Positions 1-64,000 of a stretch of 64,000 bases of DNA are shown one piece after another; position 1 is the first letter of the stretch, and each line of letters begins with the position of its first letter. Source of the stretch: Oerskovia jenensis. GTDB lineage: Bacteria > Actinomycetota > Actinomycetes > Actinomycetales > Cellulomonadaceae. The DNA lies in assembly GCF_016907235.1 (NCBI RefSeq), contig NZ_JAFBBO010000001.1, positions 248,001-312,000 of the forward strand. The letters run 5' to 3'. The notes beneath the pieces are model-generated. The model was given only the letters and a program-made list of their open reading frames with translations, did not search any database and was not told the origin of the DNA. Both the position numbers and the translations under genes were made by a program.

Positions 1-1
1 C

Positions 2-460
2 CAGACCGTCCCGGCCCCGCCGGCGGTCCCGGACGGCGACCTCGGCGAGGTCCTCGCCGGGCCGCTTACCGCGGTCTACGTGTCCAGCACGCTCGCGGGC
101 GACTGGCTCGCCCGTGTCGGGGCCCACCGCCTCGGCTTCCGGTCGAACGCGACCGTGACCGTGCACCGCGGCGGGGTGCTCATCACCCGCCAGGGCGCGC
201 CGGACCTCTTCCTGGCCGCGAGCGCCCTCGAGGCCGTCTCGCTGGCCCCCGGCATGGCGGGCAAGTACGTCGGCAAGGACGGTCTGGTCGTGCTGACCTG
301 GACCGTCCCCGCTGCCGGCGACGCGCCGGCCACCCGTCTGGACACCGGACTCCGGACGCAGGTCTCGCCGGACCGTGCCACCCTCCTGAACGCAGTCCGC
401 GAGCTTGTGCCCGCCGCCGACAGCGCACCGAACGACGACTCGAAGGAGCCGCAGCAGTGA
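2..460 (+). CDS. C-terminal part of PH-like/membrane protein upstream of carA (5' partial)
   Basis: The reading frame is open from the first bases of the window, so the N-terminus, where related proteins upstream of carA carry membrane segments, lies outside. The visible part holds a beta-rich stretch resembling the PH-like domain of the conserved actinobacterial protein found just before carA, followed by a polar Ser/Asp/Lys/Gln tail. Its stop overlaps the GTG start of carA by 4 bp, so the two are translationally coupled. No catalytic motif is visible and the function is unknown. Gene identity rests mainly on position. Confidence 0.75.
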
Positions 461-1710
461 GCATCTCGACCCCCAGCACTGACGCCCAGGACACCGACCG
501 GACCGCGGTCCTGGTCCTCGAGGACGGCACGACCCTGACGGGCCGCGCCTTCGGGGCCCGTGGCACGACGTTCGGCGAGATCGTCTTCAACACCGGCATG
601 ACCGGGTACCAGGAGACGCTGACCGACCCGTCCTACCACCGCCAGATCGTCGTCATGACGGCTCCCCACATCGGGAACACCGGGGTCAACGACGACGACC
701 CCGAGTCCCGCAAGATCTGGGTCAGCGGCTTCGTGGTCCGCGACCCCGCGCGACGCCCGTCGAACTGGCGCTCGGCCGGTTCCCTGACCGACGAGCTCGT
801 CGAGCAGGGGATCGTCGGGATCAGCGACATCGACACGCGCGCGCTGACCCGTCACCTGCGTGACCGCGGTGTGATGCGGGCCGGGGTGTTCTCGGGCGAG
901 GCGCTCGTGCGTGACGGTTACCTGCGCCCGGTCGAGGAGCTCGTGGAGCTCGTCCGTTCCGCCCCCGCGATGGCCGGTGCGGACCTGGCCCGCGAGGTCA
1001 GCACCCCCACGGCCTACGTGGTCGAGCCCTCGGGGGAGTTCGCCGGCAAGGAGCCGCTCAAGACGGTCGTGGCGGTGGACCTCGGCATCAAGTCGATGAC
1101 CCCGCAGCGCCTGTCCGAGCGCGGCATCCGTGTGCACGTCGTGCCCTCGTCCTCGACGATCGACGACGTCCTGGCCCTCGACCCCGACGGCGTGTTCTTC
1201 TCGAACGGCCCCGGTGACCCGAGCGCCGCGACGCACGAGGTGGCGCTGCTCCGCGAGGTCCTCGACCGCCGGCTGCCGTACTTCGGCATCTGCTTCGGCA
1301 ACCAGATCCTGGGCCGCGCGCTGGGCTTCGGCACGTACAAGCTCGCGTACGGCCACCGCGGCATCAACCAGCCCGTGATGGACCTCGCGACCCGCAGGGT
1401 CGAGATCACATCCCAGAACCACGGCTTCGCGGTCGACGCCCCCATCGGGGAGCAGGCGACCGCGCCGCACGACGGCGGGCGCTACGGCCGCGTCGTCGTC
1501 TCGCACGTCGGGCTCAACGACAACGTGGTGGAGGGGCTCGAGTGCCTCGACATCCCCGCGTTCTCGGTCCAGTACCACCCGGAGGCAGCCGCCGGCCCGC
1601 ACGACGCCGCCTACCTCTTCGACCGCTTCCTCGACCTCATGACGTCCGGCGCGGCCACTGCCGCCGGCCTCTCGGCCGCCACGCCGTCGACGTCCGCAAA
1701 GGAGAACTGA
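457..1710 (+). CDS. carA: Carbamoyl-phosphate synthase small subunit (glutamine amidotransferase)
   Basis: This is the glutaminase subunit that feeds ammonia to CarB for carbamoyl phosphate, shared by pyrimidine and arginine synthesis. It has 417 aa, normal for the family. An N-terminal CPSase small-chain domain precedes a class I glutamine amidotransferase domain. The nucleophile elbow GICFGNQ carries the catalytic Cys at about residue 279, and the His-Pro-Glu of QYHPE lies near 374-376. The usual His after the elbow is Asn, as in other actinobacterial CarA proteins. The GTG start overlaps the stop of the preceding gene, and carB follows 3 nt after the stop. Confidence 0.97.
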
Positions 1711-1713
1711 CCA

Positions 1714-5057
<3,344 letters not shown>

Positions 5058-5061
<4 letters not shown>

Positions 5062-5945
5062 GCGCTGGGCCGGGCACGGCGCGCCGCCCCTTCGGGGAGC
5101 GGCTCGCCGCGGCCATGGACGAGCACGGTCCGCTGTGCGTGGGGATCGACCCGCACCCGGGTCTGCTCGCGGCCTGGGGCCTGCCCGACGACGCCACGGG
5201 GCTCCGTGAGTTCGGCCTGCGGGTCGTGGACGCCGTGGGCGGGCAGGTCGCGGCGCTCAAGCCGCAGTCGGCCCTGTTCGAGCGGCACGGGTCGCGCGGT
5301 GTCGCGGCCCTCGAGGAGGTGCTCGCGGCCGCCGCTGCGGCGGGTCCTTCCGGGACGCTGACGATCGTCGACGCCAAGCGCGGGGACATCGGCTCGACCA
5401 TGGCCGGGTACGCGGACGCCTACCTGCGGGACGGCTCGCCGCTCGCGGGCGACGCCCTGACGGTCTCGCCGTACCTGGGCTTCGGGTCCCTGACCCCGGC
5501 CGTGGAGGCCGCGCTCGAGACGGGGCGTGGGCTGTTCGTGCTGTGCCTGACGTCCAACCCGGAAGGCGCGCAGGTCCAGCACGCCCGCACGGGCGCGGGG
5601 GCCGACGTCCGTTCGGTCGCCGCGCGCATCGCGGCCGAGGCCGCGGCCCTCAACGAGGGGGTGGCCCCGCTCGGCTCGATCGGCCTGGTCGTGGGCGCGA
5701 CCATCGGTGACGCCGCGCGCAACACGGGTGTGGACCTGCCCGCCGTCAACGGGCCGCTCCTGGCTCCCGGGGTCGGGGCCCAGGGCGCGGGCGCGGCCGA
5801 GCTCGCCGCGGTGTTCGGCGACGCTCGTCGTCAGGTGCTCGCGTCGTCCTCGCGCGGCGTGCTCGGGGCAGGACCCGACGCCGGGGCGCTGCTCACGGCG
5901 GCCCGCGCCGCCTCGCGCGAGGCGGCCGAAGCGCTGCGCGGCTGA
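5058..5945 (+). CDS. pyrF: Orotidine 5'-phosphate decarboxylase (type 2)
   Basis: PyrF decarboxylates OMP to UMP, the last step of de novo UMP synthesis. The protein has 295 aa, the longer subfamily-2 size seen in actinobacteria and proteobacteria, with the catalytic DAKRGD motif (Lys about 107) and a VGATIGD segment toward the C-terminus. The GTG start overlaps the carB stop (GTGA). An in-frame ATG lies upstream inside carB, but the overlap start fits the family N-terminus better. It ends the pyrimidine gene run, and a hairpin follows it. Confidence 0.95.
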
Positions 5946-5978
5946 CCGACCCGGCCGACAGTGCGCACGACGCGCCGT

Positions 5979-6007
5979 GGGGCGTCCACCGACCGGGTGG
6001 GCGCCCC
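5979..6007 (+). terminator. Hairpin after pyrF
   Basis: A 12-bp stem with one G-U wobble and a 5-nt loop lies 33 nt after the pyrF stop. There is no T-run, so it is terminator-like rather than a classical intrinsic terminator. Confidence 0.45.
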
Positions 6008-6094
6008 ACCGGCGTCCGGGGGAGCCCCCGGGGTCGGCGCCCCGCAGACGAGGGCGACAGGGACCGACAGGGGGCCGTCGGCGCGACGGCCTGA

Positions 6095-6100
6095 CAGACT
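6095..6100 (+). promoter_or_regulatory. -10-like hexamer for leaderless phosphatase mRNA
   Basis: CAGACT lies 6 nt before the ATG, and no Shine-Dalgarno sequence is visible. It is a weak variant of the TAnnnT-N6-start layout seen at many genes in this window. Confidence 0.35.
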
Positions 6101-6106
6101 CGTCCC

Positions 6107-6982
6107 ATGACCTCCTCCCTCGCTGCCGGTGACCGGCAGACACCCGAAGCCCTCGACATCCCCGGCACCTGGAACGCGCGCGACGTCGGTGGCCGTGCCG
6201 TGCCCGCCGGTGCCACCGCCCCCCTGCGTACGGGCGTGCTCGTACGCACCGCGAGCCTGTCCCGGCTCACTCCCGAGGGGGTGGCCGCCCTCGAGGCGCT
6301 GGGTGTGACGGTCGACGTGGACCTGCGCGGCGGGGACGAGATCGAGCGGGACGGCCAGGACGTCGTCCCGGCGACCACCCGGGTGGTGCCGCGGCCGCTG
6401 GACCCCGCCGCCGGCGTCGGGCATGCGCTGGGGGCGACCGACGACGCGAGCCTCCCGGCCGACGGCGCGAGCGGTGAGGAGCGCTCCGCGGACACCGCCG
6501 CGATGATCGGACGCCTGCTCGGGGCGGACGACCCGCAGGCCCTCGCGCGGGCCATGATGCACGGCGTCTATGCGACGTTCGTCACGGACCCGACCATCCG
6601 CCGGACGGTCGGAGAGGCCCTGGAGGACATCGCGGAGGCCGACAGGACGGTCGTCGTGCACTGCTCGGCGGGCAAGGACCGGACCGGGTGGATCGTCGCG
6701 CTCGTCCAGCACGTGTGCGGTGTGGGCGAGGAGGACCGGCTCGCGGAGTACCTCGCGAGCGGCACGGCCGTCGAGGGGCTCGCGGCCGTGATCCCCCCGA
6801 TCCCTGGCCTCGACAAGGACGCCCTGAAGCCCCTGCTGGGTGTCGAGCCCGAGTACCTCCAGGGCGCCTGGACGCTCGCCGAGACGGAGTTCGGGAGCAT
6901 CGACGGCTACCTCGACGCGTGCGGCGCCGGGCCTGCGACCAGGGCGAAGATCGCGAGGAAGTTCGCTGCTCAGGGCGTGTGA
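6107..6982 (+). CDS. Tyrosine/phosphoinositide-type protein phosphatase
   Basis: This 291-aa protein carries the Cys-X5-Arg signature HCSAGKDRTG (about residues 185-194, Cys186 and Arg192) of the bacterial tyrosine phosphatase family related to MptpB. An N-terminal NARDVGG segment is also typical of that family. It has no signal peptide, so it is probably cytosolic. The substrate cannot be told from sequence. It stands alone between pyrF and mihF, in a block that is otherwise strongly conserved, so it looks like an insertion into the housekeeping order. A -10-like hexamer directly before the ATG suggests a leaderless transcript. Confidence 0.88.
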   Translation: MTSSLAAGDRQTPEALDIPGTWNARDVGGRAVPAGATAPLRTGVLVRTASLSRLTPEGVAALEALGVTVDVDLRGGDEIERDGQDVVPATTRVVPRPLDPAAGVGHALGATDDASLPADGASGEERSADTAAMIGRLLGADDPQALARAMMHGVYATFVTDPTIRRTVGEALEDIAEADRTVVVHCSAGKDRTGWIVALVQHVCGVGEEDRLAEYLASGTAVEGLAAVIPPIPGLDKDALKPLLGVEPEYLQGAWTLAETEFGSIDGYLDACGAGPATRAKIARKFAAQGV

Positions 6983-6985
6983 ACG

Positions 6986-7014
6986 TTGCCTGACCTGCCA
7001 GGTGTGGCTAGTTT
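6986..7014 (+). promoter_or_regulatory. Sigma-A-type promoter of mihF
   Basis: TTGCCT (6986-6991) and TAGTTT (7009-7014) are separated by exactly 17 bp, which predicts transcription from about 7021 and a leader of about 90 nt for mihF. The -35 overlaps the space just after the phosphatase stop codon. Confidence 0.6.
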
Positions 7015-7110
7015 CGAGGGTGTCGAGGTCGCCACCGGGGGCATCAGATCCGGTCGGCGGCCCCGGTGCACGTGTGGGCCCATCCGTCTGAGGACAAGTA
7101 GGTGACTTGC

Positions 7111-7422
7111 GTGGCACTACCATCCCTGACCCCCGAGCAGCGCTCGGCGGCACTCGAGAAGGCGGCCGAGGCCCGTCGAGTGCGTGCCGAGGTCAAGAAC
7201 CGTCTGAAGCACTCCCAAGGCTCCCTCGCCGAGGTCATCGAGCAGGGCCGTACCGACGACGTGATCGGCAAGCTGCGCGTCGTCGCGCTGCTGGAGTCGC
7301 TCCCCGGCGTAGGTAAGGTGAAGGCCCGGGCGATCATGGAGGAGATCGGGATCGCCGAGACACGTCGTGTCCGCGGGCTGGGACCCCACCAGTCCGCGGC
7401 GCTCATCGAGAGGTTTGGCTGA
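7111..7422 (+). CDS. mihF: Actinobacterial integration host factor
   Basis: mIHF is the small nucleoid-associated DNA-binding protein specific to Actinobacteria and essential in mycobacteria. The sequence [18 protein letters not shown] and the following [10 protein letters not shown] and LPGVGKVKA segments (the helix-two-turns-helix DNA-binding part) match the family along its whole length, giving 103 aa. I chose GTG 7111 because family members begin at this MALP. GTG 7102 would add three residues. It sits before gmk, as in most relatives, and the gmk reading frame begins inside its end. Confidence 0.93.
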
Positions 7423-8038
7423 CATTTCCGCTTCGCCCGCCGAGCAGGCCGCCCCGGCGCCTGCCGCACCACCGACCCCTGCCCGCCTGACAGTCCTGGC
7501 GGGACCCACCGCCGTCGGGAAGGGGACCGTGTCGGCGGACATCCGCGCACGGTACCCGCAGGTGTGGCTGTCCGTGTCCGCGACGACCCGCGCCGCCCGG
7601 CCGGGCGAGGTGGACGGCGTCCACTACCACTTCATCAGCGCGGAGGAGTTCGACCGGCTGGTCGAGACGGGAGAGATGCTCGAGTGGGCCGTCGTGCACG
7701 GCCGCAACCGGTACGGGACACCGCGCCGGCCCGTCGAGGAGAAGCTCGCGGCGGGGGTCCCCGCCCTGCTCGAGATCGACCTGCAGGGCGCACGCCAGGT
7801 GCGTGCGTCCATGCCCGAGGCCCGGTTCGTGTTCCTCGCCCCGCCCAGCTGGGAGGAGCTCGAGCGCAGGCTCGTCGGGCGGGGGACGGAGGGCCCGGAG
7901 GAGCGCGAACGGCGCCTCGCCACGGCCCGCGTCGAGCTGGCCGCGGAACCGGAGTTCGACGTCGTGATCGTCAACGACGAGGTGCACCGGGCGACCGACG
8001 CGCTCGTCGAGGCGATGGGCCTGACGCCCGTCGCGTGA
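7415..8038 (+). CDS. gmk: Guanylate kinase
   Basis: Gmk phosphorylates GMP to GDP with ATP. The P-loop GPTAVGKGT lies near residue 28, followed by the GMP-binding block ([17 protein letters not shown]) and the LID region, giving a normal-length enzyme after an Ala/Pro-rich N-terminal leader. The start is uncertain. The TTG at 7415 overlaps the mihF end by 8 bp and gives 207 aa. No ATG or GTG lies between it and the P-loop, while a GTG further upstream would run deep into mihF. Coupled translation from mihF is likely. Confidence 0.93.
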
Positions 8039-8040
8039 CC

Positions 8041-8077
8041 GTCGTGGTGCCTGCGCCCCGGGCGCGGTCACCACGAC
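8041..8077 (+). terminator. Hairpin after gmk
   Basis: A 9-bp perfect stem (GTCGTGGTG with CACCACGAC) encloses a GC-rich inner stem and is followed by GATTTG. It starts 3 nt after the gmk stop and precedes the rpoZ promoter region. Confidence 0.55.
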
Positions 8078-8094
8078 GATTTGTGCCTGCCCAG

Positions 8095-8100
8095 TAGACT
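8095..8100 (+). promoter_or_regulatory. Candidate -10 of rpoZ
   Basis: TAGACT lies about 104 nt before the rpoZ start, just after the gmk hairpin. No good -35 is visible at the usual distance. Confidence 0.35.
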
Positions 8101-8203
8101 GGTCGTCAGGCGTGTGCGTCATGAGCGCGCGCAACCTCTTTGATCCATCCTGCGGGCGACCGTCTGAGCCGCCGCAGGCCCCCCTGACTCACGGAGTGAG
8201 ACT

Positions 8204-8476
8204 GTGTCTGGAACCATCGCCGCCCCCGAGGGCATCACCGACCCGCCGATCGACGACCTGCTGGAGCGCGCCGACTCCAAGTACGCGCTCGTGATCTACG
8301 CGGCCAAGCGTGCCCGTCAGATCAACGCGTACTACTCGCAGCTCAACGAGGGCCTGCTGGAGAACGTGGGCCCGCTCGTCGAGACCCGCAACCAGGAGAA
8401 GCCGCTCTCGATCGCGATGCGCGAGATCAACGAGGGCCTGCTCACGATCGAGACCGTGGAGGCTCCCGCCTCCTGA
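8204..8476 (+). CDS. rpoZ: RNA polymerase omega subunit
   Basis: This 90-aa protein matches RpoZ along its length, with the [25 protein letters not shown] core and C-terminal [11 protein letters not shown]. It helps assemble and stabilise RNA polymerase through the beta-prime subunit. The GTG start is preceded by GGAGTGA at good spacing. Position after gmk and before coaBC is the standard actinobacterial order. The leader of about 100 nt holds no obvious structure beyond the gmk hairpin. Confidence 0.97.
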
Positions 8477-8481
8477 CCGCA

Positions 8482-8501
8482 GGGCCGCCTGCGGGCGGCC
8501 C
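8482..8501 (+). terminator. Short hairpin after rpoZ
   Basis: An 8-bp GC stem (GGGCCGCC with GGCGGCCC) lies 6 nt after the rpoZ stop. It has no T-run and may only attenuate read-through into coaBC. Confidence 0.35.
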
Positions 8502-8552
8502 CGTGGTCCGGGTGGGCGCGGCGCGCGTGACACAGAGGAAGGGCTCGTGCCG

Positions 8553-9788
8553 ATGAGGATCCTTCTCGGGGTCTCCGGGGGAGTGGCGGCCTACAAGGCC
8601 GTGCTCCTGCTGCGGCTCCTGCGCGAGCAGGGGCACCAGGTGCGGGTCGTGCCCACCGCGTCCGCCCTGCGTTTCGTCGGGGCGCCGACGTTCGAGGCCC
8701 TGTCGGGCGAGAAGGTCAGCACCGAGGTGTTCGACGACGTCCCGCAGGTCGCGCACGTCGCGCTCGGCCAGGGCGCGGACCTCGTGATCGTCGCGCCCGC
8801 CACGGCGGACCTCCTCGCACGGGCGGCGGTCGGCCGCGCGGACGACCTGCTCACCTCGACCCTGCTGACCGTGTCCTGCCCGGTCGTGATGGCCCCGGCC
8901 ATGCACACCGAGATGTGGCAGCACCCGGCGACCGTGGCCAACGTCGCGACCCTGCGCTCGCGCGGGGTGCACGTGATCGAACCGGCGAGCGGTCGCCTCA
9001 CGGGCAAGGACTCGGGGCCGGGACGCCTGCCCGAGCCCGAGGACATCGCGCGGATCGCCCTCGAGGTCGCCGCGCAGGGCGCCGCGCCCGTCGCGGCCCA
9101 GGACCTCTCGGGACTGCGCGTGGTCGTCTCGGCCGGCGGGACGCGCGAACCCATCGACCCGGTGCGCTTCATCGGGAACCTGTCGAGCGGACGCCAGGGC
9201 ATCGCCCTGGCTCGCGCCGCACAGGACCGGGGCGCCGACGTGACGCTCGTCGGGGCGAACCTGACGGAGCCCCTCGACCAGATCGCCGACGTCGTCCGGG
9301 TCGGCTCGACCGCCGAGCTGCGCGAGGCCATGCGCTCCCTGGCGCCGCGCGCCGACGTGGTGGTCATGACGGCCGCCGTGGCGGACTTCCGCCCGGCCCG
9401 CACACCGGCCGCGAAGATCAAGAAGGTCCCCGGCCAGGGGCCCGCTCCCATCGAGCTGGTCGAGAACCCCGACATCCTCGCCGAGCTCGCTCGCGAGCGC
9501 CTGCGCCCCGGCCAGGTCGTCGTGGGGTTCGCGGCCGAGACGGGCGACGAGGCGGGCGACGTCTGGCACCACGGCCGGGCCAAGGCGCGTCGCAAGGGCG
9601 CCGACCTCCTGGTGATCAACCCCGTGGGCCACGGCAAGGGGTTCGGGACGGACACCAACGAGGTGACGATCGTCGACGCTCAGGGCGAGACGGTCGCGCG
9701 GGCCGAGGGCACCAAGCGCGAGGTGGCGGACGCGGTCTGGGACACGGTCCTCAAGCTCTCGCCGCCGCTCGCCGCGACCACGGACTGA
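8553..9788 (+). CDS. coaBC: Bifunctional phosphopantothenoylcysteine decarboxylase/synthetase
   Basis: CoaBC makes 4'-phosphopantetheine precursors for coenzyme A. The N-terminal flavoprotein (CoaC) domain opens with [14 protein letters not shown] and carries the PAMHTEMW active-site block. The C-terminal CoaB domain (from about residue 190) shows [17 protein letters not shown] and VGFAAETG. The length is 411 aa, as expected. The ATG at 8553 follows GAGGAAGGG by about 9 nt. A GTG two codons upstream is an alternative. It lies between rpoZ and metK, a conserved arrangement. Confidence 0.96.
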
Positions 9789-9807
9789 GACCACTCACGC
9801 GTCTCAG
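9785..9807. repeat. Dyad at the coaBC end/metK promoter
   Basis: CTGAGAC and GTCTCAG are perfect 7-bp inverted arms 9 nt apart, overlapping the coaBC stop codon. It lies about 33 bp upstream of the metK -10 and could be a terminator or a regulator site. Confidence 0.35.
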
Positions 9808-9840
9808 CGGTCGGATGCCGGGTATCACCTAGCGGGACAG

Positions 9841-9846
9841 TACGCT
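9841..9846 (+). promoter_or_regulatory. -10 of leaderless metK mRNA
   Basis: TACGCT lies exactly 6 nt before the metK ATG and there is no Shine-Dalgarno, so transcription should start at or next to the start codon. Confidence 0.55.
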
Positions 9847-9852
9847 CTACCC

Positions 9853-11061
9853 ATGAGCACTCACGACCTGCGCCTGTTCACGTCCGAGTCCGTGACGGAA
9901 GGACACCCGGACAAGGTCTGTGACCAGATCTCCGACGCGATCCTCGACGCGATGCTCGACCAGGATCCGACGTCGCGCGTCGCGGTCGAGACCATGGTCA
10001 CCACGGGGCTGGTCCACGTCGCGGGCGAGGTCACCACCAACGCCTACGTCGAGATCCCGCAGATCATCCGCGACGTCGTCAAGGGGATCGGCTACACGTC
10101 CTCCGCGATCGGCTTCGACGGCGACTCGTGCGGCGTCTCGGTCTCGATCGGCCAGCAGTCCCCGGACATCGCCCAGGGCGTCGACAAGAGCCTGGAGGAA
10201 CGAGACGACTCCTCCGGCCCGAGCATCTCGCGTGACCCGCTCGACGCCCAGGGCGCCGGCGACCAGGGCCTGATGTTCGGCTACGCGAGCGACGAGACCC
10301 CCACGTTGCTGCCGCTGCCGATCTTCCTCGCGCACCGGTTGGCCGAGCGCCTGGCCCTCGTCCGCAAGGACGGGTCGCTGCCGGGTCTGCGTCCCGACGG
10401 CAAGACGCAGGTGACCATCGGCTACGACGGCGACCGCGCGGTCCGCCTCGACACCGTGGTCCTGTCGACGCAGCACGACGAAGACGTCCTGCAGGAGACG
10501 CTGCGCGCCCAGGTCGCCGAGCTCGTCGTGGCCCCGGTCGTCGAGGGCCTCGACCTGGACGTCGCGGACTTCCGCCTGCTGGTCAACCCCACGGGCAAGT
10601 TCGTCATCGGCGGGCCCCAGGGCGACGCCGGGCTCACGGGCCGCAAGATCATCGTCGACACGTACGGCGGCATGGCCCGTCACGGTGGCGGCGCGTTCTC
10701 CGGCAAGGACCCGTCCAAGGTGGACCGTTCGGCCGCCTACGCCACGCGGTGGGTCGCCAAGAACGTCGTCGCGGCGGGCCTCGCGCGCCGCTGCGAGGTG
10801 CAGGTCGCGTACGCGATCGGCAAGGCGCACCCCGTGGGTCTGTACGTCGAGACGTTCGGCACCGAGACCGTCCCGGTCGAGCGCATCCGTGCCGCGATCG
10901 ACGAGGTCTTCGACCTGCGCCCCGCGGCGATCATCGCCGACCTCGACCTGCTGCGCCCCATCTACTCGCAGACCGCCGCGTACGGGCACTTCGGGCGCGA
11001 GCTGCCCGACTTCACCTGGGAGCGCACGGACCGCGTGAAGGCCCTGCAGGCTGCGGTCTGA
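9853..11061 (+). CDS. metK: S-adenosylmethionine synthetase
   Basis: MetK forms SAM from methionine and ATP. The 402-aa protein shows [24 protein letters not shown] at the N-terminus, [12 protein letters not shown] (the MAT signature, about residue 135-147) and [16 protein letters not shown] (about 277-292). The ATG lies 6 nt after a -10-like hexamer with no ribosome-binding site, so it is probably leaderless. No SAM-responsive riboswitch is visible upstream. Confidence 0.98.
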
Positions 11062-11113
11062 GACGCTTCGCACGCGGTGGCCCGGTGTGGGTGGCCCGTG
11101 CTGAGATAGGGCG

Positions 11114-13480
11114 ATGACCAGCCAGGACACCGCGCACGAGGAGGCGGGGGAGCAGCTCACGCTGCTCCCCGCCCCGCCGGCGCCCCCTGCTGCCCGGGCG
11201 GGCAGGGCGGCCCGCCCGGTCGGCGCGCTGGAGATCGCGGGCGACCAGCCGGTCGCCCGCGTCGTCCTGGACCTGTCCCCGCACCACCTCGACCGCACGT
11301 TCGACTACCTGGTGCCGGCCGCGATGGCCGCGGACGCGCAGCCCGGCGTCCGGGTCAAGGCACGGTTCGGCCCGCAGGAGGTCGACGGGTTCGTCCTGGC
11401 CCGGGCGGACCACAGCGACCACGACGGCCGCCTCGTGCCGCTCAAGCGGCTCGTGTCCCCCGAGCGGGTGCTCACCCCTCAGGTCGCACAGCTGTGCCGC
11501 ACGGTCGCCGACCACTACGCGGGCACGCTCTCGGACGTGCTGCGCCTCGCGATCCCGCCGCGTCACGCGCGGGCCGAGGCGGCGCCGTCGGGCAGCGGGC
11601 CGGTCCCCACGGGGACCCCGGCGGACCCGACCACCCCCGACGAGGTGCGCGCGGCCCCGGGGTCCGCGCCCGCAGAGGCCGCCGCGCCCGCAGGGACCGC
11701 CGCGCCGACGAGGGCCGCCCCCGGGTCCGCGGCATCCGCAGCGGACCCGGCCCCGCCCGTCGGCCCGGGGCGCCCGTCCCAGTGGGCCGCCTACCGCGGG
11801 GGCGCCGCGTTCCTGAACCACCTGGTCGGCGGGTCGGCGCCCCGCGCGGTCTGGACGGCCCTGCCGGGCCGCGTGGCCGACGGCGTGCCCGTCCCCCGCG
11901 ATCGTCCCCCGGGCGGGCGCGGCACGGGCGAGGAGGACCCTGCGCAGGCCGTCCAGCACTGGGCGCTGGCCCTGGCCGAGGCCGTGCGGGCGACCGTGAC
12001 GGGCGGGCGCGGTGCGCTCGTCGTGCTGCCCGACGCACGGGACGTCGACCAGATGTCCCGTGCGCTCGAGCTCGCCGGCTACACGGCCCGCACGGCGCGC
12101 CAGGACGGGCAGTTCGTCCGGCTCACCGCGGACGAGGGCCCCTCGCCCCGGTACCGCAGCTTCCTCGCCGCGCTGCGGGGAGAGGTGCCCATCGTGATCG
12201 GGACGCGCGCCGCGGCGTTCGCGCCCGTCCGCGACCTGGGGCTCGTGGCGTGCTGGAACGACGGCGAGGAGACGCTCGCCGAGCCGCGCTCGCCCTACCC
12301 GCACGCCCGGGAGGTCCTCGCCCTGCGCAGCGAGCAGGAGGGGGCCGCGTTCCTGCTCGGCTCGGTCAGCCGCACGGTGCAGGCGCAGGCGCTGCTCGAG
12401 TCGGGCTGGGCCCGGGAGGTCGCTGCCCCCCGCGAGGTCCTGCGCGCGCGTGCCCCGCGGGTGCGGGCGCTGACGTCGGTCGAGCTCGCGGCCGAGGGCG
12501 CAGGAGCCGCCGCGCGCCTGCCGAGCGCGGCGTGGCGGGCCGTGCGGGACGCCCTGGGCACCGGGCCCGTGCTGGTCCAGGTCCCGCGCGCCGGGTACCT
12601 GCTCGTGGTGGCGTGCGCCCGCTGCCGCACGGCCGCGCACTGCGGCACGTGCCACGGACCCCTCATGCTGCCCGGTCCGGGCGCACCACCGCAGTGCGCG
12701 TGGTGCGGGGCCCTGGCCGGGGCGTGGTCGTGCGACGAGTGCCACTGGACGGGCCTGCGCTCGGTGCGGGTCGGGTCGGGCCGCACGGCCGAGGAGCTGG
12801 GCCGGGCCTTCCCGGGTGTCGCGGTGCGCGTCTCGGGGGCGAGCGCGCCGGGCGGGGTGATCTCCGCCGTCGGGCCGCGTCCCGCCGTGATCGTGGCGAC
12901 CCCGGGCGCAGAGCCCGTCGCCGAGGGCGGCTACGCCGCCGCGCTGCTGCTCGACGCGGCCCTGAGCACCGCGCACGTAGGCCTCGCGGTCGCCCAGGAC
13001 GCCCTGCACCGCTGGCTCGCGGCCGCAGGGCTCGTACGCTCGGCGCGCGAGGGCGGGCAGGTGCTGCTCGTGGGGGACGCGGCCCCCGGGCCCACCAACG
13101 CCCTGGTGCGCTGGGACCCGGCAGGCTTCGCCGACCGCGAGCTGGCCGAGCGCCGCGAGCTCGACCTGCCGCCCGCGGTGCGGGTCGCCGCCGTCACGGG
13201 CGACCGGCAGGCCGTGGACGCCGTCGTGTCCCGGGTGGGGCTCGCGGACGCCTCCACGACCCTGGGTCCCGTCGAGGTCCCCGAGACCGCGGGTCGCCCC
13301 GCGCGCGGGGCGACCGCGCGCGACGCCTCGCTGCAACCTCCCGTCCGGACGATCGTGCGCGTCCCGCTGCGCGAGGGGCGTGGGCTCGCGCGCGAGCTCT
13401 CGGCCTCCCTGGCGGTCCGCTCCGCGAAGCGCGAGGGTGGGAGCGTACGCGTCCAGCTCGACCCCAAGGAGATGTTGTGA
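11114..13480 (+). CDS. priA: PriA-like primosomal protein without helicase motifs
   Basis: This 788-aa protein has the PriA architecture: an N-terminal 3'-DNA-binding domain (RVVLDLSPHHLDRTFDYLVPA), a helicase-like core and a C-terminal region. The zinc-binding block with paired CxxC motifs lies near residues 498-545. The Walker A GxGKT is absent and the DEEH box is replaced by NDGEE, so it is unlikely to be an active ATPase. This degeneration is known for actinobacterial PriA. A low-complexity Ala/Pro-rich insert lies at about residues 152-218. The weak -10-like TGAGAT lies 6 nt before the ATG. Confidence 0.93.
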   Translation: MTSQDTAHEEAGEQLTLLPAPPAPPAARAGRAARPVGALEIAGDQPVARVVLDLSPHHLDRTFDYLVPAAMAADAQPGVRVKARFGPQEVDGFVLARADHSDHDGRLVPLKRLVSPERVLTPQVAQLCRTVADHYAGTLSDVLRLAIPPRHARAEAAPSGSGPVPTGTPADPTTPDEVRAAPGSAPAEAAAPAGTAAPTRAAPGSAASAADPAPPVGPGRPSQWAAYRGGAAFLNHLVGGSAPRAVWTALPGRVADGVPVPRDRPPGGRGTGEEDPAQAVQHWALALAEAVRATVTGGRGALVVLPDARDVDQMSRALELAGYTARTARQDGQFVRLTADEGPSPRYRSFLAALRGEVPIVIGTRAAAFAPVRDLGLVACWNDGEETLAEPRSPYPHAREVLALRSEQEGAAFLLGSVSRTVQAQALLESGWAREVAAPREVLRARAPRVRALTSVELAAEGAGAAARLPSAAWRAVRDALGTGPVLVQVPRAGYLLVVACARCRTAAHCGTCHGPLMLPGPGAPPQCAWCGALAGAWSCDECHWTGLRSVRVGSGRTAEELGRAFPGVAVRVSGASAPGGVISAVGPRPAVIVATPGAEPVAEGGYAAALLLDAALSTAHVGLAVAQDALHRWLAAAGLVRSAREGGQVLLVGDAAPGPTNALVRWDPAGFADRELAERRELDLPPAVRVAAVTGDRQAVDAVVSRVGLADASTTLGPVEVPETAGRPARGATARDASLQPPVRTIVRVPLREGRGLARELSASLAVRSAKREGGSVRVQLDPKEML

Positions 13481-14124
13481 GCACCGTCCCGCACGAGAAC
13501 CCGCCCGAGGCCCGGATCGACACGGTCCTGTTCGACTTCGGCAACGTCCTGGTGGCCTGGGACCCCTACGCCGCCTATGCGGGGCGCATGGACCGCGCCG
13601 ACGTCGAGGCGTTCTTCGAGGCCGTCGACTTCCCGACGTTCAACGCGCGTCAGGACGCGGGCCGGTCCTGGGCCGACGCGCGCCGCGAGGTCGCCGAGCA
13701 CCACCCCGAGCACGTGAGCTCCCTCGACGTGTACACCGAGAACTTCGCGGCGAGCCTGGTGGGCCCCGTGCCCGGCGTCGAGGAGGTCGTGTACGAGCTG
13801 CGCTCGCTCGGTGTGCGGCTGTACGGCCTGACGAACTGGTCCGCGGAGATGTTCCACGCGGCCGAGCCCGCCGCCCCCGCGGTCGGGCTCATGCAGGACG
13901 TGCTCGTCTCGGGGCGGGTGGGGCTCGTCAAGCCGGACCCGCGCATCTTCGAGGTCGCGACCGAGCGCTTCGCGCTGGACCCCGCGCGCACCCTGTTCGT
14001 CGACGACTCCGTGGCGAACGTCACGGCCGCCGCAGCGCTGGGTTTCCGGACGCTGCGCTTCGAGGACGCCGCAGGGCTGCGCGCTGCGCTGCGGGGACTC
14101 GGCGTGGGGGTCCGCGAGGTCTGA
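13477..14124 (+). CDS. HAD-superfamily hydrolase (subfamily IA)
   Basis: This 215-aa HAD enzyme has motif I FDFGNVLVAWD (about residue 17-27), motif II as the LTNWS segment, motif III as the Lys of GLVKPDPRIF, and motif IV FVDDSVANV. The 'FGNVL..WD' form is close to YihX/haloacid-dehalogenase-like sugar-phosphate phosphatases, but the substrate is not predictable. The GTG start overlaps the priA stop, so it is translationally coupled to priA. There is no sign that it works with PriA. It may only be carried in the operon. Confidence 0.9.
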   Translation: MSTVPHENPPEARIDTVLFDFGNVLVAWDPYAAYAGRMDRADVEAFFEAVDFPTFNARQDAGRSWADARREVAEHHPEHVSSLDVYTENFAASLVGPVPGVEEVVYELRSLGVRLYGLTNWSAEMFHAAEPAAPAVGLMQDVLVSGRVGLVKPDPRIFEVATERFALDPARTLFVDDSVANVTAAAALGFRTLRFEDAAGLRAALRGLGVGVREV

Positions 14125-14221
14125 CCGGGCACCCCTCACGCGCCCTCGCCTGCTCGCGGGGCGCCCGTCGTGGGAGCACGCGCAGACGGGTCCCGGCGCG
14201 GGACGCCAGGGGTGCACCGCC

Positions 14222-14227
14222 TAGACT
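14222..14227 (+). promoter_or_regulatory. -10 of leaderless fmt mRNA
   Basis: TAGACT is followed by 6 nt and then the fmt ATG. No Shine-Dalgarno is visible. Confidence 0.55.
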
Positions 14228-14233
14228 CGCCCC

Positions 14234-15187
14234 ATGCGTGTGCTCTTCGCCGGAACCCCGGACGTGGCCGTCCCGGCCCTCGATGCCCTGATCGACTCCC
14301 GGCACGAGGTGGTCGCCGTCCTCACCCGCGCCGACGCGCCCTCGGGCCGCGGCCGGAGGCTGACACCCAGCCCGGTGCGGGTGCGCGCCGAGGAGGCCGG
14401 GATCCCGGTCATCACCGACCGTCCCCGCGGCGAGGAGTTCGTGGCCCGCCTCGCGGCCCTGGACATCGACTGCGCGCCCGTCGTGGCGTACGGGGAGATC
14501 CTGCGCCGCGAGGTCCTCGACGTGCCGCGCTTCGGGTGGGTCAACCTGCACTTCTCGGTCCTGCCCGCCTGGCGCGGTGCGGCCCCCGTGCAGCGGGCGA
14601 TCATCGCGGGCGACGAGGTCACGGGAGCCACGACGTTCCTCATCGAGGAGGGCCTGGACTCGGGGCCCGTGCTGGGCACCATGACCGAGACCATCCGTGC
14701 CCGCGACACCGCGGGCGACCTCCTGGGGCGCCTCGCGACCTCGGGGTCCGGGCTGCTCGTGGCGACCCTGGACGCGATCGAGGACGGCCAGGCCTCCCCG
14801 GTCGTGCAGCCCGCCGAGGGCATCAGCACGGCCGCGAAGCTGACCCCCGAGGACGCCCGCGTGCACTGGACCCGCCCCGCGCTCGCGATCGACCGCCAGG
14901 TGCGCGGCTGCACGCCCGCCCCCGGCGCCTGGACCACGCTGCCCGACGGCGCCCGCCTGGGCCTGGGCCCCGTGACGCTCCGCCCCGACGTCCACGACCT
15001 GGCGCCCGGCGAGCTGCGCGCCGAGAAGCGTGAGGTCCTGGTGGGTACCGGCACGCACGCCGTCGCGCTCGGTGAGGTCGCGCCCGTGGGCAAGAAGCAC
15101 ATGGCCGCGACCGACTGGGCCCGCGGCGCCCGCCTGGGCGAGCACGTCCTCCTGGGCACCCCTGACGAGACGAAGGACCACGCATGA
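14234..15187 (+). CDS. fmt: Methionyl-tRNA formyltransferase
   Basis: Fmt formylates initiator Met-tRNA using 10-formyl-THF. The 317-aa protein begins [19 protein letters not shown] and carries the catalytic/formyl-binding segment [20 protein letters not shown] (about residue 105-124) and the C-terminal OB-like tRNA-binding domain. The ATG directly follows a -10 hexamer, so translation is probably leaderless. The stop overlaps the rsmB start (ATGA), a conserved coupling of a translation-initiation enzyme with an rRNA methylase. Confidence 0.97.
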
Positions 15188-16836
15188 GCGGCGAGGCACG
15201 CACCGGCGGCACCCCCGGGCAGACCCCCGGGCAGAGCGGCGGGCAGGGTGGCGGCCACGGCGGCCACGGCGGCCCCGACCGCCGTGACGCACGCGGCCGC
15301 GAACGCGGCGCGGCCCGCGCCCGGGGCGCCGGGCAGCGTTCCGAGGTGGCCCCCTCGCAGCGCGCCAAGGGCGCCGACCCGGCGCGCAACGTCGCGTTCG
15401 ACGTCCTGCAGGAGGTCGCGACCTCCGACGCGTACGCCAACCTGGTCCTGCCCCCGCTGCTGCGCTCGCGCGGCATCCGCGGCCGCGACGCCGCGTTCGC
15501 GACCGAGCTCGCCTACGGCACCCTGCGCCTGCGCGGACGCTACGACGCGATCATCGCCCAGTGCGTCGACCGCCCCCTCGACCAGGTCGACCCGAACGTG
15601 CTCGACCTGCTGCGCCTGGGCGCCCACCAGCTCCTGGGCATGCGCGTGGCCCAGCACGCGGCCGTCTCGGAGACCGTGGGCCTGGCCCGCGCCCGCGCGG
15701 GGGCCGGCAGCGCACAGTTCGTCAACGCGGTCCTGCGCAAGATCTCGCGCTCGACCCTCGAGGAGTGGCTCGAGGCCATCTCCGCCGACGCGCCCGACGA
15801 CGTCACGCGCCTCGCCCTCACGCAGTCCCACCCGGTGTGGATCGCCCGGGCGATGCGCGAGGCCCTGGTCGGGACGGGACGCTCCGCCGACGACCTGGCC
15901 GAGCTCCTCGAGGCCGACAACACCGCGCCGCGCGTCACGCTCGTCGCCCGCCCGGGCCTGGTCAGCCGCGAGCGCCTCGCCGGCGAGGTCACGCACGACG
16001 TGCGCGGGGACGCCACGACCACCCCCGGGCGCTGGACGCCCACGGCCCTGGTCCTGTCCGGCTCGGACCCGGCGGCGATCCCCGCGGTCCGGTACGGGGC
16101 CGCCGGGGTCCAGGACGAGGGCTCCCAGCTCGTGACGCTCGCGTTCGCGGCCACACCCACGCTGCCCGCAACGCCTGCGGGCAGCGTCGGTACCGGGGAG
16201 ACGGCGGGTGACCCGTCCGACGGCGCAGCGAACCCCGACGAGCGCTGGCTCGACCTGTGCGCGGGCCCGGGCGGCAAGGCCGCGCTCCTGGCCTCCCTCG
16301 CGGGCGAGCAGGGCGCACGCATCGTCGCGAACGAGGTCGCCCCCCACCGGGCCCGCCTGGTCGAGCAGGCGCTCGCGGCCGTGCCCGCCGACGCGGTTGA
16401 ACGCGTCCAGGTCGGTGACGGACGCCAGGTGGGGGTCGAGGAGCCCGGGGCGTACGACCGCGTGCTCGTCGACGCCCCGTGCACGGGCCTGGGCGCGCTG
16501 CGTCGTCGACCCGAGTCGCGCTGGCGCCGCACCCCCGGGGACATCGCGACCCTCACGACCCTGCAGCGCGAGCTCCTCGGCTCGGCCCTGGACGCCGTGC
16601 GCCCGGGCGGCGTCGTCGGGTACGTGACGTGCTCCCCGCACCTCGCGGAGACCCAGCTCGTGGTCAAGGACGTCCTGGCCGGGCGCGACGACGTCGAGGT
16701 CCTCGACGCGGCCGCCGCGGTGCGTCAGGTCGCCGGGGACGACATCCCCCTCGCGGACCGCACCGACGTGCAGCTGTGGCCCCACGTCCACGGGACCGAC
16801 GCGATGCACCTGACGCTGCTGCGCCGTCGGGCCTGA
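15184..16836 (+). CDS. rsmB: 16S rRNA m5C967 methyltransferase
   Basis: RsmB methylates cytosine 967 of 16S rRNA. It has a long Gly/His/Arg-rich N-terminal tail (about 50 residues), a NusB-like RNA-binding domain (about 60-190) and a C-terminal Rossmann methyltransferase with SAM motif [16 protein letters not shown] (about 356-371), the conserved DAPCTGLG motif (Cys about 434) and the second catalytic TCSPH (Cys about 482). At 550 aa it is long, mostly because of the tail. Its ATG overlaps the fmt stop. Confidence 0.95.
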
Positions 16837-16851
16837 GACGCCCCTGCCGAC

Positions 16852-16887
16852 GGCCGGGCCGGGTGGTGAAGGCCACCCGGCCCGGCC
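16852..16887 (+). terminator. Strong hairpin after rsmB
   Basis: Perfect 15-bp GC-rich arms with a 6-nt loop (TGAAGG) start 16 nt after the rsmB stop. It separates the fmt-rsmB operon from rpe, which has its own -10 hexamer. Confidence 0.65.
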
Positions 16888-16922
16888 CTCGCGGGTTCCC
16901 CGCAGGGCGCGCGGGCGCCCTC

Positions 16923-16928
16923 TAGGCT
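16923..16928 (+). promoter_or_regulatory. -10 of leaderless rpe mRNA
   Basis: TAGGCT ends 7 nt before the rpe ATG, with no ribosome-binding site between them. Confidence 0.55.
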
Positions 16929-16935
16929 GGTGCCC

Positions 16936-17598
16936 ATGTCCGCACTCATCGCCCCCAGCATCCTGTCCGCCGACTTCGCGAACCTCGAGCGCGACCTGGG
17001 CGCGATCGCGACCGCCGACTACGCGCACGTCGACGTCATGGACAACCACTTCGTGCCCAACCTGACCCTGGGGCTGCCGATCTTCGAGCGCCTCGCCCAG
17101 GTGTCCCCGGTGCCGCTCGACGCGCACCTCATGATCGCCGACCCCGACCGCTGGGCCCCCGGCTACGCCGAGGCGGGCGCCGCGTCCGTCACCTTCCACG
17201 CCGAGGCCGCCACGGCCCCCGTGCGCCTGGCCCGCGAGCTGCGCCGCCTGGGCTCGCGGGCGGGCCTCGCGCTGCGCCCCGCGACGGCGGTCGAGCCGTT
17301 CCTGGACCTGCTGCCCGAGTTCGACATGCTCCTGGTCATGTCCGTCGAACCAGGCTTCGGCGGCCAGTCCTTCATCGAGGGCGTGCTGCCCAAGGTCCGC
17401 CGCATCCGCGACGCCGTGTCCGAGGCCGGCCTCGACGTGTGGGTCCAGGTCGACGGCGGCATCTCGCGCGCCACCATCGAGCGCGCGGCCGAGGCCGGCG
17501 CCAACGTGTTCGTCGCGGGCTCGGCCGTGTACGGGGCCGAGAACGTCCCCGACGAGATCGCGGCCCTGCGGGCGCTCGCGGACCAGCACACGCACTGA
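16936..17598 (+). CDS. rpe: Ribulose-phosphate 3-epimerase
   Basis: Rpe interconverts ribulose 5-phosphate and xylulose 5-phosphate in the pentose phosphate pathway. The 220-aa TIM barrel shows [32 protein letters not shown] (metal ligand His/Asp), DAHLMI and the [10 protein letters not shown] loop. It lies directly upstream of the riboflavin operon, a linkage known in actinobacteria and sensible because ribulose 5-phosphate is a riboflavin precursor. ATG 16936 is preferred over GTG 16930 because it matches the family start and the leaderless -10 spacing. Confidence 0.97.
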
Positions 17599-17619
17599 CC
17601 GCCGCACCGGTGCCGGGGG

Positions 17620-17766
17620 GCGTGGGCCTTCGTCGGCGCGTCGCTCGGGTGGTGGACGCCTCGCGAGGAGGCGGAGCCGTTCCTCCTGTGGCCCGCTCTG
17701 GTCGTCCTGGGACTGGGGATCGTCGGACAGTTCGCGTCGGACTGCTTCCGCACGCCGCGCGCCTGA
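17620..17766 (+). pseudogene. Possible remnant of a small membrane protein gene
   Basis: Immediately after rpe, and in the same frame, 48 codons run to a TGA with almost only G/C third positions. They encode a Trp-rich segment (WAFVGASLGWWTPREE) and a hydrophobic stretch (LLWPALVVLGLGIVG). There is no ATG, GTG or TTG in this frame after the rpe stop, so it cannot be an intact gene. It looks like the 3' end of a membrane-protein gene whose 5' part was lost. Chance coding-like composition in GC-rich DNA remains possible. Confidence 0.35.
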
Positions 17767-17964
17767 CGAGGCTGGCTGCGCCAGCGTGTCCGGTCCGCGC
17801 GCCTGCGGTCGTTCACATCGTCCCAGCCCCCGGGACGGAGCGGATCGAGGTCCTGCGGTGGAAGGCCGGTGTGGCATGCTGGGTGAAGGCGAGACGCCGA
17901 CGCGGTGCCCCCCCAGGGGGCGCGAGCCAGGGTCTCGACGGCCAGCAGAACGAGCAGTACGCAC

Positions 17965-18090
17965 ACACGTGCTCCGGGGTCGGTGCAATTCCGAGCCGGC
18001 GGTGACAGTCCGCGACCCACGCCTCGGCGTGGTTGACCTGGTGGAACTCCAGGACCGACGGTGAAAGTCCGGATGGGAGGAAGTACGTGG
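17965..18090 (+). promoter_or_regulatory. FMN riboswitch (RFN element)
   Basis: The conserved RFN blocks are present in order: GGGGTCGGTGCAATTCCGA, CCGGCGGTGACAGTCCGCGA, the variable GCCTCGGCGTGG hairpin, GGTGGAACTCCAG, ACCGACGGTGAAAGTCCGG and ATGGGAG. It lies 115 nt before ribD. Downstream, CCCGG at 18173-18177 can pair with CCGGG at 18191-18195, next to the ribD ribosome site GGGAGGAGG, which suggests FMN control of translation initiation. FMN binding should shut off the rib operon. Confidence 0.95.
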
Positions 18091-18204
18091 CGGCGCGGGG
18101 CGGAGCCCTGTGCCGTGGTGTCGTGACGTCCGTGGACCCTCGGGTCCCGTGGCGTCGTCGACGACCCCTCACCCCGGAGCATCGTGCTCACCGGGAGGAG
18201 GATC

Positions 18205-19602
18205 ATGGGCGCCAGGCCCTCACTGACGATCGACGCCGCGATGGTGCGCGCGCTCGAGCTGGCCGCACGCGGCCCCGCCCACGGCCCCAACCCCCGCGTG
18301 GGCGCCGTCCTGCTGGGCCCGGCGCCCCGCCCGCTCGACTCCCTGCCCGACGCCGCCGCCCGGGGCCCCGTGGACGACGCGTCCCGGGTGGTGCTCGCCG
18401 AGGGCTTCCACCGTGGTGCCGGGACACCGCACGCCGAGGCGGCCGCGCTGGCCGACGCCCGGGGGCGCGGCGTGGACGTGCGGGGCGCGACGGCCGTGGT
18501 GACGCTCGAACCGTGCAACCACACCGGACGCACGGGGCCGTGCGCGCAGGCGCTGCTGGACGCGGGCGTCGCCGAGGTCGTGTACGCCGTGGCCGACCCC
18601 AACCCTGTCGCGACCGGGGGCGGCGATCACCTGCGCGCGGCCGGGGTCCGGGTGGCCACGGGGCTGCGCGAGGCCGAGGGGGAGCACCTCCTGGGCCCCT
18701 GGCTGGTCGCTGTGCGCCGCGGGAGCCCGTACGTGACCCTCAAGCTCGCCTCGACCCTCGACGGGCGCGTGGCGGCCGCCGACGGCACCTCGCAGTGGAT
18801 CACCGGTCCCGCTGCCCGCGCGCACGCCCACCGGGTCCGGGCGCAGGTCGACGCGGTCCTCGTGGGCACCGGGACCGTCGTCGCGGACGACCCGTCGCTC
18901 ACGGCGCGCACGCCCTCTCCGGCGAGCGCCACAGGGGAGCCGGCGCCTGGGCTCGCCGAGCATCAGCCCCTGCGTGTCGCTGGTGGGGTGGTCGGGCCGG
19001 CGCCCGGGCTTGCCGAGCATCAGCCCCTGCGTGTCGCTGGTGGGGTGGTCGGGCTGGGGGCCGGGCTTGCCGAGCATCAGCCCCTGCGCGTCGTCGTCGG
19101 GCTCCGTGACCTGCCTCCGCACCTGCGGCTCGCCCCGCAGGGGGCGTGGACCACCGACGGGGGCGGACCCGTGCTGCACGTGCGCACGCACGACGTCCGC
19201 GCGGTCCTGGCCGAGCTGGCCGCGCGGGAGGTGCGTCACGTCCTGGTCGAGGGCGGCCCGGGACTCGCGACGGCGTTCCTCGCGGCGGGAGTGGTCGACG
19301 AGGTCCACGCCTACCTCGCTCCCGTGCTCCTGGGCACGGGCCTGGGGGCCGTGGGTGACCTGGGTGTGGCCACGCTCGCCGACGCCCCCCGTCTCCTCAC
19401 GCACGACGTCCAGCGCCTCGGCCCGGACGTCCTGGTCGTGGCCCGCGTCCTGCCCGTCGTGTCGCCGGTGCCCCACGCGCCTGCTGGTCCCGCCGCTGAC
19501 CTCACTGCCTCGGACCTCACCGCGCCGGGATCGCCCGTGCCCGGTGCCCCGACCTCCACCCACGCCAGCACCCACCGCACCACCCCCGAACAGGAGACGT
19601 GA
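18205..19602 (+). CDS. ribD: Bifunctional pyrimidine deaminase/reductase RibD with internal tandem repeat
   Basis: RibD carries out the deaminase and reductase steps after GTP cyclohydrolase II. The N-terminal deaminase has the zinc site HAE (TPHAEAAAL, near residue 76) and LEPCNHTGRTGPC. The C-terminal reductase has KLASTLDGRVAAADGTSQWITG and VEGGPGLATAFL. The start ATG 18205 follows GGGAGGAGG by 6 nt. Residues 246-302 consist of three 19-residue copies around GLAEHQPLRV. Only the last continues into the normal VVVGLRD strand, so the first two look like an in-frame duplication. The C-terminal 45 residues are Pro/Thr/Ser-rich. The protein has 465 aa, longer than usual. Confidence 0.95.
   Translation: MGARPSLTIDAAMVRALELAARGPAHGPNPRVGAVLLGPAPRPLDSLPDAAARGPVDDASRVVLAEGFHRGAGTPHAEAAALADARGRGVDVRGATAVVTLEPCNHTGRTGPCAQALLDAGVAEVVYAVADPNPVATGGGDHLRAAGVRVATGLREAEGEHLLGPWLVAVRRGSPYVTLKLASTLDGRVAAADGTSQWITGPAARAHAHRVRAQVDAVLVGTGTVVADDPSLTARTPSPASATGEPAPGLAEHQPLRVAGGVVGPAPGLAEHQPLRVAGGVVGLGAGLAEHQPLRVVVGLRDLPPHLRLAPQGAWTTDGGGPVLHVRTHDVRAVLAELAAREVRHVLVEGGPGLATAFLAAGVVDEVHAYLAPVLLGTGLGAVGDLGVATLADAPRLLTHDVQRLGPDVLVVARVLPVVSPVPHAPAGPAADLTASDLTAPGSPVPGAPTSTHASTHRTTPEQET
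18940..19110 (+). repeat. 57-bp tandem repeat inside ribD, about three copies
   Basis: Copies span 18940-18996, 18997-19053 and 19054-19110 with an exact 57-bp period. Copies 1 and 2 differ at only two bases, both silent. Copy 3 diverges at its first codons and in its last third. Each copy encodes 19 residues and starts on a codon boundary, so the ribD frame is kept. Confidence 0.95.
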
Positions 19603-20312
19603 TGTTCACCGGAATCGTCGAAGAGATCGGCACGGTCCACGAGATCGCGTTCCCCGGGGGTGAGACCTCCGACGCCGTCCTGACCGTGCACGGCCCCCTC
19701 GCCACCTCGGACGCCCACCTGGGCGACTCGATCGCCGTCGACGGCGTGTGCCTGACCGTGACGGGCGTCGGACAGGACGGCACCTTCACGGCCGACGTCA
19801 TGCCCGAGTCGCTGCGCCGCACCGCCCTGGGCGACCTGCGTCCCGGGTCGCGCGTGAACCTCGAGCGGGCCGTGCGCGCCGACACACGCCTGGGCGGACA
19901 CATCGTGCAGGGGCACGTCGACGGCGTCGGGGCCCTCGTGAGCCGCGCACCGGGGGAGCGGTGGGACGACCTGGTCCTGTCCGCGCCACCGGGGCTGACG
20001 CGCTACGTCGCGGAGAAGGGCTCCATCACCGTCAGCGGGGTGTCCCTGACGGTGACCCACGTGGACGACGCCTCGTTCGGCGTGTCCCTGATCCCCACGA
20101 CGCTCGAGGCCACGATCCTCGGTTCCCTGACCCCCGGGGACCGGGTCAACCTCGAGGTCGACGTCCTCGCGAAGTACGTCGAGAGACTCCTCGCGGCCGG
20201 CGCCCCGACCGGGCGGACGGGCCCGGACGAACGGGCGCTCGCGGACGTGGACGCGTCGGCGAGCACCACCGGCCCGGCGAGCTCACACAGCCCCAGCGCA
20301 GCACAGGAATGA
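19602..20312 (+). CDS. ribE: Riboflavin synthase alpha subunit
   Basis: This enzyme dismutates two 6,7-dimethyl-8-ribityllumazine molecules to riboflavin. It begins [12 protein letters not shown] and shows the two lumazine-binding repeats (about residues 1-97 and 98-195), with [10 protein letters not shown] between them. It has 236 aa, with a polar Ala/Thr/Ser-rich tail beyond the family core. The ATG overlaps the ribD stop (TGATG), and its own stop overlaps the ribBA start. The gene is called ribC in some species. Confidence 0.95.
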
Positions 20313-21727
20313 GTACCACCATGAACCCCCTGCCCGGCGCCGACCGTCCCGCCGACGCCACCCCCGGGCTCCCCGAGCACCCGGGGCACGTGCGCACCGG
20401 CACCATCGAGGAGGCCCTCGACGCGATCCGCGCCGGTCGCCCCGTCCTGGTCGCGGACTCCCCGGACCGCGAGAACGAGGCCGACGTCGTCTTCGCGGCC
20501 CGCGACGTGAGCCCCGAGTGGGTGGCCTGGACCATCCGCCACTCCTCGGGCTACCTGTGCGCGCCCATGCCCGCGGCGCGGGCCGACGCCCTGGACCTGC
20601 CGCTCATGGTGCCCCACAGCCAGGACCCGAGGCGCACGGCGTACACGGTCACGGTCGACGCCGCCACGGGGGTCACGACCGGCATCTCCGCCGTGGACCG
20701 CGCCAGGACCCTGCACGTGCTGGCGGACCCGGCCGCGGGCGCCGTCGACCTCATCCGGCCCGGGCACGTCCTGCCCCTGCGCGCCGTCCCGGGCGGGGTG
20801 CTGCACCGTGCCGGGCACACCGAGGCCGCGGTCGACCTCGTCCGCCTGGCGGGGGCCGGCGAGGTCGGTGGCATCGCCGAGCTCGTCAACGACGACGGCA
20901 CCATGATGCGGCTCGACGACGCCGCCCGCGCCGCCGAGGAGGCGGGACTGGTGCTCATCACGATCGCGGACCTCATCGCGTGGCGCCACGAGCACGACCC
21001 GGCGGTCCCCGAGCAGGACACGCAACCGGCGCTCGTGCCCCGCGTGCAGGCCACGAGCGTCGCCGACCTGCCCACCGCGCACGGGCACTTCCGCGTCCAC
21101 GGCTACCGCGACCTGCGCACCGGGGCCGAGCACGTCGCCCTCGTGCCCGTCGCCGTGCCGGCGGGGGGAGGGGCAGCCGTCGACACGGGCCAGGGGACCG
21201 CGGGCGCGGCGCCCCTCGTGCGCGTGCACTCCGAGTGCCTGACCGGGGACGCGTTCGGCTCGCTGCGCTGCGACTGCGGCCCCCAGCTCCAAGCCTCCAT
21301 GGAACGCGTCGCGGCCCTCGGCGGGGCCGTGGTGTACCTGCGCGGGCACGAGGGCCGCGGCATCGGCCTGCTGGCCAAGATCGGCGCCTACGAGCTGCAG
21401 GACGCCGGGTTCGACACCGTCCAGGCCAACCTCGAGCTCGGCTGGCCCGTGGACCGACGCGAGTACGGGGCCGCCGCCGCGATCCTGCACGACCTCGGCC
21501 TCGACCGCGTCACGCTGCTCACGAACAACCCCGCCAAGGTCACCGGCCTGACCGCGCACGGCATCGACGTCGCCGACGCCCACCGGCTCGAGGTCGGGCA
21601 CGGCGAGCACAACCACGGCTACCTCATGACCAAGAAGGTCGCCATGGGCCACCTCCTGGACAGCCTCGAGATCACCCCGGACCACAGCCCGGACACCACC
21701 CCCACCACGAAGGAGAGCGACCGATGA
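20309..21727 (+). CDS. ribBA: Bifunctional DHBP synthase/GTP cyclohydrolase II
   Basis: This fusion supplies both riboflavin precursors. The N-terminal DHBP synthase (about residues 25-225) has DRENEADVV and the [13 protein letters not shown] block, and uses ribulose 5-phosphate. The C-terminal GTP cyclohydrolase II (about 245-460) has the zinc site [17 protein letters not shown] and the [10 protein letters not shown] loop. It has 472 aa. The ATG overlaps the ribE stop, and its stop overlaps ribH. Use of ribulose 5-phosphate ties it to the adjacent rpe. Confidence 0.97.
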
Positions 21728-22191
21728 GCGGCGCAGGAGCACCCCAGATCACCGTCGACGGCACCGGCCTGCGGATCACGGTCGTGGCCGCCAGCTGGCA
21801 CACCGAGGTCATGGACGGCCTCCTCGCAGGGGCCCGACGGGCGCTCGCGGCCGCGAACGTCACGCACGTCAAGGAGATCCGGGTCCCCGGGTCGTTCGAG
21901 CTCCCCGTCGCGGCCGCGCGTGCGGCCGAGCACGGTGCGGACGCGGTCGTCGCGCTCGGTGTGGTGATCCGCGGCGGGACCCCGCACTTCGAGTACGTGT
22001 GCTCGGCCGCCACGACGGGCCTGACGGACGTCTCGGTCCGCACCGGGATCCCCGTGGGCTTCGGGGTGCTCACGTGCGACGACGAGCAGCAGGCCCTCGA
22101 CCGTGCGGGCCTGCCCGGTTCGCGCGAGGACAAGGGCGCGGAGGCCGTCGAGGCGGCCATCGCGACGGTCGTGGCGCTGCGGGACCTGTGA
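21724..22191 (+). CDS. ribH: 6,7-Dimethyl-8-ribityllumazine synthase
   Basis: RibH condenses DHBP with the pyrimidine product of RibD to make the riboflavin synthase substrate. The 155-aa protein shows the family segments [25 protein letters not shown] and [15 protein letters not shown] with the conserved catalytic region. It ends the four-gene rib operon, in which every junction overlaps by 1-4 bp, so translation is coupled throughout. A hairpin follows. Confidence 0.97.
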
Positions 22192-22218
22192 GGGGTCGCC
22201 GACGGCCCGACGGCGACG

Positions 22219-22252
22219 CGCACCCCTCGACGCACCCGCACCGAGGGGTGCG
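22219..22252 (+). terminator. Hairpin after the rib operon
   Basis: An 11-bp perfect stem (CGCACCCCTCG with CGAGGGGTGCG) lies 27 nt after the ribH stop and before the hisE promoter. Confidence 0.55.
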
Positions 22253-22309
22253 TCCGGTCGCGCGGTGACCGGTGGGCGGGACGGGTCGGCCCGCCCACCA
22301 CCGGGCGAC

Positions 22310-22315
22310 TACCCT
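22310..22315 (+). promoter_or_regulatory. -10 of leaderless hisE mRNA
   Basis: TACCCT is followed by 6 nt and the hisE GTG, with no Shine-Dalgarno. Confidence 0.5.
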
Positions 22316-22321
22316 GGTCGG

Positions 22322-22585
22322 GTGAAGACGTTCGAAGGGCTGTTCGCCGAGCTCACCGAGAAGGCCACCACCCGACCCGCCGGCTCCGGCACGGTTGCGG
22401 AGCTGGATGCCGGTGTCCATGCGATCGGGAAGAAGATCGTCGAGGAGGCCGCCGAGGTGTGGATGGCGGCCGAGTACGAGGGTGACGACAAGACGGCCGA
22501 GGAGATCTCCCAGCTGCTGTACCACGTACAGGTGCTGCTCCTGGCCAAGGGCCTGACCCTGCAGGACGTGTACAAGCATCTGTGA
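22322..22585 (+). CDS. hisE: Phosphoribosyl-ATP pyrophosphatase
   Basis: HisE hydrolyses phosphoribosyl-ATP to phosphoribosyl-AMP, the second step of histidine synthesis. It is a stand-alone, 87-aa MazG-fold protein with the metal-binding helices [18 protein letters not shown] and [15 protein letters not shown]. The GTG start directly follows a -10-like hexamer. hisG follows after a 169-bp gap. The hisE-hisG pairing is the common actinobacterial order. Confidence 0.96.
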
Positions 22586-22754
22586 ACCCGGCCAGGTCCG
22601 GGTCCAGGGGGAGGCACCCAGGAGCTCACGTTCCAGGGTCGCTTCCCTCCGTCATGTCCGTCCTCCCCGCCCACCGGTCACCGATCAGCTGCTGACGATC
22701 ACGGCCGGCACCCCCGTCCTTTCCCCTGAACTCCCCAAGAAACGCGAGGATCTC

Positions 22755-23609
22755 GTGCTCCGCATCGCCGTCCCCAACAAGGGCTCCCTGTCCGAGCCCG
22801 CCGTCGACATGCTCCGCGAAGCCGGCTACCGCCAGCGCCGCGACACCCGTGAGCTCGTGCTCGCGGACCCGGACAACGACGTCGAGTTCTTCTTCCTGCG
22901 ACCCCGCGACATCGCCGTGTACGTCGGCACCGGCACGGTCGACGCCGGCATCACGGGCCGCGACCTGCTGCTCGACTCGGGCGCCGCGGCCGTCGAGCAC
23001 ATGCAGCTCGGCTTCGCAGGCTCCACGTTCCGCTACGCCGCCCCCGTGGGCACCGTCGCGTCCCTCGAGCAGGTCGAGGGTCTGCGCGTGGCCACGTCCT
23101 ACGAGGTCCTGGTGGAGAACCACCTGCGCGCCCACGGCGTCACGGCCTCCGTGGTGCACCTGGACGGCGCGGTCGAGTCCGCGGTCCAGCTCGGCATCGC
23201 CGACGTCGTCGCGGACGTCGTGTCCACGGGCACGACCCTGCGCGGAGCCGGCCTGGAGGTCTTCGGCGACCCGATCCTCAAGTCCGAGGCCGTCCTGATC
23301 CGCCCGGCCTCCGTGCCCGACGACGCGGTGTCCTCGGGCCTGGAGACCCTCACCCGCCGCCTGCTGGGCGTCCTGACGGCCCGCCAGTACGTCCTGATGG
23401 ACTACGACGTGCCCGCACACCTCGTCGAGGCAGCCGTGGCCCTCACGCCCGGGCTCGAGTCCCCGACGGTCTCCCCGCTGCACGACCGCGACTGGGCGGC
23501 CGTGCGCGCCATGGTGCGCCGCGACGAGACCAACAAGCTCATGGACGCCCTCTACGAGGTCGGCGCCCGCGCGATCCTGGTCACCTCGATCCACGCCTGC
23601 CGCCTCTGA
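22755..23609 (+). CDS. hisG: ATP phosphoribosyltransferase (long form)
   Basis: HisG catalyses the first and feedback-controlled step of histidine synthesis. The 284-aa length and C-terminal ACT-like domain (about residue 210-284, ending TSIHACRL) mark the long, histidine-inhibited form. [20 protein letters not shown] at the start and [14 protein letters not shown] (PRPP loop) are clear. The GTG is preceded by CGAGGA at usable spacing. No histidine-rich leader peptide was found upstream. Confidence 0.97.
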
Positions 23610-23682
23610 GACCCGGCTCCCCGCAGGGCCCGCACCCGACCCGAGGTCGTCCGTGCCCCCAGGGAGCCGACCGAGATCGCCC

Positions 23683-23724
23683 GCTGCCCGGGTGCCGCGC
23701 CTCACGCGCCGGCACCCGGGCAGC
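23683..23724. terminator. Bidirectional hairpin between hisG and the acetyltransferase
   Basis: Perfect 15-bp arms and a 12-nt loop lie midway between two converging genes, so it can end both transcripts. Confidence 0.65.
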
Positions 23725-23783
23725 GTCGTCTCCCACCCCTCCGGGGAAGCCCGCGCGCACGGGGGACAGGCACGCCCCCGACC

Positions 23784-24317
23784 TCAGCGCGGCGGGCACT
23801 CGTCGCTCGCCAGGACCTGGAACATCACATGGTCCTGCCAACGACCCGCGATCTGCAGATACCCCGGCGCCAGACCGTACCGGCTGAACCCGTTGCGTTC
23901 GAGCACACGCTGCGAGGCGACGTTGTGCACGAGCGTCTCGGCCTGCACACGATGGAGCCCCCAGGGACCGAACGCGAGGTCGAGCATCTCACCCACGGCC
24001 GCGGTCGCCAGCCCCTGACCGTTGCGCGCCTCGTCCACCCAGTAGCCCAGCGCGCACGAACGCAACGCGCCCCGCACGATCCCCGTGGCCGCGATCCACC
24101 CCGCGACCTCCCCCGAGGCGTCGAGCACCGCACGTGCCGCGGCCGTACCAGCCTGCTCCTGCTGGAGAACCGACGCGATCAGCACCCGCTGCCCCACGCG
24201 TGTGAACCACTCCTCAGGACGCTCGGGCTCCCACGGGGTCAGGAACTCCCGGTTGGCGCGCAGCAAGGACGCCAGCGCGGCGGCGTCGTCGAGATGCAGG
24301 GCTCTGGTGGTGGGCAC
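23784..24317 (-). CDS. GNAT N-acetyltransferase, RimJ/RimL-like
   Basis: This 177-aa protein has the RimJ/RimL-type acetyltransferase layout: an N-terminal REFLTPWEPERPEEWF segment, a GYWVDEARNGQGLATAAVGEML acetyl-CoA loop, and the ETLVHNVASQRVLERNGF signature (about 128-145) typical of ribosomal-protein alanine acetyltransferases. The N-terminal acceptor is unknown. GTG 24317 is chosen because the upstream extension is low-complexity and unlike the family. It converges on hisG and diverges from the PH protein. Confidence 0.9.
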   Translation of the reverse strand: MPTTRALHLDDAAALASLLRANREFLTPWEPERPEEWFTRVGQRVLIASVLQQEQAGTAAARAVLDASGEVAGWIAATGIVRGALRSCALGYWVDEARNGQGLATAAVGEMLDLAFGPWGLHRVQAETLVHNVASQRVLERNGFSRYGLAPGYLQIAGRWQDHVMFQVLASDECPPR

Positions 24318-24469
24318 GCCACATGATCCCGCACACCGGCACCCGCGCGGCCACCGCGACCGCCGTCCGGGCAGGCCCCGCCCGTCCCCCCGCCGACCAC
24401 GGAACCGTGCACACGCCGCGCCCGACGACAGAGACACCCCGACGACGCAGACAGAGAGAGGATGGGGAC

Positions 24470-24949
24470 GTGAGCAGCAACGTCACCCCACCCCCCGAGC
24501 CGGCCCCCGGCAACCCCTACGCCACCTTCCGCCCCCGCTGGGGCACCGCAGTGGCCTACACCGCCGCCCTCGTCATCCTGGCCGGCTGCACGTTCGTCGC
24601 CCTGGTCGCGACCGGCCCCGGGAGCGGTTCCGGGTGGAACAAGGCGGCGACGATCGGCGTCGGCGCCTTCTGCGCACTGATCCTGTGGCGCCTGGGCCAG
24701 GTACGCGCCACCGTGACCCCCCAGCACCTGACCGTGCACAACATCGTCTTCACGCGCCGGCTGGACTGGCCCCAGGTCGTCTCGGTGCGCTTCGGCCCGG
24801 GCGACCCCTGGGTACGCCTCGACCTGTCGGACGGCAAGGCGCTCGCGGTCATGGGCATCCAACGCGCGGACGGAGCACGACGCAGCGAGAACGAAGCCGC
24901 GCGCCTGGCGGCCCTCGTCGCCGCTCACGGCGAGGGCCGCGAGGACTGA
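24470..24949 (+). CDS. PH-domain membrane protein
   Basis: This 159-aa protein has two membrane segments (about residues 23-45 and 55-72) followed by a bacterial PH-like domain with RLDWPQVVSVRFGPGDPWVRLDLSDG. Proteins of this type are widespread in actinobacteria, often near rib or his genes, but no function is established. GTG 24470 follows an AGAGAGAGGATGGGG stretch that serves as the ribosome site. A long perfect hairpin follows the gene. Confidence 0.85.
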   Translation: MSSNVTPPPEPAPGNPYATFRPRWGTAVAYTAALVILAGCTFVALVATGPGSGSGWNKAATIGVGAFCALILWRLGQVRATVTPQHLTVHNIVFTRRLDWPQVVSVRFGPGDPWVRLDLSDGKALAVMGIQRADGARRSENEAARLAALVAAHGEGRED

Positions 24950-25018
24950 CGCGGCGCCGTCGGGCCCTGTGCTCGACCCGGCCCCGACCGGCACCCGCCC
25001 CGGTGCGCACGACCCCCG

Positions 25019-25068
25019 ACGACGCGAGGGCCCCCGGAACCTGGTGGTTCCGGGGGCCCTCGCGTCGT
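25019..25068. terminator. 23-bp perfect hairpin, bidirectional terminator
   Basis: Two 23-bp perfectly complementary arms with a TGGT loop lie between the PH protein gene and the convergent helicase gene. It is the longest perfect inverted repeat noticed in the window. Confidence 0.8.
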
Positions 25069-25101
25069 GCTCAGCGGCCTGAGACCAGGCCGGGGGTGGG
25101 G

Positions 25102-27024
25102 TCAGCGCTCACCCGTGCGGTACCGGGGAGCCTTGCGCTCGCCCCCGCGCTCAGCACGCTCGTCGTAGCGGCCGGCCGGGCCGTGGCCCGAGTGACCACC
25201 GGAGTAGCCGCCCGAACGGGGCGCGGAGCCCCCGGCACGGGGTGCCCGTGCGCCCTGCGGGGCACCCTGGTCGACCTGGATGCGCAGCGACTTGCCCGCG
25301 ACACGAGCCCGCGAGATGCGGTCGATCGTGGCGGAGTCGAGCGGCGTCGCGATGTCCACGAGGGAGAAGCTCGGGAAGATGTCGATCTTGCCGAGGTCCT
25401 TGCCGTTGAGGCCACCCTCGTTGGTCAGCGCACCGACGATGCCCGACGGCTGAGCGCCGTGCGTGTGCCCGACGGCCAGACGGTAGCGGGTACCGACCGC
25501 GTCGCGACGGATGCCGCGCTCGCCGCCGCGCCCACCCTCACGGGGGCCGCGCGAGTCGCGCTCGCCGTAGGGGCGCGCCTCACGCTCACGGCGCGCGTTC
25601 TTCGCCTCGGCACGCTGAGCCTCGAAGAGCTCCTGCTCCTCGCGGGCCTTGGGGCCGTCGTCGCCGACCGACAGGGCGACCAGCACGGCCGCGAGGTCGA
25701 TCGGGTCGACGTCCGACTCGGCGACGTACGCCGCGACCAGGTCGCGGTACATCGACAGGCGGCCGGCGGCCTGGCGCTCGGCGACCTGACCGAGGATGCG
25801 GCGTGCCTTGTGCGCGGAGACGTCCGCGGGGGAGGGCACGTCGACCTCTTCGAGGCTCGCGCGGATGGTCTTCTCGATGAACTTCAGACGGTTGCGCTCG
25901 CCCGGGGTCACGAAGCTCAGCGCCTCACCGGTACGCCCCGCACGACCCGTACGGCCGATGCGGTGCACGTAGGCCTCGGGCTCGCCCGGCAGGTCGAAGT
26001 TCACGACCAGGCCGATACGGTCCACGTCCAGGCCACGGGCCGCGACGTCGGTCGCGACCAGGACGTCCAGGGCACCCGAGCGCAGGCGCTCGACGATCTT
26101 CTCGCGGTCCTTCTGCGCCACGTCCCCCGAGATCGTGGCCGCCGAGATGCCGCGCTCGACGAGCGCCGAGCCGACCTCCTCGGCCGCACCACGGGTACGG
26201 GTGAACACGATCGCCGCGTCGGCGTCCGACGTCGCGAGCACGCGCACCAGGGCACCGGTCTTGTGACGGAACGGCACGACCGAGTACGTCTGGCGCACCG
26301 ACGTGACCGTCGAGGACTGGCGGGTGACCGCGATCTCGACCGGGTCGTTCAGGTGCTGGGCGGCCACGCGACGGATCGGGGCCGGCATCGTCGCCGAGAA
26401 CAGCGCGACCTGACGCTCCTTGGGAGCCTGGCCGAAGATCTTCTCGACGTCCTCCGCGAAGCCCATGCGCAGCATCTCGTCGGCCTCGTCCAGGACCAGG
26501 TAACGGATGTCGTCCAGCACGAGGCTGCGACGCTCCAGGTGGTCCATCACGCGGCCGGGGGTACCGACGACGATCTGGGCGCCACGCTGCAGCGCACGCT
26601 GCTGGGGCTGGTACGGCGAGCCGCCGTAGACCGCGACGACCTCGACGCCCGGCACGTGCTTCGCGAAGGACTCGATGGCCTCCGCGACCTGCATCGCGAG
26701 CTCGCGGGTCGGGGCCAGGACCAGGCCCTGGACACGGCCCAGGTTCGGGTCGATCGCGGCGAGCATCGGCAGGCCGAACGCAGCCGTCTTGCCGGTACCG
26801 GTCTGGGCGACGCCCGTGATGTCACGCCCCGAGAGCAGCGCGGGGATCGCACGCTCCTGGATGGCGGAAGGAATCGTGAAGCCCAGGTCCGTGACGGCCT
26901 TGAGGATGTTCGTCGGCAGACCCAGGTCTGCGAACGTGGGGCCCGACTGCTCGACAGGAGCCGGCGTCTGGGCGTCCTCGACCTGGTCGAGGGCATAGGA
27001 GGGCGCAGTGGTGTCAAGAGACAT
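25102..27024 (-). CDS. deaD: DEAD-box RNA helicase (DeaD/CsdA-like)
   Basis: This 640-aa helicase has the DEAD-box core: Q motif, AQTGTGKT (about residue 73-80), DEAD, SAT, and the helicase C-terminal HRIGRTGRAGRTGEAL. A DbpA/CsdA-type RNA-binding domain (about 480-570) and an Arg/Gly-rich tail follow. Such enzymes unwind structured RNA in ribosome assembly and cold adaptation. ATG 27024 is the first codon whose product looks like the family. A leader of over 150 nt is likely, as in cold-shock-type helicase genes. Confidence 0.95.
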   Translation of the reverse strand: MSLDTTAPSYALDQVEDAQTPAPVEQSGPTFADLGLPTNILKAVTDLGFTIPSAIQERAIPALLSGRDITGVAQTGTGKTAAFGLPMLAAIDPNLGRVQGLVLAPTRELAMQVAEAIESFAKHVPGVEVVAVYGGSPYQPQQRALQRGAQIVVGTPGRVMDHLERRSLVLDDIRYLVLDEADEMLRMGFAEDVEKIFGQAPKERQVALFSATMPAPIRRVAAQHLNDPVEIAVTRQSSTVTSVRQTYSVVPFRHKTGALVRVLATSDADAAIVFTRTRGAAEEVGSALVERGISAATISGDVAQKDREKIVERLRSGALDVLVATDVAARGLDVDRIGLVVNFDLPGEPEAYVHRIGRTGRAGRTGEALSFVTPGERNRLKFIEKTIRASLEEVDVPSPADVSAHKARRILGQVAERQAAGRLSMYRDLVAAYVAESDVDPIDLAAVLVALSVGDDGPKAREEQELFEAQRAEAKNARREREARPYGERDSRGPREGGRGGERGIRRDAVGTRYRLAVGHTHGAQPSGIVGALTNEGGLNGKDLGKIDIFPSFSLVDIATPLDSATIDRISRARVAGKSLRIQVDQGAPQGARAPRAGGSAPRSGGYSGGHSGHGPAGRYDERAERGGERKAPRYRTGER

Positions 27025-27436
27025 AGAGATGTGTTCAACCGTTTCGCTGAGGGTGGGAGTTACGCGTGGTTGCCAAGTCGGCTCTCCACTGGCCGCACTC
27101 CCGAACACACACCGGTGACTCGCCCGCACAGAAAAGGCGGCGGGCCACACTCACACGAACACGCGGGAACAGCGACGAACTCCAGATTGTGCACCCAGTC
27201 TACGCGACACCCGCTCCCGGGGAGGAATCGAGCCCCGGTGACGTCCAGCACAGGGCCACGCAGGCGCGCGTGCGCGACCACGGACACGTGCCACGACCCG
27301 ACGAAACCACACGAACCGGAAGAACCGGTCACCATCCGCGCCAGAAGCCCCGACCTGCCAGCGCCCCGCACGCACCCGGCCCTAGGATGACCCACCGTAG
27401 GATGAAGACGGCACAGGACGCACGGAGCAACGGACG
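27025..27436. other. 412-bp divergent intergenic region (deaD/pgsA-like)
   Basis: No gene is apparent. On the minus strand TAGACT (27202-27197) could be the -10 for deaD, predicting a leader of about 165 nt. On the plus strand two TAGGAT hexamers (27383-27388 and 27398-27403, 15 bp apart) precede the phosphatidyltransferase gene. No convincing -35 accompanies either. Confidence 0.4.
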
Positions 27437-28042
27437 GTGGGCGTGACAGCAGATCAAGAGGTCAGCTCACGCATCCTCACGATCCCCAACACCATCAGCC
27501 TCCTCCGGCTCGCCCTCGTCCCCGTCTTCGCCGTCCTCATCGTTCGCGGCAACGACGAGTGGGCGCTCGCGGTCCTCGCGATCTCCGGAGCCTCCGACTG
27601 GCTCGACGGCGTGCTCGCCCGACGCCTCGACCAGGTCACCAAGCTCGGACAGATGCTCGACCCCGCAGCCGACCGGCTCTTCATCCTCGTCACGCTCGTC
27701 GGTCTCGCATGGAGAGACGTCGTACCCCTGTGGGTCCTGGTCGTCATCCTCCTCCGCGACATCACCCTCGTGTGCCTCCTGCCCGTCCTCACCCGCCACG
27801 GCTACGGCCCCCTGCCCGTGAGCTTCGTCGGCAAGGCAGCGACCTTCGCCCTCCTGTACGCCTTCCCCCTGCTGCTGCTCGCCGAGGCCCCCGGCGCCCT
27901 CGGCGCGACCGCCTCCATCATCGGCTGGGCCTTCACCGGATGGGGCGTCGGCCTCTACTGGCTCGCCGGCATCCAGTACATCCGCCAGACCCGCCAGCTC
28001 GTCGCACCCCGCACCGACCCCCAGGAGACGGCCGCAGGATGA
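27437..28042 (+). CDS. CDP-alcohol phosphatidyltransferase (PgsA-like)
   Basis: This integral membrane protein of 201 aa has the CDP-alcohol phosphotransferase signature DWLDGVLARR....GQMLDPAADR (about residues 55-81) and about five or six membrane segments. It transfers a phosphatidyl group from CDP-diacylglycerol to an alcohol, probably glycerol phosphate or a related acceptor. The mycobacterial orthologue by position is annotated PgsA2. The GTG at 27437 follows GGAG by 9 nt. It starts the DUF881-Sbp-garA gene cluster, and its stop overlaps the next start. Confidence 0.9.
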   Translation: MGVTADQEVSSRILTIPNTISLLRLALVPVFAVLIVRGNDEWALAVLAISGASDWLDGVLARRLDQVTKLGQMLDPAADRLFILVTLVGLAWRDVVPLWVLVVILLRDITLVCLLPVLTRHGYGPLPVSFVGKAATFALLYAFPLLLLAEAPGALGATASIIGWAFTGWGVGLYWLAGIQYIRQTRQLVAPRTDPQETAAG

Positions 28043-29040
28043 CCACCACCCCCCGCAACGACGCGCACCCCTCCCGGCACGGGAAGCCGGCCCTCGACGC
28101 CTCCATGACCCTCCTCACCGAAGTCATGGACCGCCCCCTCGACGCCGGCTACGCCGAGGCCGCCGCGCGCCGCGCCGCCGGGGACGAGCCGCCCCGCAAG
28201 ACCCGCACCTGGGTCCTCGTCGCAGCGCTCGCCGTCCTGCTGGGCTTCGTGACGGCCGCCGCGACGATCGACCTGCGCGCACCCCAGGGTGCGGCGATCG
28301 ACGCGCGCAGGGTGCTCGAGAAGGAGATCGTGAGCCGGCGTGAGGAGGTGGACGCCCTCTCCGCGCAAGCCACGGCGCTGAGCGAGGAGATCGAGACCCT
28401 GCAGACCGAGGCGCTGGCCGACGTCGACCCGGTGCTCCTGGAGACCCTGCAGATCGACGGCGTCGCCAACGGGTCGATCGCGGTCACGGGGCCGGGGCTC
28501 GTGATCACCCTCAACGACGCCGCGGAGGGCGTCGGTGCCGACGACCAGTCGCTCAACAAGAAGGTGCAGGACGGCGACCTCCAGCGCGTGGTCAACTCGC
28601 TCTGGGCCTCGGGCGCGGAGGCCATCGCGATCAACGGCCAGCGACTCACGCCGCTCAGCGCCGTCCGGAGCGCGGGCGAGGCGATCCTCGTGGACCTCCA
28701 GCCCCTGATCGCCCCGTACCGGGTCGAGGCGATCGGCGACCCGGCGACGCTCGAGACCGAGTTCGCCCGCTCGTCGGCCCCCGGCTACCTGAGCACCATC
28801 AGCTCGACGTGGGGAATCCAGTACAGCCGGATCCCGCAGAGCAAGCTCTCGCTGCCCGGCAACGGGATCCAACGTCTGTTCTACGCGCACGCCGTAGACT
28901 CCACGGCAGCCACATGTGACGAGCCTGAGGCGCCGACCGGGCAGGACGGCGCGTCGACGGGGGAGACGGAGAGCCCCGCGTCGTCGACCGGTCCTACCGG
29001 AGCCGACAGTTCACTCGCAGGGCAGGAGAGCACGGAATGA
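28039..29040 (+). CDS. DUF881 family membrane protein (first copy)
   Basis: The 333-aa protein has a cytoplasmic N-terminus, one membrane segment (about residue 58-76), a coiled coil (about 88-128) and the conserved DUF881 domain (from about 140: VTGPGLVITLND, LWASGAEAIAINGQRL, YRVEAIGDPATLE). It is one of two DUF881 proteins flanking Sbp, as in mycobacteria. The function is unknown. The single anchor, coiled coil and conserved partners suggest an envelope or division-linked assembly (inference). Start and stop overlap the neighbouring genes by 4 bp. Confidence 0.93.
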   Translation: MTTTPRNDAHPSRHGKPALDASMTLLTEVMDRPLDAGYAEAAARRAAGDEPPRKTRTWVLVAALAVLLGFVTAAATIDLRAPQGAAIDARRVLEKEIVSRREEVDALSAQATALSEEIETLQTEALADVDPVLLETLQIDGVANGSIAVTGPGLVITLNDAAEGVGADDQSLNKKVQDGDLQRVVNSLWASGAEAIAINGQRLTPLSAVRSAGEAILVDLQPLIAPYRVEAIGDPATLETEFARSSAPGYLSTISSTWGIQYSRIPQSKLSLPGNGIQRLFYAHAVDSTAATCDEPEAPTGQDGASTGETESPASSTGPTGADSSLAGQESTE

Positions 29041-29369
29041 TCGCAGTCGTCGGACTGGTCCTCGGAGTCGTGGCGGGGCTCGTGCTCCAACCCACCGTCC
29101 CCGTCGCCCTTCAGCCCTACCTGCCCATCGCGGTCGTCGCGGCGCTCGACGCGCTCTTCGGTGGCCTGCGGGCCATGCTCGACGGGCTCTTCAACGACAA
29201 GGTCTTCCTCGTCTCGTTCCTCTCGAACGTCGTCGTCGCAGCCCTCATCGTCTTCCTCGGCGACCAGCTCGGTGTGGGGACCCAGCTCTCGACGGGCGTC
29301 GTCGTCGTCCTCGGGATCCGCATCTTCTCCAACGCCGCCGCCATCCGTCGGCACCTGTTCAAGGCCTAG
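29037..29369 (+). CDS. sbp: Small basic protein family membrane protein (DUF1290)
   Basis: This 110-aa protein with three to four membrane helices matches the small basic protein family: GLVLGVVAGLVLQPTVP, PYLPIAVVAALDALFGGLRA and GIRIFSNAAAIRRHLF. In Gram-positive bacteria it lies near cell-division genes and its role is unclear. It sits between the two DUF881 genes, overlapping the first by 4 bp, and the second follows 8 nt after its stop. Confidence 0.95.
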   Translation: MIAVVGLVLGVVAGLVLQPTVPVALQPYLPIAVVAALDALFGGLRAMLDGLFNDKVFLVSFLSNVVVAALIVFLGDQLGVGTQLSTGVVVVLGIRIFSNAAAIRRHLFKA

Positions 29370-29377
29370 GTGACGCG

Positions 29378-30754
29378 ATGACGACGACACCCACCCCCGA
29401 GGACAACGACTCCGTGGCCCGCGAGCACCGCGAGCCCGCCACGCCTCCGGCGGCGGCCACCCCGGCCGGGGAGGCCGCGCTCCTCGACGACGCGACCGGG
29501 GCCGCGACCGGCCCGGCGCCCGACGCCCCCGCCCTCCCGCCCGTGCCTGACGCGACCGAGGTCACCGAGGTGGCTGAGGTCACCGAGATCGACACGGTGG
29601 TCGCCTCTCCTGCGAGCGGCGGACCCGAGGGGCGGACCCAGGACGTCGCGTCGAGCGACGCCCCGGTCTCGGACCGTCCGTCGACCGGGACGAGCGGTAG
29701 CGCGGCCGAGACCCCGGAGCACCGTGACGAGGGGGACGCGTCGGACGTCCCGTGGGACGTCGCGCGCCTGCCAGGAGCCGTCACCGAAGGATCGCCCGTG
29801 GCGGTCACGGCACCCCCGTCCCGGCCGACCGAGGCCGAGCCCGCTGACGGCGTGGCAGCCGAGGTGGGCGGCAGGTCGACGGCGGGCGCAGCGGCGACGA
29901 CCGCAGCATCGGCCACGGGTGCGTCGTGGTCCGCAGACGCGCCGCCGCCCGCCCCGGACCACCACCACGGGCGCCACGAGGCTCCGGAAACAGCCCCTGC
30001 CGCCCCGGCGTCGACGAACGGCGCGCCTGCCGGAGGCTGGTCGAAGCTCGGTCGAGCCATGCGACCGCAGGTCACCCGCTCGCAGCTCCTCGCGGGTCTC
30101 CTGTGCGCGCTGCTCGGGTTCGCGCTGGCCGTCCAGGTGAGCCAGACGCAGGAGCAGCAGCTCTCGTCCCTGCGCCAGAGCGACCTGGTCCGTCTCCTGG
30201 ACGACGTGACCCAGCGGGCGAACGCGCTGGAGACGCGCGTCGAGGGCCTCCAGGAGACCCGCGACGAGCTGAGCTCCGGGTCCGGGCAGCAGCGCGCTGC
30301 CCTCGAGCTGGCCCAGCGGCAGTCGGAGACGCAGGGAATCCTCTCGGGCCGGCTTCCCGCGGAAGGCCCCGGGATCACGTTGACGATCACCGAGACCGAT
30401 CAGCGGATCCCCGCTCACAAGCTCTTCAACATCCTCGAGGAGCTCCGCAACGCAGGGGTGGAGGTCGTCGAGGTCAACGGCATCCGCCTGGTCACGAGCA
30501 GCTACTTCGAGGAGACGAGCCGGGGGATGGTGGTCGACGGCCAGAAGGTCTCCTCGCCCTACCGGTGGAAGGCGATCGGCGACCCGTCGACGCTCGAGAC
30601 CGCGCTCGAGATCCCCGGAGGTGCGATGGCATCGGTACGCAACGAGGGAGCGGATCCCAAGATCACCCAGGAGGACCTCATCACCATCACGTCCACGCGC
30701 GAGCCGGAGGCCCCGGAGTTCGCGACGCCCGTGCCCGCTGAGGGCGGGAACTGA
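29378..30754 (+). CDS. DUF881 family membrane protein with long disordered N-terminus (second copy)
   Basis: The 458-aa protein has an N-terminal region of about 220 residues rich in Ala, Pro, Thr, Asp and Glu that looks disordered, then one membrane segment (about 234-253), a coiled coil (about 255-305) and the DUF881 domain (GPGITLTITETDQRI, ELRNAGVEVVEVNGIRL, YRWKAIGDPSTLE). The cytoplasmic tail is much longer than in the first copy and may be the part that contacts partners (inference). ATG 29378 is preceded by CTAGGTGACGCG, a weak ribosome site. Confidence 0.92.
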   Translation: MTTTPTPEDNDSVAREHREPATPPAAATPAGEAALLDDATGAATGPAPDAPALPPVPDATEVTEVAEVTEIDTVVASPASGGPEGRTQDVASSDAPVSDRPSTGTSGSAAETPEHRDEGDASDVPWDVARLPGAVTEGSPVAVTAPPSRPTEAEPADGVAAEVGGRSTAGAAATTAASATGASWSADAPPPAPDHHHGRHEAPETAPAAPASTNGAPAGGWSKLGRAMRPQVTRSQLLAGLLCALLGFALAVQVSQTQEQQLSSLRQSDLVRLLDDVTQRANALETRVEGLQETRDELSSGSGQQRAALELAQRQSETQGILSGRLPAEGPGITLTITETDQRIPAHKLFNILEELRNAGVEVVEVNGIRLVTSSYFEETSRGMVVDGQKVSSPYRWKAIGDPSTLETALEIPGGAMASVRNEGADPKITQEDLITITSTREPEAPEFATPVPAEGGN

Positions 30755-30936
30755 TCCCTCCGAGGTCGTGACGTGGGCGGATACTTTTCTCGGACCCACC
30801 TGGCGGGGTAGGTTGGACGGGTTGGACGGGTATTGCCCGCATCCCCGGTGCTCGCAGGAGTGAGCGTGGGAGCGTGTAGTACCTTTCCGCCCAAGGCATT
30901 TTGCGCTGAATGCGTCACAACTCCCGAGGAGGCGAG

Positions 30937-31428
30937 ATGACCACTCCAGGTGAATCTGCGGAGCCACGCCGGGGAGGTAGCGAGACGACCGTCACGTTCG
31001 GCCGGATCGAGCTGCCGATCGAAGAGGGTGCGCAGCCCGGTGGACTGTCCGCCGAGGAGCAGGCCGCGATCTCGGCGTTGCCGCGACATTCCGCACTCCT
31101 GGTCATGCAGCGTGGTCCCTCGGTCGGGTCACGCTTCCTCCTCGACGCCGAGCGGACGGTCGCAGGACGCAGCGAGCACGCGGACATCTTCCTCGATGAC
31201 GTCACGGTCTCGCGCAAGCACGCGGAGTTCGTCCGGGACGACGACCAGTTCGTGGTGCGGGACATCGGGTCGCTCAACGGGACCTATGTCAACCGCAACC
31301 GGGTCGACGCGGTCGCGCTCGTCACCGGCGACGAGGTGCAGATCGGCAAGTACCGGCTCACGTTCTACACCAGCCCTGTCCTCGGCCAGCCCGTGGGTTC
31401 GGCGGAAGGCGCGGCAGAGCACCCGTGA
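30937..31428 (+). CDS. garA: FHA-domain regulator of central metabolism (GarA/OdhI type)
   Basis: GarA/OdhI binds and inhibits 2-oxoglutarate dehydrogenase and related enzymes, and is switched off when Ser/Thr kinases phosphorylate an N-terminal ETT motif. Here SETTV places the acceptor threonines at 17 and 18. The FHA domain (about 70-145) shows AGRSEHADIFLDD, SRKHAEF and GSLNGTYVNR. It has 163 aa. ATG 30937 follows CGAGGAGGCGAG. The gene order garA-ftsR-bfn-merR is conserved. gcvH, which precedes garA in mycobacteria, is missing here. Confidence 0.95.
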   Translation: MTTPGESAEPRRGGSETTVTFGRIELPIEEGAQPGGLSAEEQAAISALPRHSALLVMQRGPSVGSRFLLDAERTVAGRSEHADIFLDDVTVSRKHAEFVRDDDQFVVRDIGSLNGTYVNRNRVDAVALVTGDEVQIGKYRLTFYTSPVLGQPVGSAEGAAEHP

Positions 31429-32234
31429 ACCGGCCGGCACGCTCCCCGTGGGGACACGAGAACCGGTTCGACGGCAGCAGTGCGCTGACCTCCCGACCGA
31501 CCGACGAGGACGACGCCGAGCAGACGGGTGAACCGTGGCCTCAGGGCATCTCCCGACGCTCCACGATGCGCATCTCGGACGTGCTGCGTGCCTTGCGCAC
31601 GGAGTTTCCCAGCGTGAGCCACTCGAAGCTCCGGTTCCTCGAGGAGCAGGGGCTCATCGACCCGGAGAGGACGCCGTCGGGCTACCGGCAGTACAGTCCG
31701 GCCGACGTCGAGAGGCTGCGGTACGTCCTGCTCGAGCAGCGGGACAGGTACCTGCCCCTCAAGGTCATCAAGGAGAACCTTGCCGCGCTCGACGCCGGTG
31801 AGGTGGTGGAGAACCCTGCCCTCCGTCTGGCCGCGAGCGACGGCGAGACGGAGACCACGACCGTCCGGCAGAGATACAGCGTCGACTCGCTCGCGAGCAC
31901 GGTCGGGGTGGACGTCTCCCTGGTCGAGGGGCTGATCTCGGCAGGCGTCCTGCGCCAGGCCCCGGGCGGCCAGCTCGACGCGTGGTCGGTCGAGGTCGTC
32001 CAGCTCGCGGCCGCGCTCGGGGAGTACGGGATCGAGCCGCGGCACCTGCGGCTGCTGCGCACGTCGGCCGACCGTCACGTGGGACTCGTGGAGCAGGTCG
32101 TCGCCCCATGGCGCAGCCAGCAGTCCTCGTCGGCGCGCGCGCACGCGGGAGCCCTCGCGGGCGAGGTGGGTGAGCTCTTCGCGAAGCTCCACACGGTGTG
32201 GCTCCGCCAGGGCGTGGGAGACCTCACGAGCTGA
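31425..32234 (+). CDS. ftsR: MerR-family regulator FtsR
   Basis: This 269-aa MerR protein has an N-terminal winged-helix domain (about 49-120: MRISDVLRALRTEF, KLRFLEEQGLIDPERTPSGYRQYS) after a 45-residue tail and a C-terminal helical part. The gene downstream of odhI/garA in Corynebacterium encodes FtsR, an activator of ftsZ. Position and sequence support the same name here, while the regulated gene in this organism is inference. The GTG start overlaps the garA stop by 4 bp. Confidence 0.92.
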   Translation: MNRPARSPWGHENRFDGSSALTSRPTDEDDAEQTGEPWPQGISRRSTMRISDVLRALRTEFPSVSHSKLRFLEEQGLIDPERTPSGYRQYSPADVERLRYVLLEQRDRYLPLKVIKENLAALDAGEVVENPALRLAASDGETETTTVRQRYSVDSLASTVGVDVSLVEGLISAGVLRQAPGGQLDAWSVEVVQLAAALGEYGIEPRHLRLLRTSADRHVGLVEQVVAPWRSQQSSSARAHAGALAGEVGELFAKLHTVWLRQGVGDLTS

Positions 32235-32325
32235 GTCGACCCGTGTCGCCCCGGTTGCCGGGGCGCTGCGGCGTCCCGTGCGGGCCACGTGTGCGCCTCC
32301 CACTGAAGGACCGCGCGCGTCGTCG

Positions 32326-32331
32326 TACGGT
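32326..32331 (+). promoter_or_regulatory. -10 of leaderless BFN-family mRNA
   Basis: TACGGT is followed by 6 nt and the GTG start of the next gene, with no Shine-Dalgarno. Confidence 0.5.
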
Positions 32332-32337
32332 GGACGG

Positions 32338-32856
32338 GTGAGCAACGAGGTGCCGATGGTCCCGGTGGAGGTTCTCGGCGTGCGCCAGCAGCAGGGCGCC
32401 GGGCAGGAGATCGTCGTGCTGCTCCTGGATCCTGCGGCCGAGCTGGTGGTGCCGATCATCATCGGCCCGCGTGAGGCGAGTGCGATCGCCATGGCCCAGG
32501 CGCACCTGACCGCCCCTCGACCCATGACGCACGACCTGCTCCGCGACGTCCTCGAGGCCGTGCACGTCGGCCTGCTGCGGGTCGAGATCGTGGCGTTGGA
32601 CGACGGCATCTTCTTCGCCGAGATGGTGCTGAGCACGGGGGTCCGGGTCGACGCCAGGGCATCGGACGCGATCGCCGTGGCCGTGCGCACCGAGAGCCCC
32701 GTCATGTGCTCGGCCGAGATCGTCGCCCTCGCCGGCGTGGAGATCGTCGACCCGGAGCAGCAGCGGGAGATGGCCGAGTTCCGTGACTTCCTCGAGCACG
32801 TTTCACCCGAGGACTTCGGTCCCCCCGAACGTGGTGAGGAGTCGGGGGAGCGGTAG
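32338..32856 (+). CDS. Bifunctional nuclease family protein (DUF151)
   Basis: This 172-aa protein matches the BFN/DUF151 family: VLGVRQQQGAGQEIVVLLLD, VPIIIGPREASAIA and HDLLRDVLEAV, followed by a short acidic tail. In plants a member has DNase/RNase activity. In actinobacteria the role is unknown. It lies between two MerR genes exactly as in Mycobacterium and Corynebacterium. The GTG start lies 6 nt after a -10-like hexamer and has no ribosome site, which decides the start. Confidence 0.93.
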   Translation: MSNEVPMVPVEVLGVRQQQGAGQEIVVLLLDPAAELVVPIIIGPREASAIAMAQAHLTAPRPMTHDLLRDVLEAVHVGLLRVEIVALDDGIFFAEMVLSTGVRVDARASDAIAVAVRTESPVMCSAEIVALAGVEIVDPEQQREMAEFRDFLEHVSPEDFGPPERGEESGER

Positions 32857-33058
32857 GGCGTGCGGCGGCGGGACCAGCCAGAACGGTCTGCCGCTCAAAG
32901 CAGGACATATCTTCAGATTTTCCCGGAGACAAGAGGGGTATTTCGGCTAAAGTCGGACAGGCAGTCTTGAGCATCACACACCTGAGCCCGAGGGGGCGGG
33001 TGGGGTCGTCGCGGCAGGCAGGGTGCGCGACACGCTCCGTCCTCAGAGCCTCGGTCGT

Positions 33059-33087
33059 TGACGCTCCCCGACCCCGGGCCTAGCGTG
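33059..33087 (+). promoter_or_regulatory. Sigma-A-type promoter of the second merR gene
   Basis: TTGACG (33059-33064) and TAGCGT (33082-33087) are exactly 17 bp apart and predict transcription from about 33094, giving a 20-nt leader that contains the GGAGG ribosome site. Confidence 0.7.
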
Positions 33088-33113
33088 GAGTCCACATCAT
33101 CCTTGGAGGCACA

Positions 33114-33704
33114 GTGAACAGCAGCGGCAGAGCTGGAGCAGAGCCGGGTGCTCCTGTTTCCCACGCGGCCCAGGGACTGCTGTTCGGCGAGGACATCACC
33201 GAGCACGACACCACCACCGGATACCGCGGCCCCACGGCGTGCCGCGTCGCGGGCATCACCTATCGGCAGCTGGACTACTGGGCCCGCACGGGGCTGGTCG
33301 AGCCGACGGTCCGCCCGGCCTCCGGCTCGGGGACGCACCGGCTCTACGGCTTTCGCGACATCCTCGTCCTCAAGATCGTCAAGAGACTCCTCGACACCGG
33401 GGTCTCGCTGCAGCAGATCCGCACCGCGGTCGAGCACCTGCGCGAGCGCGGTGTCAACGACCTGGCGCAGATCACGCTCATGAGCGACGGTGCGAGCGTG
33501 TACGAGTGCACGTCCGCGGACGAGGTCGTCGACCTGGTCCAAGGGGGGCAGGGAGTGTTCGGCATCGCGGTGGGACGTGTCTGGCGCGAGGTCGAGGGAA
33601 CGTTGAGCGACATGCCGGCGGAGTCCCTGGGGGACGAGGAGACACCGAACGCGCCGACCGAGGACGAGCTCGAGCTCCGTCGTCGGGCACGCAGCGCGGG
33701 CTGA
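33114..33704 (+). CDS. MerR-family regulator, second of the garA cluster
   Basis: This 196-aa protein carries a MerR winged-helix domain (about residues 40-110: ACRVAGITYRQLDYWARTGLVEP and LYGFRDILVLKIVKRLLDTG) and a C-terminal region with MSDGASVYECTSADEVVDL. It corresponds by order to mycobacterial Rv1830 and a Corynebacterium gene near ftsR. The effector and targets are unknown. The GTG start follows TTGGAGG at good spacing and a clear -35/-10 lies just upstream. A hairpin with a short T-run ends the cluster. Confidence 0.92.
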   Translation: MNSSGRAGAEPGAPVSHAAQGLLFGEDITEHDTTTGYRGPTACRVAGITYRQLDYWARTGLVEPTVRPASGSGTHRLYGFRDILVLKIVKRLLDTGVSLQQIRTAVEHLRERGVNDLAQITLMSDGASVYECTSADEVVDLVQGGQGVFGIAVGRVWREVEGTLSDMPAESLGDEETPNAPTEDELELRRRARSAG

Positions 33705-33729
33705 GGCCCACCGAGCCGACCGTGAGCCG

Positions 33730-33758
33730 AAGGACCCCGCCCGTGGGCGGGGTCCTTT
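33730..33758 (+). terminator. Intrinsic terminator after merR
   Basis: AAGGACCCCGCCC pairs with GGGCGGGGTCCTT across a tiny loop and ends in TTT, 26 nt after the merR stop. Confidence 0.8.
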
Positions 33759-33970
33759 CGTGTGTGGACCCGCAACCGACCGCGCCCGTGGCGCTGAGCA
33801 CCTTTTTGCCCGTTCTTCCGCTTCCGGTGCCGTCCTGCGGCGGCGGCCGTGCGAAGATCGCCTCTGGACGTCCCCGGCTCGCGCCGGAGCGGCGCCCGTG
33901 ACGAGCGGGTACGTGGACCACTTCTCGCGGCGGTCCCGTGCCCGACCCACGATGACGGATGGGGTACTTG

Positions 33971-36900
33971 GTGTTCTCGAAGGTTCTGGTGGCCAACCGC
34001 GCGGAGATCGCGGTTCGGGCGTTTCGCGCGGCGTACGAGCTCGGTTCCCGGACGGTGGCCGTGTTCCCCTACGAGGATCGGAACTCCGAGCACCGCCTGA
34101 AGGCGGACGAGGCGTACCGGATCGGCGAGGAGGGGCACCCGGTCAGGGCATACCTCGACATCGAGGAGATCGTGCGCGTCGCCAAGGACGCCGGAGCGGA
34201 CGCGATCTACCCCGGCTACGGCTTCCTGTCGGAGAACCCGGACCTCGCGAGAGCCTGCCAGGAGGCGGGGATCGCGTTCGTCGGCCCGCCCCCCGAGGTC
34301 CTCGAGCTCGCCGGCAACAAGGTACGTGCGCTCAAGGCGGCCAAGGAGGCCGGCATCCCGGTCCTGGCGTCGAGCGAGCCGTCGTCGGACATCGACGAGC
34401 TGATCGCGGCCGCGGACGAGATCGGGTTCCCGATCTTCGCGAAGGCCGTCGCCGGGGGAGGCGGGCGCGGCATGCGCCGTGTGGACCGGCGCGAGGACCT
34501 GCCCGAGGCCCTCGCGGCCGCGATGCGCGAGGCCGACGGTGCGTTCGGCGACCCGACCATGTTCCTCGAGCAGGCGGTCCTGCGCCCGCGCCACATCGAG
34601 GTGCAGATCCTCGCCGACGGCCAGGGCGACGTCGTCCACCTGTACGAGCGCGACTGCTCGGTCCAGCGGCGGCACCAGAAGGTCATCGAGATCGCGCCGG
34701 CTCCGAACCTGGACCCGGCGATCCGTGACGCCCTGTGCGCCGACGCCGTGAAGTTCGCCCGGTCCATCGGGTACCAGAACGCGGGCACGGTCGAGTTCCT
34801 GCTCGACACCGTGGGGGAGCGGGCCGGTCAGCACGTGTTCATCGAGATGAACCCGCGCATCCAGGTCGAGCACACGGTCACCGAGGAGGTCACCGACATC
34901 GACCTCGTCTCGTCGCAGATGCGTATCGCGGCGGGGGAGACCCTGGCGGACCTGGGTATCCGCCAGGAGGACGTGCACGTCAACGGCGCGGCCCTGCAGT
35001 CCCGCATCACGACCGAGGACCCCTCGAACGGGTTCCGCCCGGACACCGGCCGGATCGTGGCCTACCGCTCGCCGGGCGGCGCAGGGGTCCGCCTCGACGG
35101 CGCGACCGCGACCGCGGGTTCGGAGATCTCGGGTCACTTCGACTCGATGCTCGTCAAGCTCACGTGCCGCGGCCGTGACTACCCGACGGCCGTGCGGCGC
35201 GCCCGTCGCGCTCTGGCGGAGTTCCGCATCCGTGGCATCCGCACGAACATCCCGTTCCTGCAGGCGGTCCTCTCGGACGCCGAGTTCATCGCAGGGAACC
35301 TGTCGACGTCGTTCATCGACGAGCGCCCCGAGCTGCTCGCCGCCCGCGAGAGCGCCGACCGCGGCACCAGGCTCCTGAGCTACCTGGGTGACGTGACCGT
35401 GAACCGCCCCCACGGGCCGGGCACCGGCGCGATCGACCCGACCGCCAAGCTCCCGGCCCTCGACCTGTCGGTGGCCCCCGTGCCCGGCAGCCGTCAGCAG
35501 CTCCTCGAGCTGGGCCCCGAGGGGTTCGCCCGCGCCCTGCGGTCCGAGACCACCGTCAAGGTCACCGACACGACGTTCCGTGACGCCCACCAGTCCCTGC
35601 TGGCCACCAGGGTCCGTACGCACGACCTGCTCCAGGTCGCTCCGTACGTCGCGCGCCTGACTCCGCAGCTGCTCTCCGTCGAGGCCTGGGGCGGGGCGAC
35701 CTACGACGTCGCGCTCCGCTTCCTCGGCGAGGACCCGTGGGCGCGCCTCGCGGCGCTGCGCGAAGCGATGCCGAACGTGGCCCTCCAGATGCTGCTGCGC
35801 GGACGCAACACGGTGGGCTACACGCCGTACCCGACCGAGGTCACCGAGGCGTTCGTCCGCGAGGCCGCGGCCACGGGCGTCGACATCTTCCGCATCTTCG
35901 ACGCGCTCAACGACGTCGAGCAGATGCGGCCCGCGATCGACGCCGTGCGCGCGACCGGAACCGCGGTCGCCGAGGTCGCCCTGTGCTACACGGGCAACCT
36001 GCTCGACCCGGCCGAGACCCTGTACACGCTGGACTACTACCTCGAGCTCGCCGACCGCATCGTCGACGCGGGCGCCCATGTCCTGGCGATCAAGGACATG
36101 GCCGGTCTGCTGCGCCCCGCTGCCGCCGCGCGACTGGTCACGGCCTTGCGCGAGCGCTTCGACCTGCCCGTCCACCTGCACACCCACGACACCTCGGGCG
36201 GGCAGATGGCCACTCTCATGGCCGCCGTGGCCGCAGGCGTCGACGCGGTCGACGTCGCGAGCGCTGCGATGGCCGGCACCACGAGCCAACCCTCGATGTC
36301 CGCGCTCGTCGCGGGTCTCGAGCACACCGAGCGCGACACGGGGCTGTCCCTGCGCGCGGTGTGCGACCTCGAGCCGTACTGGGAGGCCGTGCGTCGCCTC
36401 TACGCACCGTTCGAGTCGGGGCTCTCGAGCCCCACGGGCCGTGTCTACGAGCACGAGATCCCGGGCGGTCAGCTGTCCAACCTGCGCCAGCAGGCCATCG
36501 CGCTCGGCCTCGGCGACCAGTTCGAGCAGATCGAGTCCACGTACGCCGCGGCCGACCGCATCCTCGGGCGGCTCGTGAAGGTCACCCCGTCCTCGAAGGT
36601 CGTGGGCGACCTCGCGCTGCAGCTCGTCGCCCGTGGCGCAGACCCGGCGGACTTCGCCGAGAACCCTCAGGACTACGACATCCCCGACTCGGTCATCGCG
36701 TTCCTGGGTGGCGAGCTGGGTGACCCGCCCGGCGGGTGGCCGGAGCCGTTCCGGAGCAAGGCACTCGCCGGCCGCGTCGTGCGCACGGCGGTCACGCCGC
36801 TGACGGTCGAGGACCAGGCCGACCTCGACGGCGACTCGGCCGCTCGACGCAACCGCCTCAACCACCTGCTGTTCGCCGGACCGACCAAGGAGTTCGAGAC

Positions 36901-37369
36901 CACGCGGGCCGCGTTCGGCGACGTGTCGGTGCTGGGCACCCAGGAGTACCTGTACGGCCTCACTCCCGGGCAGGAGGTCGAGGTCTCCCTCGAGCGCGGC
37001 GTCAAGCTTCTCGTGGGGCTCGAGGCCGTGGGCGTCCCGGACGAGCGGGGCATGCGGACCGTCATGTTCACCCTCAACGGCCAGCTGCGCCCTCTTCAGG
37101 TGCGCGACCGCTCGATCGAGGTCGATGCGTCGCTCGCCGAGAAGGCCGACCCTGCCGCGCCGGGCCAGATCGCCGCTCCGTTCGCGGGTGCGGTGACGCC
37201 CGTGGTGCACGAGGGCGAGGTCGTGGAGGCTGGGCAGACCGTCGCGACGGTCGAGGCCATGAAGATGGAGGCGGCGATCACGACGCCCGTCGGGGGCACC
37301 GTGCAGCGCGTCGCGATCGGGGCGGTCCAGCAGCTCGAGGGCGGGGACCTGGTGCTCGTCATCGTGTGA
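33971..37369 (+). CDS. pyc: Pyruvate carboxylase
   Basis: Pyc carboxylates pyruvate to oxaloacetate. The 1132-aa single-chain enzyme contains a biotin carboxylase domain (about 1-450), a carboxyltransferase barrel (about 530-800: DTTFRDAHQSLLATR, RTHDLLQ), a PycB-type allosteric region and a C-terminal biotinyl domain with the biotin-accepting EAMKMEA. GTG 33971 is chosen because family members begin MFSKVLVANR and GGATGGGG lies 6 nt upstream. ATG 33959 would add four residues. The usual ANRGEIA is ANRAEIA here. Confidence 0.96.
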   Translation: MFSKVLVANRAEIAVRAFRAAYELGSRTVAVFPYEDRNSEHRLKADEAYRIGEEGHPVRAYLDIEEIVRVAKDAGADAIYPGYGFLSENPDLARACQEAGIAFVGPPPEVLELAGNKVRALKAAKEAGIPVLASSEPSSDIDELIAAADEIGFPIFAKAVAGGGGRGMRRVDRREDLPEALAAAMREADGAFGDPTMFLEQAVLRPRHIEVQILADGQGDVVHLYERDCSVQRRHQKVIEIAPAPNLDPAIRDALCADAVKFARSIGYQNAGTVEFLLDTVGERAGQHVFIEMNPRIQVEHTVTEEVTDIDLVSSQMRIAAGETLADLGIRQEDVHVNGAALQSRITTEDPSNGFRPDTGRIVAYRSPGGAGVRLDGATATAGSEISGHFDSMLVKLTCRGRDYPTAVRRARRALAEFRIRGIRTNIPFLQAVLSDAEFIAGNLSTSFIDERPELLAARESADRGTRLLSYLGDVTVNRPHGPGTGAIDPTAKLPALDLSVAPVPGSRQQLLELGPEGFARALRSETTVKVTDTTFRDAHQSLLATRVRTHDLLQVAPYVARLTPQLLSVEAWGGATYDVALRFLGEDPWARLAALREAMPNVALQMLLRGRNTVGYTPYPTEVTEAFVREAAATGVDIFRIFDALNDVEQMRPAIDAVRATGTAVAEVALCYTGNLLDPAETLYTLDYYLELADRIVDAGAHVLAIKDMAGLLRPAAAARLVTALRERFDLPVHLHTHDTSGGQMATLMAAVAAGVDAVDVASAAMAGTTSQPSMSALVAGLEHTERDTGLSLRAVCDLEPYWEAVRRLYAPFESGLSSPTGRVYEHEIPGGQLSNLRQQAIALGLGDQFEQIESTYAAADRILGRLVKVTPSSKVVGDLALQLVARGADPADFAENPQDYDIPDSVIAFLGGELGDPPGGWPEPFRSKALAGRVVRTAVTPLTVEDQADLDGDSAARRNRLNHLLFAGPTKEFETTRAAFGDVSVLGTQEYLYGLTPGQEVEVSLERGVKLLVGLEAVGVPDERGMRTVMFTLNGQLRPLQVRDRSIEVDASLAEKADPAAPGQIAAPFAGAVTPVVHEGEVVEAGQTVATVEAMKMEAAITTPVGGTVQRVAIGAVQQLEGGDLVLVIV

Positions 37370-37405
37370 CGACGTGCCCGGGCGACGTCCGGGAGATACG
37401 GCGGT

Positions 37406-37450
37406 CAGCGGGCCGGGTGGGAAGCGGAGAGCCTCCCGCCCGGCCCGCTG
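37406..37450. terminator. Bidirectional hairpin between pyc and the SDR gene
   Basis: A 17-bp stem with one wobble pair and an 11-nt loop lies between two converging genes. Confidence 0.6.
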
Positions 37451-37469
37451 CCGTCGGTGGGGCGAGGCG

Positions 37470-38285
37470 TCAGTCGGCGACGATCCGCGCCGCGAGGCGG
37501 GGCGCCACCCGGTGGATCGCGAGCAGCGGCCCGACCGCGCCGACGTCGACCCTGCCCCTGCGCCCGTCGAGGGCGGACAGGATGGCCGTCGCGGCGGCGT
37601 CGGGCGTGATCTTGCGCGATCCGCGTCCTGCCGTCATCGCGGTGTCGACGAGGGGGAGCACGACCTCGACCGCACGCACGTGCGGGGCGCCCGCGCGGAG
37701 CTGGTATCTGAGCGACGTCGTGAAGGCGCTCAGGCCCGCCTTGGCCGCGCAGTAGACCGGCGCCGAGCGCTTGGGGACGGTCCCGAGCGCCGACGTGACG
37801 GAGACGATCGCGGCCCGAGGGGCGTCGGCGAGGACCGGGAGGAGCTCGGCGGTCAGGTGCAGGGGAGCGCCCAGGTCGGTGGCGAGCTCGGTGGCCGCGT
37901 CGTGCGCGAGGGCCGCGGTCGCGCCGGGCCGGGTCGTGACGACCCAGTCGCGGTCGAGCTGGATCGCGGCGTTGTGCACCACGAGGTCGAGACCGGGCAG
38001 GTCGGCCGCAGCGCGGGCGAGGCGGGCGACGTCGCCGGGGTCCGAGAGATCTGCGACCAGGGTGCGCAGACCGGGGAGCCGGGTCGCGGCGGCCGCGAGA
38101 CGGCCGGGATCGCGCCCGCACACGAGCACGGTCGTGCCGTCCGCGACGAGGCGTCGGGCGAGCGCCAGCCCGACGCCGGAGCTCCCGCCCGTCACGAGGG
38201 CTGCGGTCCAGCGGGGGCCGGGGGAGGTGCGTCGCGTGCGGGTCGTGATGCCGGGCGACGTATCTGTAACGCGCGTTACACTCAT
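37470..38285 (-). CDS. Short-chain dehydrogenase/reductase, TetR-controlled
   Basis: This 271-aa SDR has the NAD(P)-binding motif VTGGSSGVGLALAR (about residue 30-43), the NAA motif in HNAAIQ, the catalytic Ser in VSVTSALG and the YxxxK pair in YCAAKAG. The substrate is unknown. The only plausible start is ATG 38285, 6 nt after the -10 hexamer of a good promoter, so the mRNA is probably leaderless. Codons 3-7 carry the palindrome TGTAACGCGCGTTACA, the likely site of the divergent TetR protein. Confidence 0.9.
   Translation of the reverse strand: MSVTRVTDTSPGITTRTRRTSPGPRWTAALVTGGSSGVGLALARRLVADGTTVLVCGRDPGRLAAAATRLPGLRTLVADLSDPGDVARLARAAADLPGLDLVVHNAAIQLDRDWVVTTRPGATAALAHDAATELATDLGAPLHLTAELLPVLADAPRAAIVSVTSALGTVPKRSAPVYCAAKAGLSAFTTSLRYQLRAGAPHVRAVEVVLPLVDTAMTAGRGSRKITPDAAATAILSALDGRRGRVDVGAVGPLLAIHRVAPRLAARIVAD
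38265..38280. promoter_or_regulatory. TetR operator palindrome
   Basis: TGTAACGCGCGTTACA is a perfect 16-bp palindrome. It lies inside the first codons of the SDR gene, just after its predicted transcription start, and at the -35 position of the divergent tetR promoter, so one bound repressor could block both. Confidence 0.8.
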
Positions 38286-38291
38286 GACGTC

Positions 38292-38320
38292 AAAGTAGGC
38301 TCGTGCCGCCCCGCAGTCAA
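38292..38320 (-). promoter_or_regulatory. Promoter of the SDR gene overlapping the tetR -10
   Basis: On the minus strand TTGACT (38320-38315) and TACTTT (38297-38292) are 17 bp apart, and the ATG follows the -10 by 6 nt. On the plus strand TAGGCT (38296-38301) can serve as the tetR -10, so the two -10 boxes share bases. Confidence 0.7.
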
Positions 38321-38338
38321 CCCCCACCTGGAGGCCCC

Positions 38339-38899
38339 GTGTCGCGCACCCCCGACGAATACCGCCGTACCCAGCTCGTCGCCGGCGCGCTCGACCACCT
38401 CCAGAACACGGGCCTGAGCGGCTTCACCCTGCGATCCCTCGCCCCCCACCTCGGCACGAGCGCCCGGATGCTCGTGCACTACTTCGGGACACGGGACGCG
38501 CTCCTCGAGGCCGTCCTCGTCGAGCACCGTCGTCGCACGATCGCGGCCCTCGACGCGGTCGCGGACACCGACCCACGGGTCGTCGCGCGGTCGGCCTGGG
38601 CAGGCATGACCGACCCCGCCCACACCGGGCACCTCACGCTCATGCTCCAGGTCCTCACGACGTCCCTCGAGGAGGGGAGCCCGCACCGCGAGATCGCCCA
38701 GGACGCCGTCACGGCGTGGGTCGTGCACGTCGAGCGGCTGCTCGTCGGCACCGGACGCACGCCCGACGCCGCCCGCGTGGACGCCACGCTCCTCACGTCG
38801 GGCTTCAAGGGGCTCCTGCTGGACCGTCTCGTCACGGGGGACCTGTCGCGGACGGACGCCGCGGCCCAGCGGCTCGTCGACCTCCTGCTCGCCCCCTAG
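38339..38899 (+). CDS. TetR-family transcriptional repressor
   Basis: This 186-aa protein has an N-terminal TetR helix-turn-helix (about residues 8-55: YRRTQLVAGALDHLQNTGLSGFTLRSLAPHLGTSARMLVHYF pattern, given here only in part by name) and a helical ligand domain. GTG 38339 follows GGAGG by 6 nt. A GTG 12 codons upstream is less likely. It is divergent from the SDR gene with a shared palindromic operator, the usual layout of a self-regulated TetR repressor with one target. Confidence 0.92.
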   Translation: MSRTPDEYRRTQLVAGALDHLQNTGLSGFTLRSLAPHLGTSARMLVHYFGTRDALLEAVLVEHRRRTIAALDAVADTDPRVVARSAWAGMTDPAHTGHLTLMLQVLTTSLEEGSPHREIAQDAVTAWVVHVERLLVGTGRTPDAARVDATLLTSGFKGLLLDRLVTGDLSRTDAAAQRLVDLLLAP

Positions 38900-38982
38900 G
38901 TCCCGACGCGCCGACCGGGTCGCCGCGCGGCAGACTGGAACCACCCCCAGCCCCCAGCCCCCAGCCCCACCGAAGGCAACCG

Positions 38983-39840
38983 ATGCGCATCACGTTCCAC
39001 GGTCACTCCTGCGTCGCGATCGAGCACGCAGGAACCACGCTCACCCTCGATCCCGGGACCTTCGCGGACACCTCGGCGGCGCTCGTAGCCCCCGGGACGA
39101 TCCTCGTGACCCATGCCCACCCGGACCACCTCGACGTCGACGCCGTGAGCACGGCGCTGGCGACCGATCCGCAGCTGCGGATCGTCGGACCGGAAGCGGT
39201 GTTCGACCGACTGGGGGAGACGCCCGACGGCGAACGCCTCCGGCTGGTCGAGCCGGGTGACGTCCTGACGATCGGGTCGATCTCCGTGCTGGTCGGGGGA
39301 GGGCAGCACGCCCTCATCCACCCGGACGTGCCACGCGCCGCGAACGTGACCTATCTCGTGGCCGCGGACGGCGCCCGCGCCTACCACCCCGGGGACTCGT
39401 TCAGCCCACCCCTGACCGACGACCGCCTCGACGTGCTCCTCGCCCCGGTCTCAGCGCCCTGGATGAAGGTCGCCGAGGGCATCGACTTCGTCCGAGCGCT
39501 CGACCCGTGGACCGTGGTCCCGATCCACGACGCGATCCTGTCCCCGGCCGGGCTCGGCCTGGTGCACCGACTGTTCGGCGAGGCGCGAACCGGCGGCACC
39601 TACGACTACCGCCCGCTCGAGGTGGGCGGGCACCTCGACGTCACCCCGCACAGCCCCCAGGAGACGAACATGACCGAAGCGTCGCACCGTGATCCGGAGG
39701 CCGTCGCGCGCGAGCTCCTGCGCGAGCACCCGGAGTTCGAGGCGGTACCCGTGCTCGAGATCGACGAGACCGTCCCTCCCCGCCCCGAGGAGGAGATCGC
39801 GGACGCGGCGAGGGAACAGGAAGGTCTGCGGGGACGCTAG
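38983..39840 (+). CDS. MBL-fold metal-dependent hydrolase with C-terminal extension
   Basis: This 285-aa protein starts with a metallo-beta-lactamase fold of the UPF0173 type: MRITFHGHSCVAIE, the zinc motif THAHPDHLD (about residue 43-51), AYHPGDSF and PIHDAILS. After about 226 residues the fold ends, and a charged 56-residue helical tail beginning MTEASHRDPEAV follows in frame. That internal ATG (39670) has its own good ribosome site (AGGAG, 7 nt spacing), so the tail may also be made alone. ATG 38983 follows GAAGG. Confidence 0.88.
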   Translation: MRITFHGHSCVAIEHAGTTLTLDPGTFADTSAALVAPGTILVTHAHPDHLDVDAVSTALATDPQLRIVGPEAVFDRLGETPDGERLRLVEPGDVLTIGSISVLVGGGQHALIHPDVPRAANVTYLVAADGARAYHPGDSFSPPLTDDRLDVLLAPVSAPWMKVAEGIDFVRALDPWTVVPIHDAILSPAGLGLVHRLFGEARTGGTYDYRPLEVGGHLDVTPHSPQETNMTEASHRDPEAVARELLREHPEFEAVPVLEIDETVPPRPEEEIADAAREQEGLRGR

Positions 39841-39843
39841 CCT
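39838..39843 (+). promoter_or_regulatory. -10 of leaderless Zn-ribbon gene, overlapping a stop codon
   Basis: TAGCCT begins with the TAG stop of the MBL gene and ends 6 nt before the GTG of the next gene. Confidence 0.5.
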
Positions 39844-39849
39844 GACGTC

Positions 39850-40127
39850 GTGTCCCCTCCTGACGAGGACGTCCGCGCCGCGAGCCGCGCGTCGCGCCGG
39901 GCCCTGCGCCGAGCTCTGATGGTCGTGTGCACGTCGTGCGCCCACCCGTGGGGCGAGCACGCAGGCTCGCCCCACGAGATCGCCGACCCGACGGTCTGCG
40001 GGGAGTGCGTCTACGAGCTCGAGCACGGGTTCAGGCAGCTCCCGGCCTGCGAGCTGCCGGTCCCCGAGGCGATCGCGGGGCCGGCGACCGACCCTGCACG
40101 ACGGAGCGCAGAGCGTGGAAGGCGCCC

Positions 40128-40131
<4 letters not shown>
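39850..40131 (+). CDS. Small CxxC-CxxC (zinc-ribbon-like) protein
   Basis: This 93-aa unrecognised protein has two CxxC pairs (Cys27/30 and Cys50/53) separated by a His-rich stretch CAHPWGEHAG, which suggests a bound zinc. The third codon positions are strongly GC, supporting coding. GTG 39850 fits the leaderless spacing; ATG 39919 is an alternative. Its TAG stop shares the tetranucleotide CTAG with the stop of the convergent gene. No function can be given. Confidence 0.65.
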
Positions 40132-41381
<1,250 letters not shown>

Positions 41382-41387
41382 CTGCTC

Positions 41388-41393
41388 ACCGTA
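41388..41393 (-). promoter_or_regulatory. -10 of leaderless cls-like mRNA
   Basis: On the minus strand TACGGT is followed by 6 nt and the GTG start. Confidence 0.5.
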
Positions 41394-41462
41394 GCCGCAG
41401 CGTGTCGTGAGCACCCGGAGAAATGGGGTGACTTTGGTCGTTGCCGCCACAGTGCCCGCACG

Positions 41463-42608
41463 TCACGACCCAGGCACGGCGTTTTCTTGGGCTATGTCCG
41501 TTTCGGGGAGTCCTTCGCTGCCCATCTCCGCGGGCAGGCCGGTCGACAGGGGATGGGAGCGGATCGCGGCGGCGAGCTCACCCTCGATCCGGTCGAGGTA
41601 GACGCCCGTCGTGGCGATCGACGCGTGACCCAGGAGCTCGGCGATGACCTTGACGTCCCAGCCCTGCGCGACCAGGAGCGTGGCGGTCGTGTGGCGCAGG
41701 GCGTGGGGGGTGGCGGCCCGGCGGTACTCCTCGGGCATGCGGGCCACGCACCGGTTGAGCAGCGCGCGGATCGCCTGGGCGTCGATGCGCCGGCCCCGCC
41801 AGGTCAGCAGGAGAGCCCGGGCGGCATCGGCATCTCCCGATCTGCGCGCAAGCAGCGCGGGCCGGAGCGCGGCGAGGTACTCGTCGAGCGCCCGTGCAAG
41901 GGGTTCGGACAGGCTGACGGTGCGCACCGCGCCGCCCTTTCCCTTGATGCGCCAGCGGGTCTGGTCGGGTTCGCGGACGAAGTCGTCGACGTCCGCGCGG
42001 GCGACCTCCGAGACCCGCGGGCCCAGGATCAGCAGGAGCGCGATGATGAGCCGGTCCCGCACGGCGAGGTCGTGGTCGGGACGAGGTCGACCTGCACCGC
42101 TCGTCACGGCGGTGGGCGTGCCCTCCGTCGGCCGCGGCTTGGTGCTCGCGGTCACGAGGAGGGCCTGCGCGGCCGTCGCCGACAGCGCGGTGCGGGCGAC
42201 GCGCAGGCCGCCGCGGAGCCGGGCCGGGGGAGCGGCCCACTGCATCGGGTCGGCCTGGACCCATCCGTCGCGGGCCGCGTGCGTGAAGAACCGGGAGATC
42301 GACTGGCGGAACCTGTTGACGGTCGCGGCCGAACGTCCCGGGCCGTCGGGCTTGGTCCGCGGGTCGGTGTACCGCCCGTCCGGGGTGATCTGGTACCGCA
42401 GGAGGACGTCGTCGATGTCGGCGCCGGTGATGTCGTCGAGGACGGTCTCGGCGCCGGCGAGCGAGGAGAACTCCCGCAGGTCGCGCTCGTAGTTGCGCTG
42501 GGTCGTGGGGGAGAGGACACCACGGAGCGTCTCCGCCGAGACGGAGGAGAGGTACGTGGAGACCGCCTCGGCGACGGTGACGCGGCGAAGGCGAGGAGGG
42601 GCGACCAC
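41463..42608 (-). CDS. Tyrosine recombinase/integrase (first)
   Basis: This 381-aa recombinase has an N-terminal SAM-like core-binding domain (about 10-130) and a catalytic domain with Arg198 (LGPRVSEV), Lys222/224, His302-Arg305 (HALRHTTATLL), His328 (LGHAS) and nucleophile Tyr337. All catalytic residues are present, so it is likely active. It resembles XerC/D-like solitary recombinases more than the phage-type integrase 4 kb away. GTG 42608 follows AGGAG by 8 nt. No phage genes lie beside it. Resident XerC/XerD-type function or a remnant of an integrated element are both possible. Confidence 0.92.
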   Translation of the reverse strand: MVAPPRLRRVTVAEAVSTYLSSVSAETLRGVLSPTTQRNYERDLREFSSLAGAETVLDDITGADIDDVLLRYQITPDGRYTDPRTKPDGPGRSAATVNRFRQSISRFFTHAARDGWVQADPMQWAAPPARLRGGLRVARTALSATAAQALLVTASTKPRPTEGTPTAVTSGAGRPRPDHDLAVRDRLIIALLLILGPRVSEVARADVDDFVREPDQTRWRIKGKGGAVRTVSLSEPLARALDEYLAALRPALLARRSGDADAARALLLTWRGRRIDAQAIRALLNRCVARMPEEYRRAATPHALRHTTATLLVAQGWDVKVIAELLGHASIATTGVYLDRIEGELAAAIRSHPLSTGLPAEMGSEGLPETDIAQENAVPGS

Positions 42609-42713
42609 CGAACAGCTCCTGAGGACGGGACGAGACCGGACATCCGGAGCATAGGGGGCGCCACTGACAGGACAGGGAGCGATCGACGGTTCGTTCGCAC
42701 GGTCTCACCACGG

Positions 42714-42770
42714 TGTTGTGCTAAACACAATGGTTTGTCGTGTATGTCCCAATTGAAGGAGCGTACCGCA
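42714..42770. repeat. AT-rich stretch with dyad upstream of the recombinase
   Basis: TTGTG and CACAA (42716-42730) form an inverted repeat around CTAAA, followed by TGGTTTGTCGTGTATGTCC. This is one of the few AT-rich stretches of the window and lies about 110-150 bp upstream of the recombinase start. It may be its promoter or a recombinase binding site. Confidence 0.35.
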
Positions 42771-42808
42771 GCGTCGTGGTGTCGCGAAAGAGGTCGCGCC
42801 GCGTGTCC

Positions 42809-43141
42809 TCAGGTGCCCGACGGTGCCACGACGGCTCGCTGCTCGTCGCGCCCCGCCGAGGCCGGCGGCAGGGTGCCGGGTCCTGAGGGGGACCGGTCGA
42901 GCAGCGGGGCCAGCCACAAGCGGTAGGCCCACCAGGGCGCGCTCACGACGGCGACGACCGCCGTGAGCGAGGCCGTCAGCACCGTGACGGTGAGCACGGT
43001 CGCCAGGAGCGTCAGCACCAGGGCGCTGCGTGCCGCACGGACGACGACCGAGGCGCGCCGGTCGCGTACAGGACGTCTGGGCGAACCGAAGGATCCTGCA
43101 GGATCCACGGGTTGCGTGGCCGCGAACGGTCCTGAGCTCAT
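42809..43141 (-). CDS. Small membrane protein, unknown
   Basis: This 110-aa protein has a basic N-terminal part, one long hydrophobic region (about residues 38-70, room for one or two membrane helices) ending in WWAYRLW, and a polar Pro/Ser tail. I recognise no family. ATG 43141 has GGAG 7 nt upstream. It is transcribed toward the recombinase gene, with a 200-bp gap. A perfect AT palindrome lies about 200 bp upstream. Confidence 0.6.
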   Translation of the reverse strand: MSSGPFAATQPVDPAGSFGSPRRPVRDRRASVVVRAARSALVLTLLATVLTVTVLTASLTAVVAVVSAPWWAYRLWLAPLLDRSPSGPGTLPPASAGRDEQRAVVAPSGT

Positions 43142-43339
43142 GCTCGACTCCAGGTCTCGACGGGCGCTCCTGACTGGCGCCCTTGCGATGGAGGGAGCGC
43201 GTGACCGCCGCGCGTGATGCGGCCCCGTCGAGCCAGGGCGACTCCGGGAGGTGCGAACGCGGGCCGATCGGCGCGAGATCAGCCGCTCTCGGCGGGGCGG
43301 ATCCGGGCGAGAGGGGCGTGGCCAGATCGCCGTAATGAC

Positions 43340-43353
43340 ATAATGTACATTAT
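43340..43353. promoter_or_regulatory. Perfect AT-rich palindrome
   Basis: ATAATGTACATTAT is a perfect 14-bp palindrome in otherwise GC-rich DNA between two minus-strand genes. The ATGTACAT core resembles PadR-type operator sequences; which regulator uses it is unknown. TAATGT within it could be a minus-strand -10. Confidence 0.5.
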
Positions 43354-43415
43354 CGGCGTTGCACGGAACGGTGCGAGAGGGGTCAGGAACGGGCCGCCGC
43401 CCGAGCGGCTGCGTG

Positions 43416-43751
43416 TTAGTCGCCCGCGAACCACAGCTCCGTCGTCGGATCTGCCGCGCAGCGCGACGCGAGCTCGAGGGTCTCGTCGATGATGCGACAT
43501 GCGGCCCCGTGCGGTCCTGCGTCCGACGGACGTAGCTCGTCGATCAGCTGCTCCATCTCCGACGACGTCAGCACGAGATCTCCGTACGGGTCGATCTTCG
43601 CCAGCATCGGTCGCCCGCTCGAGGCGCACCACCGGACGAGCTCGCCGTCGTCGTCACAGGCAGCGGCCAGGGTCGTCCGTGTCCGGTGGCGCGGGCTCGT
43701 GCCGCGCTGGGAGACGGCGACCAGGAGGATGTCCAGAGGCATGGAGGCCAT
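43416..43751 (-). CDS. Hypothetical protein
   Basis: This is a soluble protein of about 111 aa, not recognised. A conserved-looking core reads RPMLAKIDPYGDLVLTSSE, followed by an acidic helical half with MEQLIDEL, and it ends ELWFAGD. ATG 43751 follows a TACCCC hexamer by 7 nt; ATG 43742 is nearly as likely. It lies in the accessory stretch between the two recombinases. No toxin, antitoxin or DNA-binding motif is apparent. Confidence 0.6.
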   Translation of the reverse strand: MASMPLDILLVAVSQRGTSPRHRTRTTLAAACDDDGELVRWCASSGRPMLAKIDPYGDLVLTSSEMEQLIDELRPSDAGPHGAACRIIDETLELASRCAADPTTELWFAGD

Positions 43752-43914
43752 CCTGCCAGGGGTACGGCGTGCGCGGGACACCCCGGGCTGCCCCCGCTCG
43801 CCACTCCCCCGGACTTGCAGCCTGTCGACAGCATCGTTGCAGGTCAGAGGGTGTTTCGGTCCCTCCGACCGGCAACGACGCTGTCGATGTGGTGCTCGCT
43901 CCTGCGCGTGCGGG

Positions 43915-44361
43915 TCAGCCCGCCGCCCGCTTCACGAGGTCCGCGATCGTCGCCTCGTTCTCCGGCGTCAGCTCCGTGAGCGCGAACGCGACGGGCCACA
44001 GGGTGCCGTCGTCGAGCTGTGCCACGTCGTTGAAACCGAACGTCGGGTAGCGCGCTCCGAACTTCTCCGCAGGCTGGAAGAAGCAGAGGATCTTGCCGTC
44101 CTTGGCCCAGCCGGGCATCCCGTACCAGGTCTTCGGCGCGAGCGAGGGTGCGTGCTCGGCGACGAGCTCATGGATCCGGGAGGCCATGGAGCGGTCGGGT
44201 TCCGAGAGCTCCGCGATCTTCTCGAGCTGGGCCTTCTCCGCCTCGGCCCGGTTCGTGGACGCCTTGAGCTCCTTGGCCCGCTCCTTCATCGCCGCGCGCT
44301 CCTCGGCCGAGAAGCCCTCGTAGGCCTTGCTGGTCGAGGTCGACTTCGTGGTGCCGGTCAT
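43915..44361 (-). CDS. DUF1801/YdhG-like protein
   Basis: This 148-aa protein has a Lys/Glu-rich helical N-terminus (about residues 1-60) and a C-terminal DUF1801-like (YdhG) domain: KTWYGMPGWAKDGKILCFFQPA, FGFNDVAQLDDGTLWPVAFAL and a final ATIADLVKRA. Relatives are sometimes annotated as iron chaperones, without clear evidence for bacteria. ATG 44361 follows GAAGGGG at good spacing. It is divergent from the patatin gene. Confidence 0.85.
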   Translation of the reverse strand: MTGTTKSTSTSKAYEGFSAEERAAMKERAKELKASTNRAEAEKAQLEKIAELSEPDRSMASRIHELVAEHAPSLAPKTWYGMPGWAKDGKILCFFQPAEKFGARYPTFGFNDVAQLDDGTLWPVAFALTELTPENEATIADLVKRAAG

Positions 44362-44587
44362 CGCAGTTCCCCTTCGTGGTGTGTCTGCCGTCGGGTTCGA
44401 CGCTACTGAGGGACGACGGCGCGCGCTTCTCCAGATCTGCTCGATCCCGCCGCCGGCACCGTGGACGTGGCGGCACCCGGCTTCCCGGGGACTCCGTGCC
44501 GAGCGGGTCGACCACGCCGCGGACGTGACGCCGACGCGCTGCGATCGGCGAAAACCCCTCTTCCCCTGCCCACGGGTCGTGCTAGCG

Positions 44588-44602
44588 TCACGATGATCGT
44601 GA
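44588..44602. promoter_or_regulatory. Operator-like palindrome at the patatin promoter
   Basis: TCACGAT-G-ATCGTGA is a perfect 7+1+7 dyad starting on the last base of the -10 hexamer, the place where a repressor would block RNA polymerase. Confidence 0.6.
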
Positions 44603-44623
44603 ACCGTCGAGGAGGTGAGACCC

Positions 44624-44683
44624 GTGAACGCAGCATCAGTACCGGGTGCTCCCCCGCAGCCCACGATCGCGCGACGGCGCTAG
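44624..44683 (+). CDS. Upstream leader peptide, 19 aa
   Basis: GTG 44624 is preceded by GGAGGTGA at 5 nt, one of the best ribosome sites of the window, and opens a 19-residue peptide MNAASVPGAPPQPTIARRR ending in TAG. It is Pro-rich in the middle (PGAPPQP) and ends in three Arg codons (CGA CGG CGC). It is out of frame with the patatin gene 46 nt downstream. Its stop codon lies at the 5' edge of the stem that hides the patatin ribosome site. Confidence 0.5.
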   Translation: MNAASVPGAPPQPTIARRR

Positions 44684-44726
44684 TCGCCACCGGGAGCGCT
44701 CGCCAGACACTTCGCGAAAGGCGACT
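44682..44726 (+). promoter_or_regulatory. Stem sequestering the patatin ribosome-binding site
   Basis: AGTCGCC (44682-44688, sharing AG with the upstream ORF stop) is perfectly complementary to GGCGACT (44720-44726), which contains part of the AAAGGCG ribosome site before ATG 44730. A competing short pairing of GGCG (44676-44679) with CGCC (44685-44688) is also possible, which gives two alternative folds. Confidence 0.5.
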
Positions 44727-44729
44727 CCC

Positions 44730-45680
44730 ATGCACACCTCACCTTCGTCCCCCTCGCACGTCCCCGCATCGACCGACCACGGCCTGCAGGGACGCCCTGC
44801 CGGCGGCCGGGCCGTGGTCCTCGGCGGCGGCGGTTCGACCGGCAACGCGTGGCTGATCGGCGTCGTCGCCGGGCTCCTCGAGGGCGGTGTGGACGTGACG
44901 GCCCCTGGCCTGACCGTCGGCACCTCGGCCGGATCGACCGCCGCGGGCCAGCTCGCGGGCGCGTCCCCGGCCGACCTGCTGTCCTCCATCCTTGCCACCC
45001 CTCGTCCAGAGCGACGAGCCCCGGCAGGAAGCGCCCGTGAGCACGCCTCGAACAAGCCGGTCGTCGACCACCTGGAACGGATGCGCGCCCTCATCACCTC
45101 GGCCCACGACCCGGCTGACCTGCGCAGACGCGTAGGGGCCGCAGCGCTCGAGCGGGGGGCGGCGTCGGACGGTTCCTGGCAGGAAAGGTGGCGAGCAACG
45201 GTGGCATCGCGACTTCCCGGGCCGGGCTGGCCGGAGCGGAGGATCCTGCTCACGGCCGTCGATGCCGCTACCGGCGACCCGGTGGTCTTCGACCGCGACA
45301 GCGGGGTGGACCTGGTGGACGCCGTCGCGGCGAGCTGTTCGAGCGGGCTCCCCTACGAGATCGCGGGTCGCCGGTACCTCGACGGAGGTTTCCGGCGCAA
45401 CGAGAACGCCGACCTGGCGGCCGGGTACGAGCGGGTGCTGGTGCTGTCGCCGTTCGGCGGCCGCTCGCTCACGCCGCCGGCGTGGGGCCTGCAGCTCGCG
45501 GCGCAGGTCGACGACCTGCGCGCGCACGGCAGCACGGTCGAGACGATCTTCCCGGACTCCGGCTCCGAGCACCTGTTCGGGGCCGACGCGATGGACGTGT
45601 CCCTGCGCCCGGCGGCCGCTCGAGCAGGACACGCGCGCGGCGTGGCCTGGGCCGAGCGGCTGGTCGCGTTCCGACACTGA
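44730..45680 (+). CDS. Patatin-like phospholipase family protein
   Basis: This 316-aa protein has the patatin features: an oxyanion-hole glycine run GGGGSTGNAW (about residue 33-42), nucleophile elbow GTSAG (Ser about 69) and the DGG of YLDGGFRRNENADL (Asp about 220). No signal peptide is seen, so it is cytosolic or membrane-associated. The substrate, probably a lipid ester, is unknown. ATG 44730 follows GAAAGGCGA. The gene has an elaborate leader with an upstream ORF. Confidence 0.92.
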   Translation: MHTSPSSPSHVPASTDHGLQGRPAGGRAVVLGGGGSTGNAWLIGVVAGLLEGGVDVTAPGLTVGTSAGSTAAGQLAGASPADLLSSILATPRPERRAPAGSAREHASNKPVVDHLERMRALITSAHDPADLRRRVGAAALERGAASDGSWQERWRATVASRLPGPGWPERRILLTAVDAATGDPVVFDRDSGVDLVDAVAASCSSGLPYEIAGRRYLDGGFRRNENADLAAGYERVLVLSPFGGRSLTPPAWGLQLAAQVDDLRAHGSTVETIFPDSGSEHLFGADAMDVSLRPAAARAGHARGVAWAERLVAFRH

Positions 45681-45696
45681 GGCCCGAGGTCTCGGC

Positions 45697-45741
45697 GACG
45701 CCGTGGGCGGCAGCGGTGTCCGCGCTGCCGCCCACGGCGTC
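45697..45741. terminator. 18-bp hairpin between patatin and DUF1905 genes
   Basis: Perfect 18-bp arms with a 9-nt loop lie between two converging genes, so it probably ends both. Confidence 0.7.
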
Positions 45742-45770
45742 CGAGGTGGCCGAGGACCTCGCCCGGGACG

Positions 45771-46058
45771 TCAGGTGAGGCGTTCGGACAGGTGGACGAG
45801 GACGGTGTCCCCGATGTCCTTCCCCAGCTTCTTGCGCAGCTTCGCGCTGATCGAGAGCATGTGACCGCCGGACCCGGTGGGCATCAGCCCGGCCGTCAGG
45901 GCCTCGCCGTCCACCGTCGAGACCACCCGTACGGCCTTGCCTGTTCCCAACAGGTCCACCGAGTCGGGGATCTCGACGCACGACCACACCTCGCCGCGCA
46001 CCGCCACCCCGATCGGACCGGAGAAGGAAACGTCCATCGGACCTGGACTCGTGCTCAC
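45771..46058 (-). CDS. DUF1905-like small protein
   Basis: This 95-aa beta-rich protein resembles DUF1905: SFSGPIGVAVRGEVWSCVEIPD, VDGEALTAGLMPTGSGGHMLSISAKLRKKLGKDIGDTVLVHL. Such domains are small and occur next to YdeI/OmpD-associated-like domains; the function is unknown. GTG 46058 has a GGGGG stretch upstream; ATG 46037 is an alternative. With the DUF1801 protein nearby, two domain families that often share proteins or operons sit either side of the patatin gene. Confidence 0.75.
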   Translation of the reverse strand: MSTSPGPMDVSFSGPIGVAVRGEVWSCVEIPDSVDLLGTGKAVRVVSTVDGEALTAGLMPTGSGGHMLSISAKLRKKLGKDIGDTVLVHLSERLT

Positions 46059-46212
46059 TGTGCCCCCGTCGTCGATCGTCGGCGCCGCTCCGAGCGGTCG
46101 CCCTGAGTGGCCGACTCTATCGAGGGGCGCCGACGGTCGCTCGACCTGCGTCGCGCCGTGGGCGCTCGTCGCGGTGCGGCGGGAGGGTCCGTGATTCCGG
46201 GGACGCAGGGCA

Positions 46213-46236
46213 AAGTATCTTGATCACGAGAGACTT
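46213..46236. other. AT-rich dyad, possible integrase core site
   Basis: AAGTATCT and AGAGACTT are inverted 8-bp arms (7 of 8 match) around an 8-bp spacer TGATCACG. Arm and spacer sizes resemble tyrosine-integrase core sites, and it lies 234 bp from the 3' end of an integrase gene. This is speculative without the partner site. Confidence 0.25.
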
Positions 46237-46347
46237 CCCCAGGAAGCCCTGAGAGCGTCGGCACGTTCCGCGCACCTGTCGCTCCACGCGGACCTCGCGC
46301 GACGAGCGAGGTGGGGAGTCAGTGTCCGTTTCGTTCCCGGCCGCGCC

Positions 46348-46378
46348 CTGCCCCGTGAGTTCTAGACCCACGGGGCAG
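46348..46378 (-). terminator. Hairpin after the second integrase
   Basis: CTGCCCCGTG and CACGGGGCAG are perfect 10-bp arms with an 11-nt loop, about 90 nt beyond the integrase stop. Confidence 0.45.
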
Positions 46379-46469
46379 AGGTCGCCACTCCCCCATCAAC
46401 TGTTGCCACATCAGGGATTCACGACGCTCTCCCCTGCTTCGGAAAGACCCCGTGGGCACACCCTGGGCA

Positions 46470-47555
46470 CTAGCCGCGCGAGACCGCGCGCAGTCGAGCC
46501 GTCTCGAGCGCGACCGCGACGCCGTCGAGATCCTTTTCGAAGAGGTCCGCGTAGACGTCGAGCGTCATGCTCGCGGAGGCATGTCCCAGCATGCGCTGGA
46601 CGGCCTTGACGTTCGCCCCCGCGGACACCGCGAGGCTCGCGGCGCTGTGGCGCAGGTCGTGCGGGGTGAGGTGGTCGTCGATCCCGGCGTCGCGGGCCGC
46701 GCGGGAGAACCAGCCCGTGCCCGACTTGGAGCGCTTGAGGTAGGTGCCGCGGTCGCCGTGGAAGACGACGTCGTCGCGCCCCTTGCCCTCGCACGCCGCG
46801 GCGAGGTGCAACGCGAGGAACGCGGGGAACGGGACCGAGCGTCGCTCGTGGGTCTTGGGGGTGCCGACGACGATCTCGGAGCCGACCTCGACCGCGTTCT
46901 GGTTGATGCGCAACCGCTGGCGGAGCATGTCGAGGTCGCGGACGCGCAGCCCTGCGGCCTCGCCCCAGCGCAGCCCGCAGTAGGCGAGGACCAGGACGAG
47001 GGTCTCGTGCCGACCGGCTGCGGCGGCCAGGGCCGCGACCTGCTGGTGGTCAAGGTAGGTGTGCTCGCGCCGGACCTTGCGAGGAAGGTTGACCCCGCGG
47101 GCGGGGTTCGTGAGGATGCGCCGGTCGTCGACGGCGTCGTCGAGCAGCGACGCGAGGGCGCCGTGCGCTCGGGCCACGGTGGTCGCGCTGTAGGTGGCGC
47201 TCAGGTCGGAGACCCAGGCCTGCACCGCGGTGCGCCGGATCTCGGCGACGGGCACGCTCCCCCACCGGGGCGTCACGTGCAGCCGCCACGAGCTCTCGAC
47301 CGCCCTGGCCGTCGAGGGCTTGAGGTGGGTCTGCCGCCCGAGCCACGCTCCCCCGAGCTCGCGCACGGTCGAGCGGGCCGCCGTCGGGTCGATGAACTCC
47401 CCGCGCAGGATCGACACCTCGAGCGAGGACGCGAAGGCCTCGGCGCTGCGCTTGGTCTTGAAGCCACGCTTCTTGGTCTGCTTGCGCTCGGGGGTGCGGT
47501 AGCGAACCATGTACCGCCGACCCGCGGTCGTCTCGTACGCCTCAACGGTCGCCAC
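46470..47555 (-). CDS. Phage-type tyrosine integrase (second)
   Basis: This 361-aa integrase has an N-terminal arm-binding-like domain (MATVEAYETTAGRRYMVRYR, KKRGFKTKRSAEAF), a core-binding domain (about 65-160) and the catalytic set Arg196 (CGLRWGEA), Lys234, His299-Arg302 (HDLRHSAAS), His325 (LGHAS) and Tyr335. The arm-binding domain marks it as the phage/mobile-element type. The frame is intact. No excisionase, phage or plasmid gene lies beside it. GTG 47555 gives the family start. Confidence 0.93.
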   Translation of the reverse strand: MATVEAYETTAGRRYMVRYRTPERKQTKKRGFKTKRSAEAFASSLEVSILRGEFIDPTAARSTVRELGGAWLGRQTHLKPSTARAVESSWRLHVTPRWGSVPVAEIRRTAVQAWVSDLSATYSATTVARAHGALASLLDDAVDDRRILTNPARGVNLPRKVRREHTYLDHQQVAALAAAAGRHETLVLVLAYCGLRWGEAAGLRVRDLDMLRQRLRINQNAVEVGSEIVVGTPKTHERRSVPFPAFLALHLAAACEGKGRDDVVFHGDRGTYLKRSKSGTGWFSRAARDAGIDDHLTPHDLRHSAASLAVSAGANVKAVQRMLGHASASMTLDVYADLFEKDLDGVAVALETARLRAVSRG

Positions 47556-47971
47556 GGTCGACCGTCCGTCGCTCGCGCTCTGCCTGGGTCCTCACAGCAC
47601 GAACGGTACCGTGATTCACCGTATTGGCGACGATCCGGACAGCTCGCCGCTCGACGGGAGCCGGTGAGCCCGGGCTCCGTGGTGCGGTGTCCGCGCCTCG
47701 GTCGGCGCCCCCGAAGGTGTGCCCCGGGCAACATCACACCCCCGTTCGTGCGTGTGGAGTTGCGCCGGCCTGCGAAAACCGGAAACCTGGTCGGTGGTCT
47801 CGCGGGTGTGCGCGTCCTCCCCGATGCGTGCGGTCTGCTGGGCAGCCTCGACGGGTGGGTTCGGCGTGCGCCCCTGCGTTCACCGGACCTTCACGCCCTC
47901 ACGGAACACGCGCATCCGGTGGGACGTTGACCCCCATAGACAACCCCTGCCGCTACCCCTTGGAGGACGAC
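47556..47971. other. 416-bp intergenic region before rbpA
   Basis: No gene is apparent. Its last 70 bp carry the SigR-like rbpA promoter. The part next to the integrase contains ACGGTACCGTGATTCACCGT, with repeated CACCGT/ACGGT half-sites, of unknown role. Confidence 0.45.
47903..47929 (+). promoter_or_regulatory. SigR-like promoter of rbpA
   Basis: GGAAC (47903-47907), exactly 18 nt, then GTTG (47926-47929) matches the GGAAT/C-N18-GTT consensus of the thiol-stress factor SigR/SigH. Predicted transcription starts near 47936, leaving a leader of about 36 nt with TGGAGGACGAC before the ATG. Control of rbpA by SigR is established in Streptomyces. Confidence 0.65.
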
Positions 47972-48316
47972 ATGCCAGACCGGTCCCTACGTGGAATGAG
48001 CATCGGTGCGAAGAGCATGGAGTCCGACGCGGGCGTCGACTTCGCCCCTCGTTTCCAGGCGCACTACGACTGCCCCAACGGTCACACCATCATCCTGCCC
48101 TTCTCGACCGAGGCCGAGGTGCCTGCGGTGTGGGAGTGTCGCTGCGGTGAGGAGGCCCTCCTGCGTGACGCGGAGCGCCCCGAGCCCAAGGCCGGCAAGC
48201 CCGCGCGTACGCACTGGGACATGCTGCTCGAGCGCCGCACGATCAAGGAGCTCGAGGAGTTGCTCGACGAGCGCCTCGGCCTCCTGCGTGCCGGCAAGCT
48301 GCGTCGCAGCGCCTGA
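47972..48316 (+). CDS. rbpA: RNA polymerase-binding protein RbpA
   Basis: RbpA is an actinobacterial factor that binds the primary sigma factor and stabilises open promoter complexes. The 114-aa protein matches the family: core domain with YDCPNGHTIILPFSTEAEVP and WECRCGEEA (zinc-type Cys residues), the basic linker KPARTHWDMLLERRT and the C-terminal sigma-interaction helix ELEELLDERLGLLR. ATG 47972 follows TGGAGG. A hairpin terminator follows. Confidence 0.97.
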   Translation: MPDRSLRGMSIGAKSMESDAGVDFAPRFQAHYDCPNGHTIILPFSTEAEVPAVWECRCGEEALLRDAERPEPKAGKPARTHWDMLLERRTIKELEELLDERLGLLRAGKLRRSA

Positions 48317-48327
48317 CCTGATCGACG

Positions 48328-48365
48328 CGAAGGGCCCGGAACTCCTCGGAGTTCCGGGCCCTTCG
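48328..48365 (+). terminator. Terminator after rbpA
   Basis: CGAAGGGCCCGGAACTCC and its perfect 18-bp complement are separated by two bases, ending TTCGTCGTT. It lies between rbpA and the convergent lnt gene. Confidence 0.75.
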
Positions 48366-48393
48366 TCGTTCCTGGGGTCGCTCCCCCCTCGCA

Positions 48394-48427
48394 GGCGACG
48401 GTGCTCGCGGGCGACGGTGCTCGCGGG
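48394..48427. repeat. 16-bp-period direct repeat
   Basis: GGCGACGGTGCTCGCGG occurs twice head-to-tail in the gap between rbpA and lnt. No function is suggested. Confidence 0.7.
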
Positions 48428-48530
48428 TGCCCGCAGGTGCCGCCCGCCCACCGGACCCGTCGCACCCGGGCGATCCTCGCCGTCGGGCAGGACGGGCCTC
48501 CTGGGGCGGGTGCCCCTCGCGGTCGGACGA

Positions 48531-50141
48531 CTAGCGGCGCGCGGGCTTGCGCGGTGCCGGGCGCTTGGCTGCGGGCTTGCGTGCGGGCGCCGTGGCGCTC
48601 GCGGCCGCCCGCGAGACGTGGGACACGACCCCGGCGACGACGAGCAGGACCGTCAGCCCCCCGGCGACCCACCCGGGCCAGTACCCGAGCCGTACGGCCG
48701 GGGTCAGGGAGTCGCGCAGGGGCAGCGTCGCGATCATCTGGTCGGCCGTGAAGAGCTCCGTGCTCTGCAGGAGCGCGCCGTTGGGGGCGATGATGCCGCT
48801 GACGCCGACGGTCGAGATCTGCACGGTCGCCCGGCCGGTCTCGATGGCCCGCAGGCGTGACATGGCGAGCTGCTGGGTGGACTCGGCGCTGTACCCGAAG
48901 GACGCGTTGTTGGTCGGGACGACGAGGAGCTCGGCACCCGCGGTCACGGCGTCCCTGATGAGCTCCTCGTACGCGACCTCGAAGCAGATGACGGTCGCGA
49001 GCGGGACCGTACGCCCGAGCCGCTCGGACGGCAGGTCGATCACGGCGACCTCGTCGCCCGCGATCATGTCCGTGGTCACCCGGTCCACCTGGTCGGAGAA
49101 GATCCGCACGAAGCTGCGCATCGGGATGTACTCGCCGAACGGCGCGGGGTGCTGCTTGGCGTACCGGTCGATGACGCCCTGCCCCGGCGCCCACAGCAGC
49201 GCCACGTTGTACCGCCCACCCGTCTCGGGGAACTCCTGCGCCCCGACCAGGACGGGTGCGCCGACGGCGCTCGCGGCCGCGTCGATGTCGGCGGCGACGT
49301 CAGGCGTGGTCTGCGGGTCGAGGTCGGAGCCGTTCTCGGGCCACAGGACGACGTCGAGCTCGCCGGGGTCCACCTCGTCGAGCAGCGCGACGGTGCCGTC
49401 CACGTGGTTCGCCAGGACCTCACCCCGGTTGGCGAACGACCCCAGGCCGGGCTCGCCCACGTTGCCCTGGACCGCGCCGATCTTCAAGGTCCCGGTCTCG
49501 GCGCGGGTGTCGAGCGGGACGACCAGGCCCGCACCCAGGAGCACAGCAGCCGTACCGAGCGAGCACAGGGCGGGCAGGGCCCGGACCCGGCGGGCCTCGA
49601 TCAGGAAGACGGCGAGCAGGACACCGATCGCGGCGGTCAGCAACGAGACGAGCAGTCCCCCGCCGAGCCAGGCCGTGCGCCCCAGGAGGGAGTCGACCTG
49701 GGAGAACGCGAGCCGGCCCCAGGGGAACCCCCCGAAGGGGAACTCGGAGCGCCACTGCTCGACCGCGACCCACAGCACGGAGAACGTCACGACCTGCCAC
49801 GCGAGGTTGCGCCCCACGAACCCGATGCGCCGCACCCACGTCCACATCGCGCCGAACAGCGCCAGGAAGACCGCTTCGAGGACGCTCAGGGCGAGCCAGG
49901 GCACGGTGTCGGTCGCGATCTGGGCCCACTGGATGTGCGGGAGGAAGAACGCCAGGCCCCACACGAGCCCGACGAGCGCGTTCCACCACGCGCCGTCGCG
50001 CCGCAGAGCCAGGAACAGTGCCGCGACGCCCACGAACGCCAGGGGCCACCAGCCGCGGTCGGGGAAGGCGGTGTTCGTCAGGAAGCCGCCACCGGCGGCG
50101 AGAAGGATCAGCAGCCAGCGGCTCGGCTCACGGGTCGACAC
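48531..50141 (-). CDS. lnt: Apolipoprotein N-acyltransferase
   Basis: Lnt adds the third acyl chain to lipoproteins at the outer face of the membrane. The 536-aa protein has about six N-terminal membrane helices, a nitrilase-type domain with the catalytic triad Glu (WPENGS), Lys (YAKQHPAPFGEY) and Cys (CFEVAYEE), a C-terminal helix and a Lys/Ala/Pro/Arg-rich tail of about 25 residues ending RKPARR. It is not fused to a Ppm1 mannosyltransferase, and no ppm gene follows. GTG 50141 is chosen because TACCCT lies 6 nt upstream. Confidence 0.95.
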   Translation of the reverse strand: MSTREPSRWLLILLAAGGGFLTNTAFPDRGWWPLAFVGVAALFLALRRDGAWWNALVGLVWGLAFFLPHIQWAQIATDTVPWLALSVLEAVFLALFGAMWTWVRRIGFVGRNLAWQVVTFSVLWVAVEQWRSEFPFGGFPWGRLAFSQVDSLLGRTAWLGGGLLVSLLTAAIGVLLAVFLIEARRVRALPALCSLGTAAVLLGAGLVVPLDTRAETGTLKIGAVQGNVGEPGLGSFANRGEVLANHVDGTVALLDEVDPGELDVVLWPENGSDLDPQTTPDVAADIDAAASAVGAPVLVGAQEFPETGGRYNVALLWAPGQGVIDRYAKQHPAPFGEYIPMRSFVRIFSDQVDRVTTDMIAGDEVAVIDLPSERLGRTVPLATVICFEVAYEELIRDAVTAGAELLVVPTNNASFGYSAESTQQLAMSRLRAIETGRATVQISTVGVSGIIAPNGALLQSTELFTADQMIATLPLRDSLTPAVRLGYWPGWVAGGLTVLLVVAGVVSHVSRAAASATAPARKPAAKRPAPRKPARR

Positions 50142-50147
50142 CAGTGC

Positions 50148-50153
50148 AGGGTA
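50148..50153 (-). promoter_or_regulatory. -10 of leaderless lnt mRNA
   Basis: On the minus strand TACCCT is followed by 6 nt and the lnt GTG. Confidence 0.45.
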
Positions 50154-50347
50154 CGCCACGTACCTGCAGGTCGGCCGGGAGATGTGGGCCGACCCGCGCG
50201 TCCTTCGGACCACGTCGCACCGCCACCGGTGAGGCCGTGTTGTCTACTGAACGCGCGGGTCGAGCCGATGCACGTCAGGGCTCGCAGGAAGGACGGTGAG
50301 ATGGTGGCTCGTTCCCCTGCGGCACAGACGGCCGGAACACGTCATCG

Positions 50348-50375
50348 AACTTACCGCCCCTCACGGTGGTGTCAA
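50348..50375 (-). promoter_or_regulatory. Sigma-A-type promoter in the lnt upstream gap
   Basis: The -35 is a perfect TTGACA, the spacer is 16 bp and the -10 is TAAGTT. It is one of only a few near-consensus promoters noticed in the window. Confidence 0.6.
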
Positions 50376-50504
50376 TCCGAACACGTGCCGTGGCTCGTGG
50401 CGACCCCGGTCGCACCGTGGCGGGCCACCGGGGCGCGACCGGCCTCACCCGCACGAGGGCGGGCCGGACGACCTGGAGGTGGCCCGGCCGGGTCGGACCG
50501 GGGC

Positions 50505-52169
50505 TCAGTCGAACGTGTCGTACAGCACGACGCCGTCGCGCACCGTCTGCAGGCACGTGGGGTCGGGCGCGTCGTCGGTGAGGTCGGGCAGCAGGGGCGT
50601 CCCGGAACGGGCGTCCGTGCTCCAGGAGGACACGGACGTCCCCGTCCCCTGCACGGCGAGGTGCTCGGCCCGCCAGACCGCGAGGTGGGCGGGTGCGCCG
50701 ACGCGCAGCTGGCCGGCGCCCGTGTGGTCGAGGCCCGCGATGCGCCAGCCCCCGCGCGTGTGCGCCCGGAACGCGGCGCGCGCGGAGATGCGCTGGTCGG
50801 GGTCGGCGTGCGACATCGCGGCCCGGACCGCGGACCAGGGGTCCATCGCGGTCACGGGAGAGTCGGAGCCGAACGCGAGCGGGACGCCCGCCCCGGCGAG
50901 GTCCGCGAAGGGCGAGAGCCCCGCGACGCGCGTCGGGCCCAGGCGCGAGGCGTACATGCCGTCGGGGCCGCCCCACGCCGCGTCGAACACGGGCTGGATG
51001 GACAGCGACACCCCGAACAGCAGGAGGGTCGACAGGGCGTGGGTGTCGACGAACAGCGCGTGCTCCACGCGGTGCGCGGCGCGACGGTGGGCCGCGGCCC
51101 CGTCGGCCTCCGCGGCAGCGCGCAGGCCCACGACGAACTCGTCCATGGCCCGGTCGCCGATGACGTGGAACCCGCCCTGGGTCCCGGCCGCCGCGACGGC
51201 GGACAGGTGGGCCGCGATCTGCTCGGCGGTCAGGTACTGGTTGCCGCGCCCGTCGGGCCCCGCCTCACCGGGGGTGCCCGTGAGGTCGGAGTACGGGTGG
51301 CGCAGCGCCGCGGTGCGCGAGCCGAGCGAACCGTCGACGTTCAGGTCGCCCGCGATGCCGGCCAGGCCGGGCAGGTCGGCGAGGAGAGCGTGCGCGTCGT
51401 CGGGGGTGGCGCACAGCTCGCCCCGGTAGGCGACCAGGTGCGGCAGCGCGCCCTGCGGGTCCCCCGTGAGGGCCATGATCTCGCGCAGCCCGTCGCGCGT
51501 GTCGATCGAGGGCGCGCTGTTCTCGTGCACCGACACGATGCCGCGGCGGGCGGCCGCGTCGAGCGCGGTGCGGTAGAGCGCGGTACGACGCTCGGGGCTC
51601 AGGGCGCGGGCCGCGTCCCGGGCCGCGTGGTGCGCGTCCAGGGTGACCAAGCCGCTGTCCGTCCACCCGTGCTGCGCCTCCAGACCGGCGCGCTGCGCGA
51701 GCGACGTCGAGACGACCGCGGAGTGCACGTCGACGCGCGCCGCGTACACGAGCGCTCCCCCGCACGCCGCGTCGATCTCGCTCCGCGTAGGGGCCCGGTG
51801 CTCGGGCCACCCCTGCTCGTCCCACCCGAACGCGAGGAGCACGTCGTCCGCGCCGGCGGCCGGGCGGGCCTCGACCGCGGCGTGCAGCGCGTCGAGCGCG
51901 GCAGCGAGCGAGGTGATGCCGGCGCTCGCGGACAGGTCGACGCCTGCGAGGGCGAGCCCGGTCTCGAGGACGTGGACGTGGGAGTCGACGAACCCGGGGG
52001 CGACGAGCGCTCCGTCGAGGTCGACGACGCGGTCGGCGCGCGCGGCGAGCCCGGCGGCGGTGTCGTTCGCGCCGATCCAGGTGATCACCCCGCCGTCGAC
52101 GAGCATCGCCTCGGCGAAGGGGTCGGTCGAGGAGTGAATGACACCGTTGCGGTACAGGGTGGAGGCCAC
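50505..52169 (-). CDS. Amidohydrolase family protein (YtcJ-like)
   Basis: This 554-aa metal-dependent amidohydrolase is of the YtcJ/DUF-type imidazolonepropionase-like group: DSHVHVLETGLAL (metal-binding His pair, about residue 66-78), a TIM-barrel core with FHVIGDRAMDEFV and HRVEHA, FGSDSPVTAMDPW near the C-terminus and a final small beta domain. The substrate is unknown. The GTG start is placed where the family N-terminus begins (YRNGVIHSS). It precedes lnt on the same strand, an arrangement common in Micrococcales, but a 363-bp gap separates them. Confidence 0.9.
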   Translation of the reverse strand: MASTLYRNGVIHSSTDPFAEAMLVDGGVITWIGANDTAAGLAARADRVVDLDGALVAPGFVDSHVHVLETGLALAGVDLSASAGITSLAAALDALHAAVEARPAAGADDVLLAFGWDEQGWPEHRAPTRSEIDAACGGALVYAARVDVHSAVVSTSLAQRAGLEAQHGWTDSGLVTLDAHHAARDAARALSPERRTALYRTALDAAARRGIVSVHENSAPSIDTRDGLREIMALTGDPQGALPHLVAYRGELCATPDDAHALLADLPGLAGIAGDLNVDGSLGSRTAALRHPYSDLTGTPGEAGPDGRGNQYLTAEQIAAHLSAVAAAGTQGGFHVIGDRAMDEFVVGLRAAAEADGAAAHRRAAHRVEHALFVDTHALSTLLLFGVSLSIQPVFDAAWGGPDGMYASRLGPTRVAGLSPFADLAGAGVPLAFGSDSPVTAMDPWSAVRAAMSHADPDQRISARAAFRAHTRGGWRIAGLDHTGAGQLRVGAPAHLAVWRAEHLAVQGTGTSVSSWSTDARSGTPLLPDLTDDAPDPTCLQTVRDGVVLYDTFD

Positions 52170-52243
52170 GACATCACACGATAGGCCACGTGCGCCCGGT
52201 ACGGCCCTCTCGTGGGGCGTGCCGGGCGCACGTGACGCGAAGG

Positions 52244-55200
52244 TCACACGCTCGAGTAGGCCACGACCCCGCGCCGGACGGCCTCGATGGCGCGCACGGC
52301 GGTCTTGCGCATCGCGGGGGTGGGGGCCGCGGTCGCGAGCTGGTCGAGGACGTCGATGATCTGCTTGCACCAGCGCACGAAGTCCCCCGCGGCGAGCTCG
52401 GAGCCGCGCAGGACGGCGTCGAGGCTGCGCCCGTTGGCCCACCGGTGCACGGCCGCCACGATCCCCAGGTCGAGGGTGCCGGTCGCGTCGATGTGGTGGG
52501 CCTCCTCGAGGTCGTCGACCTCGGACCACACGACGACCGTCGCGTCGAGCGCGCGGGCGAGCTTCCCCTGGGGTCCGCCGGGCACGTACGGCTCGCCGGG
52601 CTCGTCGCGGCGGGCCGAGAAGACGAGGGTCGAGACGACGGCGGCGAGCCCGGCCGGGTCGAGCTCGTCCCACACGCCGCGCCGCAGGCACTCGGCGAGC
52701 AGGAGGTCGTTCTCGGCGTAGAGCCGGCGCAACCACTGGCCGGCGTCGGTGATCCTGACGTCGGGGGCAGGCGTGCGGCGGGGGGCGCTGCGGGGGCCGG
52801 CCCCGGCCGTGCTCGACGAGGGCGTGCCCGGGGCGTCCGCGTCCCGGGGCCCGTCCTCGAGCGCACCGCCCCCTGCGGGGTGGGGGTCGATCTCGAGGTA
52901 GCCGAGGCCCGTGAGGATGTCGCAGATGCGGTCGAAGACGCGCGCGATCGAGCCGGTGCGTCCTTCGACGCGCCGCACGAGGGCGTCGTGCTCCTTCTTG
53001 AGCTTGGCCCACCGCTCGGCCCACCGGGCGTGGTCCTCGCGCTCGGGGCAGTCGTGGCACGGGTGGGCCCGCAGTGCCGCACGCAGGCGGCTGAGCTCCT
53101 TGTCGTCGGCGGCGGACGACCGCACGGTGGGCGACGTGCCCCGCGACGGCGCACCCGGGGTGTCGACGAACGCGCCGAGCGCGTTGCGCAGCGACGAGGC
53201 CAGGTCGCGGCGGGCTGCGGGCACGCGCGGGTTGAACGTCTTGGGGATGCGGACCGTGCCGACCGTGCGGATCCCGGAGGGGGCGTCGGCGACCGTGAGC
53301 TTCTTGACGTGCTTGTCCTCGGTCAGGACGGTGGGGCGGGGGCCGTCGAAGCCGCCGTCCTTGCCGGGGTCGAGCACGACGACGTACCCGGCGCGGCGCC
53401 CCGTGGGCAGCTCGACGACGTCGCCGACGCGCAGGTTCTCGAAGTCCGCGACGACCTGGGCGCGCCGGGCCCGCTGCGCCGACTTCGACAGGTCGGCCTC
53501 GCGGGTCGCGATCGCCCGCCGGAGCCGGGCGTACTCGCCGAAGTCGCCCCGGTCGCACGTCATGGCCTGCGCGTACCCCTCGAGGGCCTCGGCGTGCGCC
53601 TGCGCCTGCTTGGCGAGGCCCACGACGCCCCGGTCCGCCTGGAACTGCGCGAACGACGTCTCCAGGACGTCGCGCGCGCGCTCGCGTCCCACCTGCGCGA
53701 CGAGGTTGACGGCCATGTTGTAGGTGGGGCGGAACGAGGACTTGAGCGGGTACAGACGCTTGGACGCGAGTCCCGCGAGGGTGACCGGGTCGAGTCCGGG
53801 GTGGTCGACGACCACGGCGTGCCCCTCGACGTCGATGCCGCGGCGACCGGCGCGACCCGTGAGCTGGGTGTACTCCCCCGGGGTCATGTCGACGTGCGAG
53901 GTCCCGTCCCACTTGACGAGCTTCTCCAGGACGACCGAGCGGGCGGGCATGTTGATCCCGAGGGCGAGGGTCTCGGTCGCGAACACGACCTTGACCAGTC
54001 CCCGGCTGAACAGGTCCTCGACGATCTCCTTGAAGATGGGCAGCATGCCCGCGTGGTGGGCCGCGACGCCGCGCGCGAGGGACTCGCTCCACGTCCAGTA
54101 GCCCAGGACGTCGAGGTCCTCGGCGGGCAGGGTCGCGCTGCGCGCCTCGACGGTCGCGCGGATCTCGGCCTCCTGCGCGGGCGTGGTCAGGCGCAGCCCG
54201 GCGGCCAGGCACTGGGTCACGGCGGCCTCGCACCCGGCGCGGGAGAAGATGAAGAAGATCGCGGGCAGCAGCCCGTCGGCGTCCAGGGCGTCGACCACGG
54301 CGAAGCGGGGCGGGGTGCGGCGTCCGCCCCCGTCCCCCGATCCGCCACCCCGGTGTCCGCCTGGCCCGCCACGGCCCCCGCGCCCCCGGTAGCCGCGGTC
54401 TCCCCCGCGCCCGCGCCCGGGGTACCCGCCGTCGCGGGCACCGGCGCGGAACGCCACGAGCAGGTCCGGGTTGATGGGCGGGTTGACGCCCGGGTCGGTG
54501 GGGTCGACGTGCCCCGCGTACAGGTCGATCAGGTCGGCGCCCGTGCCCGGACGCACGACCTCGCCGGGGGTGCGGGGGCCGCGGTGGCGCGAGCCCACCA
54601 GGACGTGCTGCCACAGCGGGACGGGTCGGCGCTCGCTGACGACGACGGCGGTGTCGCCGCGGACCATCTCGAGCCAGTCGCCGAACTCCTCGGCGTTGGA
54701 CACGGTCGCGGACAGCGACACGAGCTGGACGTCGTCCGAGAGGTGGATGATGACCTCTTCCCAGACGGGTCCGCGGAAGCGGTCGGCAAGGTAGTGGACC
54801 TCGTCCATGACGACGAACGCGAGGCCGTCGAGGGCGCGCGAGCCCGCGTAGAGCATGTTGCGCAGGACCTCGGTGGTCATGACGACGATCGGGGCGTCGC
54901 CGTTGATGGACGTGTCGCCCGTGAGCAGGCCGACCTGGTCGGGTCCGTGGCGGCGCGCGAGGTCGGCGTACTTCTGGTTGGACAGCGCCTTGATGGGGGT
55001 CGTGTAGAACGCCTTGCGGCCACCGGCGAGCGCGAGGTGGACGGCGAACTCCCCCACGACGGTCTTGCCGGCGCCGGTGGGGGCGGCGACGAGGACGCCA
55101 CGTCCCTCCTCGAGGGCCTGGCAGGCGCGGACCTGGAAGTCGTCGAACGGGAAGCCGACGATCTCGCGGAACGCGGCGAGGTGGGTGCGGGAGGCGGCCT

Positions 55201-55306
55201 GGAGGGCGCGCGAGGACGCGTACCGCTCCGCGGGGCTCGCCGGGCCGGCTGTGTCGGCTGTGTCGTCGTGTCCTGCGTTGCCGGCGGTGCGGGGTGCTGC
55301 GGTCAT
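52244..55306 (-). CDS. helY: Ski2/Mtr4-like RNA helicase HelY with RGG-rich insert
   Basis: HelY is the actinobacterial superfamily-2 helicase related to yeast Ski2/Mtr4, thought to act in RNA turnover. Motifs include AAPTGAGKT (about residue 74-82), DEVH (168-171), SLSAT (198-201), the ALGINMPARSVV and GRAGRRGID of the second RecA domain, and the C-terminal DSHCT domain. Residues 291-330 form a Gly/Arg-rich RGG-box insert between the RecA domains. It has 1020 aa. The ATG lies 6 nt after TAGGGT, so it is probably leaderless. Confidence 0.95.
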   Translation of the reverse strand: MTAAPRTAGNAGHDDTADTAGPASPAERYASSRALQAASRTHLAAFREIVGFPFDDFQVRACQALEEGRGVLVAAPTGAGKTVVGEFAVHLALAGGRKAFYTTPIKALSNQKYADLARRHGPDQVGLLTGDTSINGDAPIVVMTTEVLRNMLYAGSRALDGLAFVVMDEVHYLADRFRGPVWEEVIIHLSDDVQLVSLSATVSNAEEFGDWLEMVRGDTAVVVSERRPVPLWQHVLVGSRHRGPRTPGEVVRPGTGADLIDLYAGHVDPTDPGVNPPINPDLLVAFRAGARDGGYPGRGRGGDRGYRGRGGRGGPGGHRGGGSGDGGGRRTPPRFAVVDALDADGLLPAIFFIFSRAGCEAAVTQCLAAGLRLTTPAQEAEIRATVEARSATLPAEDLDVLGYWTWSESLARGVAAHHAGMLPIFKEIVEDLFSRGLVKVVFATETLALGINMPARSVVLEKLVKWDGTSHVDMTPGEYTQLTGRAGRRGIDVEGHAVVVDHPGLDPVTLAGLASKRLYPLKSSFRPTYNMAVNLVAQVGRERARDVLETSFAQFQADRGVVGLAKQAQAHAEALEGYAQAMTCDRGDFGEYARLRRAIATREADLSKSAQRARRAQVVADFENLRVGDVVELPTGRRAGYVVVLDPGKDGGFDGPRPTVLTEDKHVKKLTVADAPSGIRTVGTVRIPKTFNPRVPAARRDLASSLRNALGAFVDTPGAPSRGTSPTVRSSAADDKELSRLRAALRAHPCHDCPEREDHARWAERWAKLKKEHDALVRRVEGRTGSIARVFDRICDILTGLGYLEIDPHPAGGGALEDGPRDADAPGTPSSSTAGAGPRSAPRRTPAPDVRITDAGQWLRRLYAENDLLLAECLRRGVWDELDPAGLAAVVSTLVFSARRDEPGEPYVPGGPQGKLARALDATVVVWSEVDDLEEAHHIDATGTLDLGIVAAVHRWANGRSLDAVLRGSELAAGDFVRWCKQIIDVLDQLATAAPTPAMRKTAVRAIEAVRRGVVAYSSV
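54317..54436 (-). other. RGG-box insert region within helY
   Basis: About 40 codons encode mainly Gly and Arg with RGRGG and RGGRGG patterns. The flanking sequence is normal helicase. It would lie on a surface loop and may bind RNA without sequence preference. Confidence 0.75.
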
Positions 55307-55312
55307 GCCACC

Positions 55313-55318
55313 ACCCTA
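55313..55318 (-). promoter_or_regulatory. -10 of leaderless helY mRNA
   Basis: On the minus strand TAGGGT is followed by 6 nt and the helY ATG, with no ribosome site. Confidence 0.5.
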
Positions 55319-55354
55319 CGGTCCGGGGGTGTCGGTCGGTGGGGCTTTTCGTCG

Positions 55355-56425
55355 TCAGGCGGGCGGGGGCCCGGTGACGCGGCCGTCGAGGACGCGCAGG
55401 GCGCCGGGGACGACGGTGACGCGCACGGGCAGGTGGGCGATGCGTTCCCCGTCGGCGAAGGCCGGGGGCGGGGGGCGGCCCGCGTCGGTCGCCTCGAGGA
55501 GCACGGACGTGACGGGCCGCAGGTCGACCGCTGGGTGGTGCACGTGCCTGCCCTGGTACATGCCGGGGAAGATGCGAGCGGCACCGAGGCGGGTCAGGGG
55601 CCCGGCGGTCACGAGGTCGAGGAGGCCGTCGTCGATCCGGGCGTCGGGGGCGATCTGGACGCCGCCGCCGAAGCGGTGCCCGTTGGCCACGGCGACCAGG
55701 GTCCCGGGCGAGGTCCACACGAACGGGGGCGCGCCGTCGTCGGGCACGTCGTCGGGCACGGTGCCCGGGACCGTGCCCGGCTGGTCGCCGGGAGCGAGGA
55801 CCGCGGTGACGCGGTACCCGTAGGGGCGGAAGCGGGCGAGCTCGCTCGCGACCGCGCGCACGTACTTGGCGCCGCCCCTCGGCCACGTCAGGGCGTTGGC
55901 GTTCGCGTTGACGGCGGCGTCGAGCCCTGCGGACAGCACGCCGCAGAACCAGCGGGCCCGTCCGGGACGGGGCTCGAGGTCGGTGTCGAGGGGTTCGGCC
56001 CGGGCGGCGTCGACGGCCCGCACCCCGCCCTCGCCCGCGCTGCGGGCCGCGAGGGCGTCGAGGAGGAGCGTGACGGCGGCAGGGACGTCGTGCACGGGCA
56101 GGTCGAGGGCCGACGCGAAGTCGTTGCCCGTCCCGGCGGCGACGATGCCGAGGGGGATCCCGGTGCCCGCGACCGCGTTGACCCCCAGGTGGACCATGCC
56201 GTCCCCGCCGACGACGACGAGGGCGTCGATCCCTCCGGCGACGGCGTCGCGGGCGTTCTCGAGCGCGAGGGGCGCGTTCGGGGCGCTCAGGTCCAGGACG
56301 TCGTGCCCGGCCGCGTGCAGGAGGGCGAGGGTGCGCACGCCGTCGCCCCGGCCCCGTCCGCGGTCGGCCGTCGGGTTGACGACGACTCCGAGGCGGGCGG
56401 GGCGGGACGTGTGCTGCTCAGGCAC
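55355..56425 (-). CDS. Diacylglycerol kinase-family lipid kinase
   Basis: This 356-aa protein has the DAGK catalytic domain: VVNPTADRGRG near the start, the ATP-binding GGDGMVHLGVNAVAGTG (about residue 73-89) and GTGNDFASAL, then the C-terminal beta domain with DDGLLDLVTAGP. It phosphorylates diacylglycerol or a similar lipid alcohol. A Pro/Asp/Val-rich tandem repeat (PGTVPGTVPDDVPDD) interrupts the C-terminal domain at about residues 218-232. The GTG start overlaps the tatC stop by 8 bp, so it is coupled to the Tat genes. Confidence 0.93.
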   Translation of the reverse strand: MPEQHTSRPARLGVVVNPTADRGRGRGDGVRTLALLHAAGHDVLDLSAPNAPLALENARDAVAGGIDALVVVGGDGMVHLGVNAVAGTGIPLGIVAAGTGNDFASALDLPVHDVPAAVTLLLDALAARSAGEGGVRAVDAARAEPLDTDLEPRPGRARWFCGVLSAGLDAAVNANANALTWPRGGAKYVRAVASELARFRPYGYRVTAVLAPGDQPGTVPGTVPDDVPDDGAPPFVWTSPGTLVAVANGHRFGGGVQIAPDARIDDGLLDLVTAGPLTRLGAARIFPGMYQGRHVHHPAVDLRPVTSVLLEATDAGRPPPPAFADGERIAHLPVRVTVVPGALRVLDGRVTGPPPA

Positions 56426-57206
56426 CGGGGAGTGCGGCGGCGAGGCGCTTGTCGGTGCTGCGGTCGCGCAGGATCGCGATCCCGACGGCCGCGAAGTACA
56501 AGAAGCAGATGGGCAGGGCGACGAAGATCATGGTGAGCGCGTCGGGCGTGGGGGTCATGACGGCCGCGAACACGAACGCGATCAGGACGGCCCACCGCCA
56601 CCCCGCGAGCAGGGTCGAGGAGCGGACCAGGCCCGCGAAGTTCAGGGCGACCAGGACCACGGGCAGGACGAACGCGAGCCCGAACGCCAGGACGAGGCGC
56701 ATCACGAAGCTCAGGTAGCCCTGTGCGTCGGTGAAGTTCGTCGCGCCGTCGGGCACGAACGTCGCGAGGATGTCGACCGCGTGCGGCAGGACCCACCAGG
56801 CGAGGAACACCCCGCCCAGGAACAGCGGCACCGACGCCCCGAGGAAGCCCATGGCGTAGCGGCGTTCCTTGCGCGTCAGGCCCGGGGTGATGAACGCCCA
56901 GAACTGGTAGAGCCACCACGGGCAGGACACGAGCACCCCGAGGAACAGGGACACCTTGATCTTCATGTCGAGGGCGGTCGCCAGCCCCGAGTAGTTCAGG
57001 TTGATGATCTTGTTCTGCGCCGCCGCGGCCGCCTCGAGGGGCGCCTGGAGCGCGGCCAGCAGCGGTTCGTAGAGGAACCAGCCACCGATCGCACCCAGGA
57101 CGAGCCCGCACGAGACCAGGAAGAGTCGCTTGCGGATCTCGAGCAGGTGCTCGCGCAGCGGCATGCGCCCCTCGGCGGACCTGGCCGTCTTCGTCGAACC
57201 GGCCAC
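56418..57206 (-). CDS. tatC: Twin-arginine translocase subunit TatC
   Basis: TatC is the receptor of the Tat pathway that exports folded proteins. The 262-aa protein has six membrane helices and the family segments MPLREHLLEIRKRLF (cytosolic start) and FVPDGATNFTDAQGYLSFVMRL (periplasmic loop with the conserved signal-peptide-binding region). The GTG start lies 3 nt after the tatA stop. The order pafB-pafC-tatA-tatC-helY is the same as in mycobacteria, with a small gene and a lipid kinase added. Confidence 0.97.
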   Translation of the reverse strand: MAGSTKTARSAEGRMPLREHLLEIRKRLFLVSCGLVLGAIGGWFLYEPLLAALQAPLEAAAAAQNKIINLNYSGLATALDMKIKVSLFLGVLVSCPWWLYQFWAFITPGLTRKERRYAMGFLGASVPLFLGGVFLAWWVLPHAVDILATFVPDGATNFTDAQGYLSFVMRLVLAFGLAFVLPVVLVALNFAGLVRSSTLLAGWRWAVLIAFVFAAVMTPTPDALTMIFVALPICFLYFAAVGIAILRDRSTDKRLAAALPGA

Positions 57207-57209
57207 GGG

Positions 57210-57407
57210 TCAGGCCTTGGGGGCGTCGTCATCCTTGACGGCAGGCTCCGCGGGCTTGTCGTCGTCGCGCAGGTCCTTGACCTCGCTCTTGAAGATCTTG
57301 AGCGACTGCCCCACGCTGCGGGCCAGGTCAGGAAGTCGCTTCGCCCCGAACAGGAGCAGGACGACGACGACAAGAACGATGATGTGCCAGGGCTTCAGCA
57401 TGCCCAT
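57210..57407 (-). CDS. tatA: Twin-arginine translocase subunit TatA
   Basis: TatA forms the protein-conducting part of the Tat translocon. The 65-aa protein has one N-terminal membrane helix, then the hinge FGAKRLPDLARSVGQSLKIFK and an acidic/Lys-rich tail. ATG 57407 follows AAGGAG by 7 nt; an ATG two codons further is less well placed. tatC follows 3 nt later. Confidence 0.96.
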   Translation of the reverse strand: MGMLKPWHIIVLVVVVLLLFGAKRLPDLARSVGQSLKIFKSEVKDLRDDDKPAEPAVKDDDAPKA

Positions 57408-57452
57408 GAGATGGCTCCTTGGAGTCGGACGCAAGTCTTGATGTCGCAGATC

Positions 57453-57779
57453 CTACGCGTTGAATCGACGCCACCGGTCCCACGTCTGCGTGTTGCGGGT
57501 CCTGCGCAGCGCCCGGCGCTCGGCCCGCTGCGCGCGCAGCTCCTCCACACGCTCGTGCAGGAGGGCCGGGTCGTCGAACAGGGTGGGCGCCGTGCTGGGC
57601 TGGGAGGCCGCCAGCGAGGCGGTGACCTCGTCCGTGCGCTGCGCGAACCGGTCCATCACGACCGCCGACTGCGACATCTGCGCGAACAGAGCCTTGGCCT
57701 TGCGCCACAGGTCACGCCCCAGGAAGAAGGCGCCGACGAGCGTGCCGACGACCAGGACCGACCAGATGGTGAACCACAT
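57453..57779 (-). CDS. Small membrane-anchored protein in the tat cluster
   Basis: This 108-aa protein has an N-terminal membrane helix (about residues 4-22), an amphipathic Lys/Ala-rich segment, a middle part with MDRFAQRTDEVTASLAA, and an Arg-rich C-terminal helix (ERVEELRAQRAERRALRR). I know no family name, but its position between pafC and tatA recurs in actinobacteria. The ATG lies 7 nt after TAGGCT, which overlaps the pafC stop codon, so it may start its own leaderless transcript. Confidence 0.8.
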   Translation of the reverse strand: MWFTIWSVLVVGTLVGAFFLGRDLWRKAKALFAQMSQSAVVMDRFAQRTDEVTASLAASQPSTAPTLFDDPALLHERVEELRAQRAERRALRRTRNTQTWDRWRRFNA

Positions 57780-57786
57780 GTCGTCC

Positions 57787-57792
57787 AGCCTA
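57787..57792 (-). promoter_or_regulatory. -10 overlapping the pafC stop codon
   Basis: On the minus strand TAGGCT starts with the TAG stop of pafC and ends 7 nt before the ATG of the small membrane protein. Confidence 0.5.
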
Positions 57793-58824
57793 GTTCGCCG
57801 GGGCGCCGGCGGACCCCGCGGTCCCCTCCGACACCTCGGGCGCTGCCGCGTCGGCCGCGTCCGTGGCGTCCCCGTGCCCGTACGCGGCCAGGGCGGCGCT
57901 CGCGGCCTGCGCGACGTCGTCGGCGACGGCCTGGGGGGCGACGGCCAGGACGTGACGGGCGTGCTCGAGGAGCAGGCGGCGCAACCACACGGGGTTCGTG
58001 ACGCGCAGGGAGACCTCGAACGCGCCGTCGGGCAGGTTGCGGACCTTCTCCACCGGGACCTGCTCCGCGACCCAGCGCGCAGGGCTGGCGAACGTGATCG
58101 TCGCGAGCGGCGCGTCGCCCGTGGGCGTGAAGTCGACCTCGGTCGGCAGGTCGTGCTCGCCCGCGGGCACGTCGAGCTCGGTCGCGGCCAGGAGCCGGTC
58201 GAGGCGGAACGTGCGCTGCCCCTGCGCGCGGTGGCACCACGCGAGGAGGTAGGAGTAGGCGTCCTGCGTGTGCAGGGCCACGGGGTCGATCTCACGCTCG
58301 GACACGACGTCCGAGCTCGTCACGTACCGCACGCGCAGCCGGTGCCGGTTCGCCAGCGCCGAGGACACCGCGGCGACGACCTCGGGGGCACCGTCGGGAG
58401 ACAGGCGCACGTCGAGGGCGGCGGCGGCCTCGCCCGTCGCGCCGGTGAGCTTGTCCAGGACGGACGCGACGACGTCGGAGCGTGCCCGGTCCGCACGCAC
58501 CGCCGGGGTCTCCCCCATGGCGCGCAGCGCCGCGATGAGCGCCACGGCCTCGCGCGTGCCCAGGCGCAGGGGCCGCGTCATGCCGCGCGCCTCCGTGAGC
58601 CGCACGACGCCCCGCTCGAGGGAGTCCGCGTCGAAGTCGATCAGGTCGTCGGGCCAGTACCCCGGGGTGCCGGACACCCACAGGGCGTCGACGTCCTCCA
58701 CGATCTGGCGGGTCGTCACCCCGAACCGGGTCGCGAGCTCCTCGACCGGGACCCCGCCCGCGCCGTCCAGATAGCTGACGATGCCCAGCAGGCGCACCAA
58801 CCGGTCGTCCGCGCGCTCAGCCAC
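57790..58824 (-). CDS. pafC: WYL-domain transcriptional regulator PafC
   Basis: PafB and PafC form the heterodimeric activator of the LexA-independent DNA-damage response in mycobacteria. This 344-aa protein has an N-terminal winged helix-turn-helix (VEELATRFGVTTRQIVEDVDAL), a central WYL-type domain with the degenerate SYLLAW and RTFRLDRL, and a C-terminal WCX domain. GTG 58824 follows GGAGGAG and overlaps the pafB end by 8 bp. pafA, adjacent to pafB in mycobacteria, is absent here. Confidence 0.93.
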   Translation of the reverse strand: MAERADDRLVRLLGIVSYLDGAGGVPVEELATRFGVTTRQIVEDVDALWVSGTPGYWPDDLIDFDADSLERGVVRLTEARGMTRPLRLGTREAVALIAALRAMGETPAVRADRARSDVVASVLDKLTGATGEAAAALDVRLSPDGAPEVVAAVSSALANRHRLRVRYVTSSDVVSEREIDPVALHTQDAYSYLLAWCHRAQGQRTFRLDRLLAATELDVPAGEHDLPTEVDFTPTGDAPLATITFASPARWVAEQVPVEKVRNLPDGAFEVSLRVTNPVWLRRLLLEHARHVLAVAPQAVADDVAQAASAALAAYGHGDATDAADAAAPEVSEGTAGSAGAPAN

Positions 58825-59896
58825 GCTGCTCCTCCGTGCTCGTCGTGCCGTTCCCGTCCCCCGCCTGATCCCCCGCCCGGCCCGGCGTCGGCGCACCCGG
58901 CCCACGTCCCAGGAGCGCCGCGGCGCTCAAGCGTCGCACGACGGCGTCCCGCAGCCCCGCAGGGCTCAGCACCACGACCGCGTCCCCGTACCCCGCGATC
59001 TCGTCCGCGAAAGCGTGCTGGTTCGTGAACGGCACGTGCACGACGTCACGACCGTCCGCACGCGGCCCCGCACCCGGCCCGTCCCCGTCGCTGTGCCCCC
59101 GTGCCCGCAACGCCTCGGCCCGCTCCGGCCCGATCGCCAGCGCCGCGAGCTGCTCCTGCCCGGCCCGCGCCCCCAGGAGCGCGTCCACGTCCACCCCGTC
59201 CGGGATGACGAACGACCCCGCACGCCCCAGCAGACGCACCCGGCCCTCGATCCGGCTCAGGCGGTACGCCCGCGGCGCCTGGCGCTCGCGGTCGAACCCG
59301 AGGAGGTACCAGCCGCCGCGCCGGGCCGCGATGCGCCACGGCTCGACCGTACGAGCCAGCACCTCCCCCGTGGACGCCGCCCGGTACGTGAACGACACCG
59401 CCCGCAGCGCCTCGATCGCGTCGAGCAGCGGACCGTACGCGTCACCCACGGCCCGCACCCGCGGGGCGAGCCCCGCGACCGCGTCGTTCGCGACCTCGCC
59501 CGCGCCCGCCGCCCGCAGCTTCGTCAGCGCGCGCGAGATGTCCGTACGCAGCGTCTTGTCCTGCCAGAACTGCGCCGCCAGGGACAGCACCCCGAACTCC
59601 GCCGGGGTCAGGTCCACCGCGGGCAACGCGTACGCGTCCTGGTCGATCCGGTACCCGACGTCGTCGCTGTGCCCCCCGGCGTCGACCGTCACGATCGGTA
59701 TCCCGAGATCGCGCAACGAGTCCTTGTCACGCTCGAACATGCGCTCGAACGCCTCAGGAGAGGGCGCGTCGGCATACCCCGCGACGCTCGTACGGATCTG
59801 CTGCTTCGTCATCGACACGCTCGTGTTCACGAGGGCGATCACGAGGTTCAAGAGCCTCGTGGCAGGGTTGACTGGTTGACTCGTCTGATCAGGCAT
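58817..59896 (-). CDS. pafB: WYL-domain transcriptional regulator PafB
   Basis: The partner of PafC, 359 aa, has an N-terminal HTH (VNTSVSMTKQQIRTSVAGY), the clear GGWYLLGFDRERQAPRAYRLSRIEGRV WYL core (described by its WYL triad near residue 198) and a C-terminal WCX domain ending in a Gly/Pro-rich tail. ATG 59896 is preferred; GTG 59902 adds two residues. TAGCGT on the minus strand lies 8 nt before the ATG, and the promoter is back-to-back with that of the DUF3866 gene only 35 bp away. Confidence 0.94.
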   Translation of the reverse strand: MPDQTSQPVNPATRLLNLVIALVNTSVSMTKQQIRTSVAGYADAPSPEAFERMFERDKDSLRDLGIPIVTVDAGGHSDDVGYRIDQDAYALPAVDLTPAEFGVLSLAAQFWQDKTLRTDISRALTKLRAAGAGEVANDAVAGLAPRVRAVGDAYGPLLDAIEALRAVSFTYRAASTGEVLARTVEPWRIAARRGGWYLLGFDRERQAPRAYRLSRIEGRVRLLGRAGSFVIPDGVDVDALLGARAGQEQLAALAIGPERAEALRARGHSDGDGPGAGPRADGRDVVHVPFTNQHAFADEIAGYGDAVVVLSPAGLRDAVVRRLSAAALLGRGPGAPTPGRAGDQAGDGNGTTSTEEQRG

Positions 59897-59924
59897 CGGC
59901 ACCCACGCTAACGAACGCTATCCT
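59896..59924 (+). promoter_or_regulatory. Promoter of the DUF3866 operon, inside the pafB start
   Basis: TCGGCA (59896-59901) and TATCCT (59919-59924) are 17 bp apart. The GTG of the DUF3866 gene follows the -10 by 7 nt. The -35 overlaps the pafB start codon. The minus-strand TAGCGT (59910-59905) for pafB lies between the two boxes. Confidence 0.55.
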
Positions 59925-59931
59925 CACCCGT

Positions 59932-61104
59932 GTGATGACGTGGCGTAGTGCAAGGGTGATCTCCCGCGGCCGGGCCTGGCAAGGCGCGCAAGAAGTGACC
60001 GTCGAGCTCGACGAACCCCTGCCCGCCACCACCGCCCCAGGCACCGAGGAACGCCCCCGCACCGTGCGCGCCCTCGCCTACCCGCAGCTCGTCGGAGAGC
60101 CCCAGGTCGGCGACCAGGTCCTCCTCAACGTCTCCGCCCTCGCCCGCGGCCTCGGCACCGGCGGGTACGCCCTCGTCGTCGCCCTCCCCGGCGCCCTGCC
60201 CCCCGACCCCGCCCCCGGCCCCGGACACCTCGTCAAGGCCCGCTACACCCCCCTGCAGGCCCTCGTCCTCGGCGTCGACGAGCAGGAGTCCCCCCACCAC
60301 GACACCCTGCGCGACGCCGACGACCTGACCGGCATGCCCGTCGTCGTCGCCGACCTCCACTCCGCGCTGCCCGCCATCGTCGCCGGCGCCCGCCTCGCCG
60401 CCGCCCAGGACGGACGCCCCGCCCCCCGCATCGCCTACGTCATGACCGACGGCGGCGCCCTGCCCGCCGCGTTCTCCCGCACCGTCGCCGCGCTGCGCGA
60501 CGCCGACTGGCTCCACACCTGCCTCACCGTCGGCCAGGCCTACGGCGGCGACCACGAAGCCGTCACCGTCCACACCGGACTCCTCGCCGCGCGCCACGTC
60601 ACCGGCGCAGACCTCGCCATCGTCACCCAAGGCCCCGGCAACCTCGGCACCGGCACCCGCTGGGGCTTCTCCGGCGTCGCCGCCGGCGAAGCCCTCAACG
60701 CCGCCGCCACCCTCGGCGGCCGCCCCGTCGCCTCCCTGCGCGTCTCCGGCGCAGACCCCCGCGAACGCCACCTCGGCATCTCCCACCACTCCCAGACCGC
60801 CTACGGCCGGGTGGCGCTCGCGGCCAGCGACGTCGTCGTCCCCCGCCCCAGCGCCGACGTCGAAGCCCTCCCCGGGTGGGGAGCCGCACTCACCGCACGC
60901 ATCACCGAGCAGGCCGCACGCCTCGCCGCCCCCCACGGGCGCCACCGCCTCGTCCACGCCGACGCCGACGCGACCCTCCTCGGAGCGCTGCGCGCCACCC
61001 CCGTCGGCCTGTCCACCATGGGCCGGGGCCTCGACGACGACCCCGCCGCCTTCCTGGCCGCCGCCACCGCCGGCCTGTACGCCGAGAGGAACCGACCAGC
61101 ATGA
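59932..61104 (+). CDS. DUF3866 family protein
   Basis: This 390-aa protein matches DUF3866: an N-terminal beta domain, then PGHLVKARYTPLQ, the segments VVADLHSALPAIVAGAR, AYVMTDGGALPAAFSRTV, GGDHEAVTVHTGLLAARHV, and a Gly-rich loop TQGPGNLGTGTRWGFSG followed by HLGISHHSQTA. The enzymatic role is not known. The GTG follows a -10 hexamer by 7 nt. The stop overlaps the ATG of the DUF4129 gene, so it is coupled to the MoxR-DUF58 gene set downstream. It shares a 35-bp promoter region with pafB. Confidence 0.9.
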   Translation: MMTWRSARVISRGRAWQGAQEVTVELDEPLPATTAPGTEERPRTVRALAYPQLVGEPQVGDQVLLNVSALARGLGTGGYALVVALPGALPPDPAPGPGHLVKARYTPLQALVLGVDEQESPHHDTLRDADDLTGMPVVVADLHSALPAIVAGARLAAAQDGRPAPRIAYVMTDGGALPAAFSRTVAALRDADWLHTCLTVGQAYGGDHEAVTVHTGLLAARHVTGADLAIVTQGPGNLGTGTRWGFSGVAAGEALNAAATLGGRPVASLRVSGADPRERHLGISHHSQTAYGRVALAASDVVVPRPSADVEALPGWGAALTARITEQAARLAAPHGRHRLVHADADATLLGALRATPVGLSTMGRGLDDDPAAFLAAATAGLYAERNRPA

Positions 61105-61859
61105 GCAACCGGACGCGACTGGGGGGTGTCGTCGTCCTGATCGCCCTCGTCCTCGTCGGCGCCGCCGCCGGGAACCGCTGGAGCTTCCGGCTCGAGCCCG
61201 TCACCACCAGACCCAGCACCGTCGCGCCACCGCCACCCGTGCAACGCACCGAGGACACCGCGCTCTTCCTCGAAGGGCTCGACGAACGCGCCGCCGGCCT
61301 CAGCATCGGCGAGTACATGACGTACCTGGCGATCCTGGTCGCCGTCGTGCTCACCGTCATCGCGATCGTCCGCCTGCGCCGCCGCACCCGCGAACCCGCC
61401 CCCGAGGCCCCCGCCCCCCACGACCACGTCACGGCCGGCGCCAGCATCGCCACCCCCACCCTCACCGTCCAGCTCCCCGCACTACGCCGCGGCGTCCAGC
61501 ACGCCCGGCACCTCCTCGACACCGCCGCCACCCCCCGCGACGCCGTCACCGCCGCCTGGATAGCGCTCGAGGACGCCACCGCCGACACCGGCCACCGCCG
61601 CCACCCCGCACAGACCCCCACCGAGTTCACCACGACCGTCCTCGACGCCACCCCCGCCGACCCCGACGCCGTCACCACCCTCCTGAAGCTCTACCAGCGG
61701 GCACGCTTCACCACCCACCCCCTCACCCCCCAGGACATCGACACCGCACGCGACTGCCTCGAACGCCTCGCCATCGCCTTCACACCACCCGACACGGACG
61801 ACAGCGACGCACCCCAGCACGAGACCACCCACGGCACCCAGCGGGGAGGGGCACGATGA
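61101..61859 (+). CDS. DUF4129 membrane protein
   Basis: The 252-aa protein has an N-terminal membrane segment (about residues 7-25), an external loop with ERAAGLSIGEYM, a second membrane segment (about 72-92) and a cytosolic C-terminal DUF4129 domain (AAWIALEDATADTGHRRHPAQTPTEF and YQRARFTTHPLTPQD). DUF4129 proteins occur with MoxR ATPases, DUF58 and transglutaminases in envelope-linked gene sets. It overlaps both neighbours by 4 bp. Confidence 0.88.
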   Translation: MSNRTRLGGVVVLIALVLVGAAAGNRWSFRLEPVTTRPSTVAPPPPVQRTEDTALFLEGLDERAAGLSIGEYMTYLAILVAVVLTVIAIVRLRRRTREPAPEAPAPHDHVTAGASIATPTLTVQLPALRRGVQHARHLLDTAATPRDAVTAAWIALEDATADTGHRRHPAQTPTEFTTTVLDATPADPDAVTTLLKLYQRARFTTHPLTPQDIDTARDCLERLAIAFTPPDTDDSDAPQHETTHGTQRGGAR

Positions 61860-62407
61860 AGCTCCGGCTCACCACCGACAAGAAGCTCCTCACCCACGCA
61901 GCCCTGCTCGTCGCCACCGGCATCGCCCTCGCCCTCCTCGGCCTCGACCTCCCCCACGCGATCGCCCTCACCGTCACCCTCCTCGTCGCCCTCGTCGTCT
62001 CCCGACGCGTCGACCCCGGACACGACCCCCAGCACCGGGCACTGCCCGACACCAACCGCGACGGCGCACGCCGCGACCTCTCCGACCTCACCTGGGCCAT
62101 GCACGGAAGTCACGGACGAGTCAGCGAACGCGCCCACCGACGCGTCCGGGCGCTCGCGGCCACGGCTCTCGCCGACGAGGGCATCGACCTGCACAGCACC
62201 GACCCCGAGCAGGTCCGGGCGGCGGCGGACAGGCTCGGTCCGCAGGTGCACCGGCAGATGACCTCCGACCCCCGGCCGCCGACCATGAAGGTCCTGCGCT
62301 CCTGGGTGAGCGCGGTCGAGAACCTCGTCGACGGGCCTCCCGGCGCCGTCCACGCGGGCAGCGCCGGGCACGGCACCGGCGACCGGAACCTCCGTACCGA
62401 CGCCTGA
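61856..62407 (+). CDS. Membrane protein of the MoxR cluster, unknown family
   Basis: This 183-aa protein has a short basic start, two adjacent hydrophobic segments (about residues 12-46) and a long polar, Arg/His-rich cytosolic part with EQVRAAADRLGPQVHRQM and KVLRSWVSAVENLV. The ATG overlaps the DUF4129 stop. Position next to DUF4129 and moxR suggests an accessory part of that set. No catalytic motif is seen. Confidence 0.8.
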   Translation: MKLRLTTDKKLLTHAALLVATGIALALLGLDLPHAIALTVTLLVALVVSRRVDPGHDPQHRALPDTNRDGARRDLSDLTWAMHGSHGRVSERAHRRVRALAATALADEGIDLHSTDPEQVRAAADRLGPQVHRQMTSDPRPPTMKVLRSWVSAVENLVDGPPGAVHAGSAGHGTGDRNLRTDA

Positions 62408-62477
62408 CCCGCACGACCGTCGGCACCGATGCCGCAGCACGTCACCCACCAGTCACCAGCACCGAGAGGCGAACCCG

Positions 62478-63467
62478 ATGACGGACTCCCCTGCCCCCGC
62501 GCTCAGCATCCCCGAGGTGGCCGCGCACGGCCGCCGCATCCTCGACGAGGTCGGTACGGCCGTCGTCGGCATGCGGGACTCGCTCGAGCTCGCGCTCGCC
62601 ACGATCCTCGCGGGCGGGCACGTCCTGTTCGAGGACGTGCCGGGACTCGGCAAGACCCTCGCTGCTCGCAGCCTCGCGACCGCCCTGGGGCTCGACTTCG
62701 CGAGGCTCCAGTGCACCCCGGACCTCCTGCCCGCGGACATCACGGGGTCCTCGGTGTACGACCCGGCGACGACCGACTTCGTGTTCCGTCCCGGCCCGGT
62801 CTTCACGGGCATCTTCCTGGCGGACGAGATCAACCGGACGGCACCCAAGACGCAGTCCGCGCTCCTCGAGGCCATGGCCGAGCGGCAGGTCTCGATCGAG
62901 GGCAGCACCTACCCGCTCCAGCGGCCGTTCCACGTCCTCGCGACGTCGAACCCCGTCGAGTACGAGGGCACCTACCCGCTGCCCGAGGCGCAGCTCGACC
63001 GCTTCATGGTCCGGCTGGGCGTCGGCTACCCGGGCCGGGACGAGGAGCGCGAGGTCCTGCGTCGTCGTCTCGACCGACGTCAGGAGCAGGCGGAGGTGCG
63101 CCAGGTCGTCGACGCACGGACCGTCCTCGCGATGCAGGCAGGGGTCGAGGCGACCGACGTCGACCCCGACGTCCTCACGTACTGCGTGGACCTCGTCGCG
63201 GCCACGCGCGCCGACGCGCAGCTCGAGGTGGGAGCGTCGCCCCGTGGTTCGCAGAACCTCGTCCTGCTGGCCCGCGCCGTCGCCGCGCTGGACGGCCGGG
63301 ACTACGTGCTGCCCGAGGACGTCAAGCGGGTCGCCGTCCCGGTGCTCGCGCACCGCCTGACCCTGACGCCGACGGCCTGGGCCTCGAACGCCCAGCCGCA
63401 GACCATCGTCCGCGCCATCCTCGACCGCGTCCCCGGCCCTGCTGCGGTCGCCTCCGCGACGCGATGA
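62478..63467 (+). CDS. MoxR-family AAA ATPase
   Basis: This 329-aa AAA ATPase has the MoxR pattern: Walker A GLGKT (about residue 56-60), FARLQCTPDLLPADITGSSVY, Walker B FLADEINR, the sensor motif ATSNPVEYEGTYPLPEAQLDRF and a C-terminal lid. MoxR proteins act as chaperone-like ATPases that help partner complexes, usually with a DUF58 (VWA-like) protein, which follows here with overlapping codons. ATG 62478 follows GAGAGGCGA. Confidence 0.96.
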   Translation: MTDSPAPALSIPEVAAHGRRILDEVGTAVVGMRDSLELALATILAGGHVLFEDVPGLGKTLAARSLATALGLDFARLQCTPDLLPADITGSSVYDPATTDFVFRPGPVFTGIFLADEINRTAPKTQSALLEAMAERQVSIEGSTYPLQRPFHVLATSNPVEYEGTYPLPEAQLDRFMVRLGVGYPGRDEEREVLRRRLDRRQEQAEVRQVVDARTVLAMQAGVEATDVDPDVLTYCVDLVAATRADAQLEVGASPRGSQNLVLLARAVAALDGRDYVLPEDVKRVAVPVLAHRLTLTPTAWASNAQPQTIVRAILDRVPGPAAVASATR

Positions 63468-64000
63468 CCTCGCTCGCCACGACGACACGCCTGACGAGCT
63501 GGCAGCAGACGACGAGCCTCGCAGCGGGCGTCGTGCTCGGCCTGGCCCTCCTCGTCACAGGTCTCCTCACGGGCCACGCCGACGTCGCCGTCCTGGGTGC
63601 GCCGGCGCTGCTCAGCGCGGCGTGGGGATGGAGCGTCCGTCCCAGGAACGAGGGCGTGGTCGTCACGTTCGAGGCGGCGGACACCACGGGCCTGCGTCCT
63701 GGCGAGCTCCGGTCCCGGCTCCGCCTCGACGTGCCCGACGACGCCACACCGGTCCGCCTGCGCGTCACCAGCCCGGGGAACGAGGACGCGGACGTCACGG
63801 TGCTGGTCGACCGGACCCGGACGCTCGACCTCACGACGCACTCGGCGCGGACCGGCCCGCACCGCATGTTCCGGGTCGACCACGTCGCGTCAGGAACCGA
63901 GGGGGTCGTCGAGTCGGTCCCGGACGCGGCCCAGTCCCCCGGGATGCTCGTCCTGCCGACCGCGCAGCCCCTCGGTCTCCTCCCGCTGCCCCGCCAGCTC
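63464..64000 (+). CDS. DUF58 family protein (3' partial at window end)
   Basis: The gene starts with an ATG overlapping the MoxR stop and runs open to the last base. The visible 179 residues show two N-terminal hydrophobic segments (about 18-55) and a beta-rich part, with the PLGLLPLPRQ segment that precedes the conserved DUF58 domain at the cut edge. MoxR-DUF58 pairs are common, which supports the call despite the missing C-terminal half. Confidence 0.75.
   Translation, partial: MTSLATTTRLTSWQQTTSLAAGVVLGLALLVTGLLTGHADVAVLGAPALLSAAWGWSVRPRNEGVVVTFEAADTTGLRPGELRSRLRLDVPDDATPVRLRVTSPGNEDADVTVLVDRTRTLDLTTHSARTGPHRMFRVDHVASGTEGVVESVPDAAQSPGMLVLPTAQPLGLLPLPRQL

Follow-up and report, generated by a model that had tools for sequence, protein, structure and literature searches.

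The DNA that precedes a patatin-like phospholipase gene in Oerskovia jenensis appears to belong to an actinobacterial family of cis-acting leader RNAs, each a candidate ribosome-read translational attenuator that would control stress- or drug-defence enzymes as an exchangeable cassette. We put the probability of this reading at about 0.58. Comparison of the leaders establishes the frame of a short upstream open reading frame (uORF), a set of competing arms among which stem P2 is the best case, occurrence before five enzyme families and a putative WblC-type promoter box in many copies.

Patatin leader in the window

All the leader elements that a first-pass annotation had described ahead of the patatin gene are present in the window, the whole 64,000-nucleotide stretch of DNA that was analysed, and lie where it had placed them (Table 1). 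The gene product matched Pfam family PF01734 at 47 bits against a cut-off of 27.7. The AGTCGCC that overlaps the uORF stop is complementary to GGCGACT at 44720–44726, which contains part of the ribosome site (SD) of the patatin gene. The palindrome TCACGATGATCGTGA was the only match in the window at up to two mismatches (expected mean 0.16; at least one match in 16 of 100 shuffles), and the genome holds the exact site once together with three one-mismatch sites elsewhere. Scanning of the window between 44300 and 44900 gave no intrinsic terminator-like site. When folded alone, the window leader was no better than shuffled sequence (z of -0.48; 59 of 200 shuffles equally good), so the case rests on comparison with relatives.

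For this comparison the helices were named as follows. P0 joins the transcript 5′ end to codons 13–15 of the uORF, and P1 joins codons 8–10 to a downstream segment, segment 6 (GGGAGCGC). Pa pairs the uORF end with the stop-overlapping arm, and P2, the stem of the first-pass annotation, pairs that arm with the next SD. Segment 6 can further pair with the SD (P3) or with CTCCC just before it (P4), and P5 joins the uORF SD to codons 7–10. Two alignments were used: A1 (80 leaders, from 78 patatin loci, the window and locus L003), on which covariance model R1 was built, and A2 (50 diverse leaders), which gave model R2. The E-values of both models are rough.

Table 1. Positions in the window of the leader elements and the patatin gene
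Feature	Positions	Strand	Basis
GAAAAC, fits WblC/WhiB7 box GAAAWY	44550–44555	+	Consensus and geometry from PMC7157823 (excerpts)
-35-like TCTTCC, poor match, 18 nt before -10	44559–44564	+	Sequence; geometry from PMC7157823 (excerpts)
Extended -10, TGC-TAGCGT (TAGCGT 44583–44588)	44580–44588	+	Sequence; same TGCTAGCGT in four other Oerskovia patatin loci
Palindrome TCACGATGATCGTGA, operator of the first-pass annotation	44588–44602		Exact; left half not conserved
GATCGTGA, predicted transcript 5′ end and P0 5′ arm	44595–44602	+	Conserved; start 7–8 bp past -10 as in PMC7157823 (excerpts)
uORF ribosome site AGGAGGTGA	44610–44618	+	Sequence; relatives
uORF, GTG 44624, TAG 44681–44683, 19 codons, VNAASVPGAPPQPTIARRR	44624–44683	+	Sequence; stop conserved in relatives
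Helix P1 5′ arm, codons 8–10	44645–44653	+	Pairs with 44692–44700 in 98.6% of A1 cells; nearly invariant
Helix P0 3′ arm, codons 13–15	44661–44668	+	Both-side changes in A1; TA to CG exchange 44597:44666 in A2
Helix Pa 5′ arm, uORF end	44671–44676	+	Pairs with 44682–44687
AGTCGCC, shared arm; partner Pa 5′ arm or patatin SD (P2)	44682–44688	+	Sequence; comparison
GGGAGCGCT, arm common to P1 and P3	44692–44700	+	Comparison
Patatin SD region AAAGGCGACTCCC, 3′ arm of P2 and P3	44717–44729	+	Sequence; comparison
Patatin-like phospholipase gene, 316 aa, ATG 44730 to stop 45680	44730–45680	+	Pfam PF01734

Leader in Oerskovia and other patatin loci

The patatin gene was found in five of the seven Oerskovia genomes searched, the window's own included. 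All five carry the leader, none of these gene-keeping close relatives having lost it, and no leader match was found in the two genomes without the gene. The block from the extended -10 TGCTAGCGT to the patatin ATG is nearly identical in the five, and the DNA upstream of the -10 has diverged; L004, L005 and L006 are identical upstream to L007, L009 and L008, respectively, which are loci of named Oerskovia records. Four parts of the first-pass annotation are found again in relatives, namely the -10, a strong ribosome site, a short uORF and the stem AGTCGCC/GGCGACT.

Two of its other proposals fared worse. The palindrome had been read as an operator on the start site; of the four other Oerskovia, L003 and L006 have a broken copy and L004 and L005 retain most of it, and in the wider leader set its right half GATCGTGA is the only conserved part. 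The predicted start leaves the left half upstream and makes the right half the first bases of the transcript. An operator was rejected as the main feature. Stalling on the arginine codons at the uORF end had also been suggested. The peptide ends in ARRR in the window and in ARLR, TRRR, ARLS and ARPS in the other four Oerskovia (final codons across the five RRR, RLR, RRR, RLS and RPS), and many relatives read the latter half of the uORF in a different frame. As the Arg codons vary among Oerskovia, stalling on them is without support; an attenuator for arginine or another amino acid was likewise rejected, the five Oerskovia keeping no run of control codons.

In a wider scan, patatin relatives were found through conserved peptides in a genome collection, and the best 80 of 187 were taken. 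GGAGGTG with a following uORF was present at 78 of these best 80 of 187 loci; the other two, L063 and L084, lack the leader and gave no R2 match either. The leader loci were anchored on GGAGGTG, so the invariance of the uORF SD stems partly from this selection. In 79 of the 80 A1 leaders, 43–53 nt separate the end of the uORF stop from the patatin start. Leader-bearing patatin loci come from Arthrobacter, Cellulomonas, Agromyces, Nakamurella, Aeromicrobium, several Nocardiaceae and others; some loci in unnamed records are probably from the same genomes as named ones, and related sequences are not independent. One locus, L040, stands in a record named Albitalea terrae, a beta-proteobacterium; it scored 113.9 bits with R2 and has lost the uORF stop, so the leader may not work there. 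Many relatives have a small deletion in mid-uORF that retains the DNA CACGATCGCGCGAC and changes its frame, giving 17 rather than 19 codons with the end of the uORF nearly unmoved. This 17-codon form, with a different C-terminus, was seen in 26 of 91 patatin leaders.

Leader before other enzyme families

The first-pass annotation had treated the leader as one of patatin genes, and this does not hold: it stands before patatins, alpha/beta hydrolases, GNAT acetyltransferases, rifampin monooxygenases and PrmC-related methyltransferases. R1 matched 18 of 396 genomes of the phylum, with genes other than patatins among those downstream, and 128 of 150 genomes of one family, with up to five copies per genome. 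This family is probably Streptomycetaceae, as named Streptomyces records share the leader and the hydrolase. R2 matched 121 of 394 genomes of the class, in 43 of 138 genera.

Two sets of loci were parsed. In the first (L133–L224, 92 loci), 86 loci gave 89 leaders and six gave none. The leaders precede alpha/beta hydrolases (62), GNAT acetyltransferases (12), patatins (7, the window included) and flavin monooxygenases (4); one more precedes a frame-broken hydrolase-like copy, and three have no ORF, two of which (L204b and L208b) look like chance matches inside a gene. The second set, 66 of the 70 loci derived with R2 plus three earlier ones, comprised 23 monooxygenases, 20 PrmC-related methyltransferases, 16 hydrolases, 5 patatins, 3 GNAT acetyltransferases, one short ORF and one unassigned locus. 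The cut-off of NCBIfam NF033145 for rifampin monooxygenase (800) was exceeded by one monooxygenase (846.8) and that of TIGR03704 (248.8) by one methyltransferase (426.2), the remaining members of both families being assigned by similarity to the one scored member each. L161 and L288 resemble out-of-frame readings of hydrolase copies, and L262 has a short ORF. For the stop, codon and A-box counts given below, L262 and L288 were kept in the hydrolase group; L161 and L134 (the window again) were excluded from these counts and from the duplex-energy test.

Relatives of the Streptomyces hydrolase occur in 38 plasmid records, five of which were checked for the leader. R2 matched three Streptomyces plasmid records at 121–132 bits and that of S. 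angustmyceticus at 37.8 bits; the Nonomuraea gerenzanensis record gave no leader match at E ≤ 1. Carriage by phages was considered and dropped, as a 21-base leader core had no exact match in viral contigs.

Conservation of the uORF

Across 232 leaders the uORF has its own SD upstream of the gene and is mostly 16–20 codons long. In 222 of the 232 (227 measurable) the first in-frame stop lies at most 18 nt ahead of segment 6, vs. 13 and 47 of 232 in the other two frames. The position of the stop is therefore specific to the frame, and frame and stop are kept. Ten leaders are exceptions: L040 lacks a stop throughout the leader, no segment 6 could be located in L279, L285, L287 and L288, and L147, L156, L194, L196 and L220 have their stop outside that range.

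These counts bear on whether the element is instead a structured RNA that binds a ligand or protein in the manner of a riboswitch, with the uORF secondary. Such an RNA would account for the blocks GGGAGCGCC and CACGRYC, which are kept across classes whatever the frame, and for L040, where the RNA persists after loss of the uORF stop. The frame-specific stop argues against it, as does the lack of an Rfam match for the window or 24 further loci: in Rfam 15 the window at 44000–45200 gave nothing at E ≤ 1, eight further loci, searched at gathering thresholds, matched nothing but rRNA, and 16 others gave, at E ≤ 0.5, a single match that fell under the gathering score of its family. We consider a riboswitch-like element distinctly unlikely.

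The middle of the uORF does not share this constancy. Most patatin leaders read the stretch GGGTGCTCCC as GGT GCT CCC (G A P); for most hydrolase, GNAT and monooxygenase leaders it lies within TGG GTG CTC CCC (W V L P). Its DNA is thus retained though the frame differs between classes. The C-terminal half of the uORF is not conserved across leaders. Variation is mainly at the third base at codon 3 (Ala) in all three groups, N-A-V-S being common, and at codon 5 (Ser) in the pooled set and in patatin leaders. Patatin leaders show it also at codons 8 and 10, the variable base of codon 8 doubling as a G-U/G-C position of P1. The behaviour of codon 3 and the common N-A-V-S would suit a peptide that acts in the cell as a small protein, an explanation we hold to be very improbable: amino-acid agreement in the pooled leaders is barely above that expected from independent bases (0.78 vs. 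0.78 at codon 3, 0.59 vs. 0.54 at codon 5), and the remainder of the peptide shifts in frame and sequence. Selection on the uORF peptide appears weak.

Comparative tests of the competing stems

Within A1, helices P0, Pa and P3 together had nine pairs changed on both sides vs. 4.8 in shuffles, with 4 of 500 shuffles as high. P1 and P2, when counted by fixed A1 alignment columns, showed covariation no higher than shuffles; for P2 this is explained by a pairing register that differs between classes. Read by eye, the P2 complements are AGTCGCC/GGCGACT, CGTAGC/GCTACG, GGTCGT/ACGACC and AGGTGT/ACACCT in different classes.

We then compared duplex energies within and across eight classes in a test independent of register, with six control pairs of segments. 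L256, L285, L286 and L291 were left out, and the OER group includes two Cellulosimicrobium loci. As measured by own minus cross-class energy, P2 had a mean of -2.62 kcal/mol and was negative in seven of the eight classes. The PrmC class, at +0.1, gave no sign of coevolution, and the long hydrolase leaders gave little (-0.7). The control pairs ranged from -0.64 to +0.44 kcal/mol, with single control cells down to -4.9. The means of the other helices were near the controls (P0 -0.99, P5 -0.64, Pa -0.63, P3 -0.53, P1 -0.20 and P4 -0.19), and that of Pa was no different from them. Strong P3 was confined to the patatin and OER leaders (-7.0 each; PrmC class -1.9). The only classes with a strong P4 were the monooxygenase (-6.2), long hydrolase (-4.2), GNAT (-3.7) and short hydrolase (-1.5) leaders. 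In shuffles within classes, the own value was reached in 0 of 300 for P2, 0 of 300 for Pa, 2 of 300 for P3, 58 of 300 for P4 and 268 of 300 for P0, and for three controls in 35, 26 and 89 of 300.

Taken as comparative evidence, these results point to sequestration of the next SD by P2, with Pa as a competing partner on the common arm. P2 is the best supported stem and Pa the next. P0 is uncertain, its paired changes speaking in its favour and the within-class shuffles against it, and P1 is conserved but nearly invariant. The geometry put forward in the first-pass annotation is supported: the uORF is preceded by a strong SD, and its stop codon shares bases with one arm of a stem, P2, which covers the next SD and coevolves across classes. 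Of the two kinds of change that the annotation had proposed to look for in related leaders, coevolution of the stem was seen in the register-free test, and variation mainly at the third base was seen at a few codons of the peptide.

Folding with a ribosome on the uORF

We computed foldings with a ribosome footprint at set codons for 160 leaders in seven groups; pseudoknots were ignored, and L008, L026, L040, L049 and L077 were left out. In a first version the position of the ribosome was almost without effect; a later version used shorter RNAs and per-helix measures. A ribosome at the uORF stop brought P2 to 0.00–0.20 in all seven groups. With the ribosome at codon 14, P2 was at 0.70–1.00 in five of the seven (main patatin 0.70, Agromyces-type 1.00, long hydrolase 0.79, GNAT 0.85, monooxygenase 0.95), at 0.51 in further patatins and at 0.62 in short hydrolase leaders. 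The values in free RNA were, in the same order, 0.17, 0.88, 0.68, 0.74, 0.60, 0.35 and 0.69, the short hydrolase leaders being those that drop slightly at codon 14.

Exposure of the SD followed P2 in only two of the seven groups. From free RNA to RNA with a ribosome at the stop, the unpaired fraction of the SD rose in the Agromyces-type (0.49 to 0.66) and short hydrolase (0.57 to 0.70) leaders only; the others gave 0.47/0.51 (main patatin), 0.45/0.48 (further patatins), 0.45/0.46 (long hydrolase), 0.47/0.47 (GNAT) and 0.39/0.42 (monooxygenase). P1 was rare in folded free RNA (0.00–0.07). In the main patatin leaders the SD is paired in P3 in most states, and P3 yields when P1 forms: P1 is at 0.55 if a ribosome at the start blocks P0 as well, and at 0.61 with a ribosome at codon 16.

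The latter state (P2 at 0.10, SD unpaired at 0.54 vs. 0.47 in free RNA) and the leader geometry agree with the model of the first-pass annotation, a patatin leader peptide on which ribosomes stall at C-terminal Arg/Pro codons. Given the changing Arg codons of Oerskovia and the different C-terminus of the 17-codon patatin leaders, we regard that model as hardly credible. Plain translational coupling, in which passage of a ribosome to the uORF stop opens P2 and sets a fixed level of expression with no stalling or signal, deserves more weight. It would explain the removal of P2 by a ribosome at the stop in every group, and also why the frame and stop of the uORF are conserved and its mid-peptide is not. 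Coupling alone, however, leaves unexplained the alternative partner Pa, with its value unmatched in within-class shuffles, as well as the conserved P1 arm, and we judge it unlikely. The modelled foldings are compatible with a switch set by ribosome position, whether the stall is at the start or near the uORF end.

Putative promoter of the leader

WblC-activated promoters consist of GAAAWY, 3 nt, a weak -35, 16–19 nt and TANNNT, with the start 7–8 bp past the -10 (PMC7157823, excerpts). The predicted window promoter, GAAAAC-CCC-TCTTCC-18 nt-TAGCGT, fits this WhiB7/WblC spacing with a poor -35, and its predicted start, at about 44595, is the first base of GATCGTGA. A looser box was counted at -68 to -50 from the uORF SD, with a control stretch that was available for only part of the loci. 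It was present in 47 of 79 hydrolase, 11 of 15 GNAT, 18 of 27 monooxygenase and 2 of 5 Oerskovia leaders (controls 2, 1, 0 and 0). Among the remaining patatin leaders it was no commoner than in the control (3 of 86; control 3), and none of the 20 PrmC-class leaders had it. The sequences of many leader copies and of the window thus fit a putative WhiB7/WblC-type promoter box. WblC/WhiB7 governs resistance to drugs that target translation (PMC7157823, excerpts), which would link many leader copies to drug stress.

Proposed mechanism and known systems

In the ribosome-read attenuator that we favour, transcription would start near 44595, in many relatives from a WhiB7/WblC-type promoter responding to translation stress. 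Ribosomes would load on the strong SD and translate the uORF, which ends just before segment 6. The stop-overlapping arm, AGTCGCC in the window, would pair either with the uORF end (Pa), freeing the next SD, or with that SD (P2), hiding it, and segment 6 either back into the uORF (P1) or forward at or beside the SD (P3 or P4). Which pairs form would depend on where the ribosome stands on the uORF; in the foldings, a ribosome at the stop removes P2. We infer that ribosome position is the signal, and translation-inhibiting drugs or a similar stress would be what sets it. The controlled enzymes may be defence enzymes, a role that names support for the rifampin monooxygenases only. Rifamycins target RNA polymerase (PMC10194278, excerpts) and not the ribosome, so a plain sensor of translation drugs fits poorly.

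The erm and cat translational attenuators have a uORF and competing stems that hide the SD, and their arrest depends on the peptide. The present leader shares the uORF and the SD-hiding stems; it differs in that the mid-uORF frame changes with the class and selection at the peptide level appears weak. By analogy, the wblC uORF would be the nearest known attenuator in organism and signal. The whiB7/wblC attenuator is likewise an actinobacterial uORF that senses disturbed translation (PMC11550727 and PMC7157823, excerpts), and its promoter is of the type found at many leader copies. According to these excerpts, however, it precedes a regulator gene and wblC uses a Rho-independent terminator, whereas the leader precedes enzyme genes and in the window has no terminator-like site, its stems covering the next SD. 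The Streptomyces ARE5 ABC-F genes tiaA and are5sc are also antibiotic-linked and under uORF control, with drugs stalling the ribosome at the start codon; they differ in their leaders (MLV and MVGDDDISG) and in using transcription attenuation (PMC12421871, excerpts). The odc1 uORF motif and other uORF candidates (PMC8632094; Streptomyces motifs in PMC11109978; excerpts) combine conserved structure with a uORF too, in other gene sets and other lineages. The rifamycin-associated element also controls rifamycin-inactivating genes and is a 19-bp DNA palindrome (PMC10194278, excerpts), set apart here by description and not by sequence.

We recognised no description of the leader in the literature searched, in which coverage of subscription papers is thin and one may exist. 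The excerpts of PMC8632094, PMC11109978, PMC8079986, PMC12421871, PMC11550727, PMC7157823 and PMC10194278 deal with related mechanisms and do not describe it. Judged from its sequences, the leader would work like known uORF attenuators, and what seems new is its sharing by five enzyme families, its indifference to most of the peptide and a class without ATG starts. Its presence in about a third of the sampled class genomes and before a curated rifampin monooxygenase would indicate a common control layer which, if true, serves defence enzymes of soil actinobacteria. The leader is also a sequence handle for finding further such genes, and it suggests roles for unnamed hydrolases, acetyltransferases and patatins.

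Probable start codons of the PrmC class

In the PrmC class the uORF begins with ATT (12), ATC (6), GTT (1) or GTC (1) in the 20 leaders, and never with ATG or GTG. The stop is nevertheless kept in that frame in 18 of 20 (19 measured), vs. 4 and 0 of 20 in the other frames, so AUU and AUC are likely used as start codons. The IF3 gene, with its AUU start, is a case in which start-codon fidelity serves as a regulatory signal. It is tempting to propose, as a tentative and unlikely extension by analogy, that a single exchangeable cassette, placed ahead of five or more unrelated enzyme families, senses the state of the ribosome regardless of the peptide, and that in the PrmC class its AUU/AUC starts would report start-codon fidelity instead of elongation. 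If this holds, the ATT/ATC class would offer a natural and uncommon test of whether start-codon fidelity acts as a signal. ATT, ATC or GTT starts were also found in 8 of 79 hydrolase leaders.

Surroundings of the window patatin gene

The patatin region of the window has one tyrosine recombinase gene on either side, and as the stretch enclosed by the two it is a possible candidate for an integrated element. Because the patatin gene and the ORF upstream of it point in opposite directions, the stretch between them (44362-44594) may hold two promoters.

Genes around the patatin gene of the window
Feature	Position	Strand	Remark
Tyrosine recombinase gene (Phage_integrase)	41463-42608	-	domain match
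ORF	43915-44361	-	divergent from the patatin gene
Tyrosine recombinase gene (Phage_integrase)	46470-47555	-	domain match

Leader copies and their upstream sequences in relatives

Inspection by eye of the regions upstream of leader promoters revealed a GTGATCAC-containing stretch common to many loci of one bacterial family, probably Streptomycetaceae (e.g., L162, L185, and L225). It lies directly upstream of the WblC-type box and is possibly a further DNA operator. Several loci from Arthrobacter, L020, L037, and L060 among them, show upstream of the -35 element a CCGGCATNATGCCGG-like inverted repeat, also seen by eye, in the place occupied by the A-box in other groups.

The rifampin monooxygenases of L167, L173, and related loci resemble by eye, over their first ~35 residues, the N-terminus of the leader's hydrolases, as though leader and gene start had been acquired as one. 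At L173 the monooxygenase has a leader in front of it, and a second leader (L173b) precedes a hydrolase.

At L040, in a beta-proteobacterial record (Albitalea terrae), a leader whose uORF is without its stop and a patatin gene are found on a 950-kb contig, which may reflect either transfer or a mislabelled contig. At L161 and L288 the leader is followed by a hydrolase-like stretch in a broken reading frame.
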